A stretch of DNA of 64,000 bases from NCBI GenBank assembly GCA_008692225.1, contig VICG01000014.1, positions 620,001 through 684,000 of the forward strand, given 5' to 3'. Shown piece by piece: positions 1 through 64,000 of this stretch; the stretch's first letter is position 1; the number at the start of each line of letters is the position of its first letter. The stretch is from Monilinia fructicola (taxonomy: Eukaryota > Ascomycota > Leotiomycetes > Helotiales > Sclerotiniaceae). The notes under the pieces were generated by a model. It made no database searches. It worked only from the letters and a program-made list of their open reading frames with translations, and was not told the DNA's origin. A program made the position numbers and the translations under genes.

Positions 1-538
1 ACGGGGGAGGGCTTACAGCGGGATTTTGAGGAGAGGTAACTTACATTCCATCCGACAGCGAACCCGAGCGCATCATCCACATATCGAGCACAGAATTGTG
101 GGATAGCTCCAGGTAAAGGTAACCATGTAGCCATCTCACCCAAGCATTGCATCATGGCATAAATGGCAACACCAGTAAAGCTGTAACCCAAGAGAATGGA
201 GAGAGGACCAGCTTGTGTGAGAGCACTTCCGATACCTAAGAAGAGACCGGTACCAATTGTACCACCGAGCGCAATAAATTGAATATGTCTCGATTTCAAT
301 CTTTGAGCAAAACAGTTAGCTTTCGCTGACTAGGAGCTATCTGTCTCATATATGGACCTTACCCTCGAGATACATAGCCATATTCCTCAGCAGTTTCAAT
401 ATTTCCATAGAGCTCACCAGCTTCTTGGACGCGACTGGCTTTTGTTGCGTGGCCAGTAGCAGGATCGACATATTGGGCGTGAGCATGATTTCCGTTATAG
501 TCAGGCGACTCATTGACGTTGTAGTGTTCCTTCTCCAT
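1..538 (-). CDS. Amino-acid permease (APC superfamily, YAT type), 5' part only
   Basis: Plasma-membrane amino-acid/proton symporter of the fungal YAT family, cut by the left window edge. The start is the ATG at 538-536. Exon 1 (538-363) encodes a hydrophilic cytosolic tail and ends at a GTAAGG donor. Exon 2 (300-45) follows a CAAAG acceptor and ends at a GTAAGT donor at 44-39, so a third exon lies outside. Joined in phase, exon 2 begins LKSRHIQFIALGGTIGTGLF, the hallmark start of TM1 in this family, and continues through TM2 with MMQCLGEMATWLPLPG and the conserved GFAVGWN block. About 144 residues of a usual 520-580 are visible. Family membership is clear; substrate (general, proline, basic) cannot be decided from this part. 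The 61-nt first intron is normal for these fungi. Confidence 0.9.
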
Positions 539-3500
539 TATTGCAGGTGGAAAATGGATTAATTTTGACGGAAAGGAATAAGAGGAAGAGGAGAATTGAT
601 AAAGGGCTGGATGGTCGAGCGACTTTATACAACCCTCCGGCTTGAAGTGTTGAACGTGAATGGTACCCAAGAAGCAAGACTAGTGAATTATTACTGTTCG
701 ACCTACCATGCCGTACCAAAACGCCATTTCAAGCACTCTGCAGCTGCAGGTTGTTTCAATTTCCAGCTCCTCGGCCCATTGGATATGAATGGAAACTTGA
801 TATTGGATGACCAGACACGCAGTGCGCATTGGCCGGGGTCAAATCAATCACAAGGGTTTGTTAAGGACCGGAGCACCATACACACTACCCCATCATTCAC
901 CTTTCAACACCCAACATGAACTAGTGGTTAATCACGTCAGGAAGTCTATGTTTTGGGGAAGTGGGAGGGATTCCGGAAGCTCCTTCGTTATCAAAAAGCA
1001 TGGATGGATTTCAAAATTCGAAGATTCTTGCAGAAAGCCGCTACTAATGATGTGATGTGATGTACTGATGCGGACTTTAATTTGTGTTCAAAGACAAGGG
1101 CTACTTCGACACAATAGGCTTGGTAGGGAAGGTCGTACAGACTATGCAGGTTGCAGAACATTGCTGATGCCTTGAATGCCACCTGTAACTTTTCTCCTCA
1201 GCAGGATGTCTATTTAGGCATCCCTTAAGCCAAAAGTTTTACAACAAACCCTTCATATAATATGTGGGAGCGCCGGAGAACGAGAGGAAAATTGCAAAGA
1301 TTGGCAACTTTGTTTCAAAGTGCAGTAGACAGAAGGGACGATAACTCCTATCTCATCTGCTGTCTGTCTAATCGCTTTAGTTCTAGTATGAGATGTCTTT
1401 TCGGCGACGCCGCCCACTGACCTGCCATTTTTAGAGAAACGGCCGAACTAATACTTGATATTTCTCATATTCGATATATCCTTGGGAAGAAAAACTCGCA
1501 AATGAGAAAGTCGATTTTCTCATTAGTTAGTTCTATTAGCTTTGAGATACAGCACTTCAATCAACCAATTAGCCAATTAGCCAATCATACAATTGATGCT
1601 AATTTAATCTTGTAAGGGATGGGATGGGATGGGATGGGATGCGAGGGCATGGCATGGCATGGCATGGAATGGCTGATAAGCTTACTAGGGGGGAGGATTC
1701 AAATATTAGCCAATAACCGAAGCTTAAGGTTGACCAATTGAATCTAGCGTTATCCTTAGCGTGGCTTTTAGCTCCGGGGTTCTTTGGCGGAGAATCAAAT
1801 GAGACGGGAAGCTTGCAGGCTGACTGACAGCTTTCCCAAAATCTTCACCAAAAACATCTAGGTCCTCAGTCTCATAGCATACCTAGGTACACACAGATCC
1901 TTCAGATCAGGAATCGATCACGTCAAAAAATCGGCATGTAACGAGCGATATATCATACACAATGTTTCTCATCCCAGAAACAACCCGATCAAGTAAGAAA
2001 GAAGCCTTTGAATCTCTCCGTCTGACCATAAGTGTCCATATAACCTTATTATCTCTCAAATTAGAAAGCCATAAGCATGGAACGAATACAAGCCAGAGGC
2101 GATTATTGTACTACCACAATGAGCAGTCAAGAAAGACATAGGAGATTCTTTAGAGGAGGTAGACAAGCCCCGTACCAAGAAATTTGGTCCGACGTAACGC
2201 CAACAGATAACATTACAGATATTCCTCTGTACGTTTCCAAATAAGGCAGAGTTCTGGAATCATGCACCGAAGTATATGTTTCTGTGGCGACATTTCAAGC
2301 CGTGTGTGGGTACTGACAGGATGCAAGGGGGCCATGTCTTCGTCTCTCCACGAATCCTCTAGATACCCCAACCTTGCCAAGATATGGATGATAAGAATCA
2401 GACGAATTACAAGATCATTCTACCCACCAATTCATATGATCCTACAACTTCTTGCATATGAAGTTTCTACCAACAGGCCTTTTGCCACGATATTTCAAGT
2501 GAACCAACATCTAAATCTTCCATCAAGCATAAAACTTCTAGAAAACGACTTGGAACTGATCGAAGGTTGACCACACCTCTGATTTCTTGATTTTTTTGGT
2601 ATACAGGCGCACGTGAAGAGAGATCGGATAATAACCATAAGATTTGATGGGCCTAGAACGACCAACCGTTGGCTTCTCGGATCCACTCGCTGATCCAACG
2701 TTTTCCTTATCTCTCAAGACCACCTAACTCGATTAGAGCTCACGTCGGAGAGTGGACAGAGCCCGACAGACTCACAGATTTGACAAGACATAATCTCAGT
2801 AATTCAAGGGTTATGTTCAGGGTGTGACCCGATGAGGAAGGTTGGATAGTGGCATTCACCACGTGTAAATCTACTGCTATTTCATTTCCCTTCATGAATA
2901 CCTAGTTACAGAGTGTTTTACCTGTACTACGACAGCTTGAGGTATTTATGTACGTACGTTTCTCTTTCATCTTTCCTTGCAAATCATCGTCTACCACAAG
3001 TGTATGGTTTCGGGTCATTTTATGTAATTGCATTCAATGTTGCCAATGTAAGCAAGCAGAATCAAGTCATGTGAGGCGGGGAACACAAGCTGAGAATAGC
3101 CTATGTTCGTGTTCTCGAACGAGGGTCTTGGCCGAAGTAGAAACAAGCTACGCCGAGAGTATCCGCTTTTTTGTCTAAACTTTCCCAGCCTCTACAGTGT
3201 AGCTCTTTCATGGCTAATCCAACAAGGCTAACAAAAGTTGTCATTCTTTTGGTAGTCTGAGCGTAAAATGAATAGCTTCATTTGTGGAATCATTTCTTCG
3301 AGCCACGGTAATATACCGGTGATGTTGTTGAGCGTAAGCCACTATCGGGCGCTATAATCCTGTCTGTGGTTTAGACGTGCCCAGGTGAGATACAGTATGA
3401 CCAAGTGGGGTGCTTATGGTGTGTTTCTTTTCGCCGCGCGCGAATCTTACGAGTGATAGGATGATAACACGCGAGCTGAAGATAAGTGACGAGTTTTATT

Positions 3501-6500
3501 CTCATCTCATTGTTGAAGCTTATAGAGTCACCATGAACTATACATTTCGCGTACAGAAGATTGGTAGGCCAGATTGGTGAGTGGTTTCTTTTTCGGTCGA
3601 CCAATCTTTATTCGTACCTTTCTGCTGGTACGGGCTTCCTCGTGTGAGTTTGCAAGGCTTTCATGCTATCCAAGTAAGGGTACATATAATTTAATTCTGC
3701 CTGGCATTTTTACTTTGAATACTTTTGTAGTTTCGAAATTTTACCGGGAGATTAGTACATGAGCACTCAATGAATCTGTCTCGAGAGCGGAGAACCCTCT
3801 CCAGTCGAGACATAATTCTCTAAATTGCATTGTCGTGTTGGGCATGCAATTGGATCACAATTAGAAAAGCTGAGATAAGCAAACCGTCAAGTTGACAGGC
3901 TCACGTCGGGGTTGGAGCTGTTCGTTTATGATGTTGTGAGGCGGAGATGAGAGGCGAGTGATGAGAGTCAAGTCAGATGTTTTTAGTTTTATGTGCAGTG
4001 ATAAGGCGCCGCACTTAGGATATAATAGCTTTGCACTAGTGTCAAGAAATTCTTCGTACCAGCTGCGGCAAATTTGCAAAATGTCCTCGCTTGCAATGGT
4101 GTTAGACCTGCAAGTGAGATACCGTTTCCAAAGGGTCTTGAACTTGTAAACTTTGGAGGCTCTACGCTTATTCGTATGTTCTTTGGCCGGTAATTAATTT
4201 ATAGGTTGCCATTCAATGGTATTCACTGTTTTACTGCTACTTTGATAACTTCAGCACTGTTCGTTTTGATTACTGGTTAACGGTATTTAACCGACTGTTT
4301 TACTGTAGGTGTCTCGGCAGCAAAAGCTTGTTGAAAGTTTCACCGGTAATAAACTAATAATGCATGTCACAATAACCTCAAGTAAACATGCACCCGAGAT
4401 TTATAAACTATGCTTTACTTGGCAAATGTTTCCCATATTTCGGTTGCTTGCCGGCTCACGATCTGGGAGGGCCCGGGTACTTTCGTATTACAATTTCATA
4501 TCACCTGTAGTTACCTTGTTCTTGATATCAAGGGATCCTGTTGAGAATTTCAGGATCCACTGCTTCTCCTAAACGGTGCCGAATGCATTTTGAGTTTAAG
4601 GTTAAGTATTAAATTTCGATATCTTTTCAGATTGTCTTTTCGTCTAACAGTTCATCTGGACCGCTGGTTGAGGCACTTCCGAGCCTTTCTCGGTTTGAAT
4701 ATCATTCTAGGCATGTGTTGCTTAATTCTTCAGGTAATGAGCTAAGTTTGGGATGAGTGTAAAATTTACCAAGACTAGTTACCTGCACTTTGAGAGGTGA
4801 GTTAAAAATAGAGGGGTACACACGTGTAGACCTTGCGATTAAAACAAACTCATATCGGGATGCTTGTGAAAAGAAAATTTATCCTTGCTGCGACCCCGGC
4901 TATATAGAAGGATAATAGATCTTCTATCGAAAACGTAGGAATCAAAGACGATGGTTAGCACAAAGAGCTATTCCCGGCTGGGTGTTAATCTGTCACCAGA
5001 GCAGGGACACCAATTTTCACTCAAGGAGAGCTTTCAAGTTCTATTTTTGGAAAGAGACTGTTTCGAGTATGGCATATATTTGGATGTGGAGACTATAAGA
5101 TCATGTATTACCACGAAGCTGGTTTCTACGGCTACTATTTTCTGATGAATCACACCGTTGAGTGTCTTTGTATCATTTGTTAGAGTTTGGTTGTCATGCT
5201 ATTTATTTATTATTAGAGATTCGAGAATAGTATTTGCTACTGATTTGATTTCTTTCTATTCCTCTCTCTTATGGCCATATTTTCGTGATTCTCTTTCTCT
5301 CTTGGTAAATCTAGGCTGGGCGTTTAATGTCATCATGGCGGAGAACTATAGATGCTAATATTAAGGAGGGCGGTAGGCCATGGTAATAATGTCGGTATCA
5401 ATTCCATTTCTCTCAATAATTTTTTCAAATTATCCTCTTTCTACGAACTCAATTGGCTCCAATGGCTTTGCGTCAAAGTTGACAGATTGCGTTATGGTGA
5501 GTTGGAGGGAAGGATAAGATAGGCTGGCGAGTTGCGACCTAACGTCTATAAGACTCGTTCTTGTATTCAATATCATCACGGGTTGAGAAAATTGTTCGAA
5601 TATAGTTCTTACCTGTGGCTAATATTGTATTTCTCCTGCTACCAATGTGCGAGATAGTTCAACGAGAAAAACCTTGGTGCTTAGCATCATCAGGTGACAG
5701 TTTTCTCCGCTAGATTGAATAGCACAGTGGGATGATCGACCCATGAGGCTGCGGCAGTAGTATGCCCTGTGATTGAGTTAGTATACACAGTTTCTCGGGA
5801 AGAAAGATATCTATTCCAGAGGAATGAACAGAGTCTTCATTTTTTTGCTGGAACGCAGCACGTCTTGGGCTATATTTCATATTCAGAAAAGTAGCAAGCC
5901 GCGCCAAACAACGCCCCCCAAGTATATGGCATGATCTCAGTTCTACGAGAAAGTCTCTCCTCCCAAGCTTGCGCTACGCATCAGGGGTAACTCGCCTGAG
6001 ATTTAGCCTTCGTACTGCTGAGTAGTCAATCGTGGGTAATCACAGCCAAACAAATAATATATAAGCGCGAGGGAATATGAGAATCTCTATCTCCAACCAA
6101 CACACTGAATCATACTATCTATCGTTGCGAAAATTCTATAGCTATTTCTTAGCAAAATAACCAAACCAAACTAAAACCCCATATTCAAGTTCCAACGCAC
6201 CAGAAAATTCACGTCATACAGCCAGCTATTTACTCTGGCTAGATCTATACCAATAGTACTATTTTTTGTAATATACCCCAATTACTCTCGGTATCTATCT
6301 CTTTGCAAGAGAGTACAGTACTAAAGGCATCGATATACATGCAGGGTATACACCCCTCCACTCAAAAGTCCGGACAACAACACCTAGATCCAGAACCAAC
6401 GACCAAAAATCCGCTAGCCATATTCCTTGCATATTAATGGATTTCAAAATCTACACAGCAAGACGATCTCCACAAATGAAGCATCGCGCATCCCCTACAC

Positions 6501-6890
6501 CATCCTCGGAGACCACGAAAGAACGAAATATCCCTCCCTGCCAAGTCCCACGCTCTTAACGCCGCTCCGCTAACCTAGCCCGGCACCTCTCCCCCCCGTC
6601 GATCTCGACCCGGCATGATTGTGCCATGGTATAGCTATTCCTCCTCACGTGCGGAAGGAATCCGCGGTGTAACCTGACCGACTGTAGGGATGAATCATTG
6701 GGGCTCCTCACATGCCATACCGGCCTTATTTCACTTACCCCTGCTTACCAACCTCATGACTCCATACTCCGTTCGTCCAGCTTTCCATCCCTCCACTGAA
6801 AGAAACAGGAACGCTGTTGATTGTCCGAGGAACTATCGATAGATCGATCCATCATTCTGGCAAATGCGGAGGATGACCAGCTAATCTCTC
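539..6890. other. Long intergenic region without a supportable gene
   Basis: Both strands were read. The open frames here are short (under about 110 codons), have no recognisable domain and no consistent splice pattern. A pentanucleotide tract lies at 1616-1671. A TATA-like stretch near 6057-6066 precedes a CT/CA-rich leader-like sequence (6085-6230), as in fungal promoters, but no convincing coding region follows; a 40-codon ORF at about 6438-6560 is too short to call. A palindrome TACCTAGGTA sits at 1880-1889. Confidence 0.6.
1616..1671. repeat. Pentanucleotide microsatellite (GGGAT then GGCAT)
   Basis: About four GGGAT units pass into a run of GGCAT units, which looks like a single tract that has drifted by point changes. 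It is intergenic. Confidence 0.9.
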
Positions 6891-6892
6891 AT

Positions 6893-6992
6893 GTCCAACA
6901 GCCAACAGCCACAGCCACAACCACAGCCAACAGCCAACAGCCAACAGCCACAGCCACAACCACAGCCAACAGCCAACAGCCAACATCCACGC
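6893..6992. repeat. CAACAGCCA/CAGCCACAACCA minisatellite
   Basis: A purely A/C/G strand repeat built from CAACAGCCA and CAGCCACAACCA. A higher-order unit of roughly 45 bp appears twice. It could be read as Pro/Gln-rich peptide in one frame, but no gene context supports translation. Confidence 0.85.
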
Positions 6993-7261
6993 CCAACCCA
7001 CAGCCCTAACAACCAAACCCCAGATAACAACGCAGTCAGTAACCATCAAAAGACATCCATCCATCCATCACGATCTACAATTGCCGAAAGAAACCCAACA
7101 GGGATTCTCCATTTCACGAACCTTGCAAATCCTACAATGTATCTACCGAGGTTATACGCGTATATATAATGCAGTCATTATATAAAGAAGAAAGGAAGAG
7201 GTGTGCATTAATGGAAGACGATCGCTTGATCATATCTACATCCCCATCGCCATCTATCTCC

Positions 7262-7351
7262 AATCCATCCATCTATCCATCCATCCATCCATCCATCCAT
7301 CCATCCATCCATCCATCCATCCATCCATCCATCCATCCATCCATCCATCCA
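7262..7351. repeat. (CCAT)n microsatellite, about 21 units
   Basis: An almost uninterrupted CCAT/ATCC tract of about 88 bp. It is the first of a chain of different microsatellites running to about 8065. Confidence 0.95.
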
Positions 7352-7420
7352 GTCACCCCAACCCCAAGCGACAGGCCCGATCATAAATCACAAACCACAA
7401 ACCACCAAGCCGAACGCGCA

Positions 7421-7600
7421 ACCACAGAACACAGAACACAGAACACAGAACACAGAATACGAAATACGAAACACTCAACACATGACTGCGGATCTTGAAC
7501 GCGAAAATAGGGCGACTCTTACCCTTACTCTTAATCTTGATCTTAATCTTACTCTTACTCTTACTCTTACTCTTACTCTTAATCTTAATCTTACTCTTAG
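7421..7600. repeat. Heptamer (CAGAACA)n and hexamer (CTTACT/CTTAAT)n tracts
   Basis: Two adjacent tracts: a CAGAACA-type heptamer at about 7424-7470, and a hexamer at about 7516-7600 that alternates CTTACT with CTTAAT or CTTGAT, suggesting block-wise slippage between two variant units. Noncoding. Confidence 0.9.
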
Positions 7601-7799
7601 CAAGATGTCGCGCGGGGGAGCAAAGCAAAGCAAAGCAACGACCCACGCCCCACGGCCACGCCCCATGACCAAAGACCAACAGATCGCATACCAACGCAAG
7701 AGAGATAACGCAAAGGGGAACGAGAGATGTGATGATTATAGCTGCCTACCTACCTATACTCCACACTCCAAACCAAGCGTCCGATATTTGTAAGAATGC

Positions 7800-8065
7800 C
7801 CTTTCTTTCTTTCTTTCTTTCGTTCTTTCGTTCTTTCGTTCTTTTCTTTTCCCTTTTCCCGTCCTCGTTCCCTCTCCTCTCCTCTCCTCTCCTCTCCTCT
7901 CCTCTCCTCTCTTCTCCTCTTCTTCTCCTCTCACCCCAACTCCTCCAATGAACATCCATCCATCCATCCCTACCCCCGCACTCACCCCATCCCACCCCAC
8001 CCCATCTAGATCAAGAATCCGGCTGCCCTTCCCCTGCCCTCCCCTGCCCTCCCCTCCCCTCCCAC
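7800..8065. repeat. Pyrimidine-strand repeat block: (TTTC)n, (CTCTC)n, CCCCTGCCCT
   Basis: A polypyrimidine stretch made of TTTC/GTTC tetramers (7801-7845), CTCTC pentamers (about 7872-7932) and CCCTGCCCCT decamers (8030-8065). Long one-strand pyrimidine runs can form triplex DNA; that property is general knowledge, not shown here. Confidence 0.85.
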
Positions 8066-8583
8066 AAAAATCCATCACGCACCATCGCAACTCTAATTCC
8101 GAGGATCCAAAAAGGAAAAGGAAAAGAAAAAGAGAAATAAAAGAAAAAGTTCCACGGAGACAAGTTCAAATATTATGAAATTATTATAATGTAACCGGGC
8201 CTTCAAGAAAGGTAATAATCTAATATCTTCCATCTTGATTTATCTCATAATGTTCTATGTCTTAAATAGTAAATACATGTGAGAAAAAAGTAAATATATA
8301 AAGCGCAAATTGGGTATCCATAACTGTCCATCCATCTATTTGTCCGTTCTCCCATTAAATTCCATAAACGCCTCGCAAATTATGTATAAATATACAACAC
8401 ATCTATATCGTATTTGCCCCTTTCAAAAATTCCTGGGTTGAAAAAGAAAACCTCAACAGATGAGATTTCATATTGAGTTGTATTATGTCGAAATCATCGA
8501 TATTTGTAATATCGAATCGTAATATATTATAATGTCAAGTCCGGTCACAGCCCATCGTTGAATTATTGGTTATGCTAGGCTTT

Positions 8584-11191
8584 TCATTCTCCAAGAACTT
8601 CAGCCAGAGCATCATGATCAATTGTATCGGGAATAACCTTGCTAGGCGCCTTTTCTGTCTGTCTAAATCCCGGAATTGGACCTTTTTGATTGATCCCTGC
8701 GGCTCTTCCCATGATAGCCCTGATCGGGTCTGGAGTTACTGATATGGCTGGAGTACTAACCGCTCGAACTGTTGGTGGAGGAATCGGGATTTTGAGCTTC
8801 AGAAGTACTCCTAAGATCATTTGTTGATTTGACAGGAGACATTCCCCCATCGACCGAAAACCCATCCGCCAACTTTCTTTCCTAGACCATTACTATTATT
8901 ATTCCCCTCGGTGGATGAGCCGGATCGAATAGAACTTCTGTCATTACTGTGTGATCTCGTCGAGTTTGTGTACCCGATGTTTGACCGAAGGTAGGTTGTA
9001 CTACTTTGGCCAGTTCGAGATAATGTAGGTTGAGCTGTGATCATAGATGCACTCGTAATAGTTTCCGTGCAATATGCTGATGTTGGGTTTGAAAGCCTAG
9101 ATCGTGGTCTAACAACTACCCCTGCGGAGGTCATATTTATTTGCGATGGTCGTGCTTTCAATGTGTGAATATCAATGCCTGAAATTGAGACGATTGATTC
9201 GTAAGATGAAGAACGGCGTAGGCTAGGACCAAATTGGGGAAGCATCCATTCCTCAACCATATTGTCAGAAACATCTGAATTAGTAGGGTTTGTAGAATCA
9301 TCCACGAGGGAAGGAATATCGGTGATCTGTAGGCCGGAAACATCATTAGAATCATCATCTTCCTCTTCATGAATTACATGATGTGGTTGAAAGTTCGTGA
9401 TGGCAGCAAAACTTCGAGTTGAAACTTCGGATGGTCGTTTCCTGTGATATGAGGGATGAACCCGAGGGGAAGATGGATCAATACTGGAGGTAGGTGATGT
9501 CGGACGTGAAGACTCGAGATCAAAATTTCGATCGAATAGCGTACTGTTTCGATACATGGATTGTGGGGAAGACGGCACTGATGAAGGAGCAAATTCTGAA
9601 AGTTGGCCAGATTGAACCGACCATCGGTGATTGGTGTTGATAGGGCTTGGGACTGTGACTGCTGTTTGGGATAGGATAGCATTCTCAGTGCCCCTAGAAA
9701 GTCGCGGAGATTGAGGACTTCTTGTTAGAGGAGAGAAGATGCTGGAATTTAGAGAGGTTCGCTTCTTTTTCGGCTTGCGCGCTTCTTCTCTCTTCGGTGT
9801 ATGATAATGGTGATGTATGTGAAGTGTTTGAGAAACAATTTGCGGTTCTTGTGACGGCGCTTCTGGTTCTTGTTCGCTTGGCGCAAGTTCTGCCCCTAAT
9901 GTCCGTTGATGCGTTTCGTTTTTTGATATTGTCCGCGTACATTGGTTGATGCATCGATAACTGTTCCCGTAACATCTGCACCTCATCGTTTGAGTTCATC
10001 AACATCTCCCTCAATTCCACAATTCCAAGTTGTAGGTTCGCGTTGTCCTTGAGGATATCCTTCACAAAATGTGATACAACCCCAGTACCGTGCTTACTTT
10101 TTCCGGTTGTCATAGCAGCGGCACCCTTCAACCGACAGGCGGCTGTATCTAATTCTCGTTCGACAGTTCGTTGACGTTCCATGCGACCTAAAATTTCCAC
10201 ATGGCGTTCCCTCTCCTCTCGTGCCTCCCGTTCAATTCTTTCCAGCTGATCCTGCAAATCACACAATCCCCTTTCCGCTCTCTTCCATCTCAGTACAGCA
10301 GCACGCTCTTCAGCTGCCGTTTGCGTAATTGTCTTTCGTAAAGTCTCTTGTTCTTCCTCCAAGATCGCTAGGTCCTTCTCCAGTTGATGTGTTCTCGACG
10401 CCAACGTCTCTAAGCGTTTCATTTCGGTATGGGTACTCTGCAAAGTCGTCTCGAGTAATTTGATCTGCAATTCCGATTCCTCATAACTACCATTGAGACC
10501 CTCTAATTGATCCAGCAGCCCTTTGTTCTCCTCGATCGTCCTTTCGTTCTTCACTTCCAATTCCCTCTTATCCACCTCCAACTGCTCAATCTTCGCCGTC
10601 ATCTTTGCACGTTCTCGTTCGGCATCGATCATATAATGCTCGTGCCGTTCCAACAAAGCCTGTAGAGCGAAAGTTAATGATTGATCCATCTTCCCGATAT
10701 TTATTCCTCCTCTACTTCTTCACATCCATGTCATCTAGATATACATGGGCGCGTGGGATAACGCGGGGTGGTCAAACAAAAAGAAGATTAGATTAATTTA
10801 AATCGATAGTAAAAATATAGTCAACACCAAGATCTGAGTATCCACTTCCCCTAAGGGAAAATGTTTTGCTACTTTAATTTCCCTTCGGGTTTGACGGTGC
10901 GAAGGGAAAGAAGAGGTATAGGAGGAATGTAGAACTTCTGAGATCGATAGTAACATAAACACCAAAAAGGAGAGACATATGACCGAGAGAGAGGGAGGGA
11001 GAGAGAGGGAAATCCTACCTGACCCATTTGAGCAGCCAACGTCACATCCCCTTCTAACTTATCCACGATTTCCCCATTGTGGACGAGAAATGCGCAATCT
11101 TTCGGCCACAACAACATTTGAGCGTGTTACTGTGTTGTTCATTATTTTGTAAGTCTGGAATGTGTTCAATTAGATCTGATAAATCAGCCAT
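8584..11191 (-). CDS. Conserved fungal coiled-coil protein, two apparent frameshifts
   Basis: Four exons fit: 11191-11019, 10659-9941, 9876-8761, 8696-8584, about 706 residues. The N-terminus (MADLSDLIEHIPDLQ) leads to a CCCGRKDCAFLVHN segment, then ALLERHEHY opens a long Glu/Arg-rich coiled coil (about 60-300) ending VVSHFVKDILKDNANLQ. The middle is Ser/Pro-rich with LHIHHHYH followed by a KKKR patch; the C-terminus has KVGGWVFGRWG and GINQKGPIPGF. I recall this arrangement from a conserved Pezizomycotina family often mislabelled myosin class II heavy chain-like; there is no motor domain. The reading frame closes only if one base is added at 11097-11103 (between CGRK and DCAF) and one G removed from the G5 run at 8844-8848. 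With both corrections all intron phases agree, so the gene was recently intact or the assembly carries indels. The intron at 9940-9877 is the least certain. Function unknown; possibly cytoskeletal or scaffold. Confidence 0.8.
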
Positions 11192-11616
11192 GATTGAGGC
11201 TTTATTATTATTATTATTCTCCCTTTCTTCATGCAACACGGCAGCTTTTAAAGCGGGAAGCTAAGAAAGTGGCTGGGTTTGACTGATTTGTTGAAGAATT
11301 CTTGGGGTTCAGGGTTGTTAAACTTCTTTTTTTTGAGTCTTGGTGAAGCGTTGTACTCCCTAGTAACATGGTCGCGATATGATTTATTTTGTTGTAGACA
11401 TCTGCATGATTTCAAGATCTTGTTTTGGCTTTTGGCTTTTGGCTTTTTTGGTTTTTGGTTTTGAGATTATATTGATAGTTGATGATTCTTTGTATTTTGG
11501 TGTAATGGTTGATGAGGAGAGGGAATAGGAAAAGGAGGGAGAAAGAAGCAAGGAAGAAAGAAGGAAGGAAGAAGAAAAAGGGAAGAAAAGAAAAGGCATG
11601 CCAACACTTATAATAT

Positions 11617-11712
11617 GAATTGAATGGATTGAATGGATTGAATGGATTGAATGGATTGACTGGATGGATTTATGAATGTATGAATGAATGAACGTATGAA
11701 TGAATATCCATC
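11617..11712. repeat. (GAATGGATT)n followed by (GAATGAAT/GTATGAAT)n
   Basis: A nonamer repeat, GAATGGATT, passes into a degenerate GAATGAAT octamer tract, a probable shared origin by slippage. It lies upstream of the coiled-coil gene. Confidence 0.85.
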
Positions 11713-11916
11713 CATACAAATGGAATGAGTATAAACATGATTGTATAGAGAAGATGGAGGTTGAGGATATTAAATTTGTCGGACTCGGAATGCTAATTAA
11801 AACCTTAATTAGTTAATGGGTATAATTATATACTAGTCAAGGTAAGTAGGTAAATATATTTATCTTTATTATATAGATATGAGATTGATATTAGATAAGT
11901 AAGTAGATGTGTATAT

Positions 11917-12175
<259 letters not shown>

Positions 12176-12777
12176 TTTATTTATTTTTATATATTGATTA
12201 TTATTATCTTTATTATTGTATAAATAAATAATAATGTATTAAAAACTTTTATTTTTTTATTATCCTTATGAAATTTATAATCAACTATTATTATTACCAT
12301 CTATCTACTCGAGTATCTACCTAGGTATCTAGATATGAATTTAGTTAACCTTAACCTTACTATAGAATCAATTCATTGTCATCCATGAGACCTTTGCACT
12401 CTATACTCCGTACAAATCAATTCTTCAAGAGGATCCCTCGATCATCCCATCCATCCATCCATCCATCATCGTAACTCCTCCATCCGCGCTTCCTATTAAT
12501 ATTGGGGCCGAACCTTTTTTAATCCAGCTGGAGGGAGGTACTCCCGCAAAATGATTGGTTCTCGTTCATTCTTGTCTATTTACTAATTCCTCAAAATGGA
12601 AAGTCCAATCTCGTCATTATGGAGGAAACATAAATTCTTTCATGCAGTGGTGATCGAGTTGATCTAGTCCTCCGTGTGTACATTGTACAATTTACACTGT
12701 ATGTATCTACGAAGCTAGTACTACTCGAGTAGTAATTGCAATGTTGCACGAGTAGTACATTTTTATTATTCCCAGCT

Positions 12778-12834
12778 GGAATTAATTGAATTAATTGAAT
12801 TAATTGAATTAATTGAATTAATTGAATTAATTGA
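12778..12834. repeat. (AATTAATTG)n microsatellite
   Basis: About six nonamer units, self-complementary enough (AATTAATT) to form small hairpins. The unit is one base different from the ATTAATTAT unit at 11.9 kb. Confidence 0.9.
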
Positions 12835-13029
12835 TTGATGAATTTACCTCCGTCCTCCATCCTCCGTCCTCCGTACAGCAAATGTACTCGAGACTCGAGT
12901 GCAGCAAACAGATAGACATAACATCATTATCAACACAACCTTGGAATGCTTCAATGCTTGTACAAATCCTTTTTTATACTCGGTACAACAAGTAGAAGTA
13001 CAATTTATAAGAACAGCGCACAATTTCAA

Positions 13030-13095
13030 TGGGAAAATTGAAGGAAATGGAATTGGCATTAGCATTGGCATTGGCATTGGCATTGGAAATGGAAA
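13030..13095. repeat. (GGCATT/GGAAAT)n hexamer tract
   Basis: Hexamer units GGCATT with GGAAAT variants run about 60 bp; a second small tract, CATATCAAA repeated three times, follows at 13143-13167. Confidence 0.85.
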
Positions 13096-14024
13096 TGGGG
13101 AAAAGAAAAAGGAGCTACCTAGGTATACTATGAAGTCACTCAAACATATCAAACATATCAAACATAATTTTATTGGTGTTTGATTATTCAACCTTGTCAT
13201 CATACTTCTTACCTGGACCCGAGACATTGGCTTCGTGGGAATCACGAGTCTGCTTTGATCAGAAGTTGCCCATGATCCCAAGTCAGCCGTGATCCAGAAA
13301 TCTATAGCTAGCTAAGGTTATTTGTATATATGGTCACAAGTCAGCCATGATCCTGAGGGGGGCTGTGGAAATTTCGAAAAGAACAATTAACGCTAACAGT
13401 ACGTGCTGTGGTGATGAACAAACACACTGTCTAGGGAGGTATGTGTGTACGGAGTAGGTAGGAGGAGGGGAGCCTCAAGTGAGGATCTGGTGGAGTCAAT
13501 GTTTGTTTACCATTACAGTGTGGATTACACTCGTCATTATGCGAACATCAATCAATACAATCACCACCACCACCACCACCGTCCAAGCTGCGATGGAAAC
13601 AACATATCTCAAGTGAGGTGAAGAGCACACACTTCACAAGCTCATCATAAATTGCACAAATTGTTAGCTTTGTTATGCGGAGAGAACATCCAGATTCAAC
13701 ACTATGAATCAGCCAGTCCTACAATGACTGTCCGGGTAGTCCTGCGTACAGATCATCTAGAGATGAAGCTAACTGTATCAACCAGGCGTGGCCCAGAAAC
13801 GCCCTTATCAGAGCTGTACACGTTGTCGTGCGAACAGCTTGTTGACACCCAAGTTTCAACTTGAACTTCGTTGTCTATACAAACGTTGCATTGCTTTTTT
13901 GTTGTTTGTGGGACCAGGTGGGGAGGAGACCACTTTCGTCGATTTGCCTGCTTCACTGTTCAATGTTGGGCACCAAGCGATGTATTTGTGAATGCCGTCT
14001 ACCGTTAACCATCTATTTTTACTC

Positions 14025-14400
14025 GGCTTACCCACTGATTTTACTCACGAATTCCCACCACTCATTCCACCTATTGATTTTCACTTACTGGTTCCCACCA
14101 TCGATTCACACCACTCTTTCCTACCAACTGATTCCACCCATTGATTTCCATCTACTGATTCAAACTGACGATTTCTACCTGTTGACTCTTAGTTACTGCT
14201 TCCCACTCATGCATTCCAACTCACGATTTCCACCCATTTGATTTCACGCACTGATTCCCACCACTAATTCTACTCACTGATGCCCATCGCTGGTTCCCAC
14301 TCATGATTTCCACCTACTAATTCCACCTCCTAATTCTACCTCCTAATTCCTACCACCAATCCCACCAACAATCCCACCCACTAATTCCACCCAACAATAC
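14025..14400 (+). repeat. Degenerate minisatellite, unit about 15-16 bp
   Basis: About 23 loosely related units around the theme CTGATTCCCACCA (variants CTAATTCCACCT, TTGATTTCCACC, CTGGTTCCCACC). No two neighbouring units are identical until the 3' end (CTAATTCCACCTC, CTAATTCTACCTC), so homogenisation has been slow except there. The repeat fades into C/A-rich sequence with a C17 run at 14559-14575. Confidence 0.8.
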
Positions 14401-17400
14401 TCTAAACACATACAAACAGACACCCCAACCTCCAACCTCCACACCATCTCTTTCCCCACCCCTCCAATACCCCAAGGGCCAAGATCCGAAAATAACAAGC
14501 AAATTCCACCACTCAACACCGCCCCTAGCACACCCAACCTCCCACAAGCGCTGCACCACCCCCCCCCCCCCCCCCTCCTACTGTATACCTCAACCGCTCC
14601 AACAACTTCACCGCTCCAACCCTCAGGAGGTAACAATCTTCCATCTCCTCCCTCCCCGCCACTCTCTTCCACCGTCCGCCCAAAATTCGACGTCTTGCTT
14701 TCTTCGCGAGGATATCGTGAGCGTGATATCTACGTTATGTTTGCGACGCTTTAAGAATCTACATATGATGAATGAATTACTTGATTTTAGGGGGTGAGAG
14801 AGGGTGAGAGACGGTGATGGATACGATAGTGTCGGGCAATGAATCATATGACATTCGAGTTGCTGTACGAACTGTATTAGGCAGGACATCCACGAGTCTT
14901 TAAAGTCGTCCTCTATTCCAGAGATTACAGGGAGAATCAGCGATGGTTATAATAATAAGAGATGCAGGTCCTTGCCCTTTCACTGGCTAAGTTGATACCG
15001 GCAGATAGCATGGGGTAACATCAAACCAAATCAGATATTCCCATCCCCCTTTTCTATACTTCCAATCAACCCCATCCCATCCCATCCCATCTAACCCTAC
15101 CCTACGTAAAGTAAAGCAAAACAAAGCAAAAAAAGCAAACCCCCAAATTAAAATCCCCATGCCATGCATCATGCAAATCTCTCGATCGATCCATCGTCGA
15201 TAATGAAAGTATCGAACTTCCCCGCAGTATATCTCCATCGATCCATCCAACCAACCAATCGATCACAGGACGAGAATAGAATTCCTGACATGTCCCCGCA
15301 GAATGCTCGCTCCAGATACGCCAGGACGATAGCACAGAGCGCACGACTTGGCGGTGGAAGAATGGGGACGTGGATGAGGAGGGGAGGAGCAGGAGCTCAG
15401 GTAGCGAGCGGGATGGAGGAGGGAGATGAAGACGGGAGGGGCTTTTTTGGGTCGGGGAATCTTGTTTGCGAGGGGGGCGGGATGTAGGTCAAGATGAAGA
15501 GCAGGATTCATGGTGTGGCTAACGTTCTGGCGGGGCGGGGATTCTGGAGACGTTGCGGCGCGCGCGGGGGCAATGGTGGGGGGTTGGGAGGAAGGGCTGG
15601 CTGCGGGATCGTGGTGGAGATCCGCTGTTGTGTGCGTGGGGAGATGGCGGGAGGAGTGGGGTGGTCGGCTGGTTTATTTCGCGTTGGCTTTACTTTGTCG
15701 GCTGTGGAGGGGGGTCACGCATGGGTTGACCGTTGCAGGGGAGTTTGGGTTGTTTTGCACGAAGATGGTGGGGTCTGGGTTGTGTGGATGTGTGGATGTG
15801 TGGATGTGTCTTGACGCGGTTGACTTGGAGGGCGAGATGGGTTTTTGCTTTTTCTCGCGCTGCTTGGGCGACGTGCGAGGATGGGATGGGGTGGGATGCA
15901 TTGCATTGCATTGCATGGTTTTATTTGGGTCGGCGACGGATGGGTGTTGGCTCCGCAAAATATGGGAAGGTGGATGCGTGGCTCCCTGAATATGCACAAG
16001 ATTGAAGCGAGATGTGGGATTTGATTTTCGGGGGCTGGGTGGACTCACCCCCTTCAATGCACTGCTCAAGCGAAAAACATCGCGCAAGCTTTGATTTGTA
16101 ACCGAGCTTCCATCGTATGTCCGCCGTCGATCGGCAAATTGTTTGAGAACTCTCTTCTTCTAAGCATCATCAGGGCACGCGGCTAAAAGCTTGTCTTCAA
16201 TACGACCACAGAGGCTTTTCTGAGGATCAATCCTCTCATAGGCCTCCTTTGAATGCGTGAATGCGCCATGAATGATTTCCCACACTCCATTTATCATTAC
16301 ATCTCCATTGGGCAAGGGTACCCCATCTTCCCCAAGCCGTATCCCCTTTTCGGCGCAAATATTCTGGGAGAAGCATATCGGCTCTGAGTATATAATCTTG
16401 TACATAGTATATATAGCCCTTCATCTGGTAACCTTGACTCAATAATTTGTCCTTACCTTACCCTCTCACTTTATTCGTATGTCACAAATCATATCCGATC
16501 ATGCCTCCCCCTTACCTATCGTGATTCCTGTTAGTATTGTACCCTGACAGCTCGATGCCTGCTCCCGCTTCATATCCAAAGCCATTCCGCTGTACAAGCT
16601 ACCTGCCTCCACTCCATGACAGCATGCACTTTGGTTTTTATGCTTTTGGCATTGTCGAAGAAAGATCATCTCTGCTCTCGCGGAGCCAGTTTGCTCCTAG
16701 ATCAACGAGAGGACCGGATGGTATGTTGGTCTGGTGCACTCTTCCGCCTATTCATTCACGGCCATCTGAGATATTCACGTCAAAGCCGTGTTGGAGGCGG
16801 GTGCGGCGCATTCAAGACCTGAGAGTCCGGCTCCTGTGATGCATATTTGGGTGGTGGGGATTGATTCTGCTGGCGCATGTGTACATAGAGGGAAATTACC
16901 ACATTGTGCGCCTTGGACTATACTTGAAGTTGATGCACTGCCTTCGTAATTTTATGAATCATCATGAATCTGAAGAGATCGGTTGAATACCATGAGGCGT
17001 CCTACTGAATTTAACTGTGAGGTTCGACCGTGTTGGCATGTTATCGGACCTCGTTGTGATAAGGTGGTAAGCATAGAAATCTGGATAGACGCTTGACGAA
17101 CCCTTGTCTGAGTGGGCAGTGTGAGTTGATGAAAGAACATTGATGGGAATGAAAGCATAAAATTACCAGGGAAGAGGAGAAACTATAACTTCAATGGCAA
17201 TGGAATGCACAGTGAGAACGCATATTTTGTATATTGGTGGTGACGAAGTCAAAATCGCGTGATGGTCAGGGGTCTCGCTTGAGTAGTTCTATCTCCCCCG
17301 AGAAGCAGCATCTTGATTGTCAGTGTCGATGACTAGTAAGTTTTGATGTATTGTTTCTTTATACACCGTCATTTCTGAAGTGCTTAATAGCATAGGGAGA

Positions 17401-18041
17401 AAAGAAACACTTGCTCCAGGGCATCAAACAGATCCAAGCACGGTACCGTGGTAGATAAGAGCTCGAGGCCGTAATCGCGGCAAAGCGTTTAGGCCTTTCA
17501 AACAGAAAGGAACGCACTCTTTCATTCCCTAGGAAAATAACTGTACGATAGTAATACCACAACAGAAGTTCCGCACAAATACATCCATTATCGAAAGGAA
17601 AGATTAATTCCAGGCATATACGACGAAGATTTGTTCAACAGTGTATACGTATGGGTCATCAGGTATAGAGTTAACCTACTGTGACAGAACTAGAAGAAAG
17701 CCAGACCTATAGCAGGTGAATTTCAACCTTCAGATCCAAATTCCTCTCATTCATAATATCTTTCTTGCTTTCGAGATTCAGTGACACTTGTGAATTTCCT
17801 CTCGGATTTCCAATGAGAGAAATTTCATTGGTGGAATGATCCTCAAAAGTTCACGATTACATAAGCGAGATTCAATGAGCGCCCGCTGAACGACGGCACG
17901 AGCCGACGCATCATTCTCGTGCTAGCTTAAGCTTACCGGGTATCAGGGCCGACAATCTAGAACAAAAATGGCCACCCAAATGCATCCCCATATCGAAGCC
18001 AAGCTTTGGCCTTTGAATTCTGGGATTCCAAAATTCTAATC

Positions 18042-19355
18042 ATGAGGACTTCAAGGATCTCCAAAGATACTGCCAAGGTAATCAATGCCACATCACTTTC
18101 ACCAAGACGTTCCGCGCGTTCCCTGTCTCGATTTGCGTTGAATGCCTCAATAAAGGAAGAAGATCAATCATCCACCCCAGATATCGAAGATGCTATTCCT
18201 TCGACTTCGACCCTCAAGAGAAAGAGGACGCCAGCTGTGAAGACTTCAGTAAAAAATCAGCCTCTTGACGAAAAGACTATCAAGACCGAAATTGAAGACA
18301 GTGTCGCATTTGCTCCCCGGTCCAAATCCAGCCGAGTGCGCAAACCCGCGCGCACCGCCAGAAATGAAGATACCGGAGAGCTCGAAATTAAGCCTCCAAA
18401 TGATTGGAGAGAAGTCTATGATGTAGTAATGGAGATGCGCAAATTGGGCGTGGCACAGAATGCCGCTGTGGATACGATGGGCTGTGATAAACTGGGACAA
18501 GATACTGTTGATCCGAAAACAAAGAGATATCACACTTTGACTGCATTGATGCTGTCTTCGCAGACCAAGGACACCACGAATGCAGTTGCTATGAACCGAC
18601 TTTATACGGAATTGCCTGCTTATAAGGAGGGTGCGCCAATTGGGCTGAATTTGGATAATATATTGGCTGTGGATCCCAAGCTCTTGAATGAGTTGATTTG
18701 GGTGGTGGGATTTCATAATAACAAGACAAAGTATATCAAGGCTGCGGCTGAGATTCTTAGGGATCAATGGAATGGTGATATACCGGATACGATAGAGGGC
18801 TTAATGTCATTGCCGGGAGTTGGACCGAAGATGGCATATTTGTGTATGAGTAGTGCTTGGGGTCGAACGGAGGGAATTGGTGTTGATGTACATGTTCACC
18901 GTATCACAAATATGTGGGGATGGCACAAGACCAAAGGGCCAGAGGAAACGAGACTCCTATTGCAAGCCTGGCTGCCAAAAGAATTATGGCATGAGATTAA
19001 TTGGCTACTGGTTGGATTTGGTCAAACTGTTTGTTTGCCAGTTGGAAAGAAGTGCGGAAGTTGTGAATTGGGAATGAAGGGATTGTGTAAGGCTGCCGAC
19101 AGAAGTAAGGTGGCCATTGGACGAAAGATCAAAGAGGAAAAGATCAAGACAGATCCGGAAGGCAGTGTGCTTGAGCGAACAAAAACAATCAAACACGAGG
19201 AGGATAGCAAATATTTACCGCTTGATCCTGAGGAGAAGGCTCGAATCAAGTCCGAAGCTGGTTTTGTCAAGCAAGAGGAAGAAACGGCTGTTCTGAAAGA
19301 CATTGCAGATGCACCTGGAGAGCTAGAAAAGACACCGAAGCGGAAGAGAAGATGA
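18042..19355 (+). CDS. Endonuclease III-type DNA glycosylase/AP lyase (NTH1/Ntg family)
   Basis: Bifunctional base-excision-repair enzyme that removes oxidised pyrimidines and nicks the AP site, in nucleus and/or mitochondria. Intronless, 437 residues from the ATG at 18042; an in-frame TTG at 18006 is not a credible start. Residues 1-115 are basic and disordered with KRKR and RKPAR patches, compatible with nuclear and mitochondrial targeting. The HhH-GPD domain covers about 125-350: the helix-hairpin-helix LPGVGPKMA with catalytic Lys263, and GVDVHVHR with catalytic Asp282. A 4Fe-4S loop follows, Cys331, Cys338, Cys341 and Cys349 (spacing 6-2-7, against 6-2-5 in the bacterial enzyme). An acidic/basic tail of about 75 residues ends in KRKRR. 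It is convergent with the small gene at 19736, about 380 bp apart. Confidence 0.96.
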   Translation: MRTSRISKDTAKVINATSLSPRRSARSLSRFALNASIKEEDQSSTPDIEDAIPSTSTLKRKRTPAVKTSVKNQPLDEKTIKTEIEDSVAFAPRSKSSRVRKPARTARNEDTGELEIKPPNDWREVYDVVMEMRKLGVAQNAAVDTMGCDKLGQDTVDPKTKRYHTLTALMLSSQTKDTTNAVAMNRLYTELPAYKEGAPIGLNLDNILAVDPKLLNELIWVVGFHNNKTKYIKAAAEILRDQWNGDIPDTIEGLMSLPGVGPKMAYLCMSSAWGRTEGIGVDVHVHRITNMWGWHKTKGPEETRLLLQAWLPKELWHEINWLLVGFGQTVCLPVGKKCGSCELGMKGLCKAADRSKVAIGRKIKEEKIKTDPEGSVLERTKTIKHEEDSKYLPLDPEEKARIKSEAGFVKQEEETAVLKDIADAPGELEKTPKRKRR

Positions 19356-19735
19356 GATTACTTTCACGAAGTTCTGGCATTGTGTTATGGCGTGTATTTT
19401 CGTGTAAATATCTTGTCTATTCTTGCATAATAGAGGGGTTTGCATATGTGGGCTTAGTGGCTGCATCAAAAATTCGGATCTTTGCTTTTAGATGTACAAA
19501 TACATCATCTGATCACGAAACGCATGTTTGAGAAATTTGCACGAATCAATTTTACGTTGTTTTTGCTTTCGATTTGCGTTTTCCTATCCATAAACGTCTT
19601 TCCATATACAAATTGCCAGGTATCTAGAAAGCCTCCCAAATACCCATCCCAAACTCCGTCATCTATGCAGAATGAACCCATATGTACTGTTCATATTCCC
19701 CCATCTATGGAGACTCCCATCATGCCCCAATTCTA

Positions 19736-20090
19736 TCATTGAAACACCTCGACCACTTTCTCCGCCATCAACGGCCACCCAAGCACAACTGCGAAACCGG
19801 GGAAATAACTAGTCCCCTCATATTAGCATGTTTCCCATGTAAATATCCCAATTCCCGACCGACCCCGCAACTCGACTGCGTGAAGAGAAACAAGAGAGAA
19901 AGAAGACAACTTACAATACAGCGTTCCCAGCAGTTTTCCTGACTAGTCTACCCCAGTCGGCATTGGCAGCTTGTTGAGTGATGGGGTAGCGCTCGAAAGG
20001 ATGGGGCTCGAAACCTCGCGTTAGTTGACGGGCTCGTGCGAGGATGGAGAAGGTACGGCGGGAAGCTACTTGGCGGAGTATTGGAGACAT
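19736..20090 (-). CDS. Small single-pass, probably mitochondrial protein (Cox26-like candidate)
   Basis: Two exons, 20090-19915 and 19808-19736, joined across a 104-nt intron (donor GTAAGT, acceptor CTAG), give 82 residues. The N-terminus (MSPILRQVASRRTFSILARA) is an Arg/Ser-rich amphipathic mitochondrial presequence-like segment. The middle (FEPHPFERYPITQQAANADW) looks conserved in character, and the C-terminus carries one hydrophobic segment, FYFPGFAVVLGWPLMAE. A tryptophan near the front of the domain followed by a hydrophobic helix containing LGWP resembles yeast Cox26 of complex IV. That resemblance is from memory and short, so the function is tentative; another small respiratory-chain or inner-membrane subunit is possible. 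Confidence 0.75.
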
Positions 20091-23000
20091 GGTTTTTCTT
20101 TTGTTGGTTGCTTTTTGCGTGAGGGCTTTTAAGAGGATTTCGTTTGTGAGAGTAGAGTAGAGTAGAGTAGAGTAGAGTAATTTGATTTATTGGAATGAGT
20201 TGAGTGATGTGTGTATTGTGGTTGAGTAGAGTTGATGCTCGTGATATTGTATGTACAGTGTGTGGATGTATGATATGCAAGAAGCGTAACACGACAGCGA
20301 ACTTTATATATACAGGAAGACGACGATACAATACCTACCCTCAACACCCATCCATCCCGAAAGAACTTTCTAGCTCAGCCCAATATCATGGCAATATCAT
20401 GGCAATATCCTGCAGCCCCCAACCATTACCATGAAATCCATCCAAGAAGTCATTCAGACCTGCGAAACCGTACCATCATCGTCTCATGAAGGAACAACAT
20501 CATACGAAAATCAGCACGCGTGGACTCGTTCACAGTAATATCTCCTGATCCTTTCACTTGCCAATGTTTGCCATTGTGCATGTTGGAATCGTCGAACCAA
20601 TGAGAAAGGGTTTGCAGATTCCAGGAATCTGGTTATGGGAGCTTTGAGGAGCATCGCTAGCGAAACGGGAATGGAAAATATCGGGAAAGCAAACGTCAAT
20701 GTTGCTGAGGTGAGGATGGTGTGACAAGAGATTTAGATCAGGTCATTCTGGGAATCTGGGAATGGGGCTAGATCTTATGGGGCTTAGTGCGGGTTGTGCG
20801 GCGGGCGCCGATGAGGGGCCAAAGTTTTGTGTGCTTAGGTAATCTAAGGTTCAGGTTCAGGTTCAGGTTTAGGTTCAGGATTACCCCTTCATTCTTTATG
20901 ATGACAGCGCAACATCTGGATTTTGCGACGAGCAATTGTTGTAAGGCGGCTCGAATATTGTCATGAATTAATGTATTGTCATCCCAGCAATTCGTCCGTC
21001 AGATACTCAAATTCATCGTTCGAGGTGATCCCATACAATTAAGGCCCATCTGCGGTTATGGTTGGGATATGAGGTCATATTGTTCGAGGCCAGGCCCAAT
21101 CATGCATGCAGTTTTGATCTCTAAAGTCAGGGAAGATGTTAAGGTCATCTATTCATGGATGTTGTTGGTGTATGTACTCGTCAACTTAACCTCGGTTGAC
21201 AGCAGATATCATTCATTCCTCTGTCCTGTATTGGTACATATCAGATGTCCCTGGGAGGATATTCTCTCGCATGTCGCTTTCTGTTTTGAAAAACCCTCCC
21301 TTTTACTCAAAGGATAGCCGCTCCAGTTCTAAGAAGATTTAACCTTTGGACTCAGTCTGTGAGGAAGAGAGATGGTACTGCGATAATCCGAGACACCAAC
21401 CATCCACACCTCCCTATCAATTGTCAGCATTGAGATACACTGAGTGAACGGTCACACTTTCTGAACTCGGATTGTCAGCAATGGCCCTATTCATTGAGCT
21501 ATATGACCCCTCGTTAACGATTTCAAGAACATCATCTCTCGTTTGTCAATCACTCTATACTGTTTTATATTCTTAGTATCTCTCAACTAGCTTGGGTGTT
21601 GCTTGCAATAATCATGGCTTACCTTTTCGCTTAACGTTGAAAGTTCGTCGCAGCGATGGTTTGTATGTAGCTGTTGGTTGTTCCTTGGATTATTTTCTCT
21701 GGATCAAACTACCTACTTAGTTAATGTAAAATAGTTCTGTGCTCCAGAACTTTCCACTCTTTCCAGAAGTTTCTCTCGTTCTTGACTGTCGCAGTCATCC
21801 TCCAACTCAGGTTTCGAGTTTCCTGCATAATTCTCTCTTCATACTGGATATTTTGTCGTGTTTGGTATAGGAAAAGCTCCAGCTCTTTAACACTTTGTTC
21901 AAAGTCTTCTGAAACTTATTTTGGTCATGGTTATCCGTTTAGATTCGCAAGATCCAAATCTAAGACATCATTTATTCCAAGGCAAAACTCAAAGCATCCA
22001 AGAAAGACATTACTGAACGCAGCCGACAAAATAGGAATTGCTTTGGCAAGTACCAAACACTGACATTGCTATGTTGCGCTTGAGGGTTCACTCAGCTACC
22101 AGCTTTAAGTTGAGTCAAGGAGATTGTCGGATATTGACTAGTCAATTCCTAATGGCGATCTTACTAGTTGACACTGCACATACCTCCGTTTCCAGGCTCG
22201 GTGGCTCTTGTTCAGCAAAAAGTCAATATGTGGGTGAGATTCATAGTATAATGGGAGGATTTACAAACTTCATTCCTAGTCTCAACATTAATCGACTTAT
22301 TAAATGAGGAGTAACGTTACCTATCATCTATGTGTCTATCATCCTCCCTCTAAATTCGTGTAGTAGCAGGAGACAACGTGCTCACTGCTTTCAAATTTTC
22401 CATTGGAAGCTAATTTTCCCACTTTTTCTATCATCAATTTATAATTCTTTTAACAGTTCATCAGGTGGTTCTTCACCCTTGACTCTTGTTTGATCATCAG
22501 GGCCAAGTAATACATTGAGATCAAACTATTGGATAGCCATTGGCTAAACCCAGGAATTTCACCAAGAAAGCCCATGGCGTGGATAGATACACAATGATTA
22601 AGTATATAGAGTCCACCGGCCATTCAGTATCTTTCGCAAGGCGATATCGGTGCAGAGGGCATCGAAGCCACGCTCACTTCTTCTGCCTCATCCACTATGG
22701 TTGTCGCTGGCAAATCTGTAAATTACGTGAAATTAGTAGGACCGTAACATGGTGTGAATCATCGCAGCGCTTGTCGCATCGAGGCGGCGACAACTATTGG
22801 TGTAAAATCATATCCACTTCTCAAGGGACCTATGCAAACCTAGCCCAAGAGGTCCGCTCATCGACGCTATCTATCGTGAAAAGGGACAATTCGTGTGCGG
22901 TGTCCCACGGCAAGCGATCATGCGGATATGATCTCACGTCGGCTCAGGGACGAGCAGCACGGAACACAAAGCGGACAGTAGAATAGTTGCAAAGAGACGA

Positions 23001-23533
23001 GCGGTTACAATCCACTTCGGCCAGAATGGCTATTGATATCTTGATGAAGAGCAGGGTCAAAGAAGCGCAGAACGACTTGAGGAGAAAGTTTCGTCAAAAG
23101 TCATGACATGCATGCAACACCACCAGTATAATCAAGTCAAATGTCATGATGGAATAAATGGATCATCAGAGGCAACGGCTCAAGCATGGCTGAACGCTTG
23201 CTCATTTGATTCATTTCCAACTGATTGAGGATCCCGATTGCACGTCACCTAGGAAGGTGCTCTTATTCCCGATTTCTAGACGCTTTACATTTTCCCGTTG
23301 AAACATCATCAATCAGAGGAGTAAGAACTCGTATTTTTGAAGCCTCCCATTTGATTCAGTAATACTCTATTTCAATGCATCGCAATGTAGCGCTACATCC
23401 TCCGTCACGCTGCAAAGGTATATGCAGTCGGTAGAAAATTCTGGCAAATTCTCACGCGACTATCCCTTTCCAATTTTTTCCGTATGCTTTCGTTTCCTGC
23501 CTTTCTCAAACCCCTTTGCAGATGTTCCAAGTT
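20091..23533. other. Intergenic region, possible coding relic near 22.6-22.95 kb
   Basis: It contains a GTAGA pentamer tract (20155-20178) and a GGTTCA hexamer tract (20848-20880). From about 22620 to 22980 the composition becomes more GC-balanced, and different plus-strand frames give protein-like stretches separated by stops, as a decayed gene would; no family was recognised. Nothing else was supported. Confidence 0.45.
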
Positions 23534-24650
23534 TTACCTCTTCTTGCTAGCAGAGCCCCTCCTCAACAACGGAGAATTCTTCGTCAAATCATCAGCACCC
23601 TCGCTCAAACGCCGAAGATCGCCATTCAACTGAATATTACCAATATCGCCTTTATACATCCCATGCCATAGTCTTCCTGAAGCTACCTGAGGCGGGGTAT
23701 AATGACCGTAATAACCGCCCTCGATTGATCGATAGGGACCATTAGATAGTTGACGGAAGCTGCCGGGTGGTTCGTTCATTCTTCGGTTTGCGAAATGCTG
23801 GACCGGTGGGTAGAAGCGCAAACGGTCAATGGGTGCTTGACGGTTTCGAGGATTTCTTTCTTGTTTGATTTGTGGATTATCATATTTTCTTGGCCCGCGA
23901 GGACCATGAGGTATTGTAGGCCGGTAATCTGGATTATTGCTCTCACTCTTTACCTTCACTTCCCGGGATTCATGCCCTTGATCTTCTATAGAAGTCACAG
24001 TCGATAATCTGCTAGGTCCATGAGGATTTCCCCGATGATCGAACCTCTCATTTCGTTTAGTTGTTGTGGGTAGAGGTCGCGCGTTCGCATCTGGACCCCG
24101 CGTTGCCCACACTTTAGAATAGTCTGGGCCATTTCGAGGAAGCGGCCATTCAGAAGGGTGGAGTGTATGAGAATGAGTTTGGGGTATAATATTTGATAGG
24201 TGATGATGGCTAGTTGTTGTCCTAGCTCGTTTTGATCTGTGATATTGGGCCTCTTGTTCCAGTGTATGAATTTTGGGTCTGGTTGTACCAGCTTGTTGGA
24301 GAGTTTGGATGCTGGGAGCCAATGCAGCAGAATAATATCTATCATCTGGAGGGAATGACGGAAAGCGGGGATTTGATATGGGGAGATCGTTTGGTAACGT
24401 TGCATATGATGGCCACGCATGGGGGTTTGAAGCCCAGCCGGGGTTTAAGTCATCACTCGGGGCCCTTTTGCTAGGCACATGAGTTGAAGATGTAGAGGGG
24501 CCAGGCGCTGGAGCACATTGCGCTTTATCATCCCACTCAGATTTTTAACTCGGTTCTGCTCGGAAGACTCCGCGCATTGGACGGGAGTCGTGTGCGGGAT
24601 TTGGGGGGTACGGCGGTATCAGGACAGTGAGAAGGTCCTTGATGTTCCAT
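23534..24650 (-). CDS. Hypothetical disordered protein, probable one-base frameshift near N-terminus
   Basis: The long open frame has no in-frame ATG near its 5' end; its first candidate start is a GTG at 24478. Upstream, the ATG at 24650 opens MEHQGPSHCPDTAVPPKS and runs into a stop just after an A5 run (T5 at 24542-24546 on the plus strand). Removing one A joins both parts into a continuous frame of about 371 residues with no stop. The product is rich in Pro, Arg, Ser, His and Asn, with RSKRAR and KRNERFDHRGN basic patches, an Arg/Gly/Pro-rich centre and an ending SPLLRRGSASKKR. It has no membrane segment, signal peptide or recognised domain, so is probably a disordered nuclear or RNA/DNA-associated protein. 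A 5' intron was considered, but no donor/acceptor pair has the right phase. Confidence 0.65.
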
Positions 24651-27600
24651 TTCTAGGAAGAAGGATTATTTGTTTTGAATGAGAACGTTTTTCAAAGGTA
24701 TATTAATCTTGAGAGTCTAATAAAGGTCGAGATTGATCATTGCTATCTCTAGAAATGGGTAGATTGGAACTTTGGAAGTGGTAGCTCACCAGTGGCTGAG
24801 AGGAAGAGGCCTGTAAATTCTCGAGGCTGAAGTTAAGTCAATATAAGATGATATCGTGGATGAAAAGTGAATACCGCTACTTAAAATATTGACGACTTTA
24901 GGATTTCATACAAGTCTCATATTCATCAACAAAAGTTTTGTTGCACGTCTGAGTCTCAAAAAGGGTCCCTTTTTCAACATGCCACACCAGCCTCTCTACA
25001 CACTCGAAGCTTCCTAAAATATTTCAGGAGCAGGAGAAGAAGCAAGCCTTGTGCTCTAAGCAAAAATTAAATAAGGAGATCCAGTGGCCGGCTCATTATA
25101 TCTTTCGCAGTTGAAAATTGTTCGTTTTGATGCCGTTCTTGAGGAGAAATTTAGCGAAAATGCTGATGAAGGTATACAAGGTAGTAAGTAGTTATTCACT
25201 TATTGGTCTTTGCAACTTCTGAGAATCATGGCGAGGGAATATAAGAAATGAATTGCCTCAGGTCTCTTTTCGGATGTCTAATAGTTACCTAGGTATTTCA
25301 TAAAAGGAAGGCGCAGTCAGCTTGAACAGAATGGAAGACAGGTATTACTTCCGTGTTCAGACAGACACCAGCGCCAAGTTCCTGCGTCTTCACCCTCATA
25401 TTGGCACATTTTTTTCTGAATCGAGTAAACAGTTACAAGAACCGTTGGCACGAGTAATGCTCATATTATGGAAACTACGTTTCCCTCCACTTCCCTCCAT
25501 TTATGTTCTCGTTCACGTTCATCGTCTGAGGGGTCATAAACCATTAAGCCAAGTAGTTATATCTGAGCGTGTCAGGGCCTCTGCAATTCTTGTTATGATA
25601 ACAACCAAGTGCATAATAACTCATATACCCGTGGACGTCAACTTGAATTTCCTCGTCTCTGAATTCAAATCCGCTTCAGCTAATCATCACACATCTAACC
25701 GTGAACAGAATATCAAAAAGCTCCAGGGCTGTTCTGGGAGTTTGCCCGGAGCTTTGTTGTTCCACCCCTATCTGGCAGTCACAATCAAGTATTAGCGCAA
25801 ATCCAAAGTTTTGTTGCCCATCTGAGGTGATTTTGATACTCTTTTTGAGAATCCATCTCCAGATCAACCAGGACACAGGAAGCTGTCGCAAAGCCTTTAA
25901 ACAGACTCATAATTAGCACGGCTACAAGACTTTAAAGAGATTATGTCTACTTTGATTATCGTTGTTGAGTAATATCTTCCCAAAGTCAAGAAAGGCGGTT
26001 TTCAACCTCATCACCTTTCATCCCATCTAAACCTGATCTACCAACCTCAAGGTTATTGGCCCAACTACAGTTATGTTGCATATCTAACAGTGTTTTAAAG
26101 ATTCCTTTTTGAAATGTATTCAGGAACTCCTTAATGCATCCCGAATGTACTCAAATTCTAGAGACTGGTAAGAACTAATGCTTCATATTATCACAATATC
26201 TAATGTTAGTATGAAACCATTGCCTGGATATCCATGGATACTTCCTCAAAGCCTGAAAGATTGATTCTGTAAGTTGTTTCTAGAGTTTTGCTTCAATCTT
26301 ATTGGCGCCACTTGATTTTTGTTGCACGTCTAAGATGATTTTGAGACTCTTTTGAGACTCCCTGGTAGAAACTTTATAACTATTCTTCAACCCTACCTGA
26401 TGGATACTAGATGGTATGGAAAGGAAGATAAGGAGCAGAAGTACCATACTTTCAAACCAAATTCTCCATCCTTGGGGTTGCTGATATGCCATTTTTGTGT
26501 AAACTTAAACCTTGAAGTTTTGATAGATTTCCCATCCAAACCTTATTTGAACCCCAAAGTTTTGTTGCATGTCTGAGATTGATTTAGAGACATGTTTTTA
26601 TATCGTGCTTAACTATTTCTTAACTATTCCTTCAGTTATGAAAACAAATCCCAAAACTTGCAACCCGATTGAAAATAAGCAAGAGAACTAGAATATCAAA
26701 ACATCTTATCAATAACTCAAGTGGTCGACATGTTATTCCTGAGCAAAGTCGAAAGTTATGGTTTGGAAGTTCTGAGATCTCCAGGAGGTTAATATAATTG
26801 GCCCAATTAACGTTTTGTTGCATGTCTAATAATTTGATACAGTCCTTTGAGGCTCGTTTCTGGATTCTACATTACTAACTCTTCAATAGTCATATACATC
26901 TAAAAATTTCGTATTCATATAGAAAATAAGTAAAGGTATCATAATACCAAGTGAGATAGATGGTAACTCAATCTCCTCATATGCTAATCCTTTTCAAAGT
27001 CAAGAATGATAGCTTTTATGCTCTTTTGAGCTTCTTCAAGCTTCCAAGGTTAGACTTAGCTTCAATTTTGTTTTAACTTCAAGTTTTGTTGCACGTCTGG
27101 GGTTTTTGGAATACCCCATTTTCAAAACACCAGAAATATAATACTGTAGGATCTTTCTTATATTGATACATATATGGAAGTTAAACAGAAGCAGAAATAT
27201 CATTTACTCAAGGGAGCAAAAGAGAAACTTGTGCGCTTGGCACAGTATTCTATGTTGAAGTGGAAAGTCATGGTTTCTGAGGTCTGTCCCAATATCCTAT
27301 TGGCTCAACCATCTTTTTGTTGCACGTCTGAGTTCAAACTTGATCTAAACTTGAGGCCCATTTTTGAAAAGAGTATCAACAAAGCACTGAGGAGAGTTGA
27401 GACACCAAAATTAGATGGGTAGACAGAAAAGAAGCTGAGCGAAAATTCTACGCAGAGACTAAGACCACACACCAAGTGGTTGTGTTTCTACATCTTGTTG
27501 AAGTCAAGAGTTGAGGTTCTTGTATCTCTTAGGAAAGCACTTTCCTTCAACTTCTCATAAGTTTTGTTGCACGTCTGATATGGTTTTGAGGGACTACTTT

Positions 27601-30600
27601 TGGAAAGTCCAAAGTTAATTGAATAATGCTGTGGGAAAGTCGTGAAAATCTAATAGTATGTTCAAAAGAAGCAAATCTACACTCTTCAACAAGAACAATT
27701 AAAAAATTTCTAGCCCTTAAGTCTATACTTTGTTTTGAAGTGGAAAATCTTGGGTTTTCAGTCTACTTGGAGCTTCTTGAACCTTGCTGCTTACTAATTG
27801 ATTACTAATAATAACCTTTTCGCTCATTGACAGGACCGTGGACCTCACATTTGACCCATCTGCGACATATCTGATCAGCGACTCCCAAGCTTCTGATATT
27901 CGCACAGTGATTATAGCAGATCGTTATGACTTTAAGATAGAGTTTATCAAGATATAAAGCCAAAACTTATCTGCATCTGAGGTTCTATGCGTGAGACTGT
28001 GTATATCTGAATAACATTCCTATATATGTTGTTTAATCTTTTCATTTTTTACTTCTTTCACCTAATTAAAATCCAAGGATGACATAGTTTTGAAGACGAA
28101 AGAACTCTTACAAGAACTAGAGAGGATGAGATAAAGTTTGCGAGATGCTTTTAGGTGTCACACAAATCTTCCACTCCTTTGCAGCCCTCAAGTGTGCAGT
28201 CGAATATGGAGATCACAGAATCATAAAAGAAGCCTGACTAAAATGCAGCAATTGAGTCCTCATAGCTATTCATTTGAAATCCAATATTATCATTCGAACA
28301 ATCAATCGGATAGAAGTGGGAAACGATAAAATTGGGAGTCATCACCATAGGTCTAAATGGCTCTGTCAATGTATCTTAACAACCACTAAAATCTACAGCC
28401 CTCAAGTTTCTGAAAACTGATGAAGGTTTGGATACAATGGAAAAAGTGGCTACCCTCCAAAAGCAGCATGCAGACAGCGCATGAATGGCCGCAGATAGTT
28501 CGTTGGAGTCCACGGCTAATGATGATTCCAAGTCGTCTCAAATGAGAATTTTATATGTAGTTGTAAATGGGAGGAATGAACAGGAACAATGCTAATGAGA
28601 GATTATCCTAGATCAGACATCTATTTTTGCACATCCGACGCGCTTTACACACCTCCTTTCGAAATTAAAATCTTGCTTCCCTTTTAACACCCTCTAGAAT
28701 TATGAAAAAATGTTGAACAGATTTGAAAGAAGCTCAAGCGCAATATCTTATTGGAAGAAAGAATATTACTCCCTTACATCATTGACCCTACGTATCTTGT
28801 TAAAGTGAAAAGTCGCAGTTGAGAAAGATATCGAGCCAAGGTTGAAATGGAGATTCAAAGCGAGGCTGAAGATGAGGCTAGAACATCAAGTTTCGGTTCA
28901 GGAGATTGGTTGCAGGTCTGATGCTGATTTTACATGCTCTTTTTCAAACACAAACTAAACTCCATCGTGATACTTTCTGGCAATGAAACGTTTTGAAATA
29001 GATTCATAATAAGCAGATGCCTGATATTCCCAAGAGCTTATTCTGATACCTTGTGTGGTTTGTCTCCCTGCGTCTTGTTGAAGTCAAAAGCTGTGGTTTG
29101 GAGATGATCTTTACGGGAAGATTTTACTGGAAGATTTTACTGAAGCTACTCCCCATTGGGACTTTCTCTAAGTTTTGTTGCACGCCTCATACTGTTTTAG
29201 ATGCCCCATTGTGAAACTTACATTGCTCCTTTGCGATTGCATATGCGGTGATCAAAACTTAATAGGCATATGTGAAAGAAGCATAAGCTCAAGTATTGCT
29301 CAAATAATCATAGGAATCACAATGTGTTGATTCAGTATATCTTGTTGAAGTTAACAATGTGTATTTTTCCAAGTCTTCAAGTTGATGTGTGTTTGAGCTT
29401 GAAGCTAAGTGGGTTACAGCTTTTTGTTGCATATCTGACATTTCTAACCTTTTTCTTGATACCTTGTTTGAAATTCAGATTAGTTAATTCTCAGAGCATC
29501 TCTTAGATCATCGAAGTTGGCAAGTTCGTTGAAAATAAGCATAAGTTTCATGACTTGGTCAAAGAATAAAGAAATCCCATCATGTCGGCTTGCCATATAT
29601 GATTGAAGCAAGAAATGATGGTTTTATGAGTCTGGATGTTGAAATTAAACTTGGGTGCTAAGTCAAATATCAATCCCAATAGTTTTGTTGCATATCGCAA
29701 GGCTCATTCAAACACCTCATTTTGTATCTTATATATGTTACTCACAAAGCTCTTTGACATGTATTTGAGTTGATAGAAAGCTTTGAAAAAAGCATAAGTT
29801 TGACCTCTTCAGATAATAAAATAGAAATCTCACTGCGTTGATCTTAGAATTGGGTTTCAATTGAAAAACGGGTGGTTTTTCATGTCTTGAGGTTGAGATT
29901 AGGTTTGAAGCTAAACTCAATTTGTCAACTCAAACCTTTTGTTGCATGTCAAGATCTATTTTATACTACTTTCTAAAATCTATGTGACTCTTGAAGTTGG
30001 TATTTTCAAAGTTTCAAAGTGCCACGGGTGGGTTTAAAAACAGCAAAACTATATGATTATTGATTGAGCAGAATGACTATAAATGATGGTGAAGAGTAAA
30101 AACTTCAAGAAGTAAAAGTTTGTGGTTTCTATTACAAATTGTTCAAAATAAGCTGATAATGGTACAATATGGGAGTCTGTTGAACTGATATCCTTTGAAA
30201 CGGATAAACAATTGGAAGTCAGAGATAAAAAACTTGATGTACGAACGATCAGGTTAAAAGATGTGCGTCCATTTGTTTTATTCATTTTGCAATTTAGCAT
30301 CTAGATCTCGCATTTCTTAGTATTATCCAGTTGCGGTAAAAGAAGTATCCATGGATAATCTTTATGCTCTCGCGCAAAGGCAGTTGGCTAGCCAGAAGTA
30401 GACTAAAAACATCAGATTGTTTTGTTGCACGTCTGATATTGACTTTTTCTGGCTTTAATACCCATTTTTGAAACCTTTAAACCAGGTACTTAGACGCTGT
30501 CAAGCTTCTTGTAATTTGGTAAGCAGATTCAAAAGAAGATGGACTATCAGTATATCTATTTTTTTATGGAACCATTGGTTCATAGGTCTACTATATATAC

Positions 30601-31909
30601 TGAGAGTGTCAGTTGTCAGTTTTTATCCTCTGTCTTTGAGGTGGGTGAGTGGTGGTTGGGTGGCTAAAAGTAGACTAAGACGAAATCAAAGACTTTTGTT
30701 GCATGTCTGAAGATCAGATCAAAATAACTTGGTACCCTGTTTGGAAACCCCTGCCTCAATCACCTACAAGCGCTTATAGAATCCGAAAATTGGTAGACGT
30801 ACTGAAAAGAAGGCAAGCTATAAGGGAATCTACTTTTCAGATGGTAAGAATAAGTAGGTTGTGTGCTGTAGAAGTTCAAACTTGAAATCATGGTTCAATC
30901 CCTTCAATTTTGATTGTTACATAAGCAGAACTGCGATTTCATCTGGTTTTGTTGCATATCTGATGTAAATCTGATGTGAGTTTCAAGACATCTTTTTGGA
31001 AGCTCAATACCAAACACTTAATCTTGGCCAAATCAATAAAAAATTGCATAGATAGGTTCAAAATTAACCAATTCATACCCAAGTCAAAGAATGGAGAGTA
31101 TATTCCAAGATTGTGGTACTTTATTGTCTTCTAAACACAATAAAGGCATATTGCTGGTTTGAAGTCTGAGAAATCACTAGCTTCGTTTACAGCCAAAAGT
31201 TTTGTTGCATATCTAATGGTAGTTCTGATACTTTTGAAACCTCTTTTCTGAAGCTCAATATCTAATGCTTCGGTCAAGCCGAATTGGTCACAGGGTATTT
31301 AGGTTTACTTGAAAATAACTAATATATATCCATACCATGAGACTGTGAGTATATCTCAAATTGTTCAGTTGCCATTTTCTTGCAAAGACAAAATATATTT
31401 ATTCAGTTTGGTTCCAAGATCTAAAAGTTTACCTTCTAGCTCCTAACGAAAAAGTTTTGTTGCATGTCTGAACCTGAATTCAAAGCCTCTTTTTCAAATG
31501 ATCGTATCGTCCGCCTAGTGCTGATCATATGCCTTCAAAATTATATAGACAGATTGATAAAAAGCAGACGTACAATAATATCAAAACCAAAGGAGTAAAT
31601 TTGCAAAGGTTGATGTACTATTCATTCTCAAAGATAAATATTTGCGCTTTTTGAATTCCAAAGTCTCGAAAATTCAAGGCTCATCTACATGTTCTTTTCA
31701 CAACCCTCAACTTTTAATAACTTAGGGTTGCTCAAAGAGAATGAGATTTGTATAGGTGTATTTGAAATTCATAAATAAACAATTATATAACAATAGAAAT
31801 ATTATCAACGCAACGATTTATACATTTATTCCACCAAGATCCGAAGATATTAGTTTTAACCCCAAAGCTCTTCACTTTGCTTTGCTTTAGTTAACTCAGC
31901 CAAGCCTTG

Positions 31910-32100
31910 TCATTCCCGCTTCGCCGCATTCACTCCCCTTAAACCTCGCATCTCGCTTAGACTCACGGGCCACACCACCGCCGCCACCACCAAACACATC
32001 AGAACCAGATTTCCAAACACCCTCCACCTGGCAATAATAGCAACCACCAAAACGAAAGAAAAATTCACTTACCCCTCAAACTTCCAAAACCCACCTCGAA
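31910..32100 (-). pseudogene. Possible 3' end of a small membrane-protein gene inside the array gap
   Basis: A 45-nt GTAAGT..CCAG intron (32072-32028) joins RGGFWKFEG to a last exon (32027-31910) reading WRVFGNLVLMCLVVAAVVWP and then SLSEMRGLRGVNAAKRE and stop, which looks like one transmembrane helix plus a basic tail. The upstream frame meets a stop at about 32097, and no start exon was found. It may be the end of a small organellar membrane protein gene or a broken copy. In another frame the same exon reads as a Gly-rich peptide, so coding status is uncertain. Confidence 0.3.
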
Positions 32101-32189
32101 CTCAATGAAAGTCTGACAGATAATGCAAAATAAATACCCGAAGGCAGCTAGAAAATTTGCAAATTGTTGTCTGCTCTAATATAACACTT

Positions 32190-32258
32190 GAATCTGATGA
32201 CTCAATGGTTAGCGCACTGATCAGACGAGCTGAATACCAAGCCAGCAGTCTCGAATTT
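32190..32258 (+). other. tRNA-like fragment with A-box match
   Basis: TGACTCAATGGTTAGCGC matches the D-arm region of fungal tRNAs (10 of 11 positions of the Pol III A box). A B-box-like GTCTCGAATT occurs about 50 bp downstream, just before a T-rich run. No acceptor stem or proper anticodon arm can be folded, so it is at best a degenerate tRNA or tRNA-derived element. It lies in the gap of the 250-bp array. Confidence 0.3.
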
Positions 32259-35200
32259 TTTTATTTTTTTTTTTCGAGGGAGTTTCGTTTGGGGACATAT
32301 GGTTTGGGAGGGATTGAGCATTTGGGCTAGATGGTTCTTTTACTGGATGTACATCAGGTTTTCACTTGGCTCCTCACGCAACTATATGAAATTTGTTATC
32401 TTAAAATGGGCTTGAAGATACATGGTACCTGATTAGATGGATAATTTGACAACAAACAATAATTGATGAGACCTCGGGACCCTCAAATTCTTCACAACCA
32501 GCACAGCACCTTCCCAAACCCCACGATTTTCGCCGCTATATATCTATGGACGCGCTGCTGGCCTCAGGCTCTCGTTCTGCAACCAAGGACTTTTGTTGCA
32601 CATCTGATGTCTCTTTAGACATTATCATTTTCCAAGCCCAGTTTCACTCTTCCAGAGACATGCAAATCGGTTCACACTTTGTGGACAGATTCCAAAATAG
32701 CCAAAGAACTAAGCTACGACGAAAACGAAAGGATAAATCAAAGCCTGGAATGTTGGTCCTTGGGTAAACACAAAAATTGCTGAGATTTAGATGGTTTTCT
32801 GGAGATGCCTACACCCACCCTTTCATTCATTCACTTTATTGGTGGCGCTAGCTAACTAGATAGTGAATAATCTTTGAACAAGGTCTTGTTGTATGTCTAC
32901 AGAGCTATTTTTATATTTACTTTTGCAAGACCAATATACATGACTTGATAAGAATAGGTGAAGCAATATCAAAATTTATGGGCAGGTAGATCATCAGCCA
33001 GTGTACAGTGTTGCGAAGAAAAAACTTAGGAACGGTATGTCGTTGGGTGAAGGCACTTCATCAAAGTGGAAGATGTTGGATTTCAGAGGCTCTCATGGCG
33101 TTTCTACTAGCTTCACCTCCGTCACTTCCCAAGCTTTGTTGCACGTCTGATGCCCTTTCCCATACCTCTTTGCCAAATCTCCATTTCGAATATCCCTACT
33201 GCTCAAATTCATCTCAAACTCTGCAGCCAGAGAGAAAAATACCCAATGCATGGTTCTGCGAAAAAAGAACCCGAAGAATCCCAAGCCGTTGGACACCGAT
33301 CCTTCTTCAAACTTGATTTTGCTGGTTCTGAGAAGATATATAGAGAGATGGAGTTATCCAAGAGTAGCGCTTCTTGGGTATTGCTGCACGTCTAATGCAT
33401 CTTTCTAATGCATTTTTTTTCAATTAATATATTTCTTTCTACCCTTGCTCAAACAGTCTCTTATTTGTTCCACGTGTAAAAAAATACCCAATATACAATA
33501 ACGGCAAAACAAGAAACAAAACTCTTCAATCATTAAAGACTAGGGCTTGCCCAAAGTGGGAAAAGATAGATTGGATGGGATGCTCTTCCCACTAGCGCCT
33601 TTTTTGATAATTTTGTTGCACGTCTAAGATCCTCTGGGCAATTATAAACACCCTCTTTTCAGATACCTTTTTCTTCTCTCTCCATGAATCCGATGGGTTG
33701 AGATTCCGTGGATACATTGAGAAACAGCCGATACACATGATACCAGAAATTGAGAATCAGAAAGCATATGTGTGGTTGCCGATGCTTATTCTACGTGGAA
33801 ATTGTAGCATTCTGGAGGAGTGATGAAAAGAATTCTTCCACTGATGTTTTTCAAATGTTTTGTTGCACGTCTAAAGCTCGTTTTCCATGCTCCCTTTTCA
33901 ATTTGCTACTCTGCTTCTTGCATCCTATTATAATTTCTAGGATCTTGCAATCAGGCTTAAAAATAGAAAATGTATCTTTTTATCAAAAGCCTTGAGAGAC
34001 AAACCATACGATAGTGCAGTAATACCACTTTGAAGAGGAAATGTGATGAGATTAGATGAAAGATTTTCTGGAGAGTATGTGTTCCCGCTACAGACCTGAT
34101 TGGTCAACCAAAGCTTTTGTTGCATGTCTGGGGCTGTTTTCTAATACCCCTTTCTGAATCTTGTTTATTGCCTTCAGATTCTGGTATGAGTATCCCAAAA
34201 CTTGTAGACAGGTTTAAAAATAGCTAATGTACAGGAGTATCAAATATTCAAAAGTATAGAGTGTTGTGGTAGCTGGTAATAAGTCTTTGAAGTGAAAGAT
34301 GCTGAGTTTTGGGCAATTTTATAGGCCTATTTAAGTTATGTATATGACTTCCTACTAGCTAGACACCTACTTGGGCATCATCCAAATGGCCAAAAAGGTC
34401 CTTGTATTGTTCCAGATATTCCTGAACTATACTGAAACTCATAATTCGATCGAAAGTAACTGGTCAAGAAGAGAATCTAGAAAGAAAAATCCAAAAGTAA
34501 ACAGTAGGGCAGTCGTCTGTTTGTAGACACACAATTGACTGATTTTGAAGTGAAGTACTAGCACAGAATCTAATCTTCTCATTCATTGGCTTCCCAGATG
34601 TTTTGTTGCACATCTGATAGCTTTTTATATGCTTCTTTTTCAAAGCTTTCTGTGTACTTCCAACCAACCTCAAATCGTACATAAATTTCTAGATCAATTC
34701 AAAAATAGTGAAAGTATGCTAATACCAATTCTTAGAGCTATCGATTGCAAAACCGGTGGTTAATATCTCTTTAAAGATAGAAATGGTGGATTTTTGAAAT
34801 ATTCATTCGTGGCCCTAGCTTTTTCTCAAAAGTTTGGTTGCATATCTGAAGGTGGTTTCAACACTCATTTTTGGAAACTTGATGTTGTCTTTCTATGAAC
34901 TCTGAGGTGTATAAAAAGTTGATAGAAAGATTTAAAAATAGGCAATGTATGTTGGTATCAAAACTTGGAGTCGTTGACTATAACGTTGATGGTTGGCATT
35001 ACATCAAAGATAAAATTGATGGTTTTCAAGATACCATTTCAATATCGTAAGCTTACATTGGTCTTTTTAGACTTTTGTTGCATATCTGCAACCTTGGAAG
35101 TCTTTTACTTGCTTCAAAGGGGAACCTCAACATCAAATTTTCAAAGAGATATAAAGCTCGCAAGGATATATAGACAAACCAAGAAATAGCAAATGTACAA

Positions 35201-35820
35201 TATAATTAAACGATAAAACAGATAGATGATATTATTCATTTCAAGTATCTTGTCAAAAGTCAAAACTACTGATTTTCTCATACGTCAACCCAAGATGTAA
35301 GCTTTCTATTGGCCCCCCAAGAGTGTTGTTGCATATCTGACACTCAATTGAAGACTGCTTTTTCAATCACCATCTTCAACCACTCAACCATTCCTTAATC
35401 TCACACGAATTTGTAGATCTATTCAAAAATGGCAAATAAAGGACCTCATCTGAAATTCAATCCATCAAAATGCCATGTATGGATGCTATCTCATTACAAA
35501 GTCAAAAAAGACGTCTCTAGCGCTCTTCAAATATGTAGCTCGCTAAAATCCTCTCTGAAATCCTTTCTCAAAACTATTTGTTGCATACCGCAGTCCTAAA
35601 AAAGACACATTTTTGTAGGCTATATACCATTTCCATATTCGAGGAAGAACATGCAATATCGAAGACTCGAATTGAAAAGAAGTTAGGTAGAGGTATTTTG
35701 AAAAAATAATAGCGAAACATTGAAAGGTAGATTTTAAGTACTGGTTTGAAGTGATAATTGACGGTTTTGGAGGCAAGAAGGCGACTTGAGCGAGAACTTC
35801 ATAGCCGACTGGCGACATTT

Positions 35821-36143
35821 ATTTGAATTTTTAGTACTGACAAGGAACATTTACATGGTCCATAGAAGAATGGATGGGGGAAAAGGTACTGCTGAGTATT
35901 CTCATCATTCTACTTCCTGCGTGACGAACTGGAAGATATTAAATTCGATATGAAACATATAACATATACAAATGCATGAAAACAATACTCTTTAAGGTTG
36001 AGTCAATGAACCAAAACCGTAACGGGAAAAATGAGAACGAAAGTGAGAATAACATAGTATGCTCCTCTCCGATGAATAACTTTGCGTCTGAGTAACATAG
36101 AACTATAGGTATCCCTAGTAAAACATTCATCTATCATCGCATT
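35821..36143. other. Short spacer right of the array
   Basis: AT-rich, no core motif, no gene; it probably includes the 3' UTR of the thioredoxin-fold gene that ends at 36144. Confidence 0.5.
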
Positions 36144-37296
36144 CTACTCACTCTCTTTAACAATTCTTTCCAACGTTTTCACATATTCGCCTACATCCTG
36201 TGCCCCCGTCAAATTAATGTCTCTTCTTCTCCCCTCAACATTAACAACTGGTACACTGTCGACCCCATTGCTCTCTGACTCTCTGATCATATTTTTCACA
36301 TCCATCAATCCTTCATACTCATCCCCAATAACTTTTCTCGCTTCTCCTTCATCCACCCCTGCTTCCTTACAAGCGGCAAGTAAAGTCTCCTCACTACTGG
36401 GATGCTTCTCCTCTTGAAAATACATTCGGTATAATGCCATGACTATCTTGTCCGCTGTTTCCGGTCCGCCACCCCTCACATCTTCTTGTTGGAAGTGTTG
36501 AACAATTCGATGCGCATCGATTGTATTTGCAACGGTACCCCCGAACTTATAATCTATACCAGCAGATTGTCCATATGCTGTCATCACTTTGATATACATC
36601 TCCATCTTCTCTTCAGAATCTCCGTAGCGAGATTTCCGATACCAGGCATGTTTATCTTCGCCTTGTTTACTGGCTCCAGGATATAGTTGATACGGCGAGA
36701 ACTTAACTGTAAAGTTAACATTCGAAGCTTCATCTGTTAAACGAACGATTCGAAGTGCTGTAGAGGTTGTTAGTAAATGGGGAATCCATATTTGTGTGTG
36801 CGTGTGTGGAAGCAAGTGAATAGTGCGGGGGCTAGGAGAAAGACGAGATGACGTTGATATTTAGAACTATCACGTGGTTGAAATCATTTCTCCGATACTC
36901 TTTCCACATGTTGGATATTAGTCCGATGGACATATCAAATGGAAGAAGAGCCCAATTCTTACCTTCATCCAATCTACTCAACGTTACTCTCGTCAGTAAT
37001 GTAATCCATCCGTAGTTTCCAACATTTTCAATAATATTCGAATGAGATATTCAAGACCCTTACCTCTTCTTGGCAAGATAAGTCCTAATTATAACCGAAC
37101 ACGATCAGTGAGTGATACACTTGATCTCGTATTCCATGAATTATTGCTTAAATAATCACCTGCATGATGCAACATCCTTGATCATGCACCACAAATAAGG
37201 AAGGAAAAGATAGAAATGGAAGAAATAAGAAATGCCGAAGACGACTCACCATGGACAAATAATATCAAAGGTAAATGTGATTGTAGAATCGTACAT
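36144..37296 (-). CDS. FrnE/DsbA-like thioredoxin-fold oxidoreductase (2-hydroxychromene-2-carboxylate isomerase/DSBA family)
   Basis: Four exons: 37296-37250 (47 nt), 37084-37064 (21 nt), 36973-36963 (11 nt), 36757-36144 (614 nt), all GT..AG with consistent phase, giving 230 residues. The N-terminal strand TITFTFDIICPWTYLAKKR carries the CPWT active-site motif of FrnE-like proteins, which has one catalytic Cys rather than CXXC. A helical insert follows (YQLYPGAS, WYRKSRYGDSEEKM, TAYG), then HRIVQHFQQE, the SSEETLL/EAGVDEGEAR helices, and SVPVVNVEGRRRDINLTGAQ, whose cis-Pro (SVP) and strand close the fold; it ends in the family-typical VKTLERIVKES. Likely cytosolic glutathione- or thiol-dependent oxidoreductase. 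Introns of 165, 90 and 205 nt surround the two tiny exons. Promoter sequence lies to about 37.6 kb. Confidence 0.92.
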
Positions 37297-37761
37297 GATA
37301 TTGGTGAGGGGAATACGAGGTCTTGAAATCTTTTTTTTTTCTCTTTTTCTTTTCAAGTGATTTGGCCGAGTGTGTTCGTTGTTGGACCCGGGGTTGTTTT
37401 GTGTGAGAATGAGCAACGTGGAAGATATTGATTTGAGGTTTTGAGGTTTGAGGTATGAGGTGTGGGGTGTGAGATAGAAGGTAGAAGGTAGAAGATAGAA
37501 GATAGAAGAGAGAAGAGAGAAGGTAGAAATATGGATGTGTTTGCAATATACGGTACCTAGATGAGGATAACCTGAATGTAGGTTACGGCATATGAGAAGG
37601 AGGGTGTAGAGAACTTCTCAAGTAGTTGTTAGTTCCGGTAGTAAAGTTGTATATAACTTACTTGAGCATATAATATATGTGATGATTATAACTGATTTTG
37701 ATGATATCAATGAAGGGAAAATGCAAATATAATGTCAAAATAGTAATTCGCTCCATCTCTA
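37297..37761. other. Upstream region of the FrnE-like gene, no further gene
   Basis: G/A-rich repeats of the type AGATAGAAG and GAGGTTTGAGGT at 37435-37525 are probably 5' UTR or promoter. The sequence becomes AT-rich toward the transposon boundary. Confidence 0.5.
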
Positions 37762-39772
37762 CTTGGCGTTGTTTTGGGTCAATACCGGGCTATTTAAGCG
37801 AGAATTTCAAATTATAATTTCTTCAACTATAAATACGTTATCATATAAATTTATATTATAATATATTTTACTTTTAAGAAAATTATATTATTCAAATTCT
37901 GAAAAATGGCTTTATATATTAGGTTTATTTATAAAAGTGTAACTATTCCCAAATTATTAATATAAGCTAATTAACCTTAAATAAGATTCCTAAATAACTT
38001 CCCCTTTTTCTATTAATTTTTTTAATTCAATAATATCTTTTATTTAATTAAAAAAAGCCTTAAATAATACTAATTAAGTTAGCGTTGTTATAGTAGATTC
38101 AAAGGGTTTTTTTATTGATTAAATAAAAAATATAAAGTTTTAAAACGTTAAGATTGAAAGGGCCAGAATGATTAATTTTATTAAGAACTTTCAATAAACC
38201 AAAAAAAATAATTTATACTATAAAGGAACTTTTAGATTAATAGAAATGATAAATTAAGAGAAGGACTAATTATAAAAATTATTATTTTTATTATATTCTA
38301 TAATTAATTTGTATATTTCTATAATATATAAAATAGTAGTATTAATAAAATTTTAAGGGATTTTCAATTATTCCTTTTTTTACGCTTTTATTATCTCTAT
38401 ATTATTTTAAGAGTATATACTTTAAAATCTTCTTTTTCAAATCTAAATATATATATAATGCTATATTTGCTTAATAAGGTTGAAATTCGAAAATTGAGAT
38501 AATTATAAAAATTAAATTATTTTATTGAATTCAAAATAAAATTTTATATAGCTATTACTATATACCACTATATTATTTATTACAAATTGAAAAGTAAAAT
38601 GCTTAAATTAAATCTTTTTATACTAAAGGATTAAATAAGATTTTAAATATCCAAAAATGAAATAATATTAGTTTATTTTCCTTTTTAACTAATTATTTTT
38701 TTTAAACTTTTTATTTATAATATATTTCTTTTTATTAGCTAACAAACTACACTTTCTAATATTTCTTTTTTAATATTTTCTCTCTTTCTATACTTTAACA
38801 TTTTCAAATATTAATTTATTCTATATATTCTTTTATTAATTAAAATCATTTATATGCTTATTTATCTAGTTTTTCTTTTACTTTGTTTTAATCGAAAAAA
38901 TTATATAAAAGCCAAAACAGTAAATATAGCATATTCTATTAAAAAATTATTTATAGCTATAGTTTTTATTCAAATTTATAAATTATATAACGTTTTTATA
39001 ATTATATTCATTAAAAATTAACTATACCTTTTTCTTTTTGAATTTGTAAAATTATATAAAAACAATATTAATAAATATAATTGAACTAGGATTTATTTTT
39101 AATATAGATTTAAAAGCTTTTATTTATATAATTTATATTTTCCGTATAACTATAATTAAATTAAATTTATTCAATAACAAAGAATAAATAAAATAAACTT
39201 TATATATAATAATATAAAATAAAGATTTCTTTAATTTTTTTTTATATATTGTATTCCAATTCGATATATATTAAGAAACATTTAATTCTTTAAACTCTTA
39301 AAATATTATAACCATTTTAATAACCTTTTTTTGTTAATAAAAAGAAAAATAAATTATACCTTTTTTACTATTCTTATTTTGAATATTTAATATATCCGCT
39401 AAAAAAGGTTAATTGTACTCATTACACATACCAACTTGATTAGCTTTTTTATACGTTTCTTACCGTATTCTTTTTATAATACATATAAAAAAACAATATT
39501 GCTAATTAGCTATTTTTTGCGTAAAAAAGGTTTTCCTATCGATATTAATTATAGTTTACCATACGCCTATAAGAACTTTGATTTTCAGGGTTTTTTGTAA
39601 AAAGCATAATTGCCTTTTAGTTCTACGATTTTTTTAAGGTATTTTTTGCAATATAATATTAATTCATTGATTTATTATTAATTTTTGAATATCTAATATA
39701 TAAAAACGCGTTTTTGTATTAATACGTTTTCGACTAATTTTTAGCCTAGCATTGATCCAAAACAACGCCAAG
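37762..39772. mobile_element. Degraded TA-flanked DNA transposon, about 2.0 kb (Tc1/mariner-type)
   Basis: Left end begins CTTGGCGTTGTTTTGGGTC (37762 on); the right end ends with its near-perfect inverted copy (to 39772). TA lies directly outside both ends (37760-37761 and 39773-39774), the target duplication of Tc1/mariner/Fot1-type elements. Length 2011 bp fits an autonomous Fot1-like element, but the interior is extremely AT-rich and holds no ORF, as expected after RIP. The differences between the two ends include transitions (GGGTCAATACC versus GGATCAATGCT). Transposase identity cannot be checked by eye. Confidence 0.8.
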
Positions 39773-40005
39773 TACTCTGTACAACAACTCAGTTGATTAG
39801 TCAGTCATCCAGCTAACCAACTAACCTTACAGAGTAAGGTTAACCAGGTATGTAGGTCGGATGGACGTCCATTTGAACTCATATGGACCTGTGGGGCGTC
39901 TCTTAAAAAAAAAGGTCAACTGCAAAACGTTACACAAGTCCACCCGACGTTTAACCGAATGTATAATTTTATGAAAATTCATAAAAATTCATAAAATTTT
40001 GTATA

Positions 40006-40090
40006 AATTATAAATATTCTTAATTAGATTCTAAACGTTTTCGAAAACGTTTTCAAAACGTTTAGAATCTAATTAAGAATATTTATAATT
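40006..40090. repeat. Perfect 36-bp inverted repeat (hairpin) within the element
   Basis: Arm 40006-40041 (AATTATAAATATTC...AAACGTTTT) is exactly complementary to arm 40055-40090. The 13-nt loop itself contains the perfect palindrome GAAAACGTTTTC. Diverged relatives lie at about 40370-40440 and 40790-40875. Confidence 0.85.
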
Positions 40091-40252
40091 TTTTTTAATA
40101 ATAATAATAATATATTTATATTTAATATTTAAAAATTAATTATTTAATATTAAAATATTAATTAAATAATAAATTAATAATAATAAATTTAAATATATAT
40201 TAATTAATATAGTTTTATTAAAAGATAAATTATATAATTATAATATTTTAAG

Positions 40253-40293
<41 letters not shown>

Positions 40294-40677
40294 ATCAAAT
40301 CTAATTTAAAATAAAATTGATATAAATTTATATAAGATAATTATATTATTTTTTTAATAAAAGCTTTAAATTAGATTCTAAACGTTTTGAAAACGTTTCG
40401 AAAACATTTAGAAAACGTTTAGAATTCAATTAAGAATTTTTAGAATTTTTTTTAATAATAATAATAATAATAATAATATATTTATATTTAATATTGAAAT
40501 ATTAATTAAATAATAAATTAATAATAATAAATTAATAATAATAATAATAATAAATTAATAATAATAAATTAATAATAATAAATTAATAATAATAAATTAA
40601 TAATAATAAATTTAAATATATATATAATTAATATAGTTTTATTAAAAAGATAAATTATATAATTATAATATTTTAAG

Positions 40678-40714
<37 letters not shown>

Positions 40715-40870
40715 ATTCAATCTAATTTAAAATAAAATTAATATAAATTTATATAAGATAATTATATTATTTTTTTAATAAAAGCTTTAAATTAAATCCT
40801 AAACGTTTTTAAAATGTTTTCTAAACGTTTTCGAAACGTTTTCGAAACGTTTAGAATCTAATTTCAAAAA
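40060..40870 (+). repeat. Two tandem copies of a ~350-420-bp AT-rich unit
   Basis: Both copies run, in order: AAACGTTTAGAAT, (AAT)n, TTTATATTTAATATT, (AAT)n, TATAGTTTTATTAAAAG, TTTTAAGTATTATATATA(TA)n, TAATTTAAAATAAAATT, and AAAGCTTTAAATTA before the next AAACGTTT palindrome. Copy 2 has a longer (AAT)n section. Confidence 0.75.
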
Positions 40871-41045
40871 TTTATAATTTATTAATAATCAATTTTTGCA
40901 TAATTTTTTATGATTTTTTATGAATTTTATGCAAATTTATGACTTTTGCCCCACTAGTCCACCCGACGTTTTTCCGAGTCCACGGGAGCTCAGATGGACG
41001 TCCATCCGACCTGTTGACTCGGTTAACCTGACCAACCAACCGTTA

Positions 41046-42199
41046 GAAGGTTCCACGGGCCAATTGAACACATTGGCCAACTGAACAGTCTAACCTAATT
41101 GGGTCACCGCTTTTCGATCGTAATCCTTTATTTTCATTATTATATTTAATATTAAATTTAAATATAATAATTTTATTTATTAAATAATTTTATATTAATC
41201 TTTATATACTAATTAATAAATTTTATTAATTCTTTTAAGTATATTATATAAATTGTATTAATAATCTTAATTTAAAATAAAGAATTCTTTTTTTAAAAAA
41301 AGTATATATAAATATATATACTTATTTAATTTTTTAATAATAATAAAAACTCTTTTAAGAATTTGTTATATATTTATTTATAATAAATAAATTCTATAGG
41401 ATTATATTAAGATCTTTTAATTAAAAATAAAAATAAAAAATATTTCTTTTATATATATATATAAAATTTAAAAGCTTTAAATTATATAAAATTCTTAATA
41501 AATATAAAATCTTATAAATAATCTTTTTTTAATATTATATATTTAATAATATAATAATTTTAATAATAAAATTAATTATTATTTATATTATATATTAAAA
41601 GAATTATAGAAATAATTTTAAAAACTATTTTAAAAACTATATTATTAATTACATTTTTAAAATTATAAATATCGTTTATCTTATAATATTTTATTAATAA
41701 TATACTAAAAAATAATTATAATATCTTATTAATAATACATTATAAAATGTTTATAATTTTTTAAGAATCTATTTTTTAAATTTATTTTTTAAATTAAATT
41801 ATTTATTATATAATTAATAATTTTAGTTTTAAAGAATAAAACGTTTTACATATAATAATTTTATAAACTTTATAAATAATAGGAATATAAAAAAATTTAA
41901 TATTCTATTTTCTTAATAGTTTAATAAATATAAATTAATTAATAAAATATATTTACAAAAAGTTTACTATTATAAATTTTATAAAAAAAATTATAAATTA
42001 TTTTTTAATAAGTTTTAATAATTATATTAATAAAAAGAAAGTTTATTATATAATTATTATTATTATCAAAGTATATATTATAATAATAAAGTATTAAGAG
42101 TTAATTATACCTTTAAGAATAAGGTATTGCCAGCTTATCGACTAAAAGGGTTTAGCGCGTTCAGTTGGCCAGTGTGTTCAGTTGGCCCGTGGAACCTTC
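41046..42199. mobile_element. TA-flanked element of 1154 bp with 41-bp terminal inverted repeats
   Basis: Left repeat 41046-41086 starts GAAGGTTCCACGGGCCAA; its inverse at 42159-42199 matches 39 of 41 positions, both differences being C/T. TA lies immediately outside each end (41044-41045, 42200-42201). The repeat itself contains the motif GGCCAAyTGAAC twice. The inside is very AT-rich with no ORF, which fits a non-autonomous mariner-type element or a shortened relic. Confidence 0.85.
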
Positions 42200-42201
42200 T
42201 A

Positions 42202-43375
42202 CCCCGCACTTCAGCCACATTTCAGCCACTCTACCAAAATATATGCCCTTACGACTCGTAAGTACTAGTAGTATCTCTTTTTTCATTCCCCTCATGATCA
42301 TGCGAGTAACCTTAGAACTCTCTTTTCTTTGGACATAACCACTTTCAATATCTCAAAGTTGACGATACAACAGTGTCCTTACATCTTAGCTTGATGCAGT
42401 ACAACCCTGCCCAACAACTCATATGAATGCCGAGCCATCTTTCTAGCTATTCATCGGACTCCCGAGGTCGTATCAATCTCCTGGTTGGGTACTGATTCGG
42501 TCAATACCAAATTGGTTTATCCGGATCAATCCAATCGGAGTACCATGCCATGCCACTGTTGTTGATTCATCGGGATATCTCATTCTATCTTACATTTCCT
42601 CGTTCTCGTTCTCGTGCCTTCAAGTCAAGGCAACGAAATCGAGTAATACCAAGATGCAAACGGCTGTCTCTCTAGAGATAGCCTCATATCTGAGACAAAA
42701 GAGAAAGGTAGAATGGTATGAAGCTACTGGCCCTATAATCGGAAGTACCGAATATTGGGTAAGGGGCTCAGTTATTAGTCGTGAGATTAAGGTCGTTTTC
42801 GATGACAGGTGATTGCTCTTCTTCCTTTCGTTGCTTACTTACTAAACCACATGCTTCTTGGTTTCCCGTTCGCTTTGCCTGCTTTTTGCTTAAAAACGCC
42901 CATGCATTCCCACAAATTTTCTGCAGGGGATTGATAGAGACGACGGCAAAATGCAGATGCGCCTTCTCTTGGTCTCGCTTGACGTGCAAGTAAGAGTACG
43001 AGGAGAAGCATGGTATTTCTTTCCACTTTGAGCGAAATGCACTTGCCCGTTGATTTGATCAGCAGTTCTTGCCTCCCACGCAATGTACATATAAAATTGA
43101 AATCCCCTCTTTCCAAAGATGTTCTCATACTGCTCTTACATCAACGTACATATCGCCTTCCAAAAAGACATTACAAAGTAAAGCGCAGAGTGGCATCAAC
43201 TCTTACTGTCGTTAATTTTCTAAACAAAAACATCAATCACCTAAACAATCGTTTCTGTCTCACACTCAACCATACAACAATACCTAGTACTCTTGGAATT
43301 CCTATATCTACCGAAGGAAGTTTTGGTTACAACCTAATCAAATCCATAACGTACAAATCAAAAAATCAAAAAACC
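42202..43375. other. Upstream region of the GPI-protein gene
   Basis: Normal base composition returns at the element border. No gene was recognised: frames at 42768-43128 are short and without domains. The last ~200 bp are C/A-rich (ATCAATCACCTAAACAATC), like a fungal 5' UTR. Confidence 0.5.
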
Positions 43376-44506
43376 ATGAAATCGTTCTCTACTTTGACCG
43401 CAGCAGCTGCTGCGCTTGCTGGCGTAACCAGTGCTCAGGTTACCTTGTTAGTTCCCCTCCAAACATGTTCTTTGTGTATTAAAGTCAACTCAACTAATGT
43501 CACCGTAGCAACTCAACCACCGGAACCTTCTCATGCCCTATCGCCAATGGTGCGTACTGCGCAAGTTCATCCCTAGAGGGTCCAATTATCATTCGCTGCA
43601 CAAATGGTATTGGTCAACCTGGAAACTGTGATGATAATCTTGCGGGTTTCTTCCCTTTTGGTGTGAACTATTCGCCATGTTGGGAGACTAGTGATACGAG
43701 TGGTGATGCTGCCTGTTCTAAGAAGTAAGTTTTTATCTCATCCTCTTCATATCATCTCATCTCCTAATCAACCTACCTTACCTGTTTTTACATTCACTTA
43801 TCTGTCACTCTCATACCACGTCCAAGTTTTATCATAAATAGGTATAAATCACTAACAGAATCATAGCTGTATCGTTCAGGGGGGTTCCGGAAACTTCAAT
43901 GGTACTTTCACCCTTCCAAATTGCACACCAATTCCAAATCCATCCGCGACCTCTTTTCTCTCTGGCTCAACTACCACAACATCAACCGGTACATCCACCG
44001 TCGTTATCGGCTCCACAACCGAAGTCACAACATTCACCACAACTTTCTGCCCAAGCAACACCAGTACCCCCGTAATCCCACCACCTATCTCACCCCCAAC
44101 AGCTCCCACTACACCTGTGGTTCCTCCACACATAACCCCCTCTATCCCAACATTAACTATCCTTCCATCCGGTATCGTCACTGTGATTTCCTCCGGTACT
44201 GCCGTTGGAACTGGTGGAGCAGGCGGTGGCTCTGGAGGTGGTTCTGGAGGCGGTTCTGGTGGTGGTTCTGGTGGTGGTTCTGGTGGAGCAGGAGGTGGCT
44301 CTGGAGGCGGATCTGGACCTGGTAGCTCAGGTGTTCATAATGGAACAACTGGTGGTTCCGGATCAGGTGGAAGTGCAACTGCCACACCCATCGGACCAAG
44401 TAAAACAGCCACTGGAACCGGCGCACCAGAATATACAGGCGCTGGTAATGTTATCAATGTAGGTGGACTTGCGGCTATGGGTGCTATCCTTGCTTGGTTC
44501 CTCTGA
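43376..44506 (+). CDS. Secreted GPI-anchored, Cys-rich, Ser/Thr/Gly-rich cell-wall protein
   Basis: Three exons: 43376-43446, 43509-43724, 43867-44506 (introns of 62 and 142 nt; donors GTTAGT and GTAAGT), 308 residues. Signal peptide MKSFSTLTAAAAALAGVTSA. Residues about 25-120 form a cysteine-rich module (SCPIANGAYC, IIRCTNG, GNCDDNLAG, YSPCWET, AACSKNC, FTLPNCT) resembling the N-terminal domain of many fungal cell-surface proteins. A Ser/Thr/Pro-rich O-glycosylation stalk follows, then an about 40-residue Gly-Ser tract of GGGS units with GGAGGGSGGG at both ends, and a GPI signal (NVINVGGLAAMGAILAWFL at the C-terminus) after small residues. The reading frame of exon 2 is fixed by the Cys-rich module; the unspliced frame stops at 43576. 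Role inferred: cell-wall surface protein. Confidence 0.85.
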
Positions 44507-46577
44507 ATCATTTTGATGTAAGGGAATAAAGATTGAGGAAGAGGTGGGGAGAACAAGGAACAAGAATATGATAATGCGAAGATACGATACACTCCTTAAG
44601 ATGGCGTTATTTACGAACGAGGAGGGCTTTTTGGTCATGTTTTACACACTTTTGGAACTTTTTGGGTCGCAGCTTTTGAGAGACTAAGTATAATACTCCT
44701 ATGACGGAACAGATGATGCACCATGACTTTAAGGGTCTATGACTCTCCTTGATGATAATTTATATGGATCGAGGAAACTTGGTGCGATTTTTGGAAGCAG
44801 GTTACATAATGATAATGAAGCTTAAGTTGAGAATGTAGATTTGTTGTTTGAGGTTGTTTTGTCGTTTAGGGTGTGGATATAGGATGGGTTGGGTGTGAGA
44901 GTGAAAGTATGTGTTATGGGAGAGGAGAGAGGTAGGAATAACTATCTGAATGAGCGTCGTTGATGGGAACGAGGTCGTGAGGTGATGGTGAATCGAACGA
45001 CCTGAACGAAGGGAGTAAATAGGAGGGGGTTGGAACGAGATATACTTTTCACAATTGATTTGATTATTCAAAACTTCAACTCCCATGCACTGAAAAGTGT
45101 GCATGAAGTTTCTATTCCAGTGCATCTAGTAAGTAAAGCTATGTGCGAGCTACCTCATCAGACTTGACTTGACTTGACTTGACTTCTTGATTCCTCTCAG
45201 CAATGAAGTGAACATGCCAAGTGATTACTCAATCACACGTTCGATACCCCGAAGATGGATTCATGTATCAAGAGCCCCGATCCATGATCCCGGAGCCTAT
45301 GTTGGTATCTATCTTCTGTTTCTTTTTGGGGGGGAGGGGCGCGGTGGTTGCCATCTTTGGTGGGTAGGTAGGGAGTGGTAATGGCACAACGATCGGCTTG
45401 AAGAAATGGAAGAGGGATGTGCAGCGGAGAGATGGAAGGGAATGCATCGCTGCATCGCTCATTCACTAGGTGGACTATGGCGGCAGGCTAGGAATCTCGC
45501 CGAGACAATGGTCGCGAGGTGGAGGAGCACAGCGGTGGTGATGATGATTGCGTGTCGCTTTTCTTGGATCGTCGTATTTTGTTTGGCGAGGAAGTGCATC
45601 GTTGGTCTGGGTAGTGGTATGGGTATGGGTATGGGTATGGGAGAGCGGAGGGGAGGAGGCGTGCGCGGCGCATGTTAACAATCACAATCACAATCATAAC
45701 CACAACCACAACCAGAATAATAACACTACGTCGCAACCCCAACTAGCACTCGCCTAAACCCCTTACTCCGAGCCCACATCTCGCGATGCAAAGTCTGTCC
45801 CCCGCCCCGCCTCCTAGCAATCTGCGATGGGACGGGGGATGAAATGACTCGTCTTCTTTCAATAGCTTGTTGTCATTCCTACATGCGCGTTTCTCGATCG
45901 TCGTGGTTTGTTGTGGTGGTGTCTCGGACTGGGATCTTTGGATTACTACTTCCTACTTCCTGATATTGCTTCCTCTGTACTCTTCATTCTTGCATCCCCT
46001 CCTTCTCCCTCTCCCTCTCCCTCGCCCCGCCCAAAGCCCCAAACCTATCCATCGATTCCACCTCCCTGCCAGAAAAATCCCCCTTCAAAATTACTGTGCT
46101 GTACTATTTTGAACACCACCTACTCACCTACTCACCTACTCATCTACCCACCTACTCACCTACTCACCTACTCACCAGCCCCTCCCCCTCCAAATCCAAT
46201 CCCCCCTCCCCAAACCTCAACACCCCACCAACAAAACGAACAAAAGCAAACAAACTGAAAGAAAAAAGGAAGAAAAAAAAAAAACCTCGCCTACATTGGG
46301 ATACTCGTAATCTTACCTCCTTGAGTATATCCCTCCTTAAGTATATCCCTCCTTAAGTATATCCCTTCCTCCCTCCCTCCCTATGTAAATGCTGCTTCGA
46401 TTCAAATCGTATTAATCCAATCATCATCATCACCATCATCAACCATCCATCCATCCATCCATCCTTAACTGTTTCTTGCGATTTCCAGCATTATAATGAA
46501 TGGATAAATGCATGGATGAATAAATAAATGAATGAATGAATAAATGGCAAGGAACAATTACAGTTTTCGAGTCCTGA

Positions 46578-46617
<40 letters not shown>

Positions 46618-46998
46618 ATGTGTGTGTGTATAGATAGATATATTTATATATTCCATCCATCAAACTTACTCGCTAAATTCACTCATTGTGTTTATCCACC
46701 TGCAATCTCAGGTACCAAAGGAGACAGGTAGAAAGGGGCGAGGCCTGCACCATGGTATTTGATTCCTAATGTCCCGAGTTCCTGATACCCTAACCCCCCG
46801 ATCCCCTGTTCCATTCCGTGTCGTGGTATCCCTCTGCATATCCACATCCCAAATCCCCAATTCCGAAGATCCCAGATCCCAAACTCCGTATCAGCGATAT
46901 CCATAGCCAGAATCCAAAATCCGAAAGGACATGTCGCCCAAGAAACGCCATGCATCCATGCATTCTAAAATTCGTCACTCATACATACCCTCACCCGT
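44507..46998. other. Intergenic region with several short tandem repeats
   Basis: No gene supported. Repeats: TTGAC tract (about 45162-45185), GGGTAT (45608-45640), CACAAT/CACAAC (about 45680-45715), CACCTACT (46115-46175), a 21-bp unit TTAAGTATATCCCTCC repeated three times (about 46318-46370), CCAT (46442-46463), TA/TG dinucleotides (46578-46630), and a run of degenerate ATCCCAAAT-type words (46790-46925). Confidence 0.6.
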
Positions 46999-48573
46999 TT
47001 ATTTCTTCTCCGCCGCATCCCCTTCCCCATCTTCATGCTCCCACCTCCTCTTCACCATCCTAACCCATCTCCTTCTCCTCCATTCCCCTCTCCTCCCCGC
47101 TCCATCCACATCACTTGCTTCCTCCCAGCTGACCGGTAATCCTTTCTTCCCCCGCAAACTCCCCATATTACTCCCCGTATCCACCACCCCCACAGAATCC
47201 TCTTCATGCCCTTCATATCTAATATCATAAACCCATCTTTCCCCCTCCGTCTCCACCTCCACCCCCGTGATAATCCTCTCTTCCACCCACTCTCGACTCC
47301 ACAAATCCAACGCCCATTTCTTCTCGCTCCATTCCCAACCCCGGGGACTCTTGACGTCTTCGAAGAAGCGACAGCCAATCGGCCTCCCAGTTTCCATCCG
47401 CATGCTACTCATGGGATCATATGGTGAACTGCTGAATAACCAATGCTCCCATTCGCCTGCGCGGGAAAGTTTTTGCAGTTCGAAGATTTCCACCTCGCGG
47501 GTCTCGGGGGAAGAATCTAGGATGATATCTTGGGCAATGAAGGCTTGAAGACTAGCTTGGAGAGGTTTTGCGCGTGGTTTCACGACCGTGGTGTGGGTTG
47601 TTAGCATTTGACGTTGGATGGTTGGGTGACCGAGAGAGGTGATGGTCCAGCCTATGGTGAGGAATATGAAGCGCCATGGCATAAGATGGGACGCGATGAA
47701 CATAAAGGCGGCAGTCACGACGAGGAAAAGAAAGACAGTGGAGGAGAGGGGTTCATTGGAGAAGTTGGTAGACGGGGAAATTAGGGTGATTATCTGATCA
47801 TGAAGTTGGGAGAAGTCTTCCATGCAGTTTTGAAGATCTCGCATGTTGCGAAAGAAGTCTTTGGAGAGTTCTTTGACAGGTTTGACGGTTGGAGCTGGGG
47901 CTATTGGTGGACCGGTCGTGGAATATGTGAAAGAATCTGCGGTTATGGTTGTAGGAGGTGCGGGGTGACGAGCAATAAAAGAGGGTATGAGGATTGCGAG
48001 GAGAAGAACCGCCAGCGGGAGAACAGTGAGAAGGTATGGATCTAAGCAGACAAATGTATACACTGCGAGGAACGAGAGAGTATGCGACCATTGCTTCCAG
48101 CTAAGTAAACGTATCACTTTGGCTTGAAAGACGAAAACCACTCCAATTCTTGCATTAAACCTTCGAAAGTTGTTCGACATTGTTGTAATATTGAAAGCAG
48201 GCCGTTCGACAAAGTTTATGGGCTCAACATCCTTGCGGTTTTCGCTGAGATCTTCAATTGGTATAACTTGTTGTAACAATCTAGAATCGTCAGTACAGCC
48301 GGGGACAGCAAACGCAGCAACAATGGCCATAACATACTTCTCCAGTAATCTATCTTGTACAGTTGCTGACGCTTCCGAAGCCTTACTGTGTGCCTTTCGA
48401 ATATTCTCCTTCAACTCCGATTTGTGTTTCCTTAATCGCTCTCGCGTACCCTTTTTATGAGGCGATTCATTTGTATCTTCAACCTCGTCATCGCTGCCGC
48501 GTGTAGTATTCAATCGGATCACCGGGATAGGGTCATCACGATTCGCAAACGCATCTGCCGTGAATTCATCCAT
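46999..48573 (-). CDS. Peroxisomal/ER membrane protein with dysferlin-like domain (Pex23/Pex24 family)
   Basis: Integral membrane peroxin of the Pex23/24 (yeast Pex28-Pex32) family, involved in peroxisome number and ER contact. Intronless, 524 residues from the ATG at 48573 (MDEFTADAF); an in-frame TTG 30 codons upstream is not a credible start. Residues 40-75 are Lys/Glu-rich helix; membrane segments lie at about 163-200 (a hairpin-like pair, SFLAVYTFVCLDPYLLTVLP then LAVLLLAILIP) and 279-313. The C-terminal half has the dysferlin pattern: VEIFELQKL with EWEHWLFSSSPYDP (DysFN-like), GWEWSEKKWALD, RWVYDIRYEG, and a final WRRRRWVRMVKRR (DysFC-like). Which paralogue it is cannot be decided by eye. 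Confidence 0.9.
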   Translation of the reverse strand: MDEFTADAFANRDDPIPVIRLNTTRGSDDEVEDTNESPHKKGTRERLRKHKSELKENIRKAHSKASEASATVQDRLLEKYVMAIVAAFAVPGCTDDSRLLQQVIPIEDLSENRKDVEPINFVERPAFNITTMSNNFRRFNARIGVVFVFQAKVIRLLSWKQWSHTLSFLAVYTFVCLDPYLLTVLPLAVLLLAILIPSFIARHPAPPTTITADSFTYSTTGPPIAPAPTVKPVKELSKDFFRNMRDLQNCMEDFSQLHDQIITLISPSTNFSNEPLSSTVFLFLVVTAAFMFIASHLMPWRFIFLTIGWTITSLGHPTIQRQMLTTHTTVVKPRAKPLQASLQAFIAQDIILDSSPETREVEIFELQKLSRAGEWEHWLFSSSPYDPMSSMRMETGRPIGCRFFEDVKSPRGWEWSEKKWALDLWSREWVEERIITGVEVETEGERWVYDIRYEGHEEDSVGVVDTGSNMGSLRGKKGLPVSWEEASDVDGAGRRGEWRRRRWVRMVKRRWEHEDGEGDAAEKK

Positions 48574-51500
48574 TTCCTGAGGATTTGGAGAGTTAAGTTT
48601 CTTCGGTAGGATTGATGGTTCGTGTCTGGAGCGGAGTTTCAATGATTCCCGAGGTCTTTTCAAGATTAATGAGGGAAGCTTATGATGAGAAGAAGTACAA
48701 AGTCGTTGCGTTTCGCTTTTTCACTGATTGTAGGGTTCCTGCCTATGTGAGTGAATAACATGCTTTGAATTGATTAATCCTGCAAATTCAATATTGACAG
48801 TTGAATCTTTAGTTGAGATGTATCCAGTACTGTCGTTTGTTGGATACAAATATCAAACATCTTGGTGTTTGAAGTTGACGCGTCTAGCGATCGATGAAGC
48901 GATCAATGAACCTAAAAATCTTTGAAAAAGGCATGACGTTGTTTTGCCGCCAGTTGGGCTGAATTTTGATTAGATTGGATTGGGTTGGGTTGGATGGGAT
49001 CACTGGTGGATGGGATTGGATTGGATGGGATGGGATGGGATGCGATTGTCTGTGATTGGGATTAGAAAAAATAAGTTTCCGTCCTCCCGCTATACATCAT
49101 ATAATACATGATTAAAAGCACAATTAAGTTTCTTCGATGTTCATTTCAAATGCAGGTGTTTATATCATACCCGTGGACAATGGACATCCATATTACCGAT
49201 TCTTCCGTCATCGGGAATTCAATTGAAGTCCACGGGTAGATATACTTATACTCCTCGTATTCTTTTCTTGTATTAAAGTCAAAATATTGAGAGAGGGAGA
49301 GAGAGAGAGGGGGGAAGAGAGATGATCTTCTTAAAGTTCAAAAAAGAGAGACTGACTGACTTATGATCCAAATGAAGGATGAATGACCTCGGGAAACGAA
49401 TGAATGAATGGAGTTCAATGAATGAATGAATATACCTACCTAGGTACCTCCAGGGCTAGGTCAATCCCGCTGATACTGTTGTTGTCGTGTAGCCCCCTTT
49501 TCAGAATATAATATAATTCTTATCATTAGACACTGAATCCATCTCTCTCCCCCCTCTCTCTACCTTGATGACCAAGCTACCTACTGTAGGTGTGTATATG
49601 AAGATCAGTTTGTCACTTGTGAATAACATCATCCATGTCTTGAGATCTCAGCCAGGTGTCGTTGAAACATGGTTCAATCTTTAATCTTTCTTATCATGTC
49701 GGGTGGATTGATTCTTCCCAATGCATTTTTTGCACATGTCAAGGGTTCATAACATACAAGGTGAGGTGAGTGAGCACTTACTAATAAGAAGGAAGCACCA
49801 CTGGTGCACTTGGAATTGATGAGTTGATTAGTGACAAAATCATGTGGTTGGTTACTGATCAGTGGTCAGTGATCACTGATCACTGATCACTCGATTGAAG
49901 ACAACTAACTATCTGAAAGGGTTAAATGTCAATAAATAGGGGTGTGACATCTGCCATCTTGTTTGCATTGTTGTACATCCATTCTAGAGATGGTTTGGTG
50001 GATCTGTACCTCACAGGATTATGATCTTTAGCTACATGCGAGATACAGTAGTGAAGATTTAGTTATGGTTGCCATGGTGTACAAAAAATGAAGCCGAGTA
50101 GGGCAGAAACCTTGGCGGGAGAAATGGTCTCCATAAGAATGCATATTGGGAAGAGAGAAGAGGAGAAGAAAGAGGAGAGGAGATCTAGAGGAGAGGAGAC
50201 GGGAGGGGAAGAGGCGAGAGGAGAGAGGCGAGAGGCGAGAGGCGAGGGGAGAGAGGTGAGAGGCGAGGGATGAGAGGCGAGAGGAGACTGGAGGAGGTCA
50301 TTCAGCATAATCTTCATAAGATTGGTTAGATTGGTTAGATTGTATGTATGTATTGAATAGGTAGATAAGATGGTGTTTATTGTTATTTACCTATACTCGT
50401 AATTGGAATAACCTTGGAAACATAGGAGGATCTTTATATGGAGGATATATGGATATATGTGTATGTGTGTATATGTGTATATGTGATAGATGGTATATAA
50501 TGACATACTCGAGTATATTAATATATATATGACTTCACATATCCCAATAACTAAAACCGCCCTTACATTCATTCATTCATTCATTCATTCATACATTCAT
50601 CTTTTCGATTAATAATAAACAATTAAACATTTGTAGATACTCGAGTATATACATATATACATATATACATACTAAGTATACAATTCAAATATTCATCAAT
50701 GAACCATGAACTCATTCAATCCCCCTTCCCCCCTCTCTGCCCCCGTCCCGTCAAACCGTCAATATTTGATGCTCGGCATATGCTTGAGTTGATACCGTAT
50801 TGTCATTGTCCCCATAAACAATTAATCCGCGAGTATCCCGGGGATTCATCCCAGTTGATAAAATATATAAATCACCAAATAATCCTTTCCTCTGCTCGTA
50901 ATGTCGAAATGAAGCATTGAAATTTGAAAGCATTGACAACAATAATAAACTTTAGTATGACCAGGTAAATGGGTACGGTTTGGTTGTCCCAGTTCAACCA
51001 CTTCTTTGTTGACTTTTATTTGAGGGTCTTGAGAGGAGACGATGAGGAGACGATGAGGAGAAGTGTTGTTGTTCGAAGCATAAGTCATCTTTGACCCATC
51101 ATTTATTTATCATTGTCACCATCATTTTTTTATTCTGACCGCCGTTATTATTTATACTCGAGTATTTTATTTTATATTATGTACGGGAGTACTAGGGATG
51201 TCCACGGGTACCTAGGTAGTTAAGGTTACTTATCACTAGTACTAATAGGGATACTAGTGGTATATTTTATCACGATAGTTTGAATTTATAAGTCATTTGA
51301 TTGGTTCATTTTGAAACGATTTAACTTGATTCCTTTACCTTCACATTGAATATAATACTATAGATATTTAAATAATCGATAGCCTTAAATATTTTGATTT
51401 AGATCTTATATAATATAATATAATATAATTAAATTAAATTATTATTTTTACATTTATTCATCTATGGATTGATTTATCTCTATATTACCTCTTATTAGTT

Positions 51501-51831
51501 TATATTTAAATGGGCTTTTAAATAAAAGAACCCTTCCTCTCCTTCTCTCTACTGTATATATAAAAAGCCGTATATAGCCATATCTGGATACGCTAGACCC
51601 ACTTGGGCACTCTTTTGTTTCTATGGGCAACGGGCAACGGCAACGAAAGACCTTGCTTGCTTGATTATTGTACGGAGTAGCTAGCACTTACTTCTTTTTA
51701 GAGCTTCACTAAACAAGGTAGGTGGTAAGGTTGGGATCGTTAGAGTCTCTTCTCAAAAAAAGGTACGGGGGGAACAGCAGTTCTCTAATCCCATTCGCAA
51801 TAGCAAAATCGGATAGCAGAGTAACTTACAT

Positions 51832-51866
<35 letters not shown>

Positions 51867-52715
51867 TACATACATACACACATACACACATATACATACA
51901 CACACGCATACGCACATATACACATATACACACTTCCACCATACAATACACACCGTCCCATACAAGTCTCCAGCGATCCAACTCTCAAAAAACTAAAAAA
52001 AATATTGTTCAACATCTCTCCACCTCACAACCTCAAAACTTTCAATACAGTAACAACTTATTAACATACCATTCATTCATCCATCATCCATCATCCATCA
52101 TTCATCATCCATCCACCCATCCATCCATACATCCATCCACCCATCCATCCATACATCCACCCACCCATCCATCCTTCCATCCTTCCATTCATTCACCCAC
52201 CCATCCATCCATCCATCAACTTCCCCATCCAACAGATTAACCTCATAATTCAAATCCTCCTCTCGACTCGAGATACATACTCGAATTGCGGAAGAAAAAA
52301 GAGGATACCGGTACAATCATACCCTCTGGAATCTGTACTCCGTACAATCAATTGACGCGCTTCATTTCTGTGGAGAAAAAGAAAAAAAAGGGTAACGTTA
52401 GTAGTGAAAGACACAGACGCAGATAACTTCTTATTTTACTTTCCCGGCCCATCAATCAAATACAACGACTTCCCTGTTTACTAGTTATACCCACGACGGT
52501 CATTTGAAATGAGATAGTTTATCGACAAACTCGGCCCTTAAACGGACTGAGCTCAAGGAACAGGAAAACCTTTACTCGAAATTAATTTCTGTCGCTGGCT
52601 TTCCCCAGTGACTTAGGTTCCTCATCTATGATTCGGGAACAGAGGGCTCCTTCAGGTCCACGACCAGACCTTTCCCCAACAAGACAGTAAGAATCATCCA
52701 TATCATCAAACCTTC
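48574..52715. other. Gene-poor spacer with microsatellites and palindromes
   Basis: No gene supported over 4.1 kb. Contents: GGATT/GGGTT pentamers (48970-49045), GA tract (about 49287-49320), overlapping TGATCA-type palindromes (49856-49893), GAGAGGCGA repeats (50170-50290), ATTC tetramers (50568-50592), TATACATA (50640-50670), CA/CATA tracts (51828-51930), and CCAT variants (52078-52222). TACTCGAGTA occurs at 50516, 50638 and 51155; TACCTAGGTA at 49437 and 51209. The last few hundred bases are probably the promoter/5' UTR of the kinase gene. Confidence 0.6.
51825..52222. repeat. CA/CATA microsatellite and (CCAT)n block
   Basis: CACACA/CATACATA repeats (51828-51930) are followed after about 150 bp by degenerate CCAT/CCAC tetramers (52078-52222). 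It lies 0.5-0.9 kb upstream of the kinase gene. Confidence 0.9.
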
Positions 52716-55700
52716 ATGGAGAGGGGAGCCCATCGGCCGCTCATATTCACTAATGCCCTGAACAGCAGGATTTCTGAGAATTATCCCCCCAGCGTAGGCA
52801 CAGGAGGATCGCGTCTGATTGCAGGGAAAGAACCTACATTGCATGCCCCTCCACGAAACAATCACACTTTATTTACATTTGGCGGTCATAACGACGACAA
52901 TTCGGGGTCTTACGATTTTTTGCCATCGCCCAGCTTTGATGACCTTCAAACTAGCATCTCCAATGAACTACAGCTTGCACCACCATATCCGGCATCAGGT
53001 GGGGGAGATACAATGACGAGAGAGAAGGCTGCAATGGGGGAAATCAAAACATCTATCAACAATGGCCGAGGATTGGGCCCTGCGCGTGGAGTTTCTGGAC
53101 CACGCCCGGCAAGAACATCCTCTTTTCAACGCCGGCAGAGTGTAAGCAATCGTCAAGGGAGCGTATCTTCAACCGCTTCTTCCACGGCATCAGGAAATAT
53201 AGATCAGCCATCGGCCCCTCTCGCTGTGCGAACTCGACGAAACCAGTATCCTCCAATCTCTGGTAGTGCCGCATCCAATGCGCCTGCTGCTAGGATCCCG
53301 CGCAAATCTACAGGAGGCGCCGAAGCGGATTATTCGAGCAAGGCAGGGGTTACACCAAGACGACGTCCGAGTCTTGCTCCAAGTACGTCGATGCAATCTC
53401 TGTCCGACATTGCAAGTGCGTCTTCGAGAATGAACACTACAGGAGTACCGAGTTATATGGATGGAGCCCGAGGGACAACAGCCTCGAGATCCGCCAAGAC
53501 TAAATCGCTACAACCTCCATCGAAAGGCCAACCGCAAGTTTCTCTTCAACCTGGCACGCCAGATCACAGCCGATCATCGTCCCTGGCTGCAAAGTCACCA
53601 GGCAAGCCCAATGGGTTAGGAATAGGCGCCAGCACACCATCATCCGCATCGTCAAAGCGAACATCGATTTTGCCGGGTACCTCTCATGCAAGTGGCCTTG
53701 GAGCGAGAACTATCAGCCCTACAGACACTCGAAGGGCTAAACGCTTATCGACTGCTCATGGGGGACCGATTGTGGTTCCAGGTACACCACCCACGCCGCA
53801 ACCCGACTCATACCCTGCCTTTACTCCTCGAGGATCTTCAAGGTCTCCTTCAATGCTGCCTCGAAAAGTCCCTACACCTTCATCGTCCCGAACTACCCCG
53901 GATAGTAATCGTAAGTACAACTCTACCATTTCAGCTGCGTCAAGTTCAAGCTGTAACACATCTCGAAATACTACAGGTTCTTTGCAACCCCGATTGACAT
54001 CACTCGCTCCCTCAACATCGAGGCTACCAACACCGAAATCACGAAATGTCCATAGCTCAGCCGGTAACAATGAAGAGGAAGACGTTCCTCCAGTTCCTGC
54101 GATACCAAAAGCCTATGAATCTCCCAAAGATTCTCCTTCGGAAACCCCTTTTTTTGCCAAGAGGAAATCAAGCATGCCTTTTGATGCTAGCAGTATCAAT
54201 AGTTCTTCAACCAATAGCATCTCTGGTAGGAATTCTGCACGTGAACCAGTTAAAAATGAACGAGAGCCAAAGAGGTCAAGACATGCACCACCCAGCTCCA
54301 ATTCAGACCTTGAACAGCAAAAACAAAATTCTGCAACTCCCAAGAAGAAGAACCTCCAGCCACTCCGTCTTCCGCCGTTGAATCTGTTACCATTAAGTTC
54401 TCCCACGGCTGCAAAGGTCACGGCCATAACCAATCCTCAGCCGTTACCCAATGGTACCATCACACCTCCACCTAAACGGATTAATACCAAAACGCCCAGT
54501 TCTCCCATGACAGCTTCCAAGACCACGTTCTTTTCTCGTCGCACCGAAGATAGATCTGAGCGCCATATGCCTCAAAAGCGGAGCAATAGTTCTATTCATC
54601 ACAGATCTGCAGAGTCTTCCTCGCAGGTGTTTGAAAACAACGCTGGGGCGAAGCCTATACCTATAGCCAACAATCGGCCACCGCCCAGAGAGCCCTCTCC
54701 ATATCTCTCCTCGTCGCTTCCCAAAAATAACGCCGGTCAACACCTCATGCCTCGATCGAAAACCAGCGGTGACTTCACCACAATGGACATCTCGACTGAG
54801 AATAAGCCTGCAAGATTGACAGGGCCACGTGCCTTGAAAGCTAACAGATTGGCTAAGAGTGACACTCCTGCTGCAGAATTGTCAAGTCCCGAAGAACCCC
54901 CCACACCATCCTCAACAAACTCATTGCGAAGAAAGTTAAGTCTCAGTTGGAAGCGATCCGGGTCGAAGAATAATATCAACGCTTCCCACGCAGCAGGCGA
55001 GAGAGAATCCAACCAGCCTCCCCCACCGCCAAAGCATGACAATATGCCACCTCCCAGGTTGCCCGCTTCTGTCACGATGAATAATCTGAGCACGAATAGC
55101 AAGGACATCCCTAGTCCTAGCCCTTCGGTTAAATCGTCAACCACTACGTATCTCAATTCGAGTAGAAGAAAGAGCTCCGTTTCGAGCCTCAATATGATCA
55201 CTGGCCATGACAGGACAAAAAGTGATAGCTGGGGCTTGCATCGAAGCAGCCCAAAGAAAGAAACTTCCACGGACTCTATGGCTTCGGATAGAAATATTCC
55301 CACGGCTACTTCGCGAACCACAACTTCTGTTATGCACAGAATGTTAAACCCGAAGGCATCTAGTAGTAGTATTAGGCATCAGGACCATTGGACCGCTGAT
55401 TTGGACAAGGATGATCTTGTGGCGGATGAAGAAATGAAGAAGCTTGGTAACAAACGAAAGGAAACAGAGCAGGCAGCTCGTCAATTGGATGCTTTGAGGA
55501 AACGTGCCACTCCTAAAGATCGAGCGAGTCCTCAACAAGCTCTCAAACTCGTCTCACATCTTAATATTTACGAAAAAGGGGAAATTGTCGACTACAAGGA
55601 TATCTACTTTTGCGGGACAGCTAGTGCAGCTAAGCATATTGGTCAGCTTCAATCGGATGCCGCCAATTTTGGCTATGACGATGATAGAGGAGATTATCAA

Positions 55701-57033
55701 ATCGCTACTGGAGATCATCTCTCATATCGCTATGAGATTATCGACGTTCTCGGTAAAGGAAGTTTTGGTCAAGTGGTCAGATGCATTGATCACAAGACAG
55801 GTGGGTTGGTAGCTATCAAGATCATCCGAAACAAGAAGAGGTTCCATCAGCAAGCTTTGGTAGAGGTCAACATCCTCCAGAAGTTACGCGAATGGGTATG
55901 TATTTCTAACACCTTCATCACTGGTCTTCAGCTGACCGTTATAGGATCCAAAAAACAAGCACAGCATGGTCAACTTTGTCCAAAGTTTCTATTTCCGCGG
56001 TCATCTTTGCATCTCTACTGAACTTTTAGATATGAATCTCTATGAGCTCATTAAATCAAATGCTTTCCGGGGTTTCTCTCTCAAGATCGTTAGACGATTC
56101 ACAAAACAGATGCTTAGCAGTTTGTTACTTTTGAAGTCAAAGAAAGTAATTCATTGTGATCTGAAACCTGAAAATATCCTCCTCGCACACCCCCTTCATT
56201 CGGAGATTAAGGTTATTGATTTTGGATCAAGTTGTTTCGAGAACGAAAAGGTATATACATATATTCAATCCAGATTTTATCGATCGCCTGAAGTCATTCT
56301 TGGTATGACCTATGGTATGCCCATAGATATGTGGAGTCTTGGATGTATCTTGGCCGAGCTTTACACTGGAGTACCCATCTTTCCTGGTGAGAATGAGCAA
56401 GAACAACTCGCTTGCATCATGGAAGTCTTCGGTCCACCAGAGAAGCATTTGATTGAGAAGAGTACCCGCAAGAAGCTTTTCTTTGATTCTCTAGGAAAGC
56501 CGCGCCTTACTGTATCTTCAAAGGGACGCAGACGTCGGCCATCCTCTAGATCTCTTCAACAAACTATAAAGTGTGATGACGAAGTTTTCCTAGACTTCTT
56601 GGCTCGCTGTCTAAGGTGGGATCCTGAAAAGCGTATGAAGCCCGATGAAGCTGTTAGACATGAGTTCATCACCGGTCATAAACCTGCGCCCCTACCTCGG
56701 GCCAGTACTCGAATCGACTCACCTATCAAGAGGCACAATACTACTGCCGCACCTTCCAGCAATAGACCTTTACCTGAACCTCCTGCCACGAGCTACAAGA
56801 GTAGCACATCTGTTAGACCTCCCGCTGCCGGCACTAGTCCAAGTAAAGCCCTTCCCCGACGACAGTCTAATGCCACAACGTTGACTGGTCCTCCTGGGCC
56901 CAAACGCACAAGCACTGGAAACGTTGTAGTTTCGAGTAGTAGCTTGCCTCGAGTCACCCGAAGTGTAAGTTCGAAACAGGATTTAGCATCGGCAGGGGCA
57001 TCAGCTGCCATGAGTAGTCGGCGGGTAGTATAG
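52716..57033 (+). CDS. DYRK-family protein kinase, Pom1-like cell-polarity kinase
   Basis: Two exons, 52716-55895 and 55945-57033, with a 49-nt phase-0 intron (GTATGT..ATAG), 1422 residues. The first ~900 residues are Ser/Thr/Pro/Arg-rich and disordered, as in Pom1, where this region mediates cortical targeting. A DYRK-homology box (EKGEIVDYKDIYFCG) precedes the kinase domain (about 1006-1302): GKGSFGQVV glycine loop, VAIK Lys1035, HCDLKPEN Asp1132, DFG Asp1152, and activation loop YTYIQSRFYRSPE with the autophosphorylated YxY tyrosines 1164/1166. A 120-residue basic, Ser/Pro-rich tail follows. The HCD form and the YTY loop place it in the DYRK group; the very long N-terminus favours Pom1 over Yak1. 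An additional 5' exon cannot be excluded. Confidence 0.93.
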
Positions 57034-60015
57034 GGGAATGTAATGTATTAAACGAAAAGTGTTGAAGATGAATATAACATTCACAGCACCCATTTGGGTA
57101 CATAAGGAGCGAATTATACGAATAGACGGTCTTTTATTACTCTCTTGCCCCTTTTCTTCTTTTCCTTCGTTTGAAGTTGTCCTTTATTGCATAGCAGCGA
57201 GGTTGGCCGGTGCATTTTTACTTTCCTTTGTATCTTTTTTTCCAGTCTTGCATTGCGCATAACCACAGTATACCCACAACTATACATACCTCATTCGTTT
57301 TAAAAGCACAACGTCGATCACACTTTCTCTACTCTAGTCGGAGGCTTTATCTTTTCAATGGAAGTCTTTTGGCGTTCTTGCGGCAGCAGGGCTGCAGGCT
57401 GGGACAATCTGGAGTATACTTGTGAGCGCGATAAGCATTCACTAATTCCACCACTACAATTTAATTTGACGTCTCTCTTTCACGACATGTTAACCAGGAG
57501 TTTGGGTGTTTGGCTGAAGAGGAAAAGACGGGGTAAAGAATGGTTGGTTGGTGTGTAAGCGAGATACATTCGGAGAGGATGGATTTCAGATGGTATGCAT
57601 GCATGGAGTACCTAGCCGCAGTTGTTGTCAGGTAGCTAGGGAATGGAAAGGAGCGTGAATTGAATTGAATGGAATTGATGAAAAAAGAACCGAGATGAGT
57701 GAGATGAATAAATTATGTATATTAATGTTTGATATTTTTTTTTTCTTTCTTCGTCTTCTTCGTCTTCTTCTTCGTCTTCGTCTTCTTCGTCTTCGTCTTG
57801 TTGTTCTCAGGTGTGCCGGCTGTTTCTAGATGATCTCGCCGGTTTATCATATGTGCTGGTGCTGGCTAGATGATCGCTGGATCCATGCATGGCTTCCTTG
57901 TATGCCTGCATGCAAGCATGAGCTCTGATTTGGATTTTTGCGGGACTGGTACGGAGGGGGCACTTGCGAGCTGAATGGGACGAGATGGAAGCGAGGAAAA
58001 CTGGGGATGTGGGGTGGTGCGGTGGGAATGCGGGTAGGAGTAGGGGTAGGGTAAAGGGTTAGAGGATAGACTAGTCTGGAGCGTGGTGGGTGCGTGGTAC
58101 CGTATGCGGTAGATGCATGATCGTGCGGCTGCGCGTGGCTTACTCGCTGCCTTGGTTGTTTAGTGTATCATGTGAGTGGTGGCGGGTGAGCAGCGAGTGG
58201 CGCGATGTAATAAGAGTCAATTCTATACGATACGATACGATACGATACGATACGAGAAAGAGCAGTAATTTTTGCATGGCGATTTCAATGCTGATGGTGA
58301 CGGTGATGGTGATGGTGACGATGTTGTTAGACGAGTGCTTGATGATACATCGCCACAGATACCTCATCTACCCATCCATCAAGAGCTCTCTCATACCCGC
58401 AAAATAAAACAAGATTAACAAGATACCTTGTTCTTTTTCGATCCTCCACAGGGAAAACAGATCCTCCATGCATCATTGTGAGAAAAGTCAATATCATGGA
58501 TCAAGGTGAATCGTATGTACATATATATTCATCGAATCATTTGATGATGATGATGATGATACTTGTTAACACATGAGATATGCACTTTCTTCCTCCTCTT
58601 GTTGTTGATATAGTTAAAAGAAAGCAAAGCAAAGCAAAGCAAAGCAAAGCAAAGCAAAGCAAAGCAAAGCAGAGATACCAAACCTCAGACAAAAGAAAGA
58701 ACCAAAGGGACAAAGCAAAGATGTCACGTCAAGTTGAGCAATGGATAAGAAAAGATAAGAAAAGATAAGAAAAGAAGAGAAAAGAAAAAAGAAAAAAGAG
58801 AAGATAAGGGAAGAGGGGGGGGGGGGAAAGAAGCTGATGGGAAATAACGAGGTAACATTCTCCCCCCCTCCGCCCCCCTTTGCGATTCCTCCTTCCCACT
58901 CACTCTCTCCCCTCCGCCCCCCCTCTTCACACGGGAAGAAAGAAAGAAAGAAAGGAAGGAAATTCAAAATGTACCCCAGAGGTGGAAAAAGTTCTTATTG
59001 GTTTGCCTCTGTTTGTATTAGGGAGATGGATGGATGGTTGGTTGGGTAGTTAGGTAGTTAGGTAGGTAAGTAATTAGGTACTCCAGTACTCAAGCACATG
59101 ACTTACAAAACAAAACAAAACAAAGCAAAACAAAGCAAAGCATAACCCAAAAATCACATGAAAATGCCACCCACCCACATGCCCCCTACACCTTACCTTG
59201 GTCCGAAAACAGCGTAGAGGATGCTCCTCAGATACCCGTGAACGCGACTGCGTGGCGCTGTGAAGATGGGATGAGAGCGGGGGACAAGAAGAGTTTGGCG
59301 AGAACGGCCTGTGGGAATTGGAATGGGAGAAGGAAAAATGGGAGCATGGATGAGTATTGGAATGAAGGGAGGATGATCGAGTTCTATGATCGAATGGTAT
59401 TGTACTTACATCGTATTCTGGTATCGCAACATGTAGCTAGCAAAGACCAGGAAGTGTCCAAACAAGGTTATAACGGCAACCAAACAAGAAACAATAGACT
59501 TTCATTCTCATGTACTCAAAACGAAGGTTGGTTATGTAGAAATTCATATGTGATTCGCCCTAAATACTATATAAAAAATCAACCCTATCTCTCCCATGAA
59601 AGAGAGAACCTCAACCATATTACCACACATACATCTAGAGCAAATCACTCTTCGCGTTGCATCAAAACCATCCAAACTCCCCAATAACCACTAGGAAAGA
59701 GAGATAGATGGACTTGAAAATGCAATCGCAATCGACGAGAAGCGAAGATGTGAAATATACCAGTTCCTTGCGCCCGCTAAAAACCAATGTATGAACTAAG
59801 ATGTAAATGAGGTGGAATGTTGAGTGGTGCAGTGAGATAATCTGACCCGAGATTTCATGCCGCTGCCGCTGGTGGCGATTAAGGAGGCTGGCCATCTGAA
59901 CTACTGATACGGACTGAACAGTTTGAGGGTCACATTGACACTCAAATGTATACGCCCTTCAGCCTCCCGTATATAATCTCGGGCGGGATTGATGTCCCTC
60001 AAGAGGACCATGTCT
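57034..60015. other. Intergenic region with dense microsatellites
   Basis: No gene called. Contents: TCTTCG/TCTTCT tract (57748-57800), GATAC pentamers (58226-58255), GAT trinucleotides (58543-58560), AAAGC pentamers about 10 units (58621-58671), AAGAT/AAAAG purine strand (58745-58810), G12 (58815-58826), AAAAC/AAAGC (59108-59140). Minus-strand segments at about 59412-59480 (one frame reads FGHFLVFASYMLRYQNT before a GTAAGT) and 59213-59319 (between CACAG and GTAAGG) look exon-like, but no phase-consistent joined protein was recognised. Confidence 0.55.
58543..58826. repeat. (GAT)6, (AAAGC)10, purine-strand repeats and G12
   Basis: A chain of different simple repeats on one strand; the AAAGC tract (58621-58671) is almost perfect, and AAGAT/AAAAG words follow. 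Confidence 0.9.
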
Positions 60016-60762
60016 CTAGATGCCCTTGATGACTTGTGTTCGTTCGGCGTTTAGCTGAGCGGCATTTCGTTCATGACATTCCTTCTTGCACTGTAGTGAA
60101 ACCAGTCAGCACACAATTCCATCTTCATGCATGATTGCCGAAAGTACATCTCCCAATCCAACTTGCCACCATTGAATTTGTTCTTCTCCTGGCCCAAACA
60201 CCCCTTGAAGAACAGACACCCCGAACTCGGACTCGGGGATTACATCATCGGTAAGAGGAGGGCCACTCACGTCTTCTAATTTGACACACTTATGATCTTC
60301 CAACATTCTGTGCTTTCCACAGAATTCACCTTCGCAGAACCCACAGTGTCCTACTATTCTTTGTGCTGCCACGCCACAGTCCTTGTAATTACACTTGATC
60401 TTCTTGGGTGGCATACCGCCTCTGAGGGTCCCAGCGACGTGGATCGTCGAGTCTCGAGTAATATTATTAGAAACGAGAGTTGAAGATGGTGATAAATGTC
60501 GTCCAGCGTGTACAAGACGGAGGGTAGAGGATGGGGAGGATGTGCGGATGGAGAGAAGTTGAGCGAGGTTTGAGATGGTGGCGTCTTCGGGGACAGTTAT
60601 GGGTATTGCTAGATACCGAGTCAGTTGAGGACGATATGAATGAATGGATTTGGAAAAAGACCTACTGTCGCCGGACAAAACTTTAACAAAGATTTGCATT
60701 GATTGTGATTGTAATTCTGGAGAAGTAGATCGAGAGGATGTGGCACTTGAAGGAGTAGACAT
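60016..60762 (-). CDS. Ubiquitin-like plus AN1 zinc-finger protein
   Basis: Three exons: 60762-60666, 60608-60271, 60090-60016 (introns 57 and 180 nt; donors GTAGGT and GTGAGT), 169 residues. A Ser-rich leader of 21 residues is followed by a ubiquitin-like domain (MQIFVKVLSGDT to about 97) ending in LRGG exactly like mature ubiquitin, then MPPKKIK and an AN1 zinc finger: Cys105, Cys110, Cys121, Cys124, Cys129, His132, His138, Cys140. The last exon gives CKKECHERNAAQLNAERTQVIKGI, a conserved tail of fungal AN1 proteins, which confirms the splice. Related AN1 proteins (yeast Cuz1/Tmc1, animal ZFAND4) act with the proteasome/Cdc48 in stress; the same role here is inference. Unspliced reading of intron 2 would stop at 60106 and lose the tail. 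Confidence 0.92.
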
Positions 60763-63700
60763 GATGAGTAGGTATCGTATTGGTGATTTGGTGGTAGGTA
60801 CTTTGTTGTTATCGGTGAGAGGGATAGCAAGTTGAAGAGGAGTAGATTATAAGGGTTGAAAGTAAATATAGATTGTTGATGTGATTGAAAGACGTTGATG
60901 AAATTGAATGGAGATTCGATGAGTTGTAGTTGTAGTTGTCTTGTATTGTATTGTATTGTATTCGTAAGAAGAAGGAAATCGAAAGTTCTTGGTGGTGGTG
61001 AATGACAATGGATGACTACTGGTTCTTAGATAGGATCGGATTGGATTGGATTGGATTGGATTGGGTTTGGTGTCTTGTGACGAGGACCGGAGACGAGAAC
61101 GATACAGTAGTCCAAGGTCTTATCTGACGTGACGAGTTGAGTCGAGTCCAGTCAAGACGAGGCGGTATCGGGGGAATTCGATAGTGTCTGTTCTGATTGT
61201 TCTTTTTTAATGCAACTGTTTGTTGTCGAGTTCTTATTCCTTGAAGGAGAAAGAATGAAGATGTGAATGAATATTGGATGTGGATGGATGGATGGATGGA
61301 TGAATGGATGGATGAATGAATGAATGAAGGAATATATGTTGGTAAAGGTTATTTGGAATGTAAGATTGAGAAAGATATTTTGACTGAATAATGAATAATG
61401 AATAATGAATATGGAATATGGAATATGGAATATAGACTATCGTATTGGATATCCGTATATTGTCAGAAAGGAATTAGATATAATATAAATTATATATATA
61501 TATATATAATATGATATGATATGATATTAATATATAATTAAATATATAATTAAATATATAATTAAATATATAATTAAATATATAATTAAATATATATATA
61601 TACATATATACGTAAACACACACATATATATACACCCTATATACACATACCGACGTATATCAACTAGCGTCCTCCATAAAATGCCATCATCAATCGGTAA
61701 ATCCCTCTTCTACTTCGTACAGTACTATCCATGGATAGTAATAAAGTCATGATAGAAATGAATAATAACCGTATTAACACACCTGTGTGCATTTACTAAA
61801 TAGTGACTAAAGCAACGTCCCATGTATCCACTTTCATGCTGAAGACGGGAGCGGAACTGTCCACTAGTCCTAAAATCCTTTAGTGTCATTACTCCATACA
61901 CACTTCCAACCGCTTATATCAATATTCTCAATGCACACCTCTTTTCTGCTCCACTCCCAGTCTCCCATAAATTCGCCTCACTTGAACATCCATCAAGGGA
62001 AACCTAGATTGAAGCTTTATGAATATATTGATATAACTTCGCATATGACGATATTATTTAAATATGCTCATTAATATTTATCAATATCAATGTGATCATT
62101 TTACATTTATGCAACTTATCAGACAGACCACCTGGATACCCTTTATCTACTCTTGGCCTCCAACTAATCATATCCATGGACAGATCCGCCCCTACATTAC
62201 CTCCCGTATCATAATCCAACAATGAATGAGTAGTGACGGACTGGCTTACTGACGAACTGACTGACTGACGGACTGGCTGGCTTACTGACGGACTGATTGA
62301 CTGATGGATTAAGATTACAGTACCGACATTTCTCAACTTACGGTTGGATAAAATGAAGAAAGGCATCCTCAATCATGGATATTTTAGATCTTCTCATTCC
62401 CTTCAAAGAAAGTTCATGGCGTTTTGGAACTAAATTCGTCAATCACATCCATCCGTCCATTCATCCATCCATTCTACGGACTAGGACTACACAAACCTAC
62501 ATGTAATATATGTACTCCGTCCCATCTGGAACACGGCAAATCATTAATTAAAATGAGCTCATGCTCGTGGCACCGAATTAACATATCTTGTAAAAACAAC
62601 AGGATTGTGCTCAACTACTTTGTACTCAAGTCCTCTACTCGTCAATTTACCTCCTATATGGATACTCGCATCATCAATGTCCAACAACTAACCTCAACAT
62701 ATATATAACAAGCGAGACTCAACCTCGAAAAAGAATTGCCACTGACATTATTATGATTGTTGGTTGCTGTTACGGTTACGGTTACGGTTACTGTACCCAT
62801 CATTCCAAGGTTTTCTCATTTAGCTCTTTTCCTCTTTGCCTCTGTTCCTCTGTTCCTCTGTTCCTCTGCTCCTCTGTTCCTACTGACCTCCTAGAACTAA
62901 TTACATTACCTAGAACTAATTACCTTTTCCGAAAAACCCCCAAACCCCGAAGCTAATGGTTACAAGAACAATAATTCCGCCTTATCTCCCATCGATTGCA
63001 TCACGCTACAAACCCTTACATACGTCTAACCTTCAATCGAAGTCGCCTCTCCTTTTAGTCTATCGAGTACGTGACAAGAACATTCAGATTCAGAATCAGA
63101 ATCATTCCAATGCAACGCCAATGTAACAAAAAGACGACATCAAAACCTTCCGTGTCAACTCTCAATCATTAGTTTCATGTGAAACATCAAATCGAGTTTT
63201 CAGTATAGGAAAAACGACAAAGACCGACCCAACCCAACCCAACATGAAGCAATCTAGAACCAAACATCCGGCGCTTGAACTTTGAGGTCATCGCATTTTT
63301 TACAGATGCCGCTCATCACGTAACCTTACACGAGCTCAAAATCTATCTATCCTGCATGATATAGCCACCCTGACTCATGCAGCGCTACTCACTTCATGCA
63401 CGACTCAAAAAGTATAATTCCAGCCACCTCCGTGCCACATCACGCGAGCCACGATACAAAACTGTTCGTCGGAACGAGCTCCGTAAAGAAGTAAGTAAGT
63501 ACTGTAGAATCGTAGATAGATGGATGATAAGGTACTAAGGAGCTTCATACCCAATTATCCTTTCACTGGTTGTGGATGGATGATCCGATGAGCAAGTACC
63601 GACGAAGAGGAAGTGCCTCCTACAGGAGGAGTTAAGTGTGCCACCCCAACCATTCGATCTACTCTGTACTTACACCATCCATTCGATGAACCGACTAAAA

Positions 63701-64000
63701 AACCTTTTTTTTTCTTCGCTACTCGAGTAGCTGCAGCATGATTCTATCAACATTTCGCAATGTCAAACTTTATTTCCCGCCCCATTCGCCACTTGGTACT
63801 TGGATTACGGTACGAAAGTCAACCCATCCATCCATCCATCTTCCAGTTGGCCGCAGGCGGGCAGACACCCCTTCAAACAACACATCACAAAATCCCTACC
63901 TGCCTGCTTGCTCCCTCCTACTTACCACCACCACACCACACCACAGCATACCACACCAAACCACACCACACCACGTAATCCCTAACCCCCAGCCCCCAAC
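60763..64000. other. Right-hand spacer, no gene called
   Basis: The first ~200 bp are the promoter of the UBL-AN1 gene. Repeats: GGATT (61034-61062), GGAT/GAAT (61282-61330), ATAATGA/ATATGGA (61385-61435), TA and ATATATAATTAA units (61485-61605), ACTGACTGACGG-type (about 62235-62312), GGTTAC (62770-62790), TTCCTCTG (62843-62880), CACAC/CCACAC (63925-63975). Several AG-rich or TATA-like stretches occur, but frames are short and without domains. Confidence 0.55.
61485..61605. repeat. (TA)n and five ATATATAATTAA units
   Basis: Dinucleotide TA, then ATATG pentamers, then a 12-bp unit containing AATTAA repeated about five times, then TA again. Confidence 0.9.

Follow-up and report, generated by a model that had tools for sequence, protein, structure and literature searches.

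Introduction

Why does a 17-bp sequence stay legible in a tandem array whose units have otherwise drifted apart? Conserved boxes in satellite DNA are an old puzzle because the protein that binds them is rarely known. An array of this kind lies in the stretch of the Monilinia fructicola genome analyzed here (the window: 64 kb, C14:620001–684000, from an assembly of 44,028,109 bases in 20 contigs; this one genome is the scope of the study). A sequence-only reading of the window had proposed that selection acts on the 17-bp core, and had suggested a protein-binding array, a phased noncoding or small RNA source, or an element of chromosome structure. In our analysis, the array looks like an undescribed protein-docking element. 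We think it probable that the core, extended to CAAAAG-TTTTGTTGCAYRTCTGA-AA, is a putative double-stranded DNA site for one nuclear protein, that it forms a composite with a CCAAT box at about one-third of its places, and that it has been duplicated and selectively kept. Since the same box occurs in many unlike arrays and at single sites of a small fungal genome, and since phasing suggests the CCAAT-binding complex as a partner, the question of why such boxes are retained becomes directly testable.

Array in the Window

A search of the window for TTTTGTTGCAYRTCTGA with up to three mismatches returned 30 matches, the first at 24936 and the last at 35324–35340 (Table 1). Shuffled sequence, which might have yielded similar cores by chance, contained 0.97 matches on average and at most 4. 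The 32 copies counted earlier are thus reduced to 30 at this threshold, with a further degenerate core in the unit at 32726–33013, while their reported common orientation holds for all 30 cores, which lie on the + strand. The earlier spacing of 231–293 bp, or exact doubles, describes most of the array: 23 of the 29 steps between neighboring cores measure 231–283 bp, and two more (483 and 486 bp) are near doubles. It does not describe the steps of 543, 873, 1060, and 1136 bp, which are no clean multiples.

The array is flanked by an open frame without a Pfam family (23534–24478) and by a DSBA-like gene (36144–36815). A PEX29-like protein, encoded at 46999–48663 of the window, shares 96% identity with a Monilinia fructicola protein across 95% of its length. 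No tRNA genes were found in the window. A coding repeat was considered and rejected: the longest frame starting with ATG, GTG, or TTG in the array spans 157 amino acids, and the core keeps its TTGTTG almost unchanged at positions where leucine codons would permit variation.

Table 1. Tandem array in the window, with its cores and core-less or core-degenerate units (window positions)
Feature	Positions	Strand	Basis
Tandem array, ~250-bp units, all +	24889..35812	+	Core count, core-masked profile, and column information
Unit layout: upstream AAAGT, GGTTTT, ATTGGC; CAAAAG + 17-bp core; TTT, AC..C-TTTTT.GAAA, AAAA..AGCAAA			
Core, 0 mismatches	24936..24952	+	
Core, 1 mismatch	25809..25825	+	
Core, 2 mismatches	26071..26087	+	
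Core, 1 mismatch	26317..26333	+	
Core, 0 mismatches	26560..26576	+	
Core, 1 mismatch	26813..26829	+	
Core, 1 mismatch	27084..27100	+	
Core, 0 mismatches	27315..27331	+	
Core, 0 mismatches	27562..27578	+	
Core, 3 mismatches	28622..28638	+	
Core, 3 mismatches	28905..28921	+	
Core, 2 mismatches	29173..29189	+	
Core, 0 mismatches	29422..29438	+	
Core, 2 mismatches	29683..29699	+	
Core, 3 mismatches	29937..29953	+	
Core, 0 mismatches	30420..30436	+	
Core, 0 mismatches	30694..30710	+	
Core, 0 mismatches	30947..30963	+	
Core, 1 mismatch	31200..31216	+	
Core, 0 mismatches	31455..31471	+	
Decayed unit without core	31572..31762	+	Core-masked profile, E 6e-4
Core, 0 mismatches	32591..32607	+	
Unit with degenerate core	32726..33013	+	Core-masked profile, E 3e-6
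Core, 1 mismatch	33134..33150	+	
Core, 3 mismatches	33379..33395	+	
Core, 1 mismatch	33611..33627	+	
Core, 1 mismatch	33858..33874	+	
Core, 1 mismatch	34115..34131	+	
Core, 0 mismatches	34601..34617	+	
Core, 1 mismatch	34833..34849	+	
Core, 1 mismatch	35073..35089	+	
Core, 1 mismatch	35324..35340	+	
Partial last unit without core	35696..35772	+	Core-masked profile, E 1e-4

Conservation within the Unit

The 30 window units, their cores replaced by N, were used to build a profile. It recovered all 30 units with E values from 4e-5 to 2e-23, as expected from the units that had built it, together with three stretches with a missing or degenerate core that passed the inclusion threshold and two weaker ones. 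The earlier description of the units as barely alignable was therefore too strong. The recovery of 30 units plus three stretches in which the core is lost or degraded identifies one old tandem array of about 33–35 units. Like the units of a classical satellite, they run head-to-tail, belong to one family, and tile most of 25.7–35.4 kb. The other property of a classical satellite, that all positions drift alike, is absent: the mean information per column is 1.38 bits in the core and 0.42 bits outside, in a MAFFT alignment that inflates flank conservation. Conservation outside the core could have equaled that inside, and it does not; yet 31 of 241 outside columns carry at least 0.8 bits. In a MAFFT comparison, 56 columns of the real alignment reached at least 70%, and 40 did so with the core removed, compared to 13–21 in the control at random offsets. 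The whole-unit alignment comprises 28 units, as two of the 30 core units were left out. Kept blocks outside the core include AC..C-TTTTT.GAAA (about +30 to +44), AAAA..AGCAAA (about +101 to +112), and, upstream, AAAGT (about −75) and ATTGGC (−16 to −11). The core is the strongest block but not the only one that survives, so that the earlier statement of a single 17-bp window being kept was too strong.

The Core across the Genome

The core is not confined to the window. The 17-mer with at most one mismatch occurs 107 times in forward and 98 times in reverse orientation (205 in total), compared to 2 and 0 for the reversed pattern. A strict 13-mer, GTTGCAYRTCTRA, gave 203 genome matches compared to 4 for reversed patterns. 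These strict cores merge to 108 places on 16 of the 20 contigs: 72 single sites, 19 pairs, and 17 places with three or more copies. The 36 multi-copy places hold 2 to 20 copies each. Pairs of neighboring cores within 3 kb number 95, whereas a uniform spread would give 2.8; the two cores have the same orientation in 87 of these pairs and opposite orientation in 8. Multi-copy places are thus mostly one-stranded, as tandem duplication would give. A MITE or DNA transposon with terminal inverted repeats was rejected on the same 87 of 95 pairs. Two convergent core pairs about 115–125 bp apart lie on C4.

Spacing is regular inside some places and differs between places (18, 62, 64, ~173, ~250, and 260–290 bp), so that no spacing is selected as such. 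The shortest belongs to a minisatellite built of the core itself (C10:239.2 kb). When the core-masked profile of the window units was run against 40 other fetched loci, a single weak hit (E 0.008) and six with E 4–10 emerged. It is the core that the arrays share; their flanks are largely unrelated between fetched loci. The array in the window is the largest seen of many small ones. One short box thus recurs in mutually unlike tandem arrays, some loci sharing downstream sequence as well.

With the core at 108 places amid largely unrelated flanks, the data support the earlier proposal that selection acts on it, and do so more strongly than the window alone could show. A single satellite of which 17 bp survive is the wrong picture, both because other blocks of the unit are kept and because the core is genome-wide. 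That these 17 bp survived by chance in ordinary decayed satellite or transposon debris agrees with the age of the window array, but the core occurs in otherwise unlike arrays and at numerous single sites, in numbers well beyond those of the reversed-pattern control, which speaks strongly against it. We regard this explanation as hardly credible.

The core is extended by CAAAAG upstream and AA downstream, and in 40 equally weighted loci no information extends beyond about −1 to +18. At positions 11–12 all four YR dinucleotides are common (TA 60, TG 38, CG 25, and CA 21 of 149), a pattern that we would expect of a flexible DNA step. Identical-flank copies were counted once in the information profile, the YR counts, the between-locus similarity, and the survey of downstream families. 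Core score cutoffs were 12 for locus listings, 13 for the information profile and the survey of downstream families, 14 for the polarity test, 15 for the CCAAT, k-mer, and folding tests, and 17 for the YR counts, the between-locus similarity, and the zinc-cluster and hairpin tests. One fetched locus (L042) contained no core with a score of at least 12. Two longer patterns gave no further information: the core plus a strict downstream TTTTGAA, an overly strict pattern, has four genome matches, two of them in the window array, and a 21-mer from the composite consensus has no copy in the window and 8 elsewhere, compared to 2 control matches.

A rough look at open frames places the cores in mixed positions relative to genes. 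About 100 element places look noncoding in this rough frame survey, made without annotation, whereas frames of at least 130 amino acids, which may be exons, enclose several of the cores. The ten long frames examined next to single and clustered fetched loci are ordinary and mixed: eight gave assignments above the cutoff (Sec6, an amino-acid permease, a transporter, Sof1/WD40, a GMC oxidoreductase, NAA35, an S9 peptidase, and an FGGY kinase), and the remaining two fell below it. GC-poor islands are not a general companion of clusters, as a 500-bp stretch with less than 15% GC was present in 5 of 40 fetched loci (L009, L021, L024, L028, and L038).

A CCAAT Box in Helical Register

An unguided positional k-mer scan covered 254 cores in 106 segments. 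These segments are the fetched pieces, with the window array counted as one, and do not map one-to-one to the 108 places; some are neighbors within 1–4 kb (L106/L131, L054/L127) or relatives, so that their independence is imperfect. L029, with an overlap of about 1 kb with L024, was excluded whole from the polarity, zinc-cluster and hairpin, downstream-family, k-mer and CCAAT, and folding tests. The scan was led by CAAAAG, immediately preceding the core (9 segments, 0.5 expected), and by CCAATC in the −24 bin (11 segments, 1.1 expected). CCAAT occurs at −50 to −15 in 32 of the 106 segments, compared to 5 to 20 in eight other 35-bp windows. Its starts pile up at −21 to −26, −31 to −35, −43 to −46, and −51/−52, with few elsewhere (−58, −55, −48, −39, and −16). 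The best period is 10.25 bp, and upstream CCAAT ranks first among 140 5-mers. The phasing has P = 0.00025 for 43 positions (42 of 52 cores kept after removal of similar-flank relatives) and P = 0.0012 with one position per segment (n = 36), against a null that allowed the same choice of period and over a position range picked after viewing the histogram.

Downstream of the core neither CCAAT (P 0.51 and 1.0) nor ATTGG (P 0.96) is phased; upstream ATTGG (P 0.06) and CCAAT at −100 to −61 (P 0.03, n = 14) are marginal. The E-box CACGTG occurs at −30 to −13 in 9 segments, compared to 6 in all other bins combined, and is unphased upstream (P 1.0). Either CCAAT or CACGTG is present at −50 to −13 in 20 of 64 single-core and 19 of 42 multi-core segments. 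CGG-type zinc-cluster partner sites showed no enrichment downstream of the core. The composite of CCAAT and core is not universal, and the window array mostly lacks it: CCAAT lies at −50 to −15 in 1 of its 30 units, and the inverted box ATTGG at −20 to −10 in 9 of 30.

Phasing with the helix belongs to double-stranded DNA, and between two sites it usually indicates bound proteins that contact each other on one face. The phased CCAAT therefore points to a DNA-level module of the CCAAT-binding complex and a putative core-binding protein; HAP2/NF-YA is present in the genome. Of the three roles first suggested for the array, protein binding is the best supported, given the helically phased CCAAT upstream. 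An RNA motif bound by a protein in long noncoding transcripts, which would serve as sponges or scaffolds, could account for arrays that are mostly in single orientation. This alternative appears very improbable to us, because phasing of this kind is a DNA property and because some clusters contain cores in both orientations (8 of 95 neighbor pairs).

We return to the core as a protein site on DNA. One sequence-specific nuclear protein would recognize the core in double-stranded form. A composite element would be completed, roughly two to five helical turns upstream, by a CCAAT box at about one-third of the places and by a CACGTG E-box at a few; in the former the CCAAT-binding complex and the core-binding protein could touch across the same face of the helix. 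Tandem duplication would turn such elements into clusters, possibly multi-site docking platforms with a cis-regulatory or architectural function. After duplication, most of each unit would decay, while selection would keep the core and some adjoining, mainly downstream, sequence.

Downstream Sequence and the Role of the Element

The sequence around the core is conserved asymmetrically. In 26 same-strand groups of at least three cores, the mean pairwise identity, computed without gaps, lies close to background upstream (0.35 at −10 to 0) and is raised downstream (0.45, 0.38, and 0.34 at +20, +30, and +40). Downstream identity exceeds upstream identity in 19 of the 26 groups (Wilcoxon P 0.003), and 7 show no downstream excess. 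Between loci, local similarity with a score of at least 44 connects 41 pairs downstream and one upstream, all 41 coming from one family (L012/L013/L015/L020) and from L009/L014. Further downstream families were noted by eye, for instance one ATAGCCT...AGGCTAT-like (L021, L025, L026, L036, L049, L094, and L115) and one CAAGGC...CCTGACAAG-like (L035, L043, L097, L106, L118, and L131).

These observations raise the alternative that the core, with its CCAAT or E-box, is the promoter of tiny autonomous transcripts. An array would then be a battery of mini-genes, in which a short noncoding or small RNA begins with the locus-specific stretch just downstream of each core. The downstream excess, the recurring downstream families, the mostly same-strand arrays, and the preference of upstream CCAAT for one orientation (32 segments, compared to 14–15 for ATTGG) are all in line with such promoters. 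The C. elegans piRNA upstream (Ruby) motif provides a model: a constant short motif is followed by a variable, locus-specific downstream sequence and occurs in genomic clusters (PMC3597512), as here. The two also differ: the motif is unlike CTGTTTCA, and the Monilinia copies are tandem duplicates, not independent 21-mers. RNA structure speaks against this alternative. The consensus contains no base pairs in either the 30 core-centered units or the 28-unit whole-unit alignment, the window has no Rfam match, and downstream sequence does not fold clearly better than upstream sequence (mean z per segment −0.28 and −0.18, 106 segments). A structured form of the phased noncoding RNA suggested earlier is likewise unsupported by these data. 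Hairpins downstream of the core are weak, with a mean stem of 3.55 compared to 3.17 upstream (P 0.01) and 3.32 in shuffled sequence (P 0.05). Moreover, one downstream family contains TGACGT and CCAAT words that resemble further DNA sites. On balance we consider a battery of mini-genes rather unlikely.

For the preferred reading, a protein site on DNA, the role of the element (regulatory, architectural, or promoter of tiny transcripts) is unproven; the downstream polarity favours a short-transcript start among these roles. A bolder version, which we put forward as possible though doubtful, is that a lineage-specific binder has docking platforms throughout the genome, with the 17-bp site standing alone or in independently evolved tandem arrays and in register with the CCAAT complex, and that it fires tiny transcripts or organizes chromosomes.

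Candidate Binders and Known Relatives

The essential bases of the CENP-B box are TTCG----A--CGGG, and GTTGC is an RFX half-site. The core agrees with the CENP-B box at 11 of 17 positions in register (shuffle P 0.0035, or 0.008 with offsets allowed). Only 5 of the 9 essential bases agree, and the core is therefore not a CENP-B box, although it may work like one. At least one CENP-B-type helix-turn-helix domain lies in an unbroken frame (C9:569938–570126), whereas the DDE_1 matches, 10 at a lower bound, all contain stops. At least one RFX-type domain match is also present in the genome. Proteins of these two types are leads to a possible core binder, not findings. By inspection, the core consensus contains only the GTTGC half of the X-box palindrome, and a full RFX X-box was rejected.

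The closest precedent found is Box 1 of Meloidogyne satellites. According to the published report, this 17-bp box is kept among highly divergent tandem repeats, as is the core, is identical to the CENP-B box at 10–12 of 17 positions, and has been proposed to promote the formation of tandem arrays (PMC3694981). The nematode boxes reside in satellite DNA (PMC3694981), while the Monilinia core is also found at many single sites, with CCAAT phased upstream, and in small arrays that for the most part have little besides the core in common. This precedent, the 11/17 match to the CENP-B box, and the occurrence of the core in arrays whose unit lengths vary widely, down to the 18-bp minisatellite, would suit a motif that promotes recombination or duplication, as a breakage or transposase-like binding site without host function. 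Such a motif would hardly be expected at 72 single places out of 108, beside a phased CCAAT and a nearby E-box, or still kept in an array as old and decayed as that in the window; we judge it improbable.

In a description of the Monilinia vaccinii-corymbosi genome, the repeat table lists 0 satellites (PMC8022979). The letters of the core occurred in no paper in a text search of the open-licence literature, and among the matches listed from open-licence papers on fungal and Sclerotiniaceae repeats none describes the element.

A second parallel for the proposed protein site is W/SXY, a composite module in MHC class II promoters, where an NF-Y (CCAAT) site stands in fixed relation to the site of another protein (PMC7866136), much as CCAAT does here. 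The likeness extends to the RFX half-site GTTGC in the core and to a CRE-like word in one downstream family. Unlike this module, the Monilinia core is without the full RFX palindrome, uses several helical spacings, forms tandem arrays, and has no known target genes. At the chromosome pairing centers of C. elegans, one short motif is clustered within repeats that otherwise vary; by comparison, the Monilinia core is distributed over 16 of 20 contigs and not limited to one region per chromosome.

Possible Transposon-Related Features

Among the genome matches listed, the HTH_Tnp_Tc5 (CENP-B-type) domain was found at a single site (at least one in the genome), C9:569938-570126 (segment L063), where it sits in a 287-aa open frame. 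DDE_1 transposase matches number at least 10 in the genome, and 10 of 10 carry multiple stops. The two convergent core pairs have a MITE-like outline; a target-site duplication was sought by eye at the L023 pair and none was obvious.

Features around cores and in the window (L, fetched genome segments)
Feature	Location	Remark
Convergent core pairs, about 115-125 bp apart	L023:2618-2735; L049:191-314	both on C4
TGACGT(CA/AAG) + CCAAT downstream family	L012:3975; L013:2801; L020:2649 and 2968; L083; L084	by eye
18-bp minisatellite	G000:C10:239214-239320	core contained in its unit
421-bp repeat unit	window 40095-40889	about 1.9 copies; inside AT-rich island

AT-Rich Island and Downstream Families

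Window positions 37600-42100 form an AT-rich island with a GC minimum of about 11%, within which palindromes of the AAACGTTT type occur. The island looks like repeats decayed by presumed RIP, and no sign of kinship between it and the core array was seen.

By eye, a TGACGT(CA/AAG) word with a CCAAT box farther downstream of the core occurs in one downstream family, giving a dense set of putative regulatory words. In the L012/L013/L015/L020 downstream family, a segment within a short palindrome (CGCAAAG...CTTTGCG) has one orientation in 6 of the 11 copies and is flipped in the remaining 5 (alignment A3).
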